Source of the DNA: Candidatus Competibacter sp.
GTDB taxonomy: Bacteria; Pseudomonadota; Gammaproteobacteria; Competibacterales; Competibacteraceae
Direction: 5' to 3'
DNA length: 52,275 nucleotides
NCBI GenBank assembly: GCA_029624815.1
Contig: JARSSH010000058.1
Coordinates: 1 to 52,275, forward strand
The notes beneath the pieces are model-generated. The model worked only from the letters and a program-made list of their open reading frames with translations. It was not told the origin of the DNA and did not search any database. The translations under genes were made by a program, and so were the position numbers. Each line of letters begins with the position of its first letter. The stretch's first letter is position 1. Positions 1 through 52,275 of this stretch are shown here, piece after piece.

Positions 1-73
1 AGTCAATCATTTCATCGCTTAAAAAATTATGGAAATTGTTGCCCATTACTATAAAATCTATTGAGAAACGGTA

Positions 74-200
74 TTACCCCTCCCGCTGAAAGGTCTGATT
101 CCGGGCCAGCCACTCCACCAAGGTGGCATGGGCAATCCGGTGATGGCAATCGACCAAAAAAGAATCCAGGGCGCGCGGATCGCGCGGTGGCACGGCGGGC
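74..200 (-). pseudogene. Unrecognised C-terminal gene fragment
   Basis: On the minus strand an open frame without a start codon reads through about 40 protein-like residues, including [16 protein letters not shown] and [10 protein letters not shown], and ends at a TAA at 76-74. An in-frame stop lies a short way upstream, so the reading frame cannot extend into a full gene. Where it ends, at about 200, integrase homology begins on the opposite strand. I do not recognise the family. The protein-like composition and the abrupt junction suggest the tail of a lost gene left at a recombination boundary. Confidence 0.3.
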
Positions 201-204
201 AACT

Positions 205-450
205 TGGCCGCTGGTGTTCGGCGGGGTGAAGGACGTAAAGCGCGGGTTTACCCATGCCTGCCAGATCGCCGGCATTGAGGATTTCCGCTTTCACGATCTA
301 CGGCACACCTTCGCAAGCTGGCTGATGCAGGCCGGCGCGGCGCTGGCGGAAGTGCGGGATTTGCTGGGGCACGCCAGCATCGAAATGACCGAACGCTATG
401 CCCACCTTGCGCCTGAACGCTTGCGCGGGGCGGTGGCGCGGCTGGATTGA
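205..450 (+). pseudogene. Truncated tyrosine recombinase (phage-type integrase), C-terminal part
   Basis: The last ~80 residues of a phage-type tyrosine integrase are present. The box II motif [11 protein letters not shown], the [16 protein letters not shown] segment with the second conserved histidine/arginine region, and the nucleophilic tyrosine in ERYAHL are all visible. The open frame runs from a TTG at 61, but the residues before about 205 do not resemble an integrase. The arm-binding domain, the core-binding domain and the box I arginine are missing, so this should be inactive. It points toward the 3' end of the tRNA-Arg gene 100 bases away, the usual position of an integrase next to its attachment site. 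The rest of the element would lie to the left of the window or has been lost. Confidence 0.75.
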
Positions 451-553
451 GCGTGAAATGCCCCTTCCTGTCCGCTCATGTCCATTCGTGTCGCTTCCTG
501 TCCACTCCCAGGGCCGAAGGGCTTGGTAAAACGAGGTTAAGTGCTTGAAAAGA

Positions 554-630
554 TGGCGCGCCCGGCGAGACTTGAACTCACGACCTTCGGCTCCGGAGGC
601 CGACGCTCTATCCAACTGAGCTACGGGCGC
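554..630 (-). tRNA. tRNA-Arg (anticodon CCG)
   Basis: The minus strand folds as a 77-nt tRNA. The acceptor arms GCGCCCG and CGGGCGC pair perfectly, the D-loop region is TAGCTCAGTTGGATAGAGC, and the anticodon stem TCGGC/GCCGA carries the loop CTCCGGA with anticodon CCG. The T-arm contains GTTCAAGTC, the discriminator is G, and CCA is encoded at 556-554. It decodes CGG arginine codons. The 3' end faces a broken integrase, which suggests it served as an integration site. Confidence 0.95.
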
Positions 631-967
631 GCGGGGAATCGAGGAGCGCCAAGATACCCCGATTGCACGCTCCCGTCCAGTGCCGGCGACGGCTTGGATG
701 CTCGACCGGCGCTTCGAGATGCTGGCTACCCCGCTCTCTCCGCCAGCCAACGATAACGTACCGGTTTCCAGGGAATTCCAAATAACATTATAATCGGCGC
801 GCTTAGCCGTGCCCAAACCACAAGATAACAAGCCCAAACCAAAACCTTCCCACCAACGGTGCTCCCGCGAAGACTCGCACCTGGCAAACGGGTGACCGGT
901 CGGATCGAGTCTGCCGCAACATGGCCGGAGATGTGCAGGTTGACCATGCGTTCAATGAGGTGAGAGT
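631..967. other. Gene-less stretch between tRNA-Arg and cytochrome gene
   Basis: No reading frame here looks like a gene. The only clear signal is a sigma-70-like promoter at 765-794, described separately. The remainder would be the tRNA upstream region and an approximately 165-nt leader of the cytochrome gene. Confidence 0.5.
765..794 (+). promoter_or_regulatory. Candidate sigma-70 promoter
   Basis: A perfect -10 hexamer TATAAT (789-794) follows TTTCCA (765-770, 4 of 6 consensus bases) at an 18-base spacing. It would drive the cytochrome gene at 968 with a long leader. The same spot also reads TATAAT on the opposite strand (792-787) with a weak TTGGGC upstream, so it could alternatively serve the tRNA. 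Confidence 0.45.
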
Positions 968-1447
968 GTGAACCCGCAAGTCGATAAATCCGTTATCACC
1001 ACGACCGTCACCCTGGTTGCGGCATTAGTGTTGCTGGCAGTCGTGTTGTTCATGGCTGCCGCCCTCGTCGGCGTGGTCGACAATGTCGCCCCCGACGATG
1101 GATCGCGAAAGCAATCCGCCGTGCTCGAACGCATCAAGCCGGTCGCGCGGGTCTCCTTCGAACAACCCAAACCGGTGGTTGCGGTGCAATTATCCGGCAA
1201 GCAGGTTTACGACAAGGTCTGCGCGGCCTGCCATGCCGCCGGCACGCTGGGCGCTCCCAAGACTGGCGACAAGGCGCAGTGGGAACCCCGCTTCGCGCAG
1301 GGTCTCGATACTCTGGTAACCCATGCCACCAACGGTATCCGCGCCATGCCCGCCAAGGGTGGCGATCCATCGCTAACCGAAGCCAACATCAAGGACTCCA
1401 TCGTTTACCTGCTGGAAGAAACGGGGATCAAGGCCGAAGCCAAGTAA
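968..1447 (+). CDS. Membrane-anchored cytochrome c5-type protein
   Basis: This 159-residue protein has an N-terminal hydrophobic anchor (about residues 10-37), a linker, and a single c-type haem domain with the attachment motif CAACH at about residues 84-88. The likely axial methionine is in NGIRAMPAKGG, a pattern typical of cytochrome c5 family domains. It should be exported by Sec, remain tethered to the inner membrane and carry single electrons in the periplasm. The start is a GTG preceded by GAGGTGAG. A strong intrinsic terminator follows directly, so it is probably transcribed alone. Its partner oxidase or reductase is not in the window. Confidence 0.9.
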   Translation: MNPQVDKSVITTTVTLVAALVLLAVVLFMAAALVGVVDNVAPDDGSRKQSAVLERIKPVARVSFEQPKPVVAVQLSGKQVYDKVCAACHAAGTLGAPKTGDKAQWEPRFAQGLDTLVTHATNGIRAMPAKGGDPSLTEANIKDSIVYLLEETGIKAEAK

Positions 1448-1478
1448 TCCCATCACGCTTCGGCATCGTTCCGATGCG

Positions 1479-1512
1479 AGGGCCATCCTGCCGGGATGGC
1501 CCTTAATTTTTT
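1479..1512 (+). terminator. Rho-independent terminator after the cytochrome gene
   Basis: A perfect 10-bp stem (AGGGCCATCC and GGATGGCCCT) with a 5-base loop is followed by TAATTTTTT. The downstream arm contains the ATG at 1496 that would otherwise extend the next gene, which argues against that start. Confidence 0.9.
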
Positions 1513-1525
1513 AGGCGAACCCGCC

Positions 1526-3346
1526 ATGCCTCCTAACATCCGCCATACCGAAGCTCCTCACCGCGAGCGCCGCGACTGGGACAATCTCCGTGCCCTGCTG
1601 CCGTATCTCTGGGAGTATCGCGGTCGGGTATCGATGGCGCTCGGTTGTCTGATCTTGGCCAAAGTGGCCAACATCGGCGTGCCGTTGCTGCTCAAGCAGA
1701 TCGTGGACAGTATCGACGGCAGCCGCCAAGTCATGGTGGTGCTGCCGGTGACCTTGCTGTTGGCCTATGGCGCGCTGAAGCTGGGCAATGCCCTGTTCAG
1801 CGAACTACGCGACGTACTGTTCGCCCGGGTGCGTTACCGAGCCATGCGCCGGTTGACCTTGCGCACTCTGGAACACTTGCACAACCTGTCGTTGCGGTTC
1901 CATCTGGAGCGCAAGACCGGCGCGATCAGCCGCGATCTGGAGCGAGGCGCGCGCAGCCTGAGCACCTTGCTGAATTATCTGGCCTTCAGCATCCTGCCGG
2001 TGGTGGTGGAATTCCTGCTGGCGGCGGCGCTGCTGCTGAGCGGCTACCCGCCGATTTTCACCCTGATCGTTTTTGGTAGCGTCGCCGCCTACGTCGCCTT
2101 CACCCTGGCGATCTCCAACTGGCGAATGGAGCATCGCCATCTCATGAATCGCCTGGAATCGCAAGCTGGCAACGAGGCGCTCGACAGCCTGATCAACTAC
2201 GAAACGGTCAAGTATTTCGGCAACGAAAACTGGGAGTTGCGGCGCTGCGACGCAACCTTGACGGGTTGGGAAAACAGTGCCGTGTTCAGCCAGACTTCGA
2301 TGTCGGCGCTCAATTTCGGACAGGGTGCGATCATCGCCGTCGGAGTCACCTCGATCCTGTTCGTCGCCGCCAGTCAGGTTGTCGCCGGACGGATGACGCT
2401 GGGCGATCTGGTGCTGGTCAACGCCTTGCTGCTGCAACTGTTCATCCCGCTGAATTTTCTCGGCATCGTCTATCGGCAAATCAAGTACGCCCTGGCTGAC
2501 ATGGACGATCTGGTGCGCTTGTTCGAGCGCACGCCGGAAATCCGCGATGCCCCCGCCGCGACCGAATTGACCGTCACCCGGGGCGAACTGCGGTTTGAGC
2601 AGGTGGATTTCAGCTATCAATCCGACCGACGGATTTTATTTGACGTGAGCTTTACCGTGCCGCCGGGGCATAAGCTGGCGGTGGTCGGCGCGAGCGGGGC
2701 CGGTAAATCCACGCTGGCGCGGTTGCTGTTCCGTTTTTACGACGTGACCGGCGGGCGCATTCTGATCGACGGCCAGGATATTCGCGACGCGACCCAGCAC
2801 AGCGTGCGCGCCGCCATCGGCATCGTGCCGCAGGATACGGTGCTGTTCAACGATACGCTGTATTACAACCTGGCCTACGCCCGGCCCGACGCCAGCCGCG
2901 AGGAAATCGCCGCCGCCGCCCGGATGGCGCAGTTGCACGACTTCATCGCCGCGCTGCCGGCCGGTTACGAGACCGTGGTCGGCGAGCGCGGCCTGAAACT
3001 GTCGGGCGGCGAAAAACAGCGGGTGGCGATCGCCCGGACCATTCTCAAACGACCGCGCATTCTGATTTTCGACGAAGCGACCTCGGCGCTGGACAGCAAA
3101 TCCGAGCGCGCGATCCTGCACGCCTTGCGCGCGGTGGCCGCCGATCACACCACCCTGGTCATCGCCCATCGGCTATCCACCATCGTCGATGCTGACCAGA
3201 TTGTGGTGTTGGAGCACGGCCGGGTGCGCGAACAGGGCACGCATCGGGATTTGCTGCAACAGGACGGGCTGTACGCCCAGATGTGGACCTTGCAGCAGCG
3301 GGAACAGGAAACCCAGGAAGAGGAACGCTTGTTGGGCCTGGTTTGA
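1526..3346 (+). CDS. Atm1/HMT-type ABC exporter, fused permease and ATPase
   Basis: This 606-residue half-transporter has an N-terminal six-helix exporter domain (about residues 25-330) and a C-terminal ATPase. It shows Walker A GASGAGKST (about 388), Q-loop GIVPQD, signature LSGGEKQRVA (about 491), Walker B ILIFDEATSALD and H-loop AHRLS (about 547). The segment YETVKYFGNE is characteristic of the Atm1/ABCB7 family, which exports glutathione-linked sulfur or metal complexes; the proteins work as homodimers in the inner membrane. The frame is also open from an ATG at 1496, but that codon lies inside the terminator stem. ATG 1526, preceded by AGGCGA, is the better start. A metal-detoxification or Fe-S-related role is inferred from the family. 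Confidence 0.9.
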   Translation: MPPNIRHTEAPHRERRDWDNLRALLPYLWEYRGRVSMALGCLILAKVANIGVPLLLKQIVDSIDGSRQVMVVLPVTLLLAYGALKLGNALFSELRDVLFARVRYRAMRRLTLRTLEHLHNLSLRFHLERKTGAISRDLERGARSLSTLLNYLAFSILPVVVEFLLAAALLLSGYPPIFTLIVFGSVAAYVAFTLAISNWRMEHRHLMNRLESQAGNEALDSLINYETVKYFGNENWELRRCDATLTGWENSAVFSQTSMSALNFGQGAIIAVGVTSILFVAASQVVAGRMTLGDLVLVNALLLQLFIPLNFLGIVYRQIKYALADMDDLVRLFERTPEIRDAPAATELTVTRGELRFEQVDFSYQSDRRILFDVSFTVPPGHKLAVVGASGAGKSTLARLLFRFYDVTGGRILIDGQDIRDATQHSVRAAIGIVPQDTVLFNDTLYYNLAYARPDASREEIAAAARMAQLHDFIAALPAGYETVVGERGLKLSGGEKQRVAIARTILKRPRILIFDEATSALDSKSERAILHALRAVAADHTTLVIAHRLSTIVDADQIVVLEHGRVREQGTHRDLLQQDGLYAQMWTLQQREQETQEEERLLGLV

Positions 3347-3348
3347 AT

Positions 3349-3597
3349 TTACTCGTCGTCCCAGCCGTCCGTGCCGAAAGTCAACAGCACGCGTTCCGTT
3401 TCGCTCAGCACCACTAGGGCGCCAGCCTGTTGGCGTTGTAACCACACCAGACGTTCTCGATGTTCGATGCGTTGCTCGTCATCGATTTCCACCGACTCAT
3501 GCAGAATCGCCGTCAGTTCCGCGACCGCTGCTTCCAATTCCTCCAGCTCGTCCAGCAACTCCCGCCGCCGGAGCCGTAAATCGCGGAATGTCGCCAT
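3349..3597 (-). CDS. Small coiled-coil protein, unknown function
   Basis: This is an 82-residue, charged, probably alpha-helical protein. Heptad-like leucine spacing runs from about residue 9 to 30 and again around 45-65, and the tail is acidic (TDGWDDE). It has no signal peptide or membrane segment. It starts 40 bases after the GspF-like gene on the same strand, with GAAGG just upstream, so the two are probably co-transcribed. It ends two bases from the stop of the convergent ABC exporter. I do not recognise a family. Confidence 0.65.
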   Translation of the reverse strand: MATFRDLRLRRRELLDELEELEAAVAELTAILHESVEIDDEQRIEHRERLVWLQRQQAGALVVLSETERVLLTFGTDGWDDE

Positions 3598-3637
3598 CGC
3601 CTTCCCCCGGAAAAATCACACCAATCGTAAAACCGCT

Positions 3638-4606
3638 CTACGGTCTCGCCATTCCCGAAAAACCGCTCATGATTCCCACGATCATGAATCCCGCTACCGC
3701 CGCGTAAAACAACCGAGGCACCCATTCCGCCAGCGTATCCCATCGCAGCTCCAGTTGCGCATCCCACTGACGCAGTTGGTGGCGGATGACTTCGTCCAAG
3801 CGACCCGCCGCCTCGCCGCTGGCGAACAACGCCGTGGCGCTGGCATCGTCCACCACGCCGTAGCGCTGCAAGGTATCGGCGATCCCCGACCGCTCGTCGG
3901 CCAGCGCCGCCGCCGCACCCGCAAACCGGGCGCGCAACAGGGGATCGGCGACGCTCTTGCCGGCCAATGGCAGCGCATCCAGAATCGGCACGCCGGATTC
4001 CAGCAACAGCAGCAGACTGAACAGTCCGTCGCGTCGCTGCTGCCGGGCCAGCAACCCGCCGAGCACTGGCATCGCCAGTAGCAGTCGCGCCCAGGTCACG
4101 CCGGTTTCGCGGGCCAGTTGTTGGCGGTAGGCGAACGCCAGCAGGCGCAGACCGCCGTACAGCAGCAGTGGCGGTCCCATGGCGCGGAGCAGATAGCCGC
4201 CCAAGCCGATGGCGCCCTGGAACAGCGCGGGGAAAGGCGCAACGAAGGTCGCCAGGGTCAAAATCAGGAATGGAAATACCAGTCGCGACTTCAGGCGGTC
4301 AAGCAACTGGGCGCGGCTGGCGTAGTGTTCGCTCAGACGGTTGAATAGGGATTCCAACCGCCCGCCCGTCGCCGCCGCCCGTACCAGTCGGACTTCCCAC
4401 GGCAGCAGCACAGCGCTGCTTTGCCCTGCTTTCGCCAGATCCGCGCCCTTCGCCAGATCCGCGGCGGTTTGCCTCAAGGCTTGCCGTGCATCCGCTGGTA
4501 AATCGCGCCCGATCATGACGAATGCTTGCGCCGGCGTAATGCCGGCGTGCTCCATTGTTGCCAGTTGCGAGAACAGATGGGAACGTTGGTGAGCGGTCAG
4601 TAGCAC
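3638..4606 (-). CDS. GspF-like (type II secretion F domain) inner-membrane protein
   Basis: This 322-residue protein carries the two-repeat GspF/PilC architecture. A cytoplasmic helical segment (about residues 5-105, with GRLESLFNRLSEHYASRAQL) precedes a hydrophobic hairpin (about 115-165). A second cytoplasmic segment with LLLLLESGVPILDALPLA (about 195-215) precedes a final membrane helix (about 295-320). GspF/PilC proteins are the inner-membrane platform of type II secretion or type IV pili. No other secretion or pilus gene lies nearby, so this is an orphan copy. It is shorter than typical GspF (about 400 residues). Function beyond the fold is unknown. Confidence 0.8.
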   Translation of the reverse strand: MLLTAHQRSHLFSQLATMEHAGITPAQAFVMIGRDLPADARQALRQTAADLAKGADLAKAGQSSAVLLPWEVRLVRAAATGGRLESLFNRLSEHYASRAQLLDRLKSRLVFPFLILTLATFVAPFPALFQGAIGLGGYLLRAMGPPLLLYGGLRLLAFAYRQQLARETGVTWARLLLAMPVLGGLLARQQRRDGLFSLLLLLESGVPILDALPLAGKSVADPLLRARFAGAAAALADERSGIADTLQRYGVVDDASATALFASGEAAGRLDEVIRHQLRQWDAQLELRWDTLAEWVPRLFYAAVAGFMIVGIMSGFSGMARP

Positions 4607-4837
4607 GAAAGTTGCTCCGGGCAGGTCACAATTCGGTGGTTATGCCTATATAGCGATATCAATCAATCTGTTATTCATCGCTACGCTCTGTAGATCCACC
4701 GGGAATCCTAACGACAAGCATTGGGGTGGAAGCGTTTATCATGAATACCGGCGCTTCGATTGCCCACCCAGCTTCATGAACGGGGCATGGCGCATCGTTG
4801 GGCTGCATGAAGTAGCGGCAACCCGCGGCGCCAGCAT

Positions 4838-5269
4838 TCACTCCTCGCTTCGTAACGGTCCGCCGGGCCGGCGACCCTGCTTTTTCTCCCCGACGCGCCG
4901 CTTTTCCTCCAAGCGCCGCTGTTTGGCGGCCCGCGAAGGCCTGGTTTTGACGCGCGGCCTCGGCGCCGTCGCCGCTTGCTGGATCAACCCGACCAAGCGC
5001 TCGATGGCATCCTGCCGATTGCGTTCTTGACTGCGAAAGCGCCGGGCGGTGATCAGCAGTTGGCCGTCCTGGGTCACGCGGCTTCCAGCCAGCGCCCGCA
5101 ACCGCGCCCGCACCGCGTCCGGCAGCGAAGGCGAACGCGCGACATCGAAGCGCAGTTCCGCCGCCGTCGCTACCTTGTTGACGTTCTGACCGCCGGGGCC
5201 GGACGCCAGTTTGAATTGAAACTGGAGTTCGTCCTCGGGAATGTGAATATCGGGCGTGGCGATGATCAT
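4838..5269 (-). CDS. arfB: ArfB-type peptidyl-tRNA hydrolase (ribosome rescue)
   Basis: This is a 143-residue release-factor-like protein with the GGQ catalytic motif (SGPGGQNVNK, about residues 22-31). A conserved core follows, then a strongly basic C-terminal tail rich in K and R that in this family enters the empty mRNA channel. ArfB (YaeJ) hydrolyses peptidyl-tRNA on stalled ribosomes that lack a stop codon. The start MIIATPDIHIP at 5269 matches the family N-terminus; an upstream in-frame ATG at 5278 is possible. It lies 43 bases after the KAS III-like gene in the same direction and may ride on that operon. Confidence 0.9.
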   Translation of the reverse strand: MIIATPDIHIPEDELQFQFKLASGPGGQNVNKVATAAELRFDVARSPSLPDAVRARLRALAGSRVTQDGQLLITARRFRSQERNRQDAIERLVGLIQQAATAPRPRVKTRPSRAAKQRRLEEKRRVGEKKQGRRPGGPLRSEE

Positions 5270-5312
5270 GGCGCACATTCGCAACCGGCGGGACGCGATT
5301 TCTTGGCCCGGT

Positions 5313-6323
5313 TCACCGCCATCGCCACAACGAGGCCGCCAGGGCGATGCCGCCGCCGCTGGCGCAAAACAGCACCAGCGAGCCGGGCGCGGGGCCCTTG
5401 CCCTGGGCAATGGCGTCGTCCAGCACCATCGGAATGCAGGCCGAACCCGTGTAGCCCCATTTATCCATGATCCAGTGCGTTTTTTCCAGCGGCTGGCCGA
5501 GCGCCGCCATGGTGGCTTCGAGGGTGCGCAGGTTGACTTGGGTGAAGTAATAGCGGTCCACGTCGTCCGGCCCCATCCGCGTGCCGGTCGCGGCGCTGGC
5601 CTTGGCCAGCGCCCGCTCGATCAGCGGCGGCCATTGCTCGGTGTTGAAAGTGGCTGGAAACTTGCGCACGAACCGCACGGTTGGCGGCCCGTAGCGCTCC
5701 AGGTTGGCGAGGTTGGCCGGGCGGAAAACACCGCCGGTATAAATGCCGAGCGCATCGTGGTACTCGCCGGCGGCGGCCAGGGCGGTGGCCAGCCAACCCG
5801 GTTGCGAGCCAGCGCCGACCACCACCGCCCCCGCGCCGTCGGCGAACAGGGTCACGGTTTTCTTGTCGCCCCAATCCAGAAACCGGCTCATGCCATAGGC
5901 CCCGATCACCAGCACGAAGCGCTCGTCGGGTTCGGTGGCCAGCGTCTTCGCCGCGATGTCCAGAGCGATGACCCAACCGGCGCAGGCGCTGTTCACGTCG
6001 AACACTCCGGCGCGACGCGCGCCCAGCTTGGCCTGCACCACCGCCGCCGTGGCTGGGCTGAGATAATCCGGCGTGTCGGTGGCGACGATGATCCGGTCGA
6101 GATCGGCCGCGTCCAGGCCGGCGCGCTCCAGCGCTGTTTTCGCGGCCGCGACCGCCAGATCCGAAGTCGTCTGATCATCGGCCATGAAATGACGCTCGCG
6201 GATGCCGACATTCTCCACCAACCAGTCGCCGACCGACTCGCCCAGTAATTCGTCGAATTCGGCGTTGGTCATCAGTCGTTCCGGGACGTAGCCGCCGGAA
6301 CTCAGGATTTGGGCATGGCGCAT
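5313..6323 (-). CDS. KAS III (FabH)-like protein with altered active site
   Basis: This 336-residue thiolase-fold protein aligns with FabH from end to end (GIRERHFM near the N-terminus, DGAGAVVVGAG in the middle, SGGGIALAASLW at the end). The nucleophilic cysteine is present in NSACAGW (about residue 112). By alignment to E. coli FabH the catalytic histidine of PHQAN is threonine (FTQVN, about 262), and the asparagine of GNTSA is tyrosine (GYTGSA, about 291). Decarboxylative condensation normally needs those two residues. An acyltransferase or other Cys-only chemistry is therefore more likely than fatty-acid initiation. The start at ATG 6323 is chosen because GGAGG sits five bases upstream; a GTG at 6335 is the alternative. 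The methyltransferase gene ends 54 bases upstream on the same strand. Confidence 0.85.
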   Translation of the reverse strand: MRHAQILSSGGYVPERLMTNAEFDELLGESVGDWLVENVGIRERHFMADDQTTSDLAVAAAKTALERAGLDAADLDRIIVATDTPDYLSPATAAVVQAKLGARRAGVFDVNSACAGWVIALDIAAKTLATEPDERFVLVIGAYGMSRFLDWGDKKTVTLFADGAGAVVVGAGSQPGWLATALAAAGEYHDALGIYTGGVFRPANLANLERYGPPTVRFVRKFPATFNTEQWPPLIERALAKASAATGTRMGPDDVDRYYFTQVNLRTLEATMAALGQPLEKTHWIMDKWGYTGSACIPMVLDDAIAQGKGPAPGSLVLFCASGGGIALAASLWRWR

Positions 6324-6377
6324 CGCAACCTCCACAAGGCAATACCGGCGGCTCCGCCGACGACGGTCATCGTGACA

Positions 6378-7244
6378 CTACTCCAGACTGGCGAATAAAT
6401 CCCAGTGGCCGACCGACAGGCGTGAATGGCCGCGCTCGATCAGGCTGCATCGATGCCGCGACCAAGCGTCCAGCCAGCTTGTCGTTTCGGGCGCGATCCG
6501 CCGCACGGCCTCCGTCCAACCGTCCAGCAGCGCCGTTTGCAGGGCGGCGTCTTGCGCGGCCAAGCGCCAGGGACTGGGCCGCAACTCCACCCGATAATCC
6601 AGCCGTTCGAGCAGGGTCGCCAGCGTGGGAGCGGCGTCGGGACCGAGCGCCGGACCGAAGCCCTTGTCCGTGCCCTGGTGGCGGTTGATCCATTCGCGCA
6701 TCCACTCGTCGCCCTCCGCCGCCGGCTCCCAGACGATGGACCCATCGTAGCTGAGCACGATCAGCACCGCCGCCCGCCATTGCCGACAGCGGCGGGCCAG
6801 TCGTTCCAGCCAGTCGGCCGATACCAGATCGATCAGGGCGGAGGCCGTGACCAGTTGCGCGTTCGCAACCGCCAGCCGCTCCCAGTCCGCGTTCAAGTCC
6901 AGACAGGACCATTCCAACCGGCACTGCCGCGTTTCGTCCTCCAGGAGCAGGGTTCCACTCTCGTCCGTTACCTTCATGCCCCGCACGACCGCCCACCGGC
7001 GGAGCGCCTCATCGGCCCGCGCCAGCAACGCCGGGTCGTGATCCACCAGCCGCCAATGCTGCTTCCCGCCGAGAGCAGGGGCGAGAATACGGACGTTGGC
7101 CCCGGCGCCGCTGCCGAGATCCAGCACGGACAATGCATCGTATCGCCGCCGCCAGACGATCAGCCGAGCGGTCAGTTCCGGGTTGCGGGCCGCCGCATCG
7201 GCCGGTTCGCGCAGGCGCAGCCATTCGGCGGAAAAGCCGCTCAT
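6378..7244 (-). CDS. Class I SAM-dependent methyltransferase
   Basis: This 288-residue protein has the SAM-binding motif I LDLGSGAGANVRIL (about residues 40-53), an acidic motif near LVDHDPALL, and the conserved segment LVTASALIDLVSADWL. The C-terminal half is tryptophan-rich and variable. Its ATG overlaps the stop of the glycosyltransferase gene (ATGA), so translation is coupled. The methyl acceptor cannot be read from sequence. Context suggests it acts on the same product as the adjacent glycosyltransferase and PTPS-like protein. Confidence 0.85.
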   Translation of the reverse strand: MSGFSAEWLRLREPADAAARNPELTARLIVWRRRYDALSVLDLGSGAGANVRILAPALGGKQHWRLVDHDPALLARADEALRRWAVVRGMKVTDESGTLLLEDETRQCRLEWSCLDLNADWERLAVANAQLVTASALIDLVSADWLERLARRCRQWRAAVLIVLSYDGSIVWEPAAEGDEWMREWINRHQGTDKGFGPALGPDAAPTLATLLERLDYRVELRPSPWRLAAQDAALQTALLDGWTEAVRRIAPETTSWLDAWSRHRCSLIERGHSRLSVGHWDLFASLE

Positions 7245-8293
7245 GCCGGAATCTCGTCCAGCGCCGCGGCGAAGCGGGCGCAGATCTCCGGCCAGTCCGG
7301 CAGGGACTGGCGAGCCGCGCGGGCGCCGGTGGCTAGACGTTCGCGCAATGCGGGTTCGGCCATCACCCGCGCCAAGGCCTCGGCCAGCGCCGTCTCGTCG
7401 CCGGGCGGAACCAGCAACCCCGCGTCCGCCGACACCGTGTCGGGAATCGCGCCCGCCGTGGTGCTGACGATCGGCAATCCCCGCGCCAGCGCCTCGGCCA
7501 GCGCCATGCCGTAACCCTCGTGATGGGACGGCAGCACGAACACATCGGCCCGCCGGTAGCGAATTGCCAGGGCCGCCTCGTCCAGTTCGCCCAAAAACGC
7601 GATGCGCCCGGTCAAGCCCAGATCCTCCGTTAAGTCGAGGAGAAGAGCGGCGGTGGGTGGATGCAGCCGTTCGCTGCCGGCGCAAAACAGCCGCCAAGGA
7701 TGGTGTTGGAGTCGCGCCAGGGCGCGGAACAGTACGGCATGACCCTTGCGCGGGGTCAGCGAGGCCACACATAGCAGATCCAGGTTTCCGCCGCCCGAGC
7801 CTTCCGCCAGCGGCGCGGGATCGGTGCCGGGCGGAATCGCGACGCAGCGCTCCGGCGTCACTTCGTATTCGCTCAGCAGTGCCCGCGCCGTACTGGGACT
7901 GGTGACGATCACCCGGCGGACATGGCGCAATGCCTCGCGCTCGCTGGCATGGAGTTGCCGACGTAACGTTTCGTCCAGCCCGGTTTCCAGCGCCAGCGGA
8001 TGATGGAGCAGCGCCACCAGCCGCAACCGGTCACGCTGGGCGGCGGCGACCGTCGGCATGGCGCCTAGCGCCAGGCCGTCGATGACCGTCAATGCCCGAT
8101 CCGGCAACGCGGCCAGTACCTCATCGGCCTCGCGCAGCGCCGCTGGAGTCGGCCGCGGAAAGCCGGCATCGAGCCGCCGGAGTTCGACCCGCCAGTCCAG
8201 CGCCGCCAGTCCGGCCATGATCCGCCGGTCGTACAGATAGCCGCCAGTGCGGGTATCGGGATCACCGGGAATCAGGAACCGGACCGATTTCAA
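7241..8293 (-). CDS. Family 4 glycosyltransferase
   Basis: This is a 350-residue GT-B fold enzyme. The N-terminal acceptor domain has a [13 protein letters not shown] loop, and the C-terminal nucleotide-sugar domain begins near [13 protein letters not shown]. The GT4 E-x7-E signature appears in [13 protein letters not shown] (about residues 251-263). These are retaining, soluble or peripheral transferases. No membrane segment is seen. Both ends overlap neighbours by four bases (PTPS-like upstream, methyltransferase downstream), which makes a strictly co-translated trio. Donor sugar and acceptor are unknown. Confidence 0.9.
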
Positions 8294-8691
8294 GGCAGTG
8301 TCCCTTCGTAGGACGCCCAGGCGACGTGGGATTCGTGCAGGGTGACGCGCATCGAACTCAGGCCGACGGCATTCGGCCCCAGTCGCCCTTCCTCGATCCG
8401 CAGCGCGACGCGATCGAAGATCTCGCGGGCCAGAAATTCGGTGGTGGTGTTGCGGCCGGCGAATTCCGGCAGTTGGTCAAGGTCGCGAAAATTGAGGTCG
8501 CCGAGCACGGCGCGCAGGCAGTCGCCGAGCTTGCCGATGTCCGTGACCACGCCGTCCGGGTCCAGTTCGGGACGGCGCAGTTCCAGATCGACGATGTAGG
8601 TTGCGCCGTGCGGGCGTTGGGCGGGACCGAAGGTTTCCCCTCGGAAGCTATGGGCGATCATGAAGTGGTCACGAACGCAGACGGTGTACAT
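8290..8691 (-). CDS. PTPS/QueD-fold protein lacking the catalytic triad
   Basis: This 133-residue protein belongs to the 6-pyruvoyl/6-carboxy-tetrahydropterin synthase family. Against E. coli QueD the first zinc histidine is kept (H14 in MIAHSF) and so is the first histidine of HGH (H28). The second is alanine (PHGATY, A30). The catalytic cysteine is alanine (A24), and the catalytic Asp-His pair of LDHHYL is N67-F68. The pterin-anchoring glutamate is retained (E120 in LHESHVAW). The [12 protein letters not shown] helix of the family is clear. It probably binds a pterin or purine-like ligand but cannot use the standard QueD/PTPS mechanism. It is the first gene of the ATGA-coupled trio. Confidence 0.85.
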
Positions 8692-8820
8692 GGTTTAGCC
8701 TTGGGTTGGGTGGTTGGGAGAAAGAACCGCCGGTTAACGCCCTGGTTTCGATTCCGGCGGGCGCGAGTTTACCGATAAATAGCGCGCTGGCCGCTGGTGG
8801 ACGCCATTCCATGGCCTCGT

Positions 8821-9528
8821 TTATTGGCGCGGTTCCAAATTGGGCTGGATCTTCGTCACATACACCGTCCCATCGCGCATTTCCCAATGCAGATCGAAGT
8901 CGTACAGCCGCATACCGTAACTCCGGGAGGCAGCGTCGGCGCCACGATAGGCCGGGCGCGGATCCTGGCGCAGGATCTGGACGATCAGGCCGCGCAGATG
9001 GTCCGCCGGCCAAGTCGCGCAGAACGCCGCCGCCGCTGGGCTGAACTCAACCGGCAGGTGTGGCGGCGCTTCGCTCGCGAAGCCACCGGTCGCCTCGGGG
9101 AGACAGTCGGCGTAGGGCAAATAGGGTTTGATGTCCAGCACCGGCGTTCCATCCAGCAGATCCACCCCCGAAAGGTGCAGCGTCACCCGCTGGCCGACGA
9201 CAGCCACCCGTTCCAGCCGAACCGCCGACAGCCCGATGGGGTTGGGACGAAAGGTCGAGCGGGTGGCGAACACCCCCAGCCGCCGGTTGCCACCCAGGCG
9301 CGGTGGCCGCACCGTCGGCTGCCAGCGACCGGCCGGCGTGCCATGGAACACGAACACCAGCCATATGTGGGAGAAGGTCTCCAGTCCGCGCACCGTCGCC
9401 GCTTGACCGTAGGGCGGCGACAACTCCAGCGTCGCCCGCGCCGACGGCGCCAGCCCCGGTTGGCGCGGGATGCCGAATTTCTCGCGGAAACAGGAGCGGA
9501 CGAAGCCGATCGGCGTGAACTGGAACAT
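8821..9528 (-). CDS. trmO: tRNA(Thr) t6A37 N6-methyltransferase TrmO
   Basis: This 235-residue protein has the TrmO (YaeB/TsaA) beta-barrel signature. It opens with FTPIGFVRSCFREKFGIPRQ, continues with the conserved ATRSTFRPNPIGLS (about residues 88-101) that binds SAM, and then DVLDIKPYLPY-like DIKPYLPYAD. It methylates N6-threonylcarbamoyladenosine at position 37 of threonine tRNAs. The length fits the family. Its start directly abuts the stop of corA, so both are likely on one transcript. A 129-base gap separates it from the PTPS-like gene downstream. Confidence 0.95.
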   Translation of the reverse strand: MFQFTPIGFVRSCFREKFGIPRQPGLAPSARATLELSPPYGQAATVRGLETFSHIWLVFVFHGTPAGRWQPTVRPPRLGGNRRLGVFATRSTFRPNPIGLSAVRLERVAVVGQRVTLHLSGVDLLDGTPVLDIKPYLPYADCLPEATGGFASEAPPHLPVEFSPAAAAFCATWPADHLRGLIVQILRQDPRPAYRGADAASRSYGMRLYDFDLHWEMRDGTVYVTKIQPNLEPRQ

Positions 9529-10500
9529 CTATAGCCACCCGGCTTTCCTCAAATAACGATACAGCAACAGACAAATTACCGTTACACATCCCATCACGAT
9601 GGGATAGCCGTACGTCCATTCGAGTTCGGGGAACCAACCCTTGAAATTCATTCCGTAGATGCTGAACACCACGGTCGGGATCGCCAGCAGCGCGCCCCAG
9701 CCGGCCAGTCGCTTGGTCGCCTCGTTCTGACGGGCCGCGCCGAGCGACAGGCTGATTTGCAGGGCGAACGCCAGTGTTTCCCGGATGATTTCCACGACTT
9801 CGTTGATGCGCAGGGCATGATCGTGGACATCGCGGAAGTAGGGCCGGATATCGTCGGGAACATGGTTGCTAAACACGTCGGTCAGCAAATAGTTGCAAAC
9901 CTCGACCAGCGGCGCGGCGGCGCGGCGCAACTCCATCAGATCGCGCTTGAATTGGTAGAGTCGGCTGAGGTCATCCTGACTGAAATCGCCCTTGAACAAC
10001 CGTTCCTCCAATTCTTCCACGGCATCTTCCACAGAGTTCAGAATCGGGAAATAGTTGTCCACCACGAAGTCAAGAATGGCATACAGCACGAACCCCGACC
10101 CCCTGCCCAGCAGGTTCGGATTACTCTCGCAGCGGGCACGTACCGTGGCATAGGACAGCGCGGCGCCATGCCGTACCGACACCAGATAGCGGGGTCCGAC
10201 GAACAGATGGGTTTCACCGAATTCCATCTTGCCGGCTTGCATTTGGACGGTCCGCAGCACCACGAACAGACAGTCGCCATACAGTTCCACTTTGGGACGC
10301 TGGTGGGCGCGGTGCGCGTCCTCGGTGGCCAGTTCGTGCAGACCGAACAACGCCTGAATCCGTGCCATCAGTTCCTCGTTCGGCTCGCGCAGTCCCAGCC
10401 AGACGAAAGTGTCCGGCCGATCCCACAGCGCCGGAATGTCCTCCAACAGGATGTCGGGCAGCTTACGACCGTCGGCATAGGCGACGCAGTTGACGATCAT
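9529..10500 (-). CDS. corA: CorA family magnesium/cobalt transporter
   Basis: This 323-residue protein has a large cytoplasmic N-terminal domain and long helices (about residues 170-260). Two C-terminal membrane helices follow, with the selectivity motif YGMNF at about residues 281-285 and a basic C-terminal tail after TVICLLLYRYLRKAGW. CorA forms a pentameric inner-membrane channel for Mg2+ and, in some members, Co2+ or Ni2+. The ribosome binding site AGGAGGGAG precedes the ATG. It is divergent from the Rieske gene. Confidence 0.93.
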   Translation of the reverse strand: MIVNCVAYADGRKLPDILLEDIPALWDRPDTFVWLGLREPNEELMARIQALFGLHELATEDAHRAHQRPKVELYGDCLFVVLRTVQMQAGKMEFGETHLFVGPRYLVSVRHGAALSYATVRARCESNPNLLGRGSGFVLYAILDFVVDNYFPILNSVEDAVEELEERLFKGDFSQDDLSRLYQFKRDLMELRRAAAPLVEVCNYLLTDVFSNHVPDDIRPYFRDVHDHALRINEVVEIIRETLAFALQISLSLGAARQNEATKRLAGWGALLAIPTVVFSIYGMNFKGWFPELEWTYGYPIVMGCVTVICLLLYRYLRKAGWL

Positions 10501-10608
10501 CTGTTTATCTCCCTCCTATTACCTTACAATAAGTGTCATTTTTAGGGGTGTGAGGAGGGTTGCGAACCTCCTGCTCATCGCATTATTGAGTGATCGCGGA
10601 GGATCGAG

Positions 10609-10956
10609 ATGGCGCGGCATCGGGTTTGCGACGAAAGCGATATTCCCGTCGGGGGGGTCAAGATGTACCAAGCGGATGGTCGAACCGTGGCGGTTTTTCA
10701 TCTGGACGACGGCTTTTACTCGACGCAGAATGACTGTACTCATCTATTTGCATCCCTGCACAAAGGCAAGATGATCAAGGGTGGCCAGATCGAATGCCCA
10801 CACCACCGAACGCGCTTCGACATCCGCACCGGCAAGGTGGTGTGCTGGGCCAGCCATCCGCCGGGAGTACGGCTACTCAACTTTTTGCGCGCCAAAAAAG
10901 CCCTAAAAACGTATCCGGTCACGGTCGAGGCCGGACAGGTATTCGTGGATATTTGA
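10609..10956 (+). CDS. Small Rieske [2Fe-2S] protein
   Basis: This is a 115-residue stand-alone Rieske domain. The cluster ligands are visible as CTH (C-x-H) and, 17 residues later, CPHH (C-x2-H). There is no signal peptide, so it is cytoplasmic. It resembles Rieske ferredoxins that feed electrons to oxygenases or reductases, and also the small NirD-like proteins. GGAGG lies seven bases before the ATG. No oxygenase gene is adjacent, so its partner is unknown. Confidence 0.9.
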   Translation: MARHRVCDESDIPVGGVKMYQADGRTVAVFHLDDGFYSTQNDCTHLFASLHKGKMIKGGQIECPHHRTRFDIRTGKVVCWASHPPGVRLLNFLRAKKALKTYPVTVEAGQVFVDI

Positions 10957-10962
10957 CGGTCG

Positions 10963-11664
10963 TCAGTGCGAATGCGGTCGCGCTTCCGGCCGATAGGGCT
11001 CCTCGCGGTCGTGCAGGTGCATGCGGTAATCGACGAAGCCGGCACGGTCGTCGAAATGCAGGAAGGGGTTGCCGGCGAGTTGCTCGGCCATGGTCGAGGT
11101 CGGCGTGATACCGTAGTTGTGGCCGGGCCTGATGAGCGTGTGGTCCGGCAGCCGCTCGCCCAACCGGCGCAGGGTGTGGTACATCTGTTCGGGATCGCCG
11201 CCGCGCAGGTCGCAACGCCCGCATCCGAATACGAACAGGGTGTCTCCAGTCAGCACCTGGTCGCCCAAGCGATAGCAGGCCGAGCCGGGCGTGTGGCCGG
11301 GCGTGTGCAGCACTTCGATCTCCGTTTCGCCCAAGCGGATGCGGTCGCCGCCCTCGTGCAGGGTCGGCAAATCGAGGTAGCGATCCCAGAACGCCGCTTC
11401 GATTCCAAGCAAGTGCAACTGGGCGTCGCTGGCGTTCAATAGCGCCTCCACCCCGTTGATGTGGTCGAAATGGCTGTGGGTCAACAGAATATCGGTGATC
11501 CTCAGCTCGCGCCGCGCGGTCAGGTCGAGGATGGCCGGCACGTCCCAGGCCGGGTCCACCACCGCCGCGCGGTCGCTGGCGTGATCGTGAATCACATAAA
11601 TGAAATTGCCCATGCGCCCGAGTTCCAGGGCATGGATGGTGTAAGGGGCGGTGTGATCGGTCAT
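10963..11664 (-). CDS. Metallo-beta-lactamase-fold hydrolase (glyoxalase II/ETHE1-like)
   Basis: This 233-residue protein has the metal-binding motif THSHFDHING (about residues 61-70). A second-site histidine is in HTPGHTPGS, the bridging aspartate in LTGDTLFVFGCGRCD, and the last histidine in RPGHNYG. The GRCD-R-GGDPEQMYHTL pattern is typical of glyoxalase II and persulfide dioxygenase-like members. The likely substrates are a glutathione thioester or a persulfide, but sequence alone does not decide between them. It converges on the Rieske gene with six bases between the stops. Confidence 0.85.
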   Translation of the reverse strand: MTDHTAPYTIHALELGRMGNFIYVIHDHASDRAAVVDPAWDVPAILDLTARRELRITDILLTHSHFDHINGVEALLNASDAQLHLLGIEAAFWDRYLDLPTLHEGGDRIRLGETEIEVLHTPGHTPGSACYRLGDQVLTGDTLFVFGCGRCDLRGGDPEQMYHTLRRLGERLPDHTLIRPGHNYGITPTSTMAEQLAGNPFLHFDDRAGFVDYRMHLHDREEPYRPEARPHSH

Positions 11665-11825
11665 CGCGCGTTCTCCCGGTTGCGAAAAGCCGCCGCCCGC
11701 GATCGCGCCATCCGAACGCGGCGGCGGAGCCTTGGAACATCGACAGCGGTTGTTACTCTGAAAATGCCGAACATGAACCTAGCGCGTTCGGAGACGTCGG
11801 GCACTTTTAGCCGGAGGGATTGTAT

Positions 11826-12203
11826 ATGCGCTTCAGTCAGGATATCGATACCAGCCTGAACTTTGTCCGGGGTTATGGCCCAGGCTGGATCAGGATCAAC
11901 GAACGGGAAATCCGCCGCAGCGTGATTGTGACCCCGGAACGATTGATCGTCGATTGGCCACCGCAAGTCTTCGCTGATCTGGAGGGCGCGCATTTCGAGG
12001 CGATCGCCCGATTGGAGCCTGAAATCGTAGTGCTGGGAACCGGCGACCTCCAGCGGTTTCCGCACCCGCGCCTGACGCAGTCGCTGCTGGCGCGCGGCGT
12101 GGGTGTAGAGGTCATGGCCACGGCCGCGGCCTGCCGGACTTACAACATCATCATGCTGGAAGGCCGCCGGGTTGCGGCCGCGTTACTGCCGATGGCCGAT
12201 TAG
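11826..12203 (+). CDS. Mth938-like (DUF498) domain protein
   Basis: This 125-residue protein has the conserved segments VVLGTGDLQRFP and GVGVEVMATAAACRTYNI, which are typical of the DUF498/Mth938/NDUFAF3-like family. Bacterial members have no settled function; the mitochondrial relative helps assemble complex I. The start is ATG 11826, with GGAGG at 11813-11817. A TTG six bases upstream is less likely. It converges on rpoS. Confidence 0.88.
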   Translation: MRFSQDIDTSLNFVRGYGPGWIRINEREIRRSVIVTPERLIVDWPPQVFADLEGAHFEAIARLEPEIVVLGTGDLQRFPHPRLTQSLLARGVGVEVMATAAACRTYNIIMLEGRRVAAALLPMAD

Positions 12204-12265
12204 GGTGACGGAATGAAGCCGGCAGGGGAACCCGAGAATCTCCCGCCGCCGGCACCAGGGGTCTT

Positions 12266-13285
12266 CTAGAGAAAATCCTGCGAAAACCCCTCGCTTTCCA
12301 AAATCTTGCGCAACCGGCGCAGCGCATCGATCTGTATTTGCCGCACCCGCTCGCGGGTTACGCCAATTTCGTTACCGACCTGCTCCAGGGTGGCCTTTTC
12401 CTGACCGCCCAAACCAAAGCGCCGCTTGACCACGATCCGTTGCTTGTCGTTCAACTGGTCCAGCCACAGATCCAGCTTCTCGTTGAGATCGGCATCCTGC
12501 AGCAATTGCGAAGGATCGGGGTTGTTGTCGTCGGGGATGGCGTCCAGCAGCGAACGGTCTTCGTCCTTGCCGATCGGGGTATCCACCGAAGCGACTCGTT
12601 CGTTGAGTTGCAACATCCGTTTCACGTCGGCAACCGACTTACCCATGACCTGGGCGATTTCCTCGGCGCTGGGCTCATGGTCCAGCGATTGCGCCAGTTG
12701 CCGAGTCGCCCGCAAATAACCGTTGATTTCCTTGATGATGTGGATCGGCAATCGGATGGTGCGGGTCTGATTCATCAGCGCCCGCTCGATGGTCTGGCGG
12801 ATCCACCAGGTCGCGTAGGTCGAAAAGCGAAAGCCGCGCTCGGGATCGAACTTCTCGACGGCGTGAATCAACCCCAGGTTGCCTTCCTCGATCAGATCGA
12901 GCAGGTTGAGGCCGCGGTTCATGTAGCGGCGGGCGATTTTCACCACCAAACGCAGGTTGCTTTCGACCATGCGGTTGCGGGCGGCGGCGTCGCCCTGCAA
13001 CACCCGGCGGGCGTAGTACACTTCTTCCTGAGCGGTCAGCAGCGGGGAAAAGCCGATTTCGCTCAGGTACATCCGGGTGGCGTCCAGTTCTTCCTGGCTA
13101 AACTCGCGCGCGGCTGCCGCGGGAGCCTGCCAAGGCGATTCCACGGCGTCCATCTCCCCGTCCTCTACGACAACGTCTTCCTCCTCGGCATCCTCCAGTT
13201 TGTCTTCGTCCAGCAGTGGATCCTCTATGTGCAATTCGTCGTCGCACGCCACTGGCTCCAGACAGGCATTCATCCGTCGGGACAT
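12266..13285 (-). CDS. rpoS: Stationary-phase sigma factor RpoS
   Basis: This 339-residue group 2 sigma-70 factor has an acidic N-terminus ([19 protein letters not shown]). Region 1.2/2 is clear ([55 protein letters not shown]). Region 3 follows, then region 4 with [16 protein letters not shown] and the helix-turn-helix [18 protein letters not shown]. It is slightly longer than E. coli RpoS because of the acidic tract. It directs RNA polymerase to general-stress and stationary-phase promoters. The start at 13285 is supported by GAGGAGG six bases upstream; the frame stays open to 13348. surE lies upstream in the same direction. Confidence 0.95.
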
Positions 13286-13582
13286 CGATACCTCCTCGAC
13301 ATGTTTCGCTTGGTGGGTTGTCTTGATGGCGCCAGGGTTAGTGCCCATTGCGCCTTGTTATATTTTTGTGAACCGATTTTTGTGGGGGTGGCATCGGCTC
13401 GTGTCGGCGCGCCTTGGCGCCGCCGCGCGCCCCCACCCGCGCTTGGGAAGTCGGAATCGATCCATCCCTGCTCCAAACCCCAAACGCCGGACGATGATAA
13501 GCCTTCCATGGTGGGTGAGTCCACTAGTATTGTGTATATTATTAGAGGCAAACTGGTTGAATTTTCGCATTTCCACAAACCG
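13286..13582 (-). other. surE-rpoS intergenic region
   Basis: No gene is seen in these 297 bases. In many gammaproteobacteria pcm and nlpD fill this interval, with rpoS promoters inside nlpD; both genes are absent here. A weak promoter-like pair (TTCAAC, 17 bases, TATACA) reads toward rpoS around 13530-13560. A GC-rich palindromic patch lies near 13400-13440. Confidence 0.4.
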
Positions 13583-14326
13583 TTAGTCCAGCAACCACTG
13601 CGTCAATGTAGCGAGCGCGCCATGACGGGTTAAATCGACCTGCAAGGGCGTGATGGCGACATACCCAGCGCGCACAGCGTGGAAATCGGTGCCCGGACCC
13701 GCGTCTTGTTCGGGGCCGGCTGGCCCCACCCAATAGATCGGCCGGCCGCGCGGATCGGTGCTTTTGACGACCGGTTCCGATTTATGGCGATGCCCGAGCC
13801 GGACGACCCGGAATCCGGCCAGTTGCTCCCACGGCAGATCGGGGACATTGACGTTGAGAATGGAGTCGGAGGGCAGTGACCGCTCCCGCAAGCGACGCAC
13901 CAGCCAGACCGCCACACGGGCGGCGGTATCGAAGTGCTGGGGGCAGGGCGATGCCTGCGAAACCGCGATCGCCGGCAGGCCGAGAAAGCGGCCTTCCATC
14001 GCCGCCGCCACCGTGCCGGAGTAGATCACGTCGTCACCCATGTTCGGCCCGCTGTTGATGCCCGAGACCACCATGTCCGGCTCGCGCTCCAGCAGGCCGG
14101 TAATGGCGAGGTGGACGCAATCGGTCGGCGTGCCCTCAACGCTGTGGAAGCCGTTGTCGTGGCGGGTGACGTACAGCGGGTTCTTGAGGCTGAGCGAGTT
14201 GCTGGCCCCGCTGCGGTCGCGGTCGGGAGCGACCACGGTGATCTCCGCCAGTTCGCTCAAGGCGGCGGCCAGGCAGAGCAGGCCCGGCGCCTGATAGCCA
14301 TCGTCGTTGCTAACCAATATATGCAT
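13583..14326 (-). CDS. surE: 5'/3'-nucleotidase SurE
   Basis: This 247-residue protein begins with the family hallmark [13 protein letters not shown], in which the paired aspartates bind metal. It also has [21 protein letters not shown] and [20 protein letters not shown]. SurE hydrolyses nucleoside 5'- and 3'-monophosphates and polyphosphate, and is linked to stationary-phase survival. It sits upstream of rpoS as in E. coli, but without pcm and nlpD between them. It is divergent from the Smr gene. Confidence 0.95.
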
Positions 14327-14445
14327 GGAGGATCCATATCTCGTGGGCCGGGTGGCTGCGTATCGTACCCGGCGATGCTGACGTTAAAATGACAAGCCGC
14401 CTGCCGTCCCGGCCGGACGCCCTAACGACATCCAGCGAGGCGCCC

Positions 14446-14988
14446 ATGAGCAAGACGTTCGCGCTCGATCCGCGGGATCGGGAATTGTTCCGACAGAGCG
14501 TCGGTCCGGTCAAGTTGCTGCGCTGCGACCGGATCGATCCCATTTCGCCCCATCCCGCTCCCATTCCCCGTTTTACCCGAGCCGACGAACGGCGAGTGCT
14601 GGACGATATGATCTCGGATTATTTCGAACCGGCGGAACTGGATACCGGCGAGGAATTGTACTACCGCGCCGAGGGCGTGCAGCAGGCGCTGCTGCGTAAA
14701 TTGCGGCGCGGGCAATTTCGGGTCGGCGCGGCGCTGGATCTGCACGGCATGACGGTCGCCACGGCCAAGGCGGCGCTGGCCGAATTTCTGCGCGCCGCCC
14801 GGCGGGAAAGCCTGAGCTGCGTGCGCGTCGTTCACGGCAAGGGCAACGGTTCCCGCCATCGCGGGCCGGTGTTGAAACAGAAACTCAACCACTGGCTGCG
14901 CCAGCGCGACGAGGTGCTGGCGTTCTGCTCGGCGCGGCCGGTGGATGGCGGGACCGGGGCGGTTTACGTGTTGCTGAGGCGGCTCTAG
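14446..14988 (+). CDS. Smr-domain protein (SmrA-like)
   Basis: This 180-residue protein has a poorly conserved N-terminal half and a C-terminal Smr domain. Both signature motifs are present: LDLHGMTV (about residues 100-107) and VVHGKGNGS (about 126-134). Smr domains are nucleases acting on DNA or RNA branches; proteobacterial stand-alone members are called SmrA or SmrB. The start ATG 14446 follows GCGAGG, and the frame extends upstream to 14389 without a better site. It converges on the glycine-repeat protein gene. Confidence 0.85.
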   Translation: MSKTFALDPRDRELFRQSVGPVKLLRCDRIDPISPHPAPIPRFTRADERRVLDDMISDYFEPAELDTGEELYYRAEGVQQALLRKLRRGQFRVGAALDLHGMTVATAKAALAEFLRAARRESLSCVRVVHGKGNGSRHRGPVLKQKLNHWLRQRDEVLAFCSARPVDGGTGAVYVLLRRL

Positions 14989-15000
14989 CGAAGCGTGGGC

Positions 15001-15546
15001 TTAGCCGCATGAGTTCCGACAGAGAAACTCCCGCGGAAACGGCAGCCAGTCGCCGAAGAAGCGAACGGCTTCAGGGTCTTGCCGCATGCCGCTAATGACG
15101 TGCTCCCCCAGTGCGCCGCCGCCCATGGCGTAATATCCGAAAGCGCCGCCACCGATGGCGATCCCCCCCACAGCGCCGCCACCGATGGCGATCCCGCCGA
15201 TGGCCAGGCCACCAAAAGCCAGCGCGCCGATACTCAGCCCGCCGACACCAAACAGCAGGCCGAACGCCAGGCCACCGACGGCGACGAGGCCGCGGGCGAT
15301 GCCGCCCAGCGCCAGCGCCCCGGTGGCGAAATCACCGATGGCGACGAGGCCGCGGGCGTGGCCACGCGGTTCGCCCTTGGCCGGATCGGGCCCCATGGCG
15401 ATGTCGTACAGAGGCAGGCCCCAGACCATTCGGCTGGAACGCTTGCGGATACCCCGGTAGGGAAAGCCGCGATTTTTCAGCGCGGCCACTTCCCGTTCGA
15501 GCGTTTCGATACGCTGCTTGAGTTGCGCGGACTCACGTTCTTTCAT
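15001..15546 (-). CDS. Coiled-coil plus glycine-repeat protein, unknown function
   Basis: This 181-residue protein starts with a short coiled coil (about residues 5-27, LKQRIETLEREVAALKN). A WGLPLYDIAMGPDP segment follows, then about 80 residues of five- to six-residue repeats built on A-I-G-G (LAIGGIAIGGGAVGG). The tail is VRFFGDWLPFPREF. The repeats have the periodicity of a beta-helix or a glycine-zipper membrane segment. Proteins with a GLPLVHV-like motif followed by IAIG repeats occur in several bacterial groups without known function. The ATG at 15546 has GGAGG eight bases upstream. Confidence 0.75.
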   Translation of the reverse strand: MKERESAQLKQRIETLEREVAALKNRGFPYRGIRKRSSRMVWGLPLYDIAMGPDPAKGEPRGHARGLVAIGDFATGALALGGIARGLVAVGGLAFGLLFGVGGLSIGALAFGGLAIGGIAIGGGAVGGIAIGGGAFGYYAMGGGALGEHVISGMRQDPEAVRFFGDWLPFPREFLCRNSCG

Positions 15547-15655
15547 CACGGCATCCTCCATGGGATGCGGCCTTGCCCTCGTTGGCGTCATCCAGATCCG
15601 GGGCGCTCTCGCCGGGAAAGAGGATCGAGCTTCGACCGGGCTGGATTGACGCATT

Positions 15656-15736
15656 GTAGGGCGGATCGGCGTAACGTATCCACCTGGTCGTTCCGTCGTT
15701 GGGTGGACGCAACGCACGACGCTTTGTCCACCCTAC
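15656..15736. repeat. Imperfect palindromic intergenic repeat
   Basis: An 81-base element begins GTAGGGCGGA and ends TCCACCCTAC, so its ends are inverted copies with one mismatch. Internal bits (GTAACGTATCCACC, GGTGGACGCAACGCACGACG) are also related in inverted orientation. It matches the style of the GTGGATACG/CCACCCTAC repeats dispersed between genes in many gammaproteobacterial genomes. It lies downstream of lysE and could form a long hairpin in RNA from either strand. I see no second copy in the window. Confidence 0.6.
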
Positions 15737-15770
15737 TCATCCCGACCTCGTTCGAGGTTGGTTGAAGGCG

Positions 15771-16400
15771 CTAGACCCATGCCATGCCCAGCGCGGTCGC
15801 CGCAAGCAGGAGGCCCATGACGATATTGAAGCGCCGTAATCGCGAACCCTGCCGTAGCCAGCATTGCAACGCCGCGCCGAGGATCGCCCAACAGGCAATG
15901 CACGGACCGCCGATCAGCACGAAGCATAGGGCGACCGCCAGCGTCGCCGTCGTCTGGTCGCCGGAGGTGGCCGGCAGCAGTCCGGGCAGAAAGGTCGAGG
16001 CGGCGGTCATCGCCATCATCCAAGCCTTGGGATTGGCGAATTGAAACAGAATCGCCTCGGTCGTGGTCAGCGGTCGGCGGATCTCCCGCGAGTCCAATCG
16101 GGCGCCGGATGCGCACAATTTCCACGCCAACCACAGCAGATAGCTCAATCCCAGCGCGCGCAACGCCGATTCCAGCCCCGGCGCCGTCAGCAGCAGCGTC
16201 GCCACTCCGGCGCCGGCCAACCCGATCAACACGCTCATGCCCGCCAGAATACCGGCCATCGCCGGCACCGTGGCGCGTAGACCGAACCGGGCGCCCGTAA
16301 CGGTCAACATCAGGTTATTGGGTCCGGGGGTGATCGATGTGGTGAAGATAAAAAGCGCCAACGCGGCCCAGGGCGCAAGCGGAAGCGGTTCCGGCGACAT
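15771..16400 (-). CDS. LysE/RhtB family amino-acid exporter
   Basis: This 209-residue membrane protein has about six hydrophobic segments. The family signature SITPGPNNLMLTVTGARFG is near residues 22-40, and FQFANPKAWMMAM is in the middle. LysE/RhtB proteins export amino acids by proton exchange. It is divergent from a MocR-type regulator with a 132-base shared control region, a common arrangement in which the regulator controls the exporter. The substrate is not predictable. Confidence 0.9.
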   Translation of the reverse strand: MSPEPLPLAPWAALALFIFTTSITPGPNNLMLTVTGARFGLRATVPAMAGILAGMSVLIGLAGAGVATLLLTAPGLESALRALGLSYLLWLAWKLCASGARLDSREIRRPLTTTEAILFQFANPKAWMMAMTAASTFLPGLLPATSGDQTTATLAVALCFVLIGGPCIACWAILGAALQCWLRQGSRLRRFNIVMGLLLAATALGMAWV

Positions 16401-16428
16401 GACGGCAACTCCTCAACGGGGATATTGG

Positions 16429-16443
16429 GCGCTACACTAGCGC
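16429..16443. promoter_or_regulatory. Candidate operator dyad between lysE and mocR-type gene
   Basis: A perfect inverted repeat, GCGCTA-CAC-TAGCGC, sits 28 bases upstream of the exporter start and about 90 bases upstream of the regulator start. Its position and symmetry suit binding of a dimeric GntR-like domain. Confidence 0.4.
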
Positions 16444-16532
16444 GAGAAACCAGTACAGTGCAGATACAATTTTTAAGACAATCAACTCATCCGTACTGAG
16501 CATTTATCCCCAACTGGCCTGGAGCCGCCGCC

Positions 16533-17984
16533 ATGACACTCGATGAAACTCCCTCCACACTGGAGGTATCCACCGACCCGGAGCCGCCGATCCCCTGGAT
16601 GCGGCTGACCGGCGAAGCGGGAACGACCCTGGTCGAACGCCTGGTCGGCGGGCTGCGCCACCGTATCGATCAACGCCTGTTGCGCCCCGGTAGTCGCCTG
16701 CCCTCGATCCGGCAGTGCGCCGACCGGCACGGTGTGTCCCGCTTTACCGTGGTCGAGGCTTACGAGCGACTGGTGGCGCTGGGGTATCTGGAATCGCGGC
16801 GCGGTTCCGGCTTCTATGTCCGCGAACGTCGCGCCCTGACCGCACCGCCGACTACCGAGCCAGCGCCGCCGGCCCTCGACGTGGTCTGGCTGGTGCGGGC
16901 CATGTTTCAGGATCTGCCGCCGGAACGAATGCCCGGATCGGGTTTGTTGCCGCCAGACTGGCTGGACAGCGCGCTGCTCGGGCGCGGATTGCGGGCCACG
17001 ACGCGGGGGGATAGCGCGTCGCTACTCGGTTATGGCGACCCTCAAGGTTATGCGCCGCTGCGGAATCAATTGCAGGTCAAGCTGGCCGAAATCGAGATCG
17101 CCGCCGCGCCGGAACAGATCGTCCTCACCGCGGGAATCACCCAGGCGCTCGATCTGATCGCCCGCCAGTTCCTGCGGCCGGGCGATGCGGTGCTGGTGGA
17201 CGATCCCGGCTGGTTTCTGATGTTCGGCATGTTCGCCGCGCTCGGCGCCCGCCCCATCGGCGTCCCGCGTCAGAGCGACGGCCCGGATCTGGCGATGCTT
17301 GAGCAACTCATGCAGGAACATCGGCCGCCGCTGTACGTCACTACCTCGGTTCTGCACAACCCGACCGGAACTTCGCTGACTTCGGCCAAGGCGTTTCAGG
17401 TGCTGCGCCTGGCCGAACAGTACGGCGTCCTACTGATCGAGGACGACATTTACGCCGACTTCTGCGAAACGCCGGCGGTGCGCCTGGCGGCGCTCGATCA
17501 ATTGCGGCGGGTGATCTATGTCGGCAGTTTTTCCAAGACCGTGGCCGCCAATCTGCGGGTCGGGTTCATCGCCGGCGAACGAGAACTGACGCGGGCGCTG
17601 GCCGACCGCAAGCTGCTGGCGGCGCTGACCACCCCGGAATTGGGCGAGCGGGTGATGCATCAGGTGTTGGCGGAGGGACATTACCGCAAGCACGTCGAGC
17701 GCTTGCGCAGGCGGTTGGCGGCCCGGCGCGAGCCGGTGCTGAGTCGATTGGAGCAGTTGGGTTTGCGAGTCTTTGCCGATCCGCAGGGTGGCATGTTCGC
17801 CTGGCTGGACATGGGCCGCGACAGTCACGTCCTGGCCGCCCGCGCCTACGAGCAGCGGTGGTTGCTGGCGCCGGGCAGCCTGTTCTCGCCCGGTCAACTC
17901 CCGTCGTCGTGGCTGCGTTTCAACTTGGCGTCCTCCAGTCATCCGGATCTGTTGCATTTTCTGGAACGGGCGCTGGCTGGGTGA
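16533..17984 (+). CDS. MocR-type regulator: GntR helix-turn-helix fused to aminotransferase domain
   Basis: This 483-residue protein has an N-terminal winged helix of the GntR family (about residues 25-95: GSRLPSIRQCADRHGVSRFT, RRGSGFYV). A fold-type I aminotransferase-like domain follows (about 120-480), with the PLP lysine in VGSFSKTVAANLRVGF near residue 334. MocR regulators sense PLP or an amino compound and control nearby metabolic or transport genes. The divergent LysE exporter is the obvious target. This role is inferred from arrangement. Confidence 0.92.
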   Translation: MTLDETPSTLEVSTDPEPPIPWMRLTGEAGTTLVERLVGGLRHRIDQRLLRPGSRLPSIRQCADRHGVSRFTVVEAYERLVALGYLESRRGSGFYVRERRALTAPPTTEPAPPALDVVWLVRAMFQDLPPERMPGSGLLPPDWLDSALLGRGLRATTRGDSASLLGYGDPQGYAPLRNQLQVKLAEIEIAAAPEQIVLTAGITQALDLIARQFLRPGDAVLVDDPGWFLMFGMFAALGARPIGVPRQSDGPDLAMLEQLMQEHRPPLYVTTSVLHNPTGTSLTSAKAFQVLRLAEQYGVLLIEDDIYADFCETPAVRLAALDQLRRVIYVGSFSKTVAANLRVGFIAGERELTRALADRKLLAALTTPELGERVMHQVLAEGHYRKHVERLRRRLAARREPVLSRLEQLGLRVFADPQGGMFAWLDMGRDSHVLAARAYEQRWLLAPGSLFSPGQLPSSWLRFNLASSSHPDLLHFLERALAG

Positions 17985-18425
17985 ACCCTTGTCCGGGTGG
18001 ATGAGCGCGATTCGCCGCCGCCACAAACCCGGCGAATTTCGACAAGCTGTTCGGTTTCCGGCTGAAGGAGCAGCCCATGGATGCGTTTGTGTTCGCCAGA
18101 GTGCCGGGGGAAAAGCCGGAGTCGCGAAAAAGATCGGTCCGTACAAATTGCGCCATGCTTACACCGCCACCAAGCGGGACAGCGTACAGTCCTTCGACTC
18201 GTCGCCGCCGATTCCGAGGGGGCAACAATCGTCTGGGCGGGCGGCACGATCCCCGATACGCCGCGGCATCTACCAAGGGTTGACTATATGCTCGGCAATC
18301 GCGGCGGCGCACAGATTCAAGCCTACAAGCTGAAGCCTTGAAATTGCGCAAACAAATCGGAAACGAGAATGTTTTCCGGGTAGATCATCGAGAGGCGATT
18401 GGGGCGGCTCTGGCGGCGAGCCGGA
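17985..18425. other. Gene-poor stretch with a possible decayed gene
   Basis: No intact gene is seen in these 441 bases. A broken reading frame at 18077-18341, described separately, is the only structure I can propose. Confidence 0.5.
18077..18341 (+). pseudogene. Possible frameshifted small gene
   Basis: An ATG with AGGAG six bases upstream opens a protein-like frame (DAFVFARVPGEKPESRK). Protein-like sequence continues in a second frame after an A-rich run near 18128 (KIGPYKLRHAYTATKRDSVQ). It then passes to a third frame (LRLVAADSEGATIVWAGG, DYMLGNRGGAQIQAYKLKP) that ends in TGA at 18339-18341. Two frameshifts would explain this. I do not recognise a family, and chance coding resemblance in GC-rich DNA remains possible. 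Confidence 0.3.
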
Positions 18426-18749
18426 TCAGGCCGCTGGTGGAAAGCCGTTATCGCCCGCCAGCATCAAGCTGCCCCGCGCCAGCGGCCGGCCATCGTCCCC
18501 CAGGCAGTCGAAGCGAGCCCCACCGGAACCGGATTCCGTGAACCGAATCGTGAAGGGCTGCTCCGGACGCAGCGGCGCCAGAAACTTGGCCATCGGAATC
18601 CCGAGCGGCCGGTCGGCCGGACGCCAGACCGCGAACGCCCGCAATAGCTCATCCAGCAGAACGACCCCCGGCACAATCGGGTTGCCAGGGAAATGCCCGG
18701 CCAGACAGGGATGGTCGGCGGCGATCGCGCCGCGCCATTCAAAGCCCAT
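18426..18749 (-). CDS. Hotdog-fold dehydratase-like protein (FabZ/ApeI type)
   Basis: This 107-residue protein has the FabZ-like active-site segment AGHFPGNPIVPGVVLLDELL. The catalytic histidine of HFPG is kept, and an Asp-Glu pair stands where FabZ has its glutamate. It is shorter than FabZ and resembles the ApeI-type 3-hydroxyacyl-thioester dehydratases of aryl polyene clusters. The start at ATG 18749 lies inside the end of the acyl ligase gene (11-base overlap), so the two are translationally linked. It should act on the acyl thioester made by its partner. Confidence 0.8.
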   Translation of the reverse strand: MGFEWRGAIAADHPCLAGHFPGNPIVPGVVLLDELLRAFAVWRPADRPLGIPMAKFLAPLRPEQPFTIRFTESGSGGARFDCLGDDGRPLARGSLMLAGDNGFPPAA

Positions 18750-20067
18750 GACCGGCCTCGACGGCCAATGGCGATCGGGCGAGCGTCCGCAGTGCGTCCT
18801 GCGTAATCTTGCCGGTTTCGTTGCGCGGCAGGCGCTCGACCTTGAGCAGCGGGCGTGGCAAAAACAGCGGATCGAGTCGCTGAGCCAGCGCGGCAAGCAC
18901 TTGGCGCTCGCTCAGACCCGGCGCAACGACCGCGGCACCGAGTCGCTGGACTTCACTCCCGATTCCGTCCGGCAACCAAAACACCCCTTCCACCACCCCT
19001 TCAATCTGGTTGAGCTGGTGGTTGAGATACCCCAGCGACGTGCGTTTGCCAGCGATATTGACTAGATCCTCAAGCCGGCCGAGTAGCTTGAATTCCGCCT
19101 CGCCACAGGGTTCGACATCGTCGCTTAGAAGCACCGGCTCCGGCAGATGCGCACCGGACAGCGCGCCGTCCCGCAGGCAAAAACCGTCGTACAGCCGCCA
19201 GCGGTCGCCGTCCAGGGTGCGGCGGCTGGCGATGGAGCCGGCTTCGGTGCAACCGTAGATTTCCAGCACCGGCGCACCGAACACGGTTTCGGCCCGCCCG
19301 GCGAGCGCGGGCGACAGTGGCGCGGTGGCCGAGATCAGAAAAGCCGCCGCCGGCCAGCGCAACTCGGCCCGGATGCAGGCGCGCAGGTGGACGGGCGTGG
19401 TCACCAGCACGCGCGGCGGCGGCGCCGATTCCAGGGCCGCGCGCACGTCCTCGGGGAAAAACGGCCGGCCGGCGTGGACGCCGACGCCACTGGCCAGCGG
19501 CGTCATGATCGTCGTTTCCAGGCCGTACATGTGCTGGGCCGGTACGGTCGCGACGACGGTCATGCCGGGCTCGAAACCGAAGCGTTGCCGCGCCTGACGC
19601 GCGCCGCTGACCAACTCGCCCCAGCGTTTCGAATGGGGTTTGGCGCGGCCGGTGCTGCCGGAGGTAAACGCAACCGCCATCACCTGATCGACCGGCAGCG
19701 CGGGGATGGCGGGCATGACGTCGCTATCCATCGCCTCCGGCGCAAGCCGGGACTCGATCCAGGACTCGATGTCGCTGTCCGCGATGCGCCGGCTGTCGGG
19801 ATAATCCCCGGCCAGATCGCGCAGGTGCAGACTGGCGCGGCTGGAGGGCAGCAGGCTGGTTTGCCCGTTCGCGCCCACGGCGGCGAACGCGACCAGGAAC
19901 AGGTAGCGATCCTCGCACAAATTGAAAATGAAGCGCGCGGGCGGCAAGCGACCGGCGACAGCGCCCACATGGCGCAGAAACGCCGCGCGGTCGATGGGCC
20001 GATTCCGCCACCAGGCAATCGGGGTATCGAGCGCGACCGCTGACAGCAAGGGCGATTTGACTGGCAT
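18739..20067 (-). CDS. AMP-dependent acyl/aryl ligase (aryl-polyene type)
   Basis: This 442-residue member of the ANL adenylation superfamily has the P-loop FTSGSTGRAKPH (about residues 130-141) and the A5-like motif EIYGCTEAGSI. LLSDDVEPCGE and LGRLEDLVNIAGKR hold the hinge aspartate region. The C-terminal catalytic lysine is in RNETGKITQDAL. It activates a carboxylic acid as the adenylate and passes it to CoA or a carrier protein. It most resembles the AMP ligases of aryl polyene and xanthomonadin-type pathways. The start is ATG 20067 (MPVKSPLLSA); the frame is open to 20130. No carrier protein or ketosynthase of that pathway is adjacent. Confidence 0.82.
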   Translation of the reverse strand: MPVKSPLLSAVALDTPIAWWRNRPIDRAAFLRHVGAVAGRLPPARFIFNLCEDRYLFLVAFAAVGANGQTSLLPSSRASLHLRDLAGDYPDSRRIADSDIESWIESRLAPEAMDSDVMPAIPALPVDQVMAVAFTSGSTGRAKPHSKRWGELVSGARQARQRFGFEPGMTVVATVPAQHMYGLETTIMTPLASGVGVHAGRPFFPEDVRAALESAPPPRVLVTTPVHLRACIRAELRWPAAAFLISATAPLSPALAGRAETVFGAPVLEIYGCTEAGSIASRRTLDGDRWRLYDGFCLRDGALSGAHLPEPVLLSDDVEPCGEAEFKLLGRLEDLVNIAGKRTSLGYLNHQLNQIEGVVEGVFWLPDGIGSEVQRLGAAVVAPGLSERQVLAALAQRLDPLFLPRPLLKVERLPRNETGKITQDALRTLARSPLAVEAGHGL

Positions 20068-20201
20068 AATGGCAAGGATGGCCCGGCAACCCCGGAAAAA
20101 TCGATGAAATCCGCGACGCAAGCGCGGCATTCACGCCGGCAAGGCGGCAAGGCCACACAGATAGCGACCGTTGTTAATTTAGCAAAGTTTAGAGGAACCC
20201 G

Positions 20202-20444
20202 ATGCCTTCCAAACCCGATTCCGGCAAGACTGGCGACACGTCCGCCCCTTCTCCCGGCCCGCTGAGCATCATCCTGAGCGTGCTGTCCGCTTTCTTCGGG
20301 GTGCAAAGCGAGAAAAACCGTGTACGGGATTTCCAGCACGGCCGTCCCATCCATTATATTCTGGTCGGGCTGATCATGACCCTGCTACTGATCCTGGGGG
20401 TACTGATCGCGGTCAAGCTGGCATTGCGCTCCGCCGGCGTCTAG
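20202..20444 (+). CDS. DUF2970 membrane protein
   Basis: This 80-residue protein has the DUF2970 pattern: LSVLSAFFGVQSEKNRVRDF (about residues 26-45), a short basic loop, and one C-terminal membrane helix (about 52-75). The family is common in beta- and gammaproteobacteria and has no assigned function. GAGGAA lies before the ATG. The lysozyme-family gene starts 56 bases downstream. Confidence 0.9.
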   Translation: MPSKPDSGKTGDTSAPSPGPLSIILSVLSAFFGVQSEKNRVRDFQHGRPIHYILVGLIMTLLLILGVLIAVKLALRSAGV

Positions 20445-20500
20445 CCTGAAGCGGCGACCCTCCGCCAATTCTCCACTACCCACCGCAACGGGGTTCGACG

Positions 20501-21295
20501 ATGAGCCGCATCGTACTGACCGAGGAACTGCGCGACGATTACCGGCGCGCATTCGCCACCTGCATGATCCGCGAGGAACGGGCCGCCGAGGTGGAAGCAC
20601 TGACCGAAACCCTGCTGGCGCGGCGGACACGCTACCAAACCGTGGGCGAGCGGTCGAACGTGCCCTGGTTCGTGGTGGCGGCGCTGCACTACGCCGATAC
20701 CGGCGGCGACTTCAGCGTTCACCCGCACAACGGCGACCCGCTGACCGAGCGCACCCGCCATCTGCCGGACGGGCGACCGGTCGAGGGCGAACCGCCGTTC
20801 ACTTGGGAAGACAGCGCCGTCGACATCCTGCAAATGCATCACTTCGACCAATGGCGGGATTGGAGCACCGCCGGGAGCTTGTTCGTGCTGGAAAGTCGTG
20901 GTGGCTGGGGCTACCGGCTGCATCATCCCGACGTGCCTTCACCCTATCTGTGGAATTACTCCACCCACTATCGCCAGGGCAAATACGTCACCGACGATGC
21001 CTGGAACGAGAGCGTCATCGCCCAGCGTTGCGGCGCGGCGGTGCTGCTGCGCCGGTTGGCGGAACGCGGTCTGATCGATTTCGCCGCCGAGGGCGAGCCG
21101 GCGGCAGGACCGCCGCTGCGCTACGACGAGAGCGAAACCTCGTCCTGGGCGGAAACGCTGCAAGTATTTTTGAATACCCTGCCCGGCATCTTCGTCAAGG
21201 TGGACGGCCGGGCCGGACCCCGCACTTCGGAAGCGTTCCACCGGCTGACCGGGCTGTATCTGCCGGGTGACCCACGATCCGGGGAGCCCGACTAA
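20501..21295 (+). CDS. Lysozyme-family (COG5526-like) putative peptidoglycan hydrolase
   Basis: This 264-residue protein has a central block VPWFVVAALHYADTGGDF, then VHPHNGDPLTERTRHLP, then EPPFTWEDSAVDIL. These match a family annotated as lysozyme-like, often seen in phages and bacteria with a C-terminal peptidoglycan-binding region. The C-terminus here (LQVFLNTLPGIFVKVDGRAG, TSEAFHRLTGLYLPGDP) fits a PG_binding_1-like repeat. I see no signal peptide, so export would need a holin-like or other route. Acid residues near the HYADTGGDF block are the likely catalytic ones; this is inference from the family. Confidence 0.7.
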   Translation: MSRIVLTEELRDDYRRAFATCMIREERAAEVEALTETLLARRTRYQTVGERSNVPWFVVAALHYADTGGDFSVHPHNGDPLTERTRHLPDGRPVEGEPPFTWEDSAVDILQMHHFDQWRDWSTAGSLFVLESRGGWGYRLHHPDVPSPYLWNYSTHYRQGKYVTDDAWNESVIAQRCGAAVLLRRLAERGLIDFAAEGEPAAGPPLRYDESETSSWAETLQVFLNTLPGIFVKVDGRAGPRTSEAFHRLTGLYLPGDPRSGEPD

Positions 21296-21310
21296 AAGAT
21301 CCCGCCCGCT

Positions 21311-23032
21311 TCAGGATCGCCCGCGAATGTAGCCCAGCCCTTCCAGCTTGAGCAGGATGCGCTGGGCCGCTTCGCCCGGGCTGCAATCGCGGGTATCGAT
21401 CGACAGCTCCGGGCGCTCTGGCGCTTCGTAGGGATCGCTGATGCCGGTGAATTCCTTGAGGATGCCGGACCGGGCCTTGGCGTACAGCCCCTTGCGGTCG
21501 CGGATCTCGCAGGTCTCCAGCGGGGTGGCGACGTGGACCTCGATGAAGCCGCCGAGCGGCGCGATCATCTCCCGAACCTCGCGGCGGGTGACGGTGTAGG
21601 GCGCGATCGGCGCACAGATGGCGATGCCGCCATTCTTGGTGATCTCGCTGGCGACGAAACCGATCCGCAGGATGTTGATGTTGCGGTGTTCCCGCGAAAA
21701 GCCCAGCTCGCTGGACAGGTGCTTGCGGACAATGTCGCCGTCCAGCAGGGTCACCGCCCGACCGCCCAGTTCCAGCAGTTTGACCATCAGCGCGTTGGCG
21801 ATGGTGGATTTGCCGGACCCGGACAGGCCGGTGAAGAACACCGTGAAGCCCTGCCGGTGGCGCGGCGGATGAGTGCGGCGCAGCTCCGCCACCACCTCGG
21901 GGTAGGAGAACCATTCGGGGATCTCCAGCCCTTCCTGCAAGCGGCGGCGAAATTCGGCGCCGGAGAGGGTCGACATCGCCTCGTCGGCGCGCAGGTCGTC
22001 CGCCGGAACGTACTGGGCGCGCTCCCGCACATAGACCATCTCCTGAAACGCCAGCATCCGAATGCCCAATTCGTCCTGATGGCGGGTGACCAGTTGCTGG
22101 GCGGCGTAGGGTTCGTAAAAATCGTGTCCGGTTGAATCCTTCCCTGGCCCACCATGGTCGCGGCCGACGATGAAATGGCTGCACCCGTGGTTCTGGCGGA
22201 TAAGGGCGTGCCACAGCGCCTCGCGCGGGCCGGCCATCCGCATCGCCAGGTTGAGCAGGCTCAGGGCCGTGGTCTGTTCGGGATAGGTATTCAGCAGATG
22301 CTCGTAGCAACGCACCCGCGAGTAATGGTCGATGTCGCCCGGCTTGGTCAGACCAACGGCGGGATGAATGAGCAGGTTGGCCTCGGCCTGCTGGACAGCG
22401 CGCAGGGTCAGCTCCTGATGGGCGCGGTGCATCGGGTTGCGGGTCTGGAACGCCACCACCCGCTGCCAGCCCAGCTTGGCGAAGCGTTCGCGCAACTCGC
22501 GCGGCGAGTCGCGCAACTGGGGAAAATCGTAGTGGGTGGGCGGCTCGATGCCATACAGCCGGCCCCCGACATAGACCGGACCGGTTCGATGCAATAGATG
22601 GAATACGCCGGGATGCCGCTCGTCGGCGCCGCCGAACACCCGCTGGGCTTCGTGGCGCCGGTCGGGTCGCCAAACATCGCCCACCTCCAGCACCGCGATC
22701 AGCACGCCCTCGGGATCGCGCAGCGCCACCCAGCCGCCGCCGCCGAGCTGACCGGCGAACTCCTCGGACACGTCCAGCGTGACCGGCATCGGCCACAACG
22801 TGCCGTCGGCCAGCCGCATGTCCTCGACCACCCGGTCGTAATCGGCCCGGTTCAGAAAGCCATCCAGCGGCGAGAAGCCACCGTTCAACAAGAGTTCCAG
22901 GTCGCAAAGCTGACGCGGCGTCAGATCCCAGCACGGATACTCCCGAGCCTGGGCCTTGAGCGGCGCGGAGTCCTCGGCGCTGAGATAAAGTTCCTTGAGA
23001 GCGCCTCCGTGAGGCTCGATCAAACGAATCAT
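21311..23032 (-). CDS. sat: Bifunctional ATP sulfurylase / APS kinase
   Basis: This 573-residue fusion has an N-terminal ATP sulfurylase (about residues 1-385) with QTRNPMHRAHQELTL and the GRDHGGPGKD loop. A C-terminal APS kinase (about 395-573) follows, with P-loop GLSGSGKST, DGDIVRKHL and NINILRIGFVASEITKNGG. Together they convert sulfate to PAPS for assimilation or sulfation. The fused order with an intact kinase P-loop is a less usual alternative to the CysDN/CysC system. The chosen start, MIRLIEPHGG at 23032, fits the family N-terminus. The frame is open upstream to 23251 without recognisable sequence. Confidence 0.93.
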   Translation of the reverse strand: MIRLIEPHGGALKELYLSAEDSAPLKAQAREYPCWDLTPRQLCDLELLLNGGFSPLDGFLNRADYDRVVEDMRLADGTLWPMPVTLDVSEEFAGQLGGGGWVALRDPEGVLIAVLEVGDVWRPDRRHEAQRVFGGADERHPGVFHLLHRTGPVYVGGRLYGIEPPTHYDFPQLRDSPRELRERFAKLGWQRVVAFQTRNPMHRAHQELTLRAVQQAEANLLIHPAVGLTKPGDIDHYSRVRCYEHLLNTYPEQTTALSLLNLAMRMAGPREALWHALIRQNHGCSHFIVGRDHGGPGKDSTGHDFYEPYAAQQLVTRHQDELGIRMLAFQEMVYVRERAQYVPADDLRADEAMSTLSGAEFRRRLQEGLEIPEWFSYPEVVAELRRTHPPRHRQGFTVFFTGLSGSGKSTIANALMVKLLELGGRAVTLLDGDIVRKHLSSELGFSREHRNINILRIGFVASEITKNGGIAICAPIAPYTVTRREVREMIAPLGGFIEVHVATPLETCEIRDRKGLYAKARSGILKEFTGISDPYEAPERPELSIDTRDCSPGEAAQRILLKLEGLGYIRGRS

Positions 23033-23240
23033 GGTGCTCGCCACGGGTGGAATGATGAGGGCATGGGTTAAGGTGCGATTATATTTTCTGGCATGAAAGA
23101 ACCGACATTCCAATAATGATTGGTTATAAACATAGTTGTGGGAAGCCGGTCCGCATCTCGAAGTCTCGGGATAAAGCTCGATTTGGCGGTGTGATCTTGC
23201 AGGGTTTCGCTGACGTACGCCCGTCGTTGCGGTCTTGCGC

Positions 23241-24593
23241 TCACGATCCAATCAGGTTTTGCAACTCGGCGACACGGCGATTGAGCAACTCCGGGTCGCC
23301 GCGCGTTTCCACGTTCAGGCGCAATAGCGGTTCGGTATTGGAGCAGCGCAGGTTGAACCGCCAGTCGGCGAATTCGACGCTGACCCCGTCGGTTTCGTCC
23401 AACGCCGGCCGCAGGGATGCGTAGGCGGCCAGGATTTTCTGGATCGTGGCCGGCGCGTCGTCCACCCGAAAGTTAATTTCGCCGCTACACGGGAAGGACT
23501 GCATACGCTGGTTCACCAGCGCCGACAACGGTTGGCCGGAACGACAGAGCCGTTCGGCGACCAGCAGCCACGGGATCATGCCGCTGTCGCAATAGGCGAA
23601 GGCGCGAAAGTAGTGATGGGCGCTCATTTCGCCACCGTACAGCGCGCCTTCCAGCCGCATCCGCTCCTTCATGAAGGCATGGCCGGTTTTACTCTGTACC
23701 GGCACGCCGCCGGCGGAGCGGACCACATCCTGCGTGTTCCAGGTCAATCGAGGGTCGTGGATGATCTTGGCGCCGGGGTGCTGGATCAATAGAGTTTCCG
23801 CCAACAGCCCGACCAGATAATAGCCTTCGATAAAGCGGCCGGTTTCATCGAAGAAGAAACAGCGGTCGAAATCGCCGTCCCAGGCCAGTCCCAGATCGGC
23901 TCGATGTTCGCGCACCGCCTGTGCCGTGGCGGCTCGACATTCCGGCAGTAGCGGATTGGGAATGCCGTGGGGGAAGGCGCCATCCGGTTCGTGGTGGATT
24001 TTGACGAATTGGAACGGCAAGTGCGGCTCCAGCGCATCGATGATCGAACCGGCGCCGCCGTTGCCGGCGTTGACCACGATCTTCAGCGGCTGGAGCGCGG
24101 CGCCTTCGATATAGCCGAGCAGGTGATGGACATAGGCGCTTTTATCCTCACGCCGCAACCGATGGCCGTAGCGGTTGGCCACCGTGAATTCATCGTCGGC
24201 GGTCAGATCGCGGATGGCGAACAGTCCGCTGTCGCCACTGATCGGCTTGGCCTGCTCGCGCACCAGCTTCATGCCATTGTAATCCATCGGATTGTGGCTG
24301 GCGGTCACCATGATCCCGCCGTCGAGCCGGTAATGAAAAGCCGCGAAGTAGATTTCCTCGGTGCCGCACAGCCCGATGTCCCAGACCTCCACGCCGCCAT
24401 CCAGCAAACCCTTGGTCACCGCCGCGCTCAGCGCCAGGCTGCTCGGCCGCACGTCGTGACCGATCGCCACCCGGTGCGGCTGGAGAAAAATGGCATAGGC
24501 GCGGCCGATGCGATAGGCCAGTTCTTCATTCAATTCGTCGGGAATTCGCCCACGAATGTCATACGCCTTGAAACAGCTCAGCTCACCGTTCAT
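23241..24593 (-). CDS. cpsG: Phosphomannomutase (CpsG/ManB type)
   Basis: This 450-residue alpha-D-phosphohexomutase is closely similar to E. coli CpsG throughout. It has the opening [17 protein letters not shown], the phosphoserine loop [14 protein letters not shown], the metal loop [12 protein letters not shown], the sugar loop [19 protein letters not shown] and the phosphate loop [14 protein letters not shown]. It interconverts mannose-6-phosphate and mannose-1-phosphate for GDP-mannose and polysaccharide synthesis. The same-strand Sat-CysC gene starts 208 bases further on, so they are probably separate units. Confidence 0.95.
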
Positions 24594-24713
24594 CGTTGCC
24601 GCACGCCCTGCGGAGTTGTTTGGGTAATGGTTGGGTTGTGCTGGTAAATGTAGACGATGGCAAGGCCTGTTTCCGTTGAAACCGCTCGCACGCGAATATC
24701 GCGCCTGATCCGT

Positions 24714-27038
24714 TCATGCGATCCCCAGCAACCGCGCCGCCACCGGCAGCACCCGATCCGCCCGCGCCACATCCACCTCGGTTTCGGAGGCGATAGCGGT
24801 TCGCTTCACTCCACCGCGCCTGACCCGTTCGCCGATCTGGCGCCGTTCGGGCGCGGGGAAGCCAGCGAAAGTACGGCGCAACAGCGGCAACAAGGGGGTG
24901 AACGCCTCGCCGGGCAGCTCGCTGACCCAAGCGTCCAGAATCCCCCACAACGCCTCGTTATGCAGCAGCAACAGCCCGCTGCCGTGCAGAAAGCCTTCCA
25001 GCCAAGCCGCTGCCTGGATCGGCTCGCCGGTCAGGGACAGCGCCAAGCCCATGCGCCGGGCTGTCTCCGGCGGCGGCAGCGCGCCCTGCTCGAACAGCAG
25101 CCGGCAGGCGTAGCCGGCCAGTAGCCCGTGCAATCCGGACTGATCGGACAGTTTCGCCAGCGCGCCCTGCCAAATGGCGGTCTGTTCCGGATTCCGCAAC
25201 AGACCCATGACGGTGTTCGTCGCCCGCAATCGGTCAAACATCGCCTGCGCGGCTTCATCGTCCAGCGAACCGCACGCGGACGGGAGGCCGATGGCGATGC
25301 GGGCGATCAGTCCATCCACCACATGCCCGACCAGTCCGGCATCGGTCTGGCGAACGTTGCCGTAGCGCAGCACCCGCGCCAGCGGCGGCAGGCTGTCCAT
25401 TAGATGCGGGATGTCGCTGGTCAGCGCGGCGACGTTTTGCAGCCGCTCCATCACCTCGCCGATGGCGTCCGGCAATTCGGCCAGCAGAGTTTGCTCGACC
25501 AGATCGGTCAATTCACTCAACTGTTCGCCGTGTTGAGCTTTGTCCCGGGCGCGGGCGGTGGCGGCATCCAGCACGGCGTTGCCCCACAGGTTGGCTTCGA
25601 TCACCGCAACCGCCAGTTCCGGTTGCCATCGCAACCGCCAGTGCTCCTTGAAGGTGCCCTTGCCGCTGGCGCGCTCGGCCCGGCCCCAAGGGATATCGAG
25701 CAGGTTGAGCCGATGCAGCAGTTGACTGCGTTCCAGATCGTTCGGCTTGCGCAGATCGAGCTCCAGCAGGCGCTGACCCGCTTCCGGTGGCAGCCGCAGC
25801 CGCTTCTGCTGGCGCTGTAGATCCTGCTGCAAGGGCAGCATCGACGTGCCGTCGGGTACTTCGCCCAGCCGCTCGCCGAGGATCAGTTGTTCCTCGATCA
25901 GCCGCAGCGGCGCGGTCTCCCCGTGGCAGAGCACGGCCAGGGCCGCCTCGTTCAACTCCTCCAGCGTCGGTCGGGGCCGCTCGCGCAGGGCGGCCAGCGC
26001 CTCGGCCAGCCGCGCCGCCTCGATCACGCTGGCGGTGGACGCGATCAGATCGTGTTCGCGCAGCAGTTGAGCGATGCGCGCCAGCCAGCGGGTGGTCGGT
26101 TCGCCGGCGCTGTCCCACAGATGCTGATAGAACCCCGGCGCCTCAACCCCCGCGCCGTAGCCGCTGGCGTGGGTCAGTCGGCCGTGAGTCCACGGCACCC
26201 AGGTCGCGGCCAGTTTGCGCTTGGGCAAGCCCTTGAGTCGGGCGTTGTCCTCGCGGGCCGGCGGCACGTCGCTCAGGGCGGGGACGTGCCAAGCGCCGCA
26301 GATGACGGCGATGCGTTCGAATCCCTCCTTGCGCGCCGCGCGCAATTGGACCCGCATTGCCGCCTCGCGCCGCTGCTCCGCTTCTTCCGGCGGCGATTGC
26401 GCGTCGGCCTCGGCCCGCAGCGTCGCCATCAACTCCCGAATCGCCTGGAACAGCTCGCGGCTGTCCTGACGTTGCTCGACCAGATGTTCCCACCAGCGCT
26501 CGCCGTCGCCGTAACCGGCCGCTTCGGCGACCCAGCGCAACGGATCGCGGCGAAGATCGGGCAGGGTGGACGTTTCATCCTCATCCTCATCCTCATCCTC
26601 ATCCGAATCCCGGTCCTCCTCCGTGGGGTTGACCGCCGGGGGTTCGCTGGAATCGGCATCGGCGGCGGCCTCGTCCACCGGTCCGACCGGTTCCGTCGTC
26701 GTTTCCGCTTCGATTTCCAGCGCCAGGCGGATCGCCTGCGGCAAATCCATGAGGCGCACCGGGATGGCGTGTTGCAGACCGTGGCGGATCGCCTGCCATT
26801 CCGGGGAAAATTCGGCGAAGGGATAGTAGACGGCGCGGCGCGGTTCGGCGGGATCGTACAGCAGCAGCGCCACCGGTGGCTTCATGCCGGGGTCGGCGGC
26901 CAGCGGCAGCACCTCCTGGGCGTCGGGCGGGCCTTCGACCAGGATTAAATCCGGCTGTAATTCCGCCAGCGCCTTGAGCACGCTGCGCGCCGAGCCGGGT
27001 CCGTGGTGGCGAATGCCGAAAATCGCGGGTTCGCTCAT
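24714..27038 (-). CDS. DUF5682 family protein, partner of MoxR ATPase
   Basis: This ~774-residue protein begins IFGIRHHGPGSARSVLKAL, continues with LILVEGPPDAQEVLPLA, and later has IAVICGAWHVPAL. These are the features of the DUF5682 (E. coli YehM-like) family. An acidic low-complexity loop (about residues 145-160) rests on a hexanucleotide repeat. The C-terminal two thirds is helical and leucine-rich, suggesting a repeat scaffold. In other genomes these proteins go with a MoxR ATPase, a VWA protein and a SWIM zinc-finger protein. Here only the MoxR gene is adjacent, its stop lying 8 bases before this ATG. A GTG at 27047 is an alternative start. Biochemical function is unknown. Confidence 0.85.
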   Translation of the reverse strand: MSEPAIFGIRHHGPGSARSVLKALAELQPDLILVEGPPDAQEVLPLAADPGMKPPVALLLYDPAEPRRAVYYPFAEFSPEWQAIRHGLQHAIPVRLMDLPQAIRLALEIEAETTTEPVGPVDEAAADADSSEPPAVNPTEEDRDSDEDEDEDEDETSTLPDLRRDPLRWVAEAAGYGDGERWWEHLVEQRQDSRELFQAIRELMATLRAEADAQSPPEEAEQRREAAMRVQLRAARKEGFERIAVICGAWHVPALSDVPPAREDNARLKGLPKRKLAATWVPWTHGRLTHASGYGAGVEAPGFYQHLWDSAGEPTTRWLARIAQLLREHDLIASTASVIEAARLAEALAALRERPRPTLEELNEAALAVLCHGETAPLRLIEEQLILGERLGEVPDGTSMLPLQQDLQRQQKRLRLPPEAGQRLLELDLRKPNDLERSQLLHRLNLLDIPWGRAERASGKGTFKEHWRLRWQPELAVAVIEANLWGNAVLDAATARARDKAQHGEQLSELTDLVEQTLLAELPDAIGEVMERLQNVAALTSDIPHLMDSLPPLARVLRYGNVRQTDAGLVGHVVDGLIARIAIGLPSACGSLDDEAAQAMFDRLRATNTVMGLLRNPEQTAIWQGALAKLSDQSGLHGLLAGYACRLLFEQGALPPPETARRMGLALSLTGEPIQAAAWLEGFLHGSGLLLLHNEALWGILDAWVSELPGEAFTPLLPLLRRTFAGFPAPERRQIGERVRRGGVKRTAIASETEVDVARADRVLPVAARLLGIA
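26575..26604. repeat. Hexanucleotide microsatellite (TCATCC)x5
   Basis: Five perfect copies of TCATCC encode five Asp-Glu pairs on the minus strand, inside the DUF5682 gene. Changes in copy number would keep the reading frame and alter only the length of the acidic loop. Confidence 0.9.
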
Positions 27039-27046
27039 GGCCCACA

Positions 27047-28132
27047 CTACGAGACTTCGCGGCAGGCGCGGTAGAGATCCTTCCAGCCGTCGCGTTCCTT
27101 GACGATGGTTTCCAGATACTCGCGCCAGACGATGGCGTCCTGCACCGGATCCTTGATCACCGCGCCGATCAGGCTGGAAGCGAGATCGCCGGCCTGCAAG
27201 CGCCCGTCGCCGAAGTGCGCCGCCAGCGCCAAGCCGTTGTTCAGCACCGAAATCGCCTCGGCTACGCTCAGGGCGCCGCTGGGCGATTTCAGCTTGGCCT
27301 TGCCGTCCAGCGTCACCCCGGCGCGCAGTTCGCGGAAGATGGTCACCAACCGGCGGATTTCCTCCAGCGCCGGCGGTTCGGCCGGCAATTCCAGCGCCCG
27401 GCCCAGCGCGGCCACCCGCTGCCGGACGATCTCGACCTCCTCCTCCAAGGTATCCGGAGTCGGCAGCACCACGGTGTTGAAGCGCCGCTTCAAGGCACTG
27501 GACAGTTCGTTGACGCCCCGGTCGCGGTCGTTGGCGGTGGCGATGAGATTAAAGCCCTTCAACGCCTGCACTTCAGTATCCAGCTCGGGAATCGGCAGGG
27601 TCTTCTCGGACAGCACGGTGATCAGCGCATCCTGCACGTCGGAGGGGATGCGGGTCAGCTCCTCGATCCGGGCGATGCGGCCGGTTTGCATGGCGCGCAT
27701 CACCGGGCTGGGCACCAGCGCCGCCAGCGAGGGGCCTTCGGCCAGCAGGCGCGCATAGTTCCAGCCGTAGCGGATGGCGTCCTCGCCGGTGCCGGCGGTG
27801 CCCTGCACCAGCGCGGTGGAATCGCCGGAAATCGCCGCCGCCAGATGTTCCGACACCCAGGTCTTGGCGGTGCCAGGCACGCCCAGCAGCAGCAGGGCGC
27901 GATCGGTGGCCAGCGTGGCGACGGCGATTTCCATCAGCCGGCGGTTGCCCATGTATTTGGGGGTGACAACGAAGCCGTTGTCCAGCGCGCCGCCCAGCAG
28001 ATAAACCGTGACCACCTGTGGCGACAAATGCCAATTGGGCGGCCGGGGGCGCCGGTCGGTCTCGGCCAGAACGCGCAGTTCCTCGGCGAATTGCTGTTCC
28101 GCGTGTTCTCGTAGCAGGGTGCTCATACGCAT
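27047..28132 (-). CDS. MoxR-type AAA+ ATPase (YehL-like)
   Basis: This 361-residue AAA+ protein has Walker A GVPGTAKTW (about residues 84-92), a modified Walker B ARIEELTR typical of this MoxR branch, sensor 1 ATANDRDRG and an arginine-finger region LKRRFNTVVLP. MoxR ATPases remodel or activate partners, often VWA-domain proteins, with ATP. It heads a two-gene unit with the DUF5682 protein and matches the yehL-yehM order of E. coli. ATGs at 28132 and 28126 are both possible starts. A perfect 22-base dyad lies 73 bases upstream. Confidence 0.9.
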   Translation of the reverse strand: MRMSTLLREHAEQQFAEELRVLAETDRRPRPPNWHLSPQVVTVYLLGGALDNGFVVTPKYMGNRRLMEIAVATLATDRALLLLGVPGTAKTWVSEHLAAAISGDSTALVQGTAGTGEDAIRYGWNYARLLAEGPSLAALVPSPVMRAMQTGRIARIEELTRIPSDVQDALITVLSEKTLPIPELDTEVQALKGFNLIATANDRDRGVNELSSALKRRFNTVVLPTPDTLEEEVEIVRQRVAALGRALELPAEPPALEEIRRLVTIFRELRAGVTLDGKAKLKSPSGALSVAEAISVLNNGLALAAHFGDGRLQAGDLASSLIGAVIKDPVQDAIVWREYLETIVKERDGWKDLYRACREVS

Positions 28133-28204
28133 CGGGTTCCCGGCGGCGACTCGACCGCCCGCTGGTCGAAAGGATTAACGTCGAAAGAACCAACAGTGTG
28201 TAGT

Positions 28205-28226
28205 CTGTACAATAATTTTTGTACAG
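28205..28226. promoter_or_regulatory. Perfect dyad, candidate operator of the MoxR-DUF5682 unit
   Basis: CTGTACAA and TTGTACAG are perfect inverted copies around a 6-base AT spacer. The spacing (CTGT-N14-ACAG) does not fit a LexA box (N8). No T-run follows on either strand, so a terminator is unlikely. It is placed where a repressor could cover the MoxR promoter. Confidence 0.45.
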
Positions 28227-28370
28227 AAGGGAATATCGCCATTCTGCGTTGTCGGATTACCGACCCGACTCTACTCGCCAAGAAGCTATCCGGTACAAGA
28301 CTCGCTCTTTAGAGCATTGGTCGCAAGTTACGAAATTTCAAAGCTTGTGAATCCCCTACATAGCGCGATT

Positions 28371-28451
28371 GGCCTGGCCCCGTACCGGCGGCGCTGGCGA
28401 ATTGAGGACGCCCATGCCATCATCGTTAAGCGCTTGTTGGGATTGGCTTAG
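28371..28451 (+). pseudogene. IS4-family transposase remnant
   Basis: One frame reads PYRRRWRIEDAHAIIVKRLL followed by GLA and a stop. The Y-(2)-R-(3)-E type signature (YRRRWRIED) and the VKRLLGL segment are typical of the C-terminal catalytic region of IS4-family DDE transposases. Only about 26 residues survive, and nothing upstream or downstream continues the match. I see no terminal inverted repeats that I can assign. Confidence 0.65.
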
Positions 28452-28630
28452 TAAAGGTTGCGTTGCGGCCGGACCTGTGTGACCGATGGCGATGGCGGCT
28501 TCCTTGCCGCCGATGTTCGCTGACTGACCGGTTGCGCCTTTCTAATCTTCCTTGGCCATGATGAAGAGCCGTAGGGCTTGTTTTTGTCCTTCCGATGGGT
28601 GGCGCCAAGATACCGCGGCTAGGCTAGCGA

Positions 28631-29260
28631 TCACTCTTGCTTGTTTTCGAACCACGGACCGGGGCCGGCGGTGGGTTCGACCATCACGGCCAGTTCCTGG
28701 GTATAGGTGGCCCGTACTTGATCGCCCTTCTTCAGATCCTTGATGTCCATGTCGGCCGGGATTTTCAGAGTTACGTGATGGACCGCGCCCTGGATCAGAA
28801 CCGTGCGTTTCGCCTGATCGACGGCGAGGACCGTGCCAACCATCTGCACTTTCTCTTCGACTACGCCGGCCGGCATCGCCCCCGCCGGCGCGCGGCCGGC
28901 GCTGACGGTGACCAGCCGGGCGTTGATGCCCGTGCCCTTGACGACCTCAAGATCCACGGCCAAGGCTTGGCGGTAGGTTGCCTTGACCGTGTCGCCAGCC
29001 TTCACCTGCGCCAGGTTGCGCACCTCGTCGCCGACATGAATGGTGAAGGGTTTGCCGTCTTCGCTCTTCAGGGTGAGCGTCCGGCGCCTCTGATTCACTT
29101 CCAGCACCCTGGCGGTGGCGGTCATCTTCTCGCCAACCTCCATGGCATCGGCAATCGCCGCCATGGTCGGCGCGGCGGCCGGAGCCTTGTCCTGCGCCAT
29201 CGCGGTGGCGGTCAGCAGGCTGGCGGCGGCCAGAGCGGTCAAGGTCATGACTTTCTTCAT
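28631..29260 (-). CDS. Secreted protein with two tandem OB-like repeats
   Basis: This 209-residue protein has a signal peptide (KKVMTLTALAAASLLTATAM, cleavage likely after AMA). Two related domains of about 60 residues follow: one at about 45-105 (ARVLEVNQRRRTLTLKSEDG, VKAGDTVKATYRQALAVDL) and one at about 140-195 (GTVLAVDQAKRTVLIQ, LKKGDQVRATYTQELAVMV). The repeated pattern of a conversion strand, a GD turn and an ATYxxxLAV strand suggests a small beta-barrel. It is periplasmic or outer-membrane associated. The start is ATG 29260 with GAGGA upstream. It ends a three-gene secreted cluster. Confidence 0.8.
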   Translation of the reverse strand: MKKVMTLTALAAASLLTATAMAQDKAPAAAPTMAAIADAMEVGEKMTATARVLEVNQRRRTLTLKSEDGKPFTIHVGDEVRNLAQVKAGDTVKATYRQALAVDLEVVKGTGINARLVTVSAGRAPAGAMPAGVVEEKVQMVGTVLAVDQAKRTVLIQGAVHHVTLKIPADMDIKDLKKGDQVRATYTQELAVMVEPTAGPGPWFENKQE

Positions 29261-29298
29261 GCTGCATTCCTCAAGGTTTAGGTTTGGGGTGGCTTGGG

Positions 29299-29883
29299 TC
29301 AAAACGGGTTGGCCACGACGGTGTAGTACACGCCGTTGCCGCCGAAATGCGGCTGGTAGTAACTGCTGCCGCAGTTGTAGTAGGTAATGCCGTTGGCGTT
29401 GACGCTGGAGCAGCCGCTGCCAGGCAGGGCCATGACTTCGGTGCCGATGGCGGGGCCGGTGACATACACCGGCTGTTGCACCACCACCGTCGGACTGCTG
29501 GCCGCCGAGCCGATGGCCGCGCCAGCAGCCAGCCCCACTACACCGGCGGCGGCGACCGCGCCGGCGCTGTAGCCGCTGCAACCCCAGCAACCGCCGGCCG
29601 CATACCCCGGATGATAATAGGCGCCGCCGCCATAGCCAGCGTGATAAGCGCCGCCGTAGCCGACGTGAGTCACCCCGCCGTAGCCAACGTGGGTCACCCC
29701 GCCGTAGCCGGCGTGATAGGCGCCGCCAAAGCCGCCACCGCCGTAACCGGCGTGATGCCAGGAGGTGAACCCGCCCGCCCCAGCGTGAAAGCCGCCGCCA
29801 AAGCCGCCGCCGCGCCAGGCGTTGGCCTGCAACGGCAGGATCGACAGTCCGGCTATTCCGAGTATCAATAGATGTTTACGCAT
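29299..29883 (-). CDS. Secreted glycine/tyrosine/histidine-rich repeat protein
   Basis: This 194-residue protein has a signal peptide (RKHLLILGIAGLSILPLQAN) and a Gly/His/Tyr-rich repeat region (about residues 25-95) built on eight-residue units such as YGGVTHVG. A small-residue hydrophobic stretch follows (AAAGVVGLAAGAAIGSAAS, possibly a glycine-zipper). The C-terminal domain contains the cysteine pair of SGCSSVNANGITYYNCGSSY and ends in NPF. A surface or periplasmic structural role is plausible but unproven. ATG 29883 has GGAGG eight bases upstream. It starts 20 bases after the DUF2092 gene. Confidence 0.8.
   Translation of the reverse strand: MRKHLLILGIAGLSILPLQANAWRGGGFGGGFHAGAGGFTSWHHAGYGGGGFGGAYHAGYGGVTHVGYGGVTHVGYGGAYHAGYGGGAYYHPGYAAGGCWGCSGYSAGAVAAAGVVGLAAGAAIGSAASSPTVVVQQPVYVTGPAIGTEVMALPGSGCSSVNANGITYYNCGSSYYQPHFGGNGVYYTVVANPF
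29631..29726. repeat. Four 24-bp tandem repeats in the glycine-rich gene
   Basis: Four units beginning CRTAGCC are spaced exactly 24 bases apart. They encode eight-residue repeats (YGGAYHAG or YGGVTHVG). The middle two units differ at only a few bases, which suggests recent duplication. Confidence 0.8.
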
Positions 29884-29903
29884 GGGTGTCGCCTCCAAAG
29901 TCG

Positions 29904-30710
29904 TTATCGGCCCGCCCCGGTCAGGGCGCGGAAATCCATCGCTTGAGCGCCTTCGGGTTTGGCAAAGGTGAAAAGTTTGTCCGGGAGTTTCGGTGTGAGC
30001 TTCCAGTCATGGAATTCCACCGTGAAGCGGGGGGCGCCTTGCACATCGAGCAAGGCGCCGGCGATCAGGCAGGGTAGATCGGTCTTGGCGTCGATCCAGA
30101 TTTCTCCCGCAATGCCCGGCGCGGCGAGCGCCACATGTTCGCAGCGGGCGCCGCGAATAACCGAGTAGCCGGCGTAGAAAGCGCTGGTTATATCCTTGGT
30201 CAGGATCGCGTAGGGGTCGCTGTGGAGTATGTCTTCGAACGGCAGCAGGATGCCGGCCGTTTTGGCGGCGAACGCCGGCAACTCGTCGAGAGTCTTGGGT
30301 GCGTCCATCGTGGCGTAGAGTTTGTGGGTCGGCTCGTAGGCGGTCATCTTTTCGCCATTGAAGTAGAAATCGAACGGCGGAGCGTCGCCGCGAATCTCGG
30401 CGCTGAGTTTATTGGGCCGCTTCACCGCCACCACCGATTCGGTGAAGAAGGTCAGGAACTGCCCGGTACCGCCCGGTGCTTCCGTCGAACCGCGGGTACG
30501 CACCACGAATTCCGGGGTGGCGGCCAGCTTGGCGCTCATCTTCTTCAATAAATCGAGCGCGCCCTGCTCCATGACCTGGGCGGGCGTGGCGGGGGTTGCC
30601 GCCGCTTCCTTCTCGGGCGTCGGAGTCTTCTCCTGGCTAAAGGCCGTGCCCAAGATTAACGGGAATAACAAGGCGAACGTCAGGGCGTTTCGCCAGAGTT
30701 TAAGCTGCAT
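29904..30710 (-). CDS. DUF2092 family secreted protein
   Basis: This 268-residue protein has a signal peptide (about residues 1-26, ending at TAFSQE) and the DUF2092 body: ALDLLKKMSAKLAATPEF, VKRPNKLSAEIRGD, FYFNGEKMTAYEP and AYEP/KLYATM-type strands. The segment EIWIDAKTDLPCLIAG resembles the lipid-binding half-barrel of LolA/LppX-like proteins. The family is periplasmic and uncharacterised. GGAG lies eight bases before the ATG. It is the first gene of a secreted trio with the glycine-rich and two-repeat proteins. Confidence 0.87.
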   Translation of the reverse strand: MQLKLWRNALTFALLFPLILGTAFSQEKTPTPEKEAAATPATPAQVMEQGALDLLKKMSAKLAATPEFVVRTRGSTEAPGGTGQFLTFFTESVVAVKRPNKLSAEIRGDAPPFDFYFNGEKMTAYEPTHKLYATMDAPKTLDELPAFAAKTAGILLPFEDILHSDPYAILTKDITSAFYAGYSVIRGARCEHVALAAPGIAGEIWIDAKTDLPCLIAGALLDVQGAPRFTVEFHDWKLTPKLPDKLFTFAKPEGAQAMDFRALTGAGR

Positions 30711-31073
30711 GGGTGTTCTCCAAAGGGCTGATGAAGGAATCCTTACTTGAATAAAGACGGGTTAAGAATCTATAGGATAGATCGGGATTGGTGACCGTTA
30801 GTGAAACGTTGCGTTCGTTTGCTCCACGAAGCATCGAAAAAATGATGTTCGATGGGCATCTCGAATACTATCCGCGGTCTTGGCCAGGCTACTTGCGTAA
30901 CGGGGACGATGGCAAAAATCGGTTGTGGCGTTGACCGTTGACGAGGTGGATCGGTTCCGCGATGGAACCGACCGTCGGTTTATCCGGTAGGCGACCGCGC
31001 TGCGTTTCGGCGGCGCGGGGGCTTTGACGCCAATCCACGCGCCGCCGGTTACGCTCACCGGGAATATACACCG
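30711..31073. other. Gene-less stretch
   Basis: I see no convincing gene in these 363 bases. Small inverted repeats occur (TCGGTTCC/GGAACCGA at 30951-30971 and CATCGA/TCGATG at 30832-30854), but neither is followed by a T-run. The left end should hold the promoter of the DUF2092 gene. Confidence 0.5.
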
Positions 31074-32030
31074 TCAACTCACCACTCGCACCGGCGAACC
31101 GCTTAGAAAGCCGGCGATATTCTCCGCCAGTTGCCCGATCAGCCGCTGGCGCGATTCGCGACTACCCCAGGCGCAGTGCGGGGTAACGATCAGATTGGGG
31201 ATATCGGCCGCCAGTAGCGGGTTGTCCGCCGTGGGGGGTTCCAAACTCAGCACGTCCACGCCGGCCCCGCCCAACGCGCCCTGGCGCAAGGCATCGGCCA
31301 GCAGCGCCTCGTCCACCAGACCGCCGCGAGCGGTGTTGATCAGGATCGCGTCACGACGCATCAGCGCCAGTTCCCAAGCGCCGATCAGGCCACGGGTTTC
31401 CGGCGTCAGCGGACAATGCAGGCTGAGTACGTCTACTTGGGGCAGCAGGATCGGCAACGGTACTCGCCCCTCTTCTTCCTCCACCGCGCCGGGGCGCTGG
31501 GCAATCAGCACCCGCATCCCGAACGCCTCGGCTATTCGGGCCACGCCACGGCCCAGTTCGCCATGGCCGACGATGCCCAGGGTCTTGCCGGCTAGCTCCC
31601 GGATCGGGAAATCCAGCAGACAGAACTGGTCGGCCCGCTGCCAGCGACCCTCGCGCACCGCCCGGCGATAATCGGGCAAGCGGGTGACCAGCGCCAGCAG
31701 CAGCGCGAAAACATGCTGCACCACCGCTGGCGTGACATGGCCCCGGCAGTTGCACACGGTAACGCCTCGCGACGCCGCCGCCGCGCGATCGACGTTGTTG
31801 ACGCCGGTGGCGGCGATGCAAATCAGCCGCAATCGGGGAGCGCCGCGTAGCGCGGCGGCGTCCAACATCACCTTGTTGCTGACGACCACTTCGGCCTCGG
31901 CGATGCGCGTGGCCACCTGATCGGACGCAGTGACGGGGTAATAGCGCAGATCCGGCAGGATGCGGTCGAGGCCGCTAAAATCGAGATCGCCGCAATCGAG
32001 CGAATCCCGGTCGAGAAAAACTCCCAGCAT
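31074..32030 (-). CDS. D-2-hydroxyacid dehydrogenase (glycerate dehydrogenase-like)
   Basis: This 318-residue NAD-dependent dehydrogenase has the Rossmann motif LGIVGHGELGRGVA (about residues 148-161). Its catalytic triad regions are the NTARGGLVDE arginine, a glutamate in VDVLSLEPP, and the histidine in VTPHCAWGSRESRQR. The last motif is typical of HprA-like glycerate/hydroxypyruvate dehydrogenases. It reduces hydroxypyruvate or a related 2-oxo acid. ATG 32030 is preferred because GGGAG lies eight bases upstream; the frame is open to 32045. It is divergent from hemH. Confidence 0.9.
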   Translation of the reverse strand: MLGVFLDRDSLDCGDLDFSGLDRILPDLRYYPVTASDQVATRIAEAEVVVSNKVMLDAAALRGAPRLRLICIAATGVNNVDRAAAASRGVTVCNCRGHVTPAVVQHVFALLLALVTRLPDYRRAVREGRWQRADQFCLLDFPIRELAGKTLGIVGHGELGRGVARIAEAFGMRVLIAQRPGAVEEEEGRVPLPILLPQVDVLSLHCPLTPETRGLIGAWELALMRRDAILINTARGGLVDEALLADALRQGALGGAGVDVLSLEPPTADNPLLAADIPNLIVTPHCAWGSRESRQRLIGQLAENIAGFLSGSPVRVVS

Positions 32031-32102
32031 GGCGATGGCTCCCATGGACGATTCGCTTCATTATAACCGCCGAGACATCGAGGCACCGAGGCATGACGCA
32101 TC

Positions 32103-33212
32103 ATGAAGCAATCGATCCCTTCCACCGGCTTCTCCCACGACCAACCTACTTGCACCGGCGTGCTGCTGACCAATCTTGGCACCCCCGACGCCCCGACGCC
32201 CGCCGCCCTGCGCCGCTATCTGGCCGAATTCCTCTGGGATCCGCGGGTGGTGGAGCTGCCCCGGCCGCTGTGGTGGCTGATCCTGCACGGCATAATCCTG
32301 CGCATCCGTCCGGCCCGGTCCGCCCGTAAGTACCGGACCATCTGGACCGAGGACGGCTCGCCGCTGCTGGCGATCGGCCGCCGGCAGACCGCGGCGGTGG
32401 CGGCGGCGCTGCGCCAACAGTGCCTGGGTCCGGTACAGGTGGCGTTGGGGATGCGCTACGGGAATCCCTCCATCGCCTCGGCGCTGGCCGGACTCCGGGA
32501 CACCGGTGCGCGCCGGCTGTTGGTGCTGCCGCTATACCCGCAATACTCCGCCGCCACGGTCGCCTCGACCTTCGATGCGATTGCCGCCGAATTGCGGCGC
32601 TGGCGCTGGCTGCCGGATCTGCGACTGATCACCCACTACCACGACGATCCCGCCTATCTGGACGCGCTGGCCGCCAGCATTCGCGCCGCCCGCGCCGAAT
32701 GGCCCGGCGAACGGCTGCTGTTCTCCTTCCACGGCCTGCCCAAGCGCAACTTGCTGGCCGGCGATCCCTACCACTGCGAGTGCCACAAAACCGCCCGGCT
32801 GGTCGCCGAGCGGCTGGGCTTGCACGAGGATCGGTGGGCGGTGGCGTTTCAGTCGCGCTTCGGCCGCGCCGAATGGCTGCGGCCCTACACCAGCGAGCTG
32901 CTGGCCGCCTGGGCGCGGGCTGGCGTCAAACGCGCGGACGTGGTCTGCCCCGGTTTCGCCGCCGATTGCCTGGAGACACTGGAAGAAATCGCCCTCGAAA
33001 ACCGGGAGGCGTTTCTGTCGGCCGGCGGTGAGCACTACCGCTACATCCCGGCCCTAAACGACGCGCCGGCCCATATCGAAGCGCTGGCCCGACTGATCGT
33101 CCGGCACGCCGCCGGCTGGCCGGAATTCGACGCCGGCTACGATCCGACCGCCGCCGCCGTCGAACGGACTGCCCGACAGGCCCGCGCCCGCGCCTTGGGC
33201 GCGAGCGCCTGA
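32103..33212 (+). CDS. hemH: Ferrochelatase
   Basis: This 369-residue protein matches ferrochelatase throughout. It has GVLLTNLGTPDAPTP at the N-terminus, LLVLPLYPQYSAATVAS, the catalytic histidine in LLFSFHGLPKRNLL, FQSRFGRAEWLRPYT, and the glutamate region VVCPGFAADCLETLEEI. It inserts Fe2+ into protoporphyrin IX as the last step of haem synthesis, and is soluble or peripheral to the membrane. It is first in a plus-strand series reaching to yqhA. Confidence 0.96.
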   Translation: MKQSIPSTGFSHDQPTCTGVLLTNLGTPDAPTPAALRRYLAEFLWDPRVVELPRPLWWLILHGIILRIRPARSARKYRTIWTEDGSPLLAIGRRQTAAVAAALRQQCLGPVQVALGMRYGNPSIASALAGLRDTGARRLLVLPLYPQYSAATVASTFDAIAAELRRWRWLPDLRLITHYHDDPAYLDALAASIRAARAEWPGERLLFSFHGLPKRNLLAGDPYHCECHKTARLVAERLGLHEDRWAVAFQSRFGRAEWLRPYTSELLAAWARAGVKRADVVCPGFAADCLETLEEIALENREAFLSAGGEHYRYIPALNDAPAHIEALARLIVRHAAGWPEFDAGYDPTAAAVERTARQARARALGASA

Positions 33213-33362
33213 CCACTGTTGCGTCGGATACGCCACGGGAAAGCCGGACAGTCGCCCCCCGCAACAGATTTTGCCCTGCATCGGACCCGCCGGCTTCTAT
33301 ACTCACTCGATAAATATGGCGACAGGGATTTCCACCGCGCTATCCGACCCGATGAGGGCAGT

Positions 33363-34115
33363 ATGATCCACGGCGTACTATTTGATCTGGAAGGCGTGCT
33401 GTACGTCGGTGGCCATCCTCTGCCCGGCGCCCGCGAAGCTCTGCTCAGCCTGCGCGCGGCCGGCGTTCCGGCCCGTTTCGTCACCAACTCCACCCGCCTG
33501 ACGCGCGGCGCGATCATCAACCGGCTGGCGCGGATTGGATTGGAGGTTTCGTTCCAACACTTGTTTACCCCAGTAGTCGCGGCCCGCAATTATCTGATCG
33601 CCCGCAAGCTGACGCCGCATTTGCTGGTGCATGCCGACATTCAGGGTGAGTTCGCCGATTTGCTGGGCGGACCGCCCGGCGCGGTGCTGCTCGGCGACGC
33701 CGGCAACGCCTTCAGCTACGAAGCGCTCAATCAATGCTTCCGGCTGCTGCTGGACGGCCTGCCGCTGCTGGTGATGGGTTCGAACCGTTATTTCCGCGAA
33801 AACGGCCAATTGAGCTTGGATATCGGTCCATTCATGGCCGCGCTGGAGTACGCCGCCGAAATGGAAGCCGTGGTTTTGGGCAAACCCTCGTCCGAGTTTT
33901 TCCTGGCGGCGGTCAACAGTCTCGACCTGCCGCCCCAGGATGTCGCGATGGTCGGCGACGACGCCGAGATGGACGTGTGCGGCGCGCTGGCGGCCGGACT
34001 GCGCGGCGTGCTGGTGCGCACCGGCAAGTACCGTCATGGCGACGAGGCCAAGGTCGTGCCTCACGGTGGCCGGGTGTTCGACGATCTCGACGCGGTGATC
34101 GATTACATTCTCTGA
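33363..34115 (+). CDS. HAD-IIA family hydrolase (LHPP-like)
   Basis: This 250-residue haloacid dehalogenase-type phosphatase has motif I FDLEGVLYVGG, motif II ARFVTNSTR, motif III in VLGKPSSEFF and motif IV VAMVGDDAEMDVCGA. The cap is the C2 type of subfamily IIA, and the protein resembles TIGR01458/LHPP proteins. The second acid of motif I is glutamate instead of aspartate (DLE). That residue acts as the general acid, so activity or substrate may be shifted. ATG 33363 follows GAGGG. The substrate is unknown. Confidence 0.85.
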   Translation: MIHGVLFDLEGVLYVGGHPLPGAREALLSLRAAGVPARFVTNSTRLTRGAIINRLARIGLEVSFQHLFTPVVAARNYLIARKLTPHLLVHADIQGEFADLLGGPPGAVLLGDAGNAFSYEALNQCFRLLLDGLPLLVMGSNRYFRENGQLSLDIGPFMAALEYAAEMEAVVLGKPSSEFFLAAVNSLDLPPQDVAMVGDDAEMDVCGALAAGLRGVLVRTGKYRHGDEAKVVPHGGRVFDDLDAVIDYIL

Positions 34116-34226
34116 AACACCGCTATTGCGGGTAGAATCCGCCCTCGTTCTCAATCCTTCCGCCGCTGGCGGTTCCGGAAAATCATTGGTCGACTCGCCC
34201 CCCTTCCGCACCGGATCGGAGTTCTC

Positions 34227-35177
34227 ATGCGCGTTCTGTTTCCCGATATCAAACCCTATTCTACTCAACGCCTTGCGGTGGACTCGCTGCATACCCTGCA
34301 TGTCGAGGAATGCGGCAGCCCCAGCGGCCTGCCGGTCCTGTTCCTGCACGGCGGCCCCGGCGCCGGTTGCGAGCCGATGCATCGGCGTTTCTTCGACCCG
34401 CGGCGCTACCGTATCGTGCTGTTCGACCAGCGTGGCAGCGGGCAATCCAGCCCGCATGCTGAACTGCGCGACAACACCACATGGCGCCTGGTGGCGGACA
34501 TCGAAAAACTGCGCGAACACCTCGATATCGACCGCTGGGTGGTGTTTGGCGGCTCCTGGGGCTCGACCCTGGCGTTGGCCTACGCCGAAACCCACCCGGA
34601 TCGGGTGCTGGGTCTGATCCTGCGCGGGGTGTTCCTGTGCCGCGACCAGGATATCCACTGGTTCTACCAGCACGGCGCCAACCGCCTGTTCCCCGACCTG
34701 TGGGAGCATTTTCTGGCGCCGATTCCGGCGGCGGAACAGCATGACTTGGTCCACGCCTACCACCGGCGGTTGACCGGCGCCGACGAACTGGAGCGGCTGC
34801 GGGCGGCCAGAGCCTGGTCGGTGTGGGAAGGCGCCACCCTGACCCTGGAAAGCAGCCCGGCCACGGTCGAGCACTTCAGCGATGCCCGCCGGGCGCTGAG
34901 CCTGGCTCGCATCGAGTGCCACTACTTCGTCAATCAGTGCTTCATGGAACCCGACCAGTTGCTGCGCGACGCCGGTCGGCTGCGCGCCATTCCCGGCGTC
35001 ATCGTTCACGGCCGCTACGATGTGGTCTGTCCGCCGGATAACGCCTGGGCGCTGCACCGGGCCTGGCCGGAAGCGGAACTGCGGATCGTCACGCCGGCCG
35101 GGCACGCCGCCAGCGAACCGGGCATCGTCGATGCGCTGATCACCGCCACCCAGGCGTTCGCCGATCGTTTGGCATGA
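34227..35177 (+). CDS. pip: Proline iminopeptidase
   Basis: This 316-residue alpha/beta hydrolase of peptidase family S33 has the oxyanion segment [22 protein letters not shown], and the nucleophile motif [13 protein letters not shown] (serine near residue 110). The acid is in GRYDVVCPP and the final histidine in PAGHAAS. It removes N-terminal proline from peptides in the cytoplasm. Its stop overlaps the start of dtd (ATGA). Confidence 0.94.
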
Positions 35178-35629
35178 TCGGGCTGCTGCAACGGGTTACC
35201 GAGGCGCGGGTCGAGGTCGGCGGCGAAACCGTCGGAGCCATCGACGCCGGCCTGCTGGCGCTGATCGGGGTCGAGCGCGGCGATGCCGAGATCCAGGCCG
35301 ACCGGCTGCTGGAGCGTCTGCTTGGCTATCGGGTATTCGCCGACGCCGACGGAAAAATGAACCGGAGCCTGCGCGAGGCCGGCGGCGGATTGCTGCTGGT
35401 GCCGCAGTTCACCCTGGCGGCCGACACCCGCAAGGGCATGCGTCCCAGCTTCACCCCGGCCGCGCCGCCGGTCGAGGGCGAACGATTGTTCGGCTATCTA
35501 GTCGAACGGGCGCGATACCAGCACGCACCGGTCGCCACCGGCCGCTTCGGCGCGCACATGCGGGTCGGCCTGAGCAATGACGGCCCGGTGACTTTCTGGT
35601 TGCGAACGCCCCCGACCACCGTTGCTTAA
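35174..35629 (+). CDS. dtd: D-aminoacyl-tRNA deacylase
   Basis: This 151-residue protein has the DTD motifs [15 protein letters not shown] (the -SQxT- equivalent is PQFTL) and [20 protein letters not shown] (the -NxP-like NDGPVT). It opens with the typical [16 protein letters not shown]. It cleaves D-amino acids and glycine from mischarged tRNAs. It is translationally coupled to pip by a four-base overlap. Confidence 0.96.
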
Positions 35630-35660
35630 CCTGCCCTCCCTTCAGATCCTCGCCATCCGC

Positions 35661-38600
35661 ATGATCCCGCATTTCCCGTTTTTCCCCGGTACCGCATCGC
35701 GTACCGGAAGCTTGGTCCTGATCCTGTTGCTGGCGTCGCTCATGCTGGCGTCGAACGTCTGGGCGCAACCGACCGCGCTGGCGGCGACGCCGGCCGACCC
35801 CGCCAAAGTCGCCGATCGGCAGGCGGCGCGTCGGCAAGCCCTGACGCACGACCGGGAATCCGCCGAACAGTCTCGCCAGGATCTGCTGGCGCGGCTCGCC
35901 GATCTGCCGCGGCAGATGGAGGCGCTGCGCCCGGAGCAGATCGACGAGGCCATGCTGGAACAGACCCGAGTGGATGCGGAATCGGCGCGGTTGCGCCAGG
36001 AAAGCGCGCTGTCGGAACTGAGTAACAGCAGGCGGCGTATTGAAGACCTGCAAAAGGGGATCGGCGAACTGGAAGCGCGCGAGCAACTGCTGAAAAATCC
36101 CGCCAAGGATGCCGCCGAAGGGGCGGCGGACCGCGCCGAGCAACTGCGGCAGACCAGTCTGGCCCTGACCCAGCAGCGCGCCGATCTGGAGCTGGAGACC
36201 CTCAATCTGGCCAATCTGCGCGACCAGATCGACATCGCCAAGCTGCGCTTGAAACTGGCCGAACAGTGGCGGGAACGGATCGAACGGACCTTCCAGCAGC
36301 GCCAGGAACAAGGCCGGCAAAGCGCCCAAGCCGAACTGGTCGGTCGGTTGCAAACGGATCTCGCCACCCAACAGGATCGGGCCAACGCGCTGCGCCAGCG
36401 TCTGTCTCAGAATCAGGGCGCGCTGCCGCTGGCGCTGTGGCAACGCCTGGTCACGGAGCTGCGAACGGTCGAGGAGCACATCAATCTATTGAGTCTGGAT
36501 CGTCATCTGGCGGAGACCGCCAATGTGCTGGCCCGCCTGAAGGATCTGCCGAACAATGCCAGCACCGACCCGGACGATCTGCGGGACGCGCTCGAACAGC
36601 TTGCCGCGATGCGCGACGACCTGCGCCGCACCGAAGAACTGCTCCAGCGGAAAAGCACCGTCCACGAGCAACAGCGCCAAGTGATCGAGCGGCGCGAGGC
36701 GACGACGACGAACGACCGGCGGCTGCGCGGCGAGGAATTGCAACTGGCCGGCCAGTTGCTGACCGATCTAAGCCAGCGCGCCGGTCAGGCGCAGGATCAG
36801 TTGCTGCAACTCGGCGGGATCACGGTACAGCTCGACCAGAACTATCGGGAGCGCTTGCGGCGGGATCTGTTGACTCGTAAACCCTATCCGGAAACGGTCG
36901 ATGCCTGGCGGCAACTGCTGGAAGCCATGGCCACCGTGCCCCAGGTTCTGTTCTACCAGATCCAGCTCAGCCTGGAATCGACGATCCGGGCCCTGCTGGA
37001 TGCGACCGTGTTGCGCTGGGCGGTGCTGGCGGTGCTGGAGGGTATGCTGGTCTGGGGGCTGATGGCGGCCGGGCGCGGCTTGCGGCAGACCTCGCGCCGC
37101 CTCGGCGAGCAGCGTATCCAGGGCGACAGCTTCCTGCGCCAGTTGATCGCCAGCGCGCTGCTGCTGGCCCGGGCCAATCTGGGAGGCGCCGGCTGCGCGG
37201 CTGCCCTGCTGCTGCTGTTGTGGTTGGCCGAAGCCCCCCAGCCGGGGTTCGGTATCCTGATGACGCTGGCCCTGTCGTGGCTGGGAATCAAGCTGCCGGT
37301 TAGCCTGGCCTGGCTGCTGCTGGTTTCGCCGCGCCTGCCGGTCGAACAGCGGCAACCGGCGCTGTATCGCCAATTGTTCTGGACTCTGATCGGTGGCGGC
37401 GCGCTGGTCGCCCTGGTGGCGCTGGCGCATTTGAGCGATTTATCCGCCATGGTGGTCAACGCCTTCGACCGCCTGTTCATGCTCTACTGGTTTTGGGCCT
37501 TCCTGCCCGTGCTGCGCATCCGTCGGCTGGTGATGGACCTGCTCGGCGCCCTGTACGGGGAACGACTCTGGTTCGTGATGCTGCGCTTTGGCAGCCTGCT
37601 GCTGCCGCTGTCGCTGCTGGGCGCCGCCGTGCTGGGCTTGCTCGGCTACCTGCGGCTGGCCTGGCTGGTCGCCGGCTACCTGCTGATCTTCATCGCCGCG
37701 CTGGTGGGCTGGCTGCTGGCGCGCAGCCTGCTGAACGATTTGGCGGTGGCGCTCAAAAACTTTGCCGTGACTCATTCCGGCTACGGTTTGCTGTGGACTC
37801 AGGACATCATCACACCCCTGCACCGAATTCTGAATCTGCTGCTGTTTCTGGGTGCGTGGGTCGTGTTGTTCCGCGCCTACGGCTGGAACGGCGAATCCGC
37901 GGTGGTCGCCTCCATTCGGACTTTCCTGGAACGGCCACTGTTTATCGTGGGCGCGGCCGAGATCACCACCTGGCGCATTCTGATCACCGTCACCATCCTG
38001 CTGGTGGTGATCTGGCTGGGACAATGGAGCCGGGCGATCAGCTACCGCTGGGTGCTATCCCACATCAGCGATCTGGGTGTGCGCCACAGCCTGTCGGTCT
38101 TCGCCCAGTACGCCGTGGTGCTGGTCGGGTTGCTGTTCATCCTGCGGGTGGTCGGCATCGATCTCACCACCTTGGCGGTGTTTGCCGGGGCGGTGGGCGT
38201 CGGCATCGGACTGGGCATGCAGAGTCTGGCCAACAACTTCGTCAGCGGCCTGCTGCTGCTGATCGAGCGGCCGCTGCGCAGCGGCGATATCGTCCAGGTC
38301 GGCACTCACCTGGGCGAAGTCACCAGCATCGGCATGCGCTCGCTGACCGTGCAGACCTTCGACAACGAGTCGGTGATCATCCCCAATGCCGAGGTGATCG
38401 GCAGCGCCTTCACCAACTGGACGCACGGTGATCGGGTGCTCCGCACCATCCTGTGGGTCGGCATCAGCTACGATGCCGACCCCCATCAGGCGCAAAACAT
38501 CATCGAACGGATCCTGCGGGAGCATCCGGCGGTGCTGGCGGAGCCGGAGCCGTTGGCGCTACTTTGGGATTTCGCCGATTCCTCGGTAAAATTCCGCGTT

Positions 38601-38840
38601 CAGTATTTCATCGATCTGGGCCGGAATCACCTGCTGAAAACCCAAAATGAAATCCTGTTCTCGGTTTGGGACCGATTCAAGGAGTTCGGGATCCGCATCC
38701 CCTACCCGCAGCACGATCTTTATCTCAAGGAGTGGCCGGCGTCCGGTCCGGCCGGCTTGACGCCCCCCTTGCGCAATCCCGGTTCGCCATCCGGTGGCGC
38801 CGGCTCTCTCTCCACCCACCATACCGATGCCACTCGATGA
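35661..38840 (+). CDS. Large mechanosensitive channel of the MscS family (MscK-like)
   Basis: This 1059-residue protein has an N-terminal signal peptide ending near ASNVWAQP. A periplasmic region (about residues 40-430) is very rich in Gln/Arg/Glu coiled coil, and about ten membrane helices follow (about 450-870). The MscS pore helix and beta domain come last: FAGAVGVGIGLGMQSLANNF, RSGDIVQVG, GEVTSIGMRSLTVQTFDNES and IPNAEVIGSAFTNWT. The layout matches MscK/KefA, which releases solutes at hypo-osmotic shock and responds to K+. The start at 35661 gives a proper signal peptide; a TTG at 35622 would overlap dtd. Its stop overlaps the start of the next gene. Confidence 0.9.
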   Translation: MIPHFPFFPGTASRTGSLVLILLLASLMLASNVWAQPTALAATPADPAKVADRQAARRQALTHDRESAEQSRQDLLARLADLPRQMEALRPEQIDEAMLEQTRVDAESARLRQESALSELSNSRRRIEDLQKGIGELEAREQLLKNPAKDAAEGAADRAEQLRQTSLALTQQRADLELETLNLANLRDQIDIAKLRLKLAEQWRERIERTFQQRQEQGRQSAQAELVGRLQTDLATQQDRANALRQRLSQNQGALPLALWQRLVTELRTVEEHINLLSLDRHLAETANVLARLKDLPNNASTDPDDLRDALEQLAAMRDDLRRTEELLQRKSTVHEQQRQVIERREATTTNDRRLRGEELQLAGQLLTDLSQRAGQAQDQLLQLGGITVQLDQNYRERLRRDLLTRKPYPETVDAWRQLLEAMATVPQVLFYQIQLSLESTIRALLDATVLRWAVLAVLEGMLVWGLMAAGRGLRQTSRRLGEQRIQGDSFLRQLIASALLLARANLGGAGCAAALLLLLWLAEAPQPGFGILMTLALSWLGIKLPVSLAWLLLVSPRLPVEQRQPALYRQLFWTLIGGGALVALVALAHLSDLSAMVVNAFDRLFMLYWFWAFLPVLRIRRLVMDLLGALYGERLWFVMLRFGSLLLPLSLLGAAVLGLLGYLRLAWLVAGYLLIFIAALVGWLLARSLLNDLAVALKNFAVTHSGYGLLWTQDIITPLHRILNLLLFLGAWVVLFRAYGWNGESAVVASIRTFLERPLFIVGAAEITTWRILITVTILLVVIWLGQWSRAISYRWVLSHISDLGVRHSLSVFAQYAVVLVGLLFILRVVGIDLTTLAVFAGAVGVGIGLGMQSLANNFVSGLLLLIERPLRSGDIVQVGTHLGEVTSIGMRSLTVQTFDNESVIIPNAEVIGSAFTNWTHGDRVLRTILWVGISYDADPHQAQNIIERILREHPAVLAEPEPLALLWDFADSSVKFRVQYFIDLGRNHLLKTQNEILFSVWDRFKEFGIRIPYPQHDLYLKEWPASGPAGLTPPLRNPGSPSGGAGSLSTHHTDATR

Positions 38841-39367
38841 AAACGATTGAATTCCTTCTCGAACGCTTCATCCTGCTCAGCCGCTGGCTGCTGGCGCCGC
38901 TGTATTTGGCGCTGATCGCCATCCTGATTCTGTTCGCGGTCAAGGCTTACCAGGAGGTGATCCATCTGTTCGCCGCCATTGCCACGATCACCGAGGCCGA
39001 TCTGGTATTGGCGGCACTGGCGCTGATCGATCTGGCCCTGGTCGCCAACCTGCTGGTGATGGTGGTGCTCAGCAGCTACGAGACGTTCGTATCCAATCTC
39101 GATGTGCGCGAAGGGCAGGAAAAACCGCCTTGGCTGGGCAAGATCGACGCGGCGACCATCAAGATCAAGCTGGCGGTCGCCATCGTCGCCATTTCGTCCA
39201 TTCATCTGCTCAAGGCGTTCATGACCGCCCCACCCCAGAATGGAGATCAGCCTTTATGGGATAACCAATTATTCTGGCTGGTGGTTATCCATCTGACTTT
39301 CGTGCTGTCGGCGTTGCTGATGGCGGTGATCGACCGTATCGCCTTCGCCCCGCACCGTAGCCATTGA
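38837..39367 (+). CDS. yqhA: UPF0114 / YqhA family membrane protein
   Basis: This 176-residue protein has about four hydrophobic helices. The family segments are LERFILLSRWLLAPLYLALI near the N-terminus, DLALVANLLVMVVLSSYETFV in the middle and KIKLAVAIVAISSIHLLKAF further on. The function of UPF0114 is not established. Its ATG overlaps the stop of the mechanosensitive channel gene (ATGA), so it is co-translated and may assist or accompany the channel. That link is inferred from position only. Confidence 0.9.
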   Translation: MKTIEFLLERFILLSRWLLAPLYLALIAILILFAVKAYQEVIHLFAAIATITEADLVLAALALIDLALVANLLVMVVLSSYETFVSNLDVREGQEKPPWLGKIDAATIKIKLAVAIVAISSIHLLKAFMTAPPQNGDQPLWDNQLFWLVVIHLTFVLSALLMAVIDRIAFAPHRSH

Positions 39368-39374
39368 ATGTGGC

Positions 39375-40253
39375 TCAAAGACCGTGCCGGCCGACCCAGT
39401 CGCGGGCGAACTGCCAAGCGACCCGGCCGCTACGCGAGCCGCGCTGCAACGCCCATTGCAACGCCTGTTGGCGGGTGGCCTCGTCCAAGCCCGCCGGCCA
39501 TCCCAACTGTTCCAGCCAATGGCCGACGATGGCCAGATAGTCGTCCTGACCGAATGGGTGAAACGATAGCCATAGCCCGAACCGCTCCGACAGCGAGATT
39601 TTTTCCTCCACCGCCTCGCCGTGGTGCAACTCACCGTCGATGATACGGGCATCCTCGTTTTCCCGCCGGTATTCGGGCAGCAGGTGGCGGCGATTGGAGG
39701 TGGCGCAGAGCAACACGTTGTCGGGCGCGGCGCTGATCGAACCGTCCAGCATCGCCTTGAGCGCCTTGTAGCTGGGGTCGTCGGCTTCGAACGATAGATC
39801 GTCGCAATAAAGCAGGAACCGCTCCGGTCGCTCGAACAGGGGATCGACGATGTCGGGCAGGTCGATGAGATCCTGCTTGTCCACTTCGATCAGACGCAAG
39901 CCACGCTCGGCGTACTCGTTGAGCAGGGCCTTGACCAGCGAGGATTTGCCGGTGCCGCGCGCCCCCCACAGCAGCGCGTTGTTGCAGGGCCGTCCGGCCA
40001 GAAACTGCCGCACGTTCAGATCCAGGGCCGTTTTCTGCCGGTCGATCCGCCGCAAATCGGCCAGCCGCAGGCGGTGAGGATGCCGTACCGGCCGCAGGGC
40101 GCCGCGCTGGCCGATCCGCCGCCAGCGGAACGCACGGTCGCATTCCCAGTCCGGCGACTCCGGCGCCGCCGGCAAGCCCTGCTCCAGCCGTTCGAGCGCG
40201 AATGCCAGCCGTTCGGCCAGCGCGCGTTCGAGCGACAGCGTGACCGGCGGCAT
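39375..40253 (-). CDS. DUF815 family AAA ATPase
   Basis: This 292-residue protein has the P-loop LLWGARGTGKSSLVKALL (about residues 94-111), a Walker B-like FLLYCDDLSFE, and the family block LCATSNRRHLLPEY followed by ISLSERFGLWLSF. DUF815 ATPases are soluble, widespread in proteobacteria and without a proven role. It starts five bases after the stop of prc, so it belongs to the NYN-prc-DUF815 operon. It converges on yqhA. Confidence 0.9.
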   Translation of the reverse strand: MPPVTLSLERALAERLAFALERLEQGLPAAPESPDWECDRAFRWRRIGQRGALRPVRHPHRLRLADLRRIDRQKTALDLNVRQFLAGRPCNNALLWGARGTGKSSLVKALLNEYAERGLRLIEVDKQDLIDLPDIVDPLFERPERFLLYCDDLSFEADDPSYKALKAMLDGSISAAPDNVLLCATSNRRHLLPEYRRENEDARIIDGELHHGEAVEEKISLSERFGLWLSFHPFGQDDYLAIVGHWLEQLGWPAGLDEATRQQALQWALQRGSRSGRVAWQFARDWVGRHGL

Positions 40254-40258
40254 GGCTG

Positions 40259-42376
40259 CTAGCGGCTCCCCATGACCACAGTGCTTTTTGTGTCCGACGC
40301 GCTGGCCAGCACAACCAGATCGGCGACGATGCGCGCGCTTTCGTCCAGGGCCGCATCCGGAATCGCGCTGTCCTTGCCGATCGGGATCTCGTCGCCCGCC
40401 TTGAGCGGCGGCAAGTCCTTGGCGGCGCGGTAGCGGTTCTCTCGATCGCGCTGCCAGTTTTCGATGCGCTCGTGCTCGGCCCGACGCTGTTTCTCCTGTA
40501 GCGAGACGGTGGTTTTGTCCCGCTGCTGCCTGGTGAAATCGAGGTCGCGCAGAAACGCCCGATAATCCGGATCGCTGGCGGCGCGTTCCTGGTGCCGTCG
40601 CGCCAGCTCCGGAACCAGCGCCGTCAGATTCCGGCTGCCACGGTAGCGGGTGGGGGCGATTTCGTCCCAGGGCAACGCGTTCTTTTGGGCGCTCTCGCCG
40701 ATTTCCTCGCTATCCACCACCGAGGGAATGGCGATATCCGGCCGAACTCCGCGATGCTGAGTGCTGCTGCCGTTGATGCGATAGAATTTGGCAATGGTCA
40801 GCTTCAACTGGCCCTGCGGATCCTTGGCCCGGGTCAAGCGGTTCAGATCCACCAGGGTCTGCACCGTGCCCTTGCCGAAGGTCGGATCGCCGATGACAAC
40901 GCCGCGGCCATAGTCCTGAATGGCGCCGGCGAAGATCTCCGAGGCCGAAGCGCTGGCGTGATCCACCAGCACCGCCAGCGGCCCGCCGTAAAGCCGGCCA
41001 CCTTCGTTGTCCTGCTCGATTTCCACCCGGCCGCTGGCGTTTTTGACCTGCACCACAGGCCCATCGCCGATGAACAGGCCGGTCAAATCCACCGCTTCCT
41101 GCAGGGAACCGCCGCCGTTCTCGCGTAGATCCAGCACCAGTCCGTCAATTTTGCCGTCCAGATCATTCAGCAACTGCCGAACATCGCGAGTGGTGCTGCG
41201 ATAATCCTCGACTCCGCGCCGGGCGGCTTCGAAATCGCTGTAGAACGCCGGAACGGTGATGACGCCGATCCGCGACTCGCGGCCTTCGGGGCCTCGCACC
41301 ACCTTAATCTCGCTCTTGGCGGCCTGTTTCTCCAGCTTGATGGTGTCGCGGACCAGCCGCACGGTTTTCTCGGCCGCGGTCGCGCCGGCCTTGCCGGGCA
41401 GCACTTTCAGGCGCACCACCGTACCGCGCTGGCCGCGGATGCGCTCGACCACATCGTCCAGCCGCCAGCCGACCACATCCACCCATGGGCCGTTGTCGCC
41501 CTGCGCCACCGCGACGATTTTATCGGCCGCCTTGATTTGCTGGCTGAGATCGGCCGGGCCGCCGGTCACCAGTTCGACCACCGTCACCTGTTCGTCCTCC
41601 ATCCGCAGCACGCAGCCGATGCCCTCCAGCGACAGGCGCATCTGGATGTTGAAATTCTCGGTGTTGCGCGGCGAGAAATAGGCGGTGTGTGGATCGAAGG
41701 CCTGCGCGACCGCGTTCATGTACAACTGGAACACGTCGTCGCTGCTGGATTGCCGCGCCTGGTGCAAGCGGTTGTCGTAGCGCTTGCTCAGCAACTCGCG
41801 GGCGGCGGCCTGATCCTTGCCGGACAGGATTAGAGTCAACATCTCGTGCTTCAGCCGCTTGCGCCAGATTTCATCCAGCTCGGCCGGGTTGGCGGCCCAA
41901 GGCGCGTTTTTGCGGTCCACATTCAGGGATTCGTCCACATCGAAACGAAACTCCTTATCCAGCAGGGACTGGATGCGGGCGGTTCGCTCCGTCAACCGGC
42001 GCAGGTAGACGTTGAAAATGTCGTAGGCCGGGCGCAGATCCCCTTTCTTCAGGGCATCGTCCAGAGTATTTCGATACTGCTCGAAACCGGCGATATCGCT
42101 GGCCAGAAAATAGGAGCGGCTGAAATCGAGATCATCGAGATACGTGGTCAGAATGAGCGCGGACAACCGGTCGTCCAGGCTACTCTGTCGGTAATGGTGC
42201 TGGGACAACAGTTCGGCGATGGTCCGGTCCAGCGAGGCATGCCGGGCCGCCGGCATCAGGTCGCCGCTGGCGCCGTCCGTGCTGGGAGCGGTCGATTTGG
42301 CGAATGCCCCCGGAGCGCCTAGAACCAAAACCAGCGGCAGCAGGATCAGAAACTTCAGAGCGCGAATGTTGTGCAT
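40259..42376 (-). CDS. prc: Tail-specific protease Prc (C-terminal processing peptidase)
   Basis: This 705-residue protein has a signal peptide (about residues 1-26) and a helical N-terminal domain. A PDZ domain (about 225-310, with LEGIGCVLRMEDEQVTVVEL) precedes the S41 protease core. The catalytic serine is in HASASASEIFAGAIQDYGRG (near 476) and the lysine in FGKGTVQTL (near 501). A C-terminal helical domain ends the protein. In the periplasm Prc trims penicillin-binding protein 3 and degrades peptidoglycan hydrolases with its adaptor NlpI. The start at 42376 gives a good signal sequence and has GAGAGA upstream. Confidence 0.95.
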   Translation of the reverse strand: MHNIRALKFLILLPLVLVLGAPGAFAKSTAPSTDGASGDLMPAARHASLDRTIAELLSQHHYRQSSLDDRLSALILTTYLDDLDFSRSYFLASDIAGFEQYRNTLDDALKKGDLRPAYDIFNVYLRRLTERTARIQSLLDKEFRFDVDESLNVDRKNAPWAANPAELDEIWRKRLKHEMLTLILSGKDQAAARELLSKRYDNRLHQARQSSSDDVFQLYMNAVAQAFDPHTAYFSPRNTENFNIQMRLSLEGIGCVLRMEDEQVTVVELVTGGPADLSQQIKAADKIVAVAQGDNGPWVDVVGWRLDDVVERIRGQRGTVVRLKVLPGKAGATAAEKTVRLVRDTIKLEKQAAKSEIKVVRGPEGRESRIGVITVPAFYSDFEAARRGVEDYRSTTRDVRQLLNDLDGKIDGLVLDLRENGGGSLQEAVDLTGLFIGDGPVVQVKNASGRVEIEQDNEGGRLYGGPLAVLVDHASASASEIFAGAIQDYGRGVVIGDPTFGKGTVQTLVDLNRLTRAKDPQGQLKLTIAKFYRINGSSTQHRGVRPDIAIPSVVDSEEIGESAQKNALPWDEIAPTRYRGSRNLTALVPELARRHQERAASDPDYRAFLRDLDFTRQQRDKTTVSLQEKQRRAEHERIENWQRDRENRYRAAKDLPPLKAGDEIPIGKDSAIPDAALDESARIVADLVVLASASDTKSTVVMGSR

Positions 42377-42420
42377 GCTATCTCTCGACGAAAACGGTCC
42401 TCGAACGCCACTTTCCCTCA

Positions 42421-43266
42421 TCAGGACGAGATGGGATGGACCAGAACGATATCGGTGGCAACCGGTTGCTTGCCGTTCGGTTCGGCCAGGGTGAACTCGA
42501 AGAGGTGGTTGCGGGACGGCAGCTTCATGACGTTGAAGCCATCCGGCAGGCTGGAGTCATGAAAAAACGCCGTTCGGTAGGGGGAGTCGGGATCGCGGGA
42601 ATCGGTTTTCCACAGATATTGCGACAGCTTGACCAGAAACCGCATGAAGCCAAAACTCTTGTTGTCGTCGTGGTGGTAGCAGTAGCCGCGCACCCGCGAA
42701 CCCATCGCGCCCCACATGGGCGCCGCGTAATCGTCGCCGCGAGTCGGCAGCAAACCCGGCACTAGATAGCCGGATACGTACATGTCCGCTTCCCGGCGCA
42801 GTTCCTCCGACACGTTGTCGAAGGCCAGCACCTCGACTCGACAACCCTTGTTTTGCAGGGCGCGGACCACCTGCACGAAATCGCCGTCGCCGGTCGCCAG
42901 CAGCACCCGGTCCAGATTTTCCGATTGCAGCAGCACGTCCACGGCCATGTCGAGATCGGCGTTGGCCTTGCCGTAGCGGTTGCCGGCCTCGTCCTGGAAC
43001 CACTTGACCCGCTTTTCGATGACCTTGTATCCCAACTCGCGCAGGGCGGACTGGTAGGCGCGGGCCTTGTCACGATAGGTCGTGTTGGTTTCGGCGCGTT
43101 CCTCGTCGTAGGACAGATAAACGTTTAGGCGCAGCGGCTCGGCGTGATCGCGGCAGGCGAATTCGCGTAGGATGTCGTATTGCATGCGTTGGCCGCCGTT
43201 GCGTGAAATATTGGCGGCGTCTACGTAAACGCCAACCTTGGCATGAGATTTGATATCGATGGTCAT
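42421..43266 (-). CDS. NYN-domain (LabA/DUF88-like) protein
   Basis: This 281-residue protein has an N-terminal NYN/PIN-like nuclease domain (about residues 10-170). Conserved acids are in VGVYVDAANISRN, ANADLDMAVDVLL and VLLATGDGDFVQVVRAL. The C-terminal domain (about 190-281) is not one I recognise. NYN proteins are thought to be RNA-processing nucleases. It is the first gene of a three-gene unit with prc and the DUF815 ATPase, 44 bases before prc. The RNA link to a periplasmic protease is unexplained. Confidence 0.87.
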   Translation of the reverse strand: MTIDIKSHAKVGVYVDAANISRNGGQRMQYDILREFACRDHAEPLRLNVYLSYDEERAETNTTYRDKARAYQSALRELGYKVIEKRVKWFQDEAGNRYGKANADLDMAVDVLLQSENLDRVLLATGDGDFVQVVRALQNKGCRVEVLAFDNVSEELRREADMYVSGYLVPGLLPTRGDDYAAPMWGAMGSRVRGYCYHHDDNKSFGFMRFLVKLSQYLWKTDSRDPDSPYRTAFFHDSSLPDGFNVMKLPSRNHLFEFTLAEPNGKQPVATDIVLVHPISS

Positions 43267-43492
43267 ATGCTTATCTGAATGTAAATGGGAATGTCGTTGA
43301 TGGGTTGGAGGGAATGAACTGTAGTACTTGGGGGAGACGGATTGCGTAATATTTTTATCATAAATCTCGCGGGGATCCGCTACATTTTTAGCGGGCTGGC
43401 CACGTAAGGCGGAACGTGACGATCGGTTCCGGTTTCGAGCGACGGCACCAGTCCCGCCGATCGCCCGGCCGATCCCTCAAGCGTGCGCCGGA

Positions 43493-44269
43493 TCAGCGGC
43501 GGTCGGCGCTTCCCGCCGACCGCCGCTCCGCGTCCAGCAGCGGCCTGAGCAGATCCATCGGCACCGGAAATACGATGGTGGTGTTGTTTTGGATGCCGAT
43601 GTCGTTGAGCGTTTGCAGGTAGCGCAACTGCAGGGCCTGCGGTTGGGAGGCAATGATCGCGGCGGCCTCGCGAATCCGATCGGCGGCCTGGAACTCGCCC
43701 TCGGCATTGATGATCTTGGCTCGCCGCTCGCGTTCGGCCTCGGCTTGGCGGGCGATGGCGCGGATCATGCTTTCGTCGATATCCACATGCTTGAGTTCGA
43801 CATTGGACACCTTGATGCCCCAAATGTCGGTTTCGGCGTCCAAAATATTCTGAATATCCCGATTCAGCTTCTCCCGTTCGGCCAGCATCTCGTCCAGCTC
43901 GTGCTGGCCGAGCACGGAGCGCAGCGTGGTTTGCGCCAGTTGGCCGGTCGCGGCGTAGTAATCCTCGACCTGGATGATGGCGCGCTCGGGGTCGATCACC
44001 CGAAAGTAGATCACCGCGTTGACCTTGACCGAGACGTTGTCGCGGGAGATCACGTCCTGGCTGGGCACGTCCATGACGATGGTGCGCAGATCCACCCGCC
44101 TCATCTGCTGGATGACCGGCACCACGATGATCAGGCCCGGTCCCTTGACCGCCTGAAAGCGTCCCAGAAAAAACACCACGCCGCGTTCGTATTCGTACAG
44201 CACCTTGATCGAGGCGGCAACCAGCACCAGCAGCACCAGCAGCGCGATGAAGAGCGGATTGAAGATCAT
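43493..44269 (-). CDS. Slipin (SPFH/stomatin family) membrane protein
   Basis: This 258-residue protein has an N-terminal membrane segment (about residues 2-22) and an SPFH domain beginning [19 protein letters not shown], then [18 protein letters not shown] long helical part follows ([20 protein letters not shown]). Slipins form large oligomers in membrane microdomains. Its ATG overlaps the stop of the NfeD gene, and this pairing is conserved widely; the NfeD protease can cleave its partner stomatin. A role in membrane quality control is inferred from the family. Confidence 0.93.
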
Positions 44270-45705
44270 GACGGTTCCTCTTTGTCGGAATCCAGCGGTT
44301 GCACGAACAGTATCAATCCCTCGCGACCAGCGACCCGAACCCGGTCACCCTGTCGCAACGGCTGGTCGGCGCGGACGATCCAGGATTCGCCGCGAATCCA
44401 CGCCCGGTCATCGTTCGCCATTACCGTGCCCACCGCGCCCAGCAAGGTTTCCGCGCCGCCGACCACCGGCCGGCGGCGCTGCCGGGCGAACAGGGTCGCC
44501 AATCCGATCAGCACCACCGCGCTGGCCAGAGCGAATCCCGCGATCAGTCCGATGGGAATCTCGTAACCGGGACCGGTTTCGTCCCACAGCAGCAGCGAAC
44601 CGGCGACGAAGGCAACGACCCCTCCCAGCCCCAGCGCGCCGAAACTGGGCACGAACGCCTCGGCGATCATGAAGGCCAGACCGAGCAGCAGCAGCGCCAG
44701 ACCAGCATGGTTGACCGGCAGCACCTGAAACGCGAACAGCGCCAGCAATAGGCAAATGCCGCCCAGCACGCCGGGCAACGCCGTGCCGGGATTGGCCAGT
44801 TCGAAGAAAATTCCGTATACCCCGATCAGCAGCAGCACATAGGCCACCATCGGGTGGGCGACCACCGCCAGCAGCCGATTGCGCCAGTCGGGGACGAGGG
44901 TTTCGACAGTCAAATTCCGGGTGGATAGCGTTCGTTTCTCACCGGCAATCTCCACCAGGCGGCCATCGGCTTGTCGCAATAAGTCGGAAACGTCAATGGC
45001 GACCAGATCGATCACGCCTTTTTGCAGGGCATCCTGGGCGCTGAGGCTGGCCGCGTCGGTGACCGCCTGCTCGGCCCATTCCACGTTGCGGCCCCGCAGT
45101 TGGGCCAGCGCACGGATGTAGGCGCGGGCGTCGTTGATCAGCTTGCGCTCCATGTCGGAACCCGCCGGAACGGGTTTGTCGGCGGGCTTCTCGGTGGGGT
45201 TATCGGTGGATGGGTCGGTGGGCTTCGCGGTATCGGGCTTCGCGGCATCGGGCGCTCGGGTTCGATCCCGGTCGGCCGGCCGGCCCGGCAGCGGCAGGCC
45301 ACCGATTCGCACCGGCGTGGCGGCGCCCAGGTTGGTGGCGGGCGCCATGGCGGCGACGTGGCAGGCGTAGAGAATGTAGGTGCCGGCGCTGGCGGCGCGA
45401 GCGCCTTCCGGGGCGACATAACCGATCACGGGTACCGGCGAGGCCAGAATCGCCTGGATGATGTCGCGCATGGAACTGTCCAGGCCACCGGGCGTGTCGA
45501 GTTTGAGAACGATCGTCGCCGCGCCGCGCTCGCGCGCCTGGTCGAGGCCACGCAGGATGAAATCGCGACTGGCTGGACCGACGGCGCCTTGCACCTCCAG
45601 CAGCAATGTCGGACTAGACGCCGGCGCCGCCGCCGCCAGTGCGCTTCCCGTCCATGCCGCCAGCCATGCCAGCACCAGCGCCATCGCCGCTCGCCACACG
45701 CGCAT
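44266..45705 (-). CDS. NfeD-family membrane serine protease (ClpP-class, full-length)
   Basis: This 479-residue protein has a signal peptide and a ClpP/SppA-like protease domain (about residues 30-255). Conserved parts are [18 protein letters not shown] and the serine region [11 protein letters not shown] (about residue 107). Four to five membrane helices follow (about 290-420), and the C-terminal NfeD OB domain contains [18 protein letters not shown] and GDRVRV. Inside the protease domain a Pro/Thr/Lys-rich insertion of about 45 residues is built on DKP/TKP-like repeats. GGAGG precedes ATG 45705. It is coupled to the slipin gene by ATGA. Confidence 0.92.
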
Positions 45706-45786
45706 TCCACAGCCTCCGTCGATCGCCGCGCCCCCTAACAATCATTTTAGACTGCCGGACACGGGCGCGGTGCGGCGATCGCGCGC

Positions 45787-46209
45787 TCAATCTTCCAGCG
45801 CCTCCCGAATCCGGGTCGCCAGTGCTTTGAGTTCCTCGGGGTCGCCGGGTGCGCGACCGTGGGCGCCGGCGCGCTGCCCTTCCCGCATCGGCACAATGTG
45901 GACATGGTAATGGGGCACGGTCTGACCGGCGGCGGCGCCGTTGAACTGGCTGATGCGCATCCCGTCGGGCGCCAGCGCCTTCTGTGCGGCGCGGGCGACA
46001 CGTTGGGTGGTTTTGGTCACGGCCAACAGGTCCGGTTCGGCGATCTCGAACAGGTTGGCGGCGTGTGTCTTGGAAATCACCAGCGCGTGGCCCGGACTGG
46101 CCGGCTGGATATCCATGAAGGTCAGGGTGTGCTCGTCTTCGCAGACCGTGACGGCCGGGATGGCGCCCCGGACGATTTTACAAAAGATGCAGCTTTCGCT
46201 GGAGTTCAT
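45787..46209 (-). CDS. HIT family nucleotide-binding protein
   Basis: This 140-residue protein opens with the zinc-type CIFCKIVRGAIP and has FMDIQPASPGHALVISK. The HIT motif HYHVHIVP is near residue 96. HIT proteins hydrolyse adenosine phosphoramidates or dinucleoside polyphosphates. ATG 46209 has AGGAGG nine bases upstream; the longer reading to 46278 has no support. Confidence 0.94.
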   Translation of the reverse strand: MNSSESCIFCKIVRGAIPAVTVCEDEHTLTFMDIQPASPGHALVISKTHAANLFEIAEPDLLAVTKTTQRVARAAQKALAPDGMRISQFNGAAAGQTVPHYHVHIVPMREGQRAGAHGRAPGDPEELKALATRIREALED

Positions 46210-46292
46210 GCGGCTGGCCTCCTGAACGGCAGGCGGTTGGGCGGAAAAAGGTTTTTCGGGTAGGGGCGGTTCCGGCACGGGGCGAACCCGGT

Positions 46293-47021
46293 TCAGGGCT
46301 GGCGCTCGATCATTCGGATTTCCATGCGCATCACCTCCTTGCCTTTCTTGTGCTGGGCAACCCGCACCGGCAGGTAGCGCAGTTCGGGCGCGAACCAGAA
46401 GGTGGTGATGCGAGTGTTACCGGGTTTGGAATGGCTGACGCGCAGGGCGCGAAGCCGGCCGAGCGGGGTGTCCAGCACCTCCTCGCCCTCGTTGCGGATC
46501 CGGAAGGTTCTGAGTTCGGTCTCCTCCACCAGCGTGTACTGCTCGGGCAGGCGGTCGCGTTGCAAATCCCGCATCACCACCATGTTGAGGCTCAGAGGAT
46601 CCACCACGCCGGGCGACAGCGGCAGCGTGGCCTGTCGCGTACCGCTGCGCGCTTCGACCCGGCCGGCCCGCCAGTCGAAACGCAGTTGCACATCACCGGA
46701 TTTCCCGCCGGTTTCCATCTGCCGTTCGTAGTGGGTTGGCTGAATCCGGTCATCGTGGATTTCCCCGCTGGCCCGTTCGTAAACGCGGGCGGACGCCAGC
46801 AGCGCCACCAAACCGTTGGGGCGAACATCGGAACTCATTCGGTAGCCGCTTGAACCGACCGCGGCCAAGCTCATGACCGCCTCGCCGAGCGAGAATCCCT
46901 GGCCGTACACTTCGTAACGGGCCTGGAAAGGCGCGACGGGCAATCCGTCGCCGACGGCGGAGTTCGAGGAGCCAAGCGCCAGCCCAGCGACCAGCAGGAT
47001 AGTGCGGAACAATCGTTTCAT
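46293..47021 (-). CDS. DUF3108 periplasmic protein
   Basis: This 242-residue protein has a signal peptide (KRLFRTILLVAGLALGSSNS). A beta-rich body typical of DUF3108 follows: PFQARYEVYGQGFSLGEAVM, DRIQPTHYERQM, VVDPLSLNMVVMRDL and TRITTFWFAPELRYLPVRV. The family is periplasmic with unproven function. ATG 47021 is taken as start; ATG 47033, four codons upstream, is also possible. It precedes the HIT gene on the same strand. Confidence 0.87.
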   Translation of the reverse strand: MKRLFRTILLVAGLALGSSNSAVGDGLPVAPFQARYEVYGQGFSLGEAVMSLAAVGSSGYRMSSDVRPNGLVALLASARVYERASGEIHDDRIQPTHYERQMETGGKSGDVQLRFDWRAGRVEARSGTRQATLPLSPGVVDPLSLNMVVMRDLQRDRLPEQYTLVEETELRTFRIRNEGEEVLDTPLGRLRALRVSHSKPGNTRITTFWFAPELRYLPVRVAQHKKGKEVMRMEIRMIERQP

Positions 47022-47136
47022 GCGGCGGCGCATCCTCGCCGGCCCGACGGCCGACAATCGGTTTCAAGGATAACGACCGCGCATGATAGACCAATCCCGG
47101 CGACCGCGGGCCACGGATCGCCGCATTGGGCGGGGT

Positions 47137-47358
47137 TCAGGCTTGCAGTTGGGTGAGCTGGCCGCGGCGTTCGCGCAACAGGGTTTCATAGGCGCGGCTG
47201 AGCGCATGTTCGTAGGCACAGTCGCCGGTCTCACCCATTTCATTCAGACGCGCCTCGAAAAAGGCGATTTCCTGGCGCAGAAAATCGACGGCCCGATAAT
47301 CGGCCATCGGATGGCCGCGGCTTCCCTGGCGGGTGCCCAAGGCAAAATCGGCGTACAT
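47137..47358 (-). CDS. Small hypothetical protein
   Basis: This 73-residue protein is predicted to be helical and soluble, with FLRQEIAFFEARLNEMGETG and YETLLRERRGQLTQLQ as probable helices. GAGGAGA nine bases before the ATG and coding-like composition support a real gene. I do not recognise a family. It lies between the DUF3108 gene and nadC, all on the minus strand. Confidence 0.6.
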   Translation of the reverse strand: MYADFALGTRQGSRGHPMADYRAVDFLRQEIAFFEARLNEMGETGDCAYEHALSRAYETLLRERRGQLTQLQA

Positions 47359-47451
47359 AAGCTGCTTCTCCTCTGTTGTAGTTTTCGCGATCCAATCATA
47401 GCGTAACTCGAATGGGTTAATTCTCTATGACATCGGCATGAAATTCGTGCT

Positions 47452-48282
47452 TCACAAGGTACGGAAGCGCATGGACAGATCGATCGCCCGCACGTCCTTG
47501 GTCAGGCCGCCGATGGAGATGTAGTCGACTCCGGTTTCGGCAATCCCGCGCACGGTATCGAAATTGACGTTGCCGGAGGCTTCCAGCTTGACGCGTCCAC
47601 CCACGATCCGCACCGCCTCGGCCATGGCGGTCAGATCGAAGTTGTCGAGCATGACGATATCGGGCCGGGCGGCGAGCGCCTCTTCCAGTTCGACCCGATT
47701 CTCCACTTCCACTTCGACGGTGACGCCGGGATGCAGGCCACGAGCGGCGGCGATGGCGTTGCCGATCGAACCGGCCGCCATGATGTGATTTTCCTTGATC
47801 AGCACCGCGTCGAACAGGCCGATGCGGTGATTGCGGCAACCGCCACAGCGCACGGCGTACTTCTGCGCCAGCCGCAGGCCCGGCAAGGTCTTGCGAGTAT
47901 CGAGAATGACGGCCTTGGCGCCGCTCACGGCATCGGCATAACGACGAGCCAGAGTGGCGGTACCGGACAGCAATTGCAGGAAATTCAAGGCAGTGCGCTC
48001 ACCGGTCAGCAGAGGACGCGCTGGGCCGCGCAGAGTGCAGAGCAACTGCTCGGGTTCGACACGGTCGCCGTCGGCCGCCCGCCAGTCGATGGCGATACCC
48101 GGATCGAGCTGGCGGAACACGGCATCGAACCAGGCGACGCCGCACAGAATCGCGGTTTCGCGACTGATAACGGTCGCCTCGGCCTGGGCATGCTCCGGAA
48201 TCAGCGCGGCGGTCAAGTCGCCGCCACCGACATCCTCGGCTAGCGCCAGGGCAACATTGGGATTGGGATCGGGCAGAGTCAT
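47452..48282 (-). CDS. nadC: Nicotinate-nucleotide pyrophosphorylase (carboxylating)
   Basis: This 276-residue protein has the NadC signatures [55 protein letters not shown] and [28 protein letters not shown] segment and the terminal [19 protein letters not shown] also fit. It makes nicotinate mononucleotide from quinolinate and PRPP in NAD synthesis. ATG 48282 has GAGGAG six bases upstream. It is divergent from the copper chaperone gene. Confidence 0.96.
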
Positions 48283-48401
48283 GGCGGCTCCTCGGAAAGC
48301 GGTTTTGGCGCAACTATAGCGCAGCGGGGGCGCGGTATCGCGCGGCGAGGCATAAACTATGGGCTTCTTTGAATCACTTTGTCTAAGGAGCAAACAAATC
48401 C

Positions 48402-48899
48402 ATGCGAGCCATTCCCTTCGGCATACTGCTGGCGTTCGGCGCCGCGGCGTTCGCGGCCGATGGCAATCCCCTGCGCATCGAGCAGCCCTGGGCCGCCGAA
48501 ACGCCGCCGGCCGCCCGCGTCGGCGCCGCCTACCTGAGTATCGTCAACGGCGGCGAGGCCGACCGCCTGCTTGGAGCCAAGGCGGAGGTCGCCCGCCACG
48601 TCGAACTGCACCGCACCGCCATGGAAGGCCACATGATGCGGATGCGCCAGGTCGAGGCGCTCGAAATACCGGGCGGCACGACCACCGTGCTGGAACCCGG
48701 CGGCATTCACATCATGCTGATCGATCTGAAGCAGCCGTTGCGCGCCGGCCAAAACGTCCCGCTCACCCTGGAGTTCGAAAAAGCCGGGGCGCTGCAAGTG
48801 CAGGTTCCGATCCGCAGGCGCGAAGAGATGCAACCTTCGACCACACCGCCCATGCACGAGCACAACCATGGCGACGGGCAAAAAATGAAGAGGGAATGA
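48402..48899 (+). CDS. PCu(A)C-type periplasmic copper chaperone
   Basis: This 165-residue protein has a signal peptide (about residues 1-19) and a cupredoxin-like PCu(A)C domain. The copper ligand pattern appears as [12 protein letters not shown] and, about 22 residues later, GGIHIML. The C-terminal tail is rich in His and Met ([14 protein letters not shown]) and could bind extra copper. Such proteins deliver Cu(I) to the CuA site of cytochrome oxidase. No oxidase or Sco gene is in the window. Confidence 0.92.
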
Positions 48900-48918
48900 A
48901 TCTCCACCGCCCTCGCTT

Positions 48919-49416
48919 TTACTCCGCCCGTTCCAGCACCGCCGCATGAGTACGGCAACGGACGCGCAACGCGGCGGCGAAAGCGGCCAGCGCCGGCCGA
49001 TCCGGGAACCGATGGAGATGGGCGGCACAGCGGCAGTCGGAGGCGCCGAAGCGAAACGGCGGCGGCGCACCGCCCAAATCCTCCCGCAGCACCGTCGCCC
49101 ATAGACATTCGCGACGGATTGGATCGTGGCTGATCCAAACCGCCCGCAAGACGGCGCGACTTCTCAGGTAGTCGATGTGCCAATGCGGCCGGACCGCCGG
49201 TCGGCGGTGATGGGCCAACCGCCCCGCCGCGCCACCCGGCCCGAAGGCGCTGCCGACGTACACCGCCCATCCGGGTTCCAGCCGCAATCGATGGCGCCGG
49301 CCGATCGCGATCTCCTCGGTGACATCGATGCGCAGCAATAGCGCGTAGGTTCCCGCTCCAGCGGCGGATGCCGGCGGCCTCGTGTGCCTCCTCCATTCAA
49401 CGTCGGCTTGTGCCAT
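48919..49416 (-). CDS. DUF123 (GIY-YIG-like) protein
   Basis: This ~165-residue protein has the DUF123 pattern: GTYALLLRIDVTEEIAIGR, then WAVYVGSAFGPGGAAGRLAHH and HWHIDYLRSRA. The GTY and YVGSA segments correspond to the GIY and YIG elements of the nuclease fold. A metal-binding-like CLWATVL and SDCRCAAHLH follow. Similar domains occur alone or fused to endonuclease III. ATG 49416 is preferred over a TTG at 49425. Confidence 0.85.
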   Translation of the reverse strand: MAQADVEWRRHTRPPASAAGAGTYALLLRIDVTEEIAIGRRHRLRLEPGWAVYVGSAFGPGGAAGRLAHHRRPAVRPHWHIDYLRSRAVLRAVWISHDPIRRECLWATVLREDLGGAPPPFRFGASDCRCAAHLHRFPDRPALAAFAAALRVRCRTHAAVLERAE

Positions 49417-49457
49417 TACCGACAATCGCTATCAGTGCGCGGTATCCTCTACTACAG

Positions 49458-49510
49458 ATTATCATTGCTTTTTTAATAACTAATTATTTTATATAGTAAA
49501 TTATATTATC
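49458..49510 (+). promoter_or_regulatory. AT-rich promoter region of the membrane pyrophosphatase gene
   Basis: About 53 bases with very high AT content lie between the divergent DUF123 and pyrophosphatase genes. They contain several TATATT/TATAGT-like hexamers and a TTGCTT at 49465-49470. I cannot single out one promoter. A GCACGGC/GCCGTGC inverted repeat (49520-49551) follows in the leader. Confidence 0.4.
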
Positions 49511-49624
49511 TTCCTTCAGGCACGGCGGTTGCTAGCGACGGTGTGCCGTGCGTTTACGGACGGCGGCGGACCATGTCCGCCCTTGAATATTCACTGCTCA
49601 GGTCGCCATTGAAGGAAGAATTGT

Positions 49625-52180
<2,556 letters not shown>

Positions 52181-52275
52181 GCGGTACTGTTTGCGTTATC
52201 TTCCACTGGTCAGATAAAAAAGCGGTGAAGTCCTAGACTTGCTGGAAAAGTGAAGGAGCGGGATGCATCCTGCCG

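Follow-up and report, generated by a model that had tools for sequence, protein, structure and literature searches.

Three of four adjoining genes in the window (the whole 52,275-nucleotide stretch of Candidatus Competibacter sp. DNA analyzed here) belong to a widespread but unstudied pathway, in which an early building block of vitamin B2 is probably converted to a sugar-bearing, methylated compound. We put at about 0.6 the probability that this trio, encoding a PTPS-like protein, a GT4 glycosyltransferase and a methyltransferase (MT), forms the conserved central part of an uncharacterized pathway (that of PTPS-IV and SCO6650) diverting a riboflavin precursor. No study of such a pathway was found among CC-licensed PMC papers.

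Arrangement of the genes in the window

All four genes lie on the minus strand, where the first-pass annotation had placed them. The PTPS-IV subfamily gene (positions 8290..8691) encodes a T-fold family protein of 133 residues with an FGPAQ...HGA motif and without the PTPS/QueD triad residues. It is followed by a GT4 gene of a dedicated subfamily (7241..8293; 350 residues; TTG start), a class I SAM-dependent MT gene, likewise of a dedicated subfamily (6378..7244; 288 residues), and, after the 54-base gap already annotated (6324-6377), a KAS III-like gene (5313..6323; 336 residues) with Cys114-Thr261-Tyr291, a genus-level neighbor of doubtful pathway membership. Pfam agreed with the PTPS, GT4 and KAS III assignments.

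Both overlaps among the first three genes are four bases long, as annotated; the sequence ATGA given for them holds for GT4/MT, and the PTPS/GT4 overlap reads TTGA, the TTG start of GT4 lying over the PTPS stop. PTPS ends reading ATGA, GTGA or TTGA were found at 73 of 100 loci, in a set that, like the 101-row census below, contains some contigs twice (judged by length, L043 repeats the contig of L025, L044 that of L033, L045 that of L036, L046 that of L032 and L047 that of L038). With a TGA stop, chance alone would give such ends in roughly three of four cases, so a short overlap alone is weak evidence. The trio is nevertheless beyond chance, since the order PTPS-GT4-MT is kept in distant bacteria, and its proposed status as a unit was upheld on the same ground.

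Assignment of the PTPS-like protein to PTPS-IV

The PTPS-like protein matched PF01242 (Pfam) with 81.5 bits, and the QueD model TIGR03367 gave 39.3 bits, below its cut-off of 89.25. Alignment to 2g64 placed Ala24, Asn67 and Phe68 at the Cys, Asp and His positions that we take to be the catalytic triad, and Ala30, within an HGA sequence at 28-30, at the second His of HGH, presumably a zinc ligand. QueD and other PTPS-I enzymes have a Cys-Asp-His catalytic triad and three His residues that bind zinc. The replacements at A24, N67, F68 and HGA 28-30, together with the low TIGR03367 score, place the window protein outside QueD/PTPS-I, for which a CxxxHGH motif is given (PMC5041015). By contrast, residues 21-25 read FGPAQ, the PTPS-IV signature given in PMC5445326. 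In 12 aligned PTPS-IV sequences F21, G22, A24 and Q25 were invariant and P23 was present in at least 90%; N81, E85, E120 and S121 were invariant in a residue census of 101 PTPS-IV sequences, repeats included. The invariance of residues 11-18 and 28-35 arises partly by selection, the search patterns having included the PTPS-IV parts MIAHSF[RQ]G and HGATY[VI]VD. Judged by these residues, the PTPS-like gene is a member of PTPS-IV, an orphan subfamily lacking the PTPS catalytic triad. The loss of canonical catalytic residues that the first-pass annotation read in the PTPS-like and KAS III-like proteins is real by alignment and residue check; it had overlooked that PTPS-IV is a described subfamily and that other contigs of this genome carry the rest of the gene set. 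6-Carboxytetrahydropterin synthase annotations next to a GT4 gene need not denote queuosine genes.

The closest solved chain was 3d7j (SCO6650; E 1.6e-48, 60% identical). This entry, 3D7J, is SCO6650 of Streptomyces coelicolor, the gene cluster of which includes SCO6655, a GTP cyclohydrolase II. The SCO6650 structure reportedly revealed a hexameric, zinc-free T-fold in which the catalytic triad is absent and a pterin-like pocket is retained. The two systems share the PTPS-IV protein; unlike the S. coelicolor system, the window's genome has the genes on three contigs, is missing a dedicated GTP cyclohydrolase II and carries a KAS III-like gene after the trio.

The glycosyltransferase and methyltransferase

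The GT4 protein matched PF00534 with 112.1 bits (cut-off 26.4) and carries, as EGYGMALAE, the EX7E motif that we take to be that of the GT4 nucleotide-sugar domain, which places it in GT4. The nearest solved chains were general ones, and a 14-row alignment of the subfamily showed 44-75% identity. The MT scored 24.2 bits against Pfam, below the cut-off of 27. Its AlphaFold model (pLDDT 96.3) has a class I methyltransferase fold, the Foldseek matches were class I methyltransferases and motif I reads VLDLGSGAGAN, consistent with a class I SAM-dependent enzyme. It shares 37-69% identity with 37 relatives encoded at the loci. Foldseek gave no clue to a particular substrate, its matches being many class I enzymes at a TM of about 0.4-0.6.

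A conserved locus across bacteria

A conserved locus is built around PTPS-IV, GT4 and MT. This was established from 80 named loci, the best of at least 586, in which Halomonas and Variovorax are among several over-represented genera; denominators count the named loci whose contig extends far enough. Within these best 80 loci, GT4 adjoined PTPS-IV downstream in 76 of 77 and MT then followed in 71 of 73, and an alcohol-dehydrogenase-like gene preceded PTPS-IV in 77 of 79. Nearby RibD_C-type reductase genes were found in 61 of 68, the remaining seven yielding none by tblastn within about 10 kb. CDP-alcohol phosphotransferase, EptA/LtaS-like, FkbM, GTP cyclohydrolase II (23 of 51 full-flank loci) and creatininase genes were recurrent further neighbors; a family counted as present when a tblastn match within this distance reached 60 bits, and some CDP-alcohol, FkbM, sulfatase-like and GTP cyclohydrolase matches may be unrelated paralogs. 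The neighborhood is conserved in Proteobacteria, Acidobacteria, Gemmatimonadota and Actinomycetota among the same 80 loci.

PTPS-IV was also found in 20 plasmid records. Six were viewed, and the dehydrogenase gene adjoined PTPS-IV in five. The S. fungicidicus plasmid carries CDP-alcohol phosphotransferase, dehydrogenase, PTPS, GT4, MT, creatininase and ribA genes together; no RibD-type gene is listed within 12 kb in its gene table, which is incomplete. GT4 was missing from the Rhodobacteraceae SC52 plasmid locus, and the S. anthocyanicus plasmid has PTPS-IV without the partner set (one each of the six viewed).

Co-occurrence in genomes and the scattered set of the window's genome

Although scattered in the window's genome, the partner set is retained there, and it defines the pathway in 27 of the 398 genomes sampled from the phylum (Pseudomonadota, following from the genus match to Candidatus Competibacter phosphatis, L043), spanning 12 families: PTPS-IV and the dehydrogenase occur in exactly these 27. 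At most 10 and at most 5 candidates per genome were scored in the two 398-genome draws, which were taken to comprise the same genomes because their listed members agree (351 in each lie outside that listing). The two genes lie 9-124 bases apart in 26 of the 27 pairs, the exception, with unlinked genes, being the window's genome. Among 40 relatives, the dehydrogenase was present in 14 of 15 PTPS-IV genomes and in none of 25 others, a match in G047 (143 bits, 33% identity) having passed the limit but been left uncounted as weak. The RibD_C-like protein was found in all 15 and in one of the 25; G016 has RibD_C-like and FkbM genes and no PTPS-IV.

The window's genome retains the core, divided among three contigs. 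Contig 3 carries EptA/LtaS-like, CDP-alcohol phosphotransferase and dehydrogenase genes, and contig 68 carries FkbM and RibD_C-like genes. A dedicated GTP cyclohydrolase II was not found in this genome, its single PF00925 match being RibBA-like. As for the PF00925 and PF01872 neighbors typical of PTPS-IV relatives, the RibD_C-like gene sits on a different contig from PTPS-IV here, and this lone RibBA-like gene is the genome's sole PF00925 gene. Creatininase was considered as a further member and dropped: the one copy, on contig 10 and 36% identical to the Halomonas cluster protein, stands in an unrelated context. By eye, the starts of the proteins encoded beside it resemble electron-transfer flavoproteins and oxidoreductases.

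Partner enzymes

The RibD_C-like protein scores below the NCBIfam cut-offs; it keeps the SLDG and DPQLTTR motifs, and its nearest solved chain is 6p8c, a ribosylaminopyrimidine reductase. The dehydrogenase likewise scores below its Pfam cut-off. What we take to be the CDP-alcohol phosphotransferase motif is kept in at least 90% of 53 sequences, and an EptA/LtaS-like homolog has a predicted EptA/LtaS-like fold. The GTP cyclohydrolase II switch residue, reportedly defined by Spoonamore in 2006, is Met in S. fungicidicus and Tyr at all 29 loci that gave a match, although two of these matches (L075 and L102) are weak and distant and may be ordinary RibA. A rule coupling Met at this position to the presence of creatininase failed on these residues.

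Proposed pathway and alternatives

On the best reading, the trio attaches a sugar and methyl groups to a ribityl-pyrimidine or pterin-like core taken from riboflavin synthesis. The wider set suggests such a core, since it includes a RibD_C reductase and, at many of the loci, also GTP cyclohydrolase II and creatininase. We infer the following steps, PTPS-IV chemistry and product from these families. GTP cyclohydrolase II, dedicated in some genomes and the ordinary RibBA in the window's genome, would open GTP to 2,5-diamino-6-ribosylamino-pyrimidinone 5'-phosphate. A second, deaminase-free RibD_C reductase would then give the ribityl compound, with the 2-amino group that riboflavin synthesis removes being kept. 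The dehydrogenase and PTPS-IV could rework or ring-close this compound, the T-fold pocket of PTPS-IV holding the aminopyrimidine without the classical triad. A sugar would be added by GT4 and methyl groups by the window's MT and the FkbM MT, and a phospho-alcohol would probably be attached at the membrane by the CDP-alcohol phosphotransferase and the EptA/LtaS-like enzyme. The genes lie scattered over three loci in this genus, with the KAS III-like gene behind the trio.

A tentative and unlikely extension is that the product is a cofactor or pigment anchored in the membrane: a ribityl-aminopyrimidine or pterin, glycosylated, methylated, joined to a phospholipid-type head group by the CDP-alcohol phosphotransferase, shown to the periplasm by the EptA/LtaS-like enzyme and a flippase-like protein, and served by YceI proteins in some species. 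PTPS-IV would then be a T-fold enzyme with new triad-free chemistry, and the compound widespread and so far unseen.

That the trio instead acts on a pterin from a folate/BH4-type route through GTP cyclohydrolase I, with the RibD_C-like protein as a dihydropterin reductase and a product akin to the pterin glycosides that cyanobacteria and green sulfur bacteria make, is possible at rather long odds. PTPS family membership and the invariant Glu residues are in keeping with it, and RibD_C-fold proteins such as Rv2671 (match 4xrb) reduce dihydrofolate; yet it is GTP cyclohydrolase II that recurs as the additional enzyme, and the best solved match of the RibD_C-like protein is the ribosylaminopyrimidine reductase. 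Pterin glycosides are real bacterial products according to PMC13259868 and PMC5683033, and the idea shared with the cyanobacterial and Chlorobium pathways would be a sugar on a pterin-like core; their biopterin-type PTPS and sepiapterin reductase are not among the named recurrent neighbors here. Synthesis or modification of the deazaflavin cofactor F420 appears distinctly improbable. Halomonas, Variovorax and Competibacter are not known as F420 producers, and FO synthase and CofC/D/E-type genes were absent from the recurrent neighbor families that were named. On the other side, section 7 of PMC5041015 ties PTPS-IV to F420 from unpublished data, its one line being the only published PTPS-IV function found in CC-licensed PMC papers, and the combination of a GTP cyclohydrolase, a reductase and a formamide hydrolase of creatininase type is reminiscent of how the archaeal route begins (PMC9478397). 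It is scarcely credible that the genes are chance, purely positional neighbors, an ordinary polysaccharide GT/MT pair beside a QueD paralog: GT4 and class I MT families are generally very common, but the order is kept across phyla, the dehydrogenase agrees in 27 of 27 genomes and the PTPS-IV protein falls far under the QueD cut-off.

As described in PMC9478397, the archaeal GCHIII-ArfB and bacterial BrbF riboflavin routes share with this set a GTP cyclohydrolase, a creatininase-related formamidase and later ribosylaminopyrimidine reduction; unlike there, the reductase here lacks a deaminase half, and the set is accompanied by PTPS-IV, GT4 and methyltransferases. The AGeNNT PTPS-IV cluster (cluster-node 62) in the consulted portion of PMC5445326 has the FGPAQ signature and PF00925 and PF01872 neighbors, PF00925 being described there as GTP cyclohydrolase I/FolE2. 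To those two neighbors the present analysis adds the dehydrogenase, GT4, MT, FkbM, CDP-alcohol phosphotransferase and EptA/LtaS-like genes, as well as co-occurrence without linkage.

The KAS III-like gene

KAS III (FabH) enzymes use a Cys-His-Asn triad. The window protein matched PF08545/PF08541 (Pfam) and keeps Cys114, and the FabH His and Asn are replaced by Thr261 and Tyr291; all eight FabH-like comparison proteins (L240-L247) have His and Asn at those positions. It scored 242.2 against 249 bits for NF006829 and 211.1 against 292.1 bits for TIGR00747, outside KAS III/FabH on both models. The gene is of a Cys-Thr-Tyr subfamily and looks like a local newcomer.

The first-pass annotation envisaged all four genes as one pathway adding sugar, methyl and acyl groups to a pterin-like core, with the KAS III-like protein acylating the glycoside. 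The glycosylated and methylated core survives, as a pyrimidine or pterin-like one; the single four-gene pathway is unlikely and the acylation step is not supported. Within this genus the gene does adjoin the trio, in four genomes (G000-G003), and an ortholog is present in 11 of 15 PTPS-IV genomes and one of 25 others among the 40 relatives, a co-occurrence that may reflect descent, the relatives being few and related. However, the only linked case among 69 named loci (of the best 80 of at least 586) is L043, of the same genus and, by length, on the same contig as that of G003. In the other genera viewed the gene does not adjoin the trio; across eight genomes from six further genera of the family, the ortholog is on a different contig from PTPS-IV or PTPS-IV is absent. 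The ortholog was not found in G022, G024 and G037 despite PTPS-IV, nor in G004 (82% complete), and is present in G016, which is without PTPS-IV. In G016, G019 and G012 it stands beside a PapA-like acyltransferase gene or fragment, and the FabH His and Asn are lost in the window protein. A tie to PapA-like acyltransferases, seen in some relatives, was discarded, the latter being absent from the window's genome. L043 is a locus of Candidatus Competibacter phosphatis.

Conserved residue replacements in the PTPS-IV protein

Four genes follow one another on the minus strand: a PTPS-like gene (8691-8290), a GT4 gene (8293-7241), a methyltransferase gene (7244-6378) and a KAS III-like gene (6323-5313). 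The first three overlap (TTGA at the PTPS/GT4 junction, ATGA at the GT4/methyltransferase junction), and a 54-base gap precedes the KAS III-like gene. The upstream TrmO and CorA genes and the downstream release-factor-like gene (ArfB, ribosome rescue) are ordinary by family match. G+C content is 65-70% at 5000-9000, versus 58-64% across the remainder of the first 13 kb.

The PTPS-like protein matched PF01242 with 81.5 bits and the QueD model with 39.3 bits, the latter being under the cut-off of 89.25. Its nearest solved relative is SCO6650 from S. coelicolor (3d7j, E 1.6e-48), and it contains FGPAQ, the PTPS-IV signature according to PMC5445326. When aligned to 2g64, Ala24, Asn67 and Phe68 occupied the Cys, Asp and His positions, and Ala30 replaced the second His of HGH. 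We take the Cys, Asp and His of 2g64 to be catalytic and the HGH His to have a zinc role. Across 101 PTPS-IV sequences, Ala24, Ala30, Asn81, Glu85, Glu120 and Ser121 were invariant, position 67 was Asn in 96, and position 68 was Phe, Tyr or Leu in every case, residues 11-18 and 28-35 having been partly selected by the search patterns. Given that the replaced residues are conserved throughout this set, the window gene is, judged by sequence, one for a conserved protein and not a decayed gene, and PTPS-IV must on the same grounds use chemistry other than that of classical PTPS. A second PTPS-family gene in the same genome has an intact HGH motif.

A conserved locus and its dispersed form

A scan turned up at least 586 relatives, from which 80 named loci were kept; the denominators below allow for contig ends. 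An alcohol-dehydrogenase-like gene lay directly upstream of PTPS-IV in 77/79 loci, GT4 came next after PTPS-IV in 76/77, followed by the methyltransferase in 71/73, and a RibD_C-like reductase gene was found within 4.5 kb in 61/68. Among the 51 loci with full flanks, genes were observed for CDP-alcohol phosphotransferase (41), GTP cyclohydrolase II (23), FkbM methyltransferase (23), creatininase (22), an EptA/LtaS-like protein (22), a flippase-like protein (19) and YceI (15). One copy, with a PTPS-IV 64% identical to that of the window, lies on a contig labelled Natrialbaceae archaeon (L107), which is probably bacterial and mis-binned.

Part of the neighborhood, like PTPS-IV itself, has already been published, as PMC5445326 and PMC5041015 indicate; a search of CC-licensed PMC papers found no function for PTPS-IV in print. 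What is added here is a more complete gene set, its dispersed form, and the finding that PTPS-IV and the dehydrogenase agree across genomes. When 398 genomes of the phylum were searched (E up to 1e-25 for PTPS-IV and 1e-40 for the dehydrogenase), both proteins marked the same 27 genomes, from 12 families. The two genes were 9-124 bases apart in 26 of these; only in the window's genome were they on different contigs. There, the EptA/LtaS-like, CDP-alcohol phosphotransferase and dehydrogenase genes lie on contig 3 and the FkbM and RibD_C-like genes on contig 68.

PTPS-IV was present in 15 of 40 relatives, accompanied by the dehydrogenase in 14 (the exception being a genome 82% complete) and by the RibD_C-like gene in all 15. 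The latter gene was also found in a further relative, G016, which keeps FkbM and KAS genes as well (L194, L251); a search of G016 for PTPS-IV and the dehydrogenase found neither, and a degraded or alternative pathway is possible. Eight of 20 relatives' loci (L023-L042) had PTPS-IV with no adjoining dehydrogenase (L023-L026, L028, L031, L035 and L038). All eight kept GT4 beside PTPS-IV and seven kept the methyltransferase; in the eighth, L031, the contig stops at this point, and a methyltransferase end lies at the edge of a different contig (L197) from the same genome.

Proposed pathway

The RibD_C-like protein of the window's genome consists of the reductase alone, lacking the deaminase half, and keeps SLDG and DPQLTTR; a weaker RibD-type match occurs elsewhere in the genome. 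These features suggest that the enzyme reduces ribosylaminopyrimidine phosphate ahead of deamination, such that the 2-amino group would survive as in pterins. Substrate would be supplied by the dedicated GTP cyclohydrolase II where present, and by RibBA in the window's genome. PTPS-IV and the dehydrogenase (the latter fell under the Pfam cut-off and matched BchC weakly) may work next on this aminopyrimidine core, which GT4 and the methyltransferases would then decorate. The sulfatase-like membrane protein, modeled from the Thiorhodococcus copy in L076 (pLDDT 87.3), resembles EptA, MCR-1 and LtaS; its full-length Foldseek matches reach TM values of about 0.5 at most. Together with the complete CDP-alcohol phosphotransferase motif, this likeness hints at a phospho-alcohol linkage, which the two proteins would make at the membrane.

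The first-pass annotation had offered, as one reading, a four-gene pathway that binds, glycosylates, methylates and acylates a pterin-like core, with the KAS III-like gene perhaps only loosely linked; here, the KAS III-like gene is treated as a local neighbor of the other three. It adjoins them in four genomes, all of the window's genus, and an ortholog occurred at 1 of 69 named loci. In eight genomes from six other genera the ortholog is located elsewhere among varying neighbors, with a PapA-like acyltransferase gene or fragment beside it in three. Cys114, Thr261 and Tyr291 were common to the window's protein and all 14 orthologs covering these positions (L229-L238 and L259-L262; 44-94% identity), a fifteenth (L239) that ends before them being left out; all eight FabH-like comparison proteins (L240-L247) had His and Asn at the Thr261 and Tyr291 positions. 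In this subfamily (motifs FTQ and MDK.GYTGS), Cys-Thr-Tyr stands instead of Cys-His-Asn, an arrangement that holds in orthologs with as little as 44% identity.

Plasmid copies

PTPS-IV was found in 20 plasmid records, of which six were viewed. The dehydrogenase adjoins PTPS-IV in five, one of these having no GT4, and the sixth has PTPS-IV without the remaining gene set. One of the five, the 59-kb plasmid of Microbacterium sp. SGAir0570 (L268), typed as mobilizable, carries CDP-alcohol phosphotransferase, dehydrogenase, PTPS-IV, GT4, methyltransferase, flippase-like and RibD genes. Given the presence of this set on a small mobilizable-typed plasmid, the pathway may be transferable between cells. 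The GTP cyclohydrolase II of S. fungicidicus (L263:16479-17138) has Met at a site that is Tyr in 29/29 other loci, presumably the switch between formylated and deformylated pyrimidine product.
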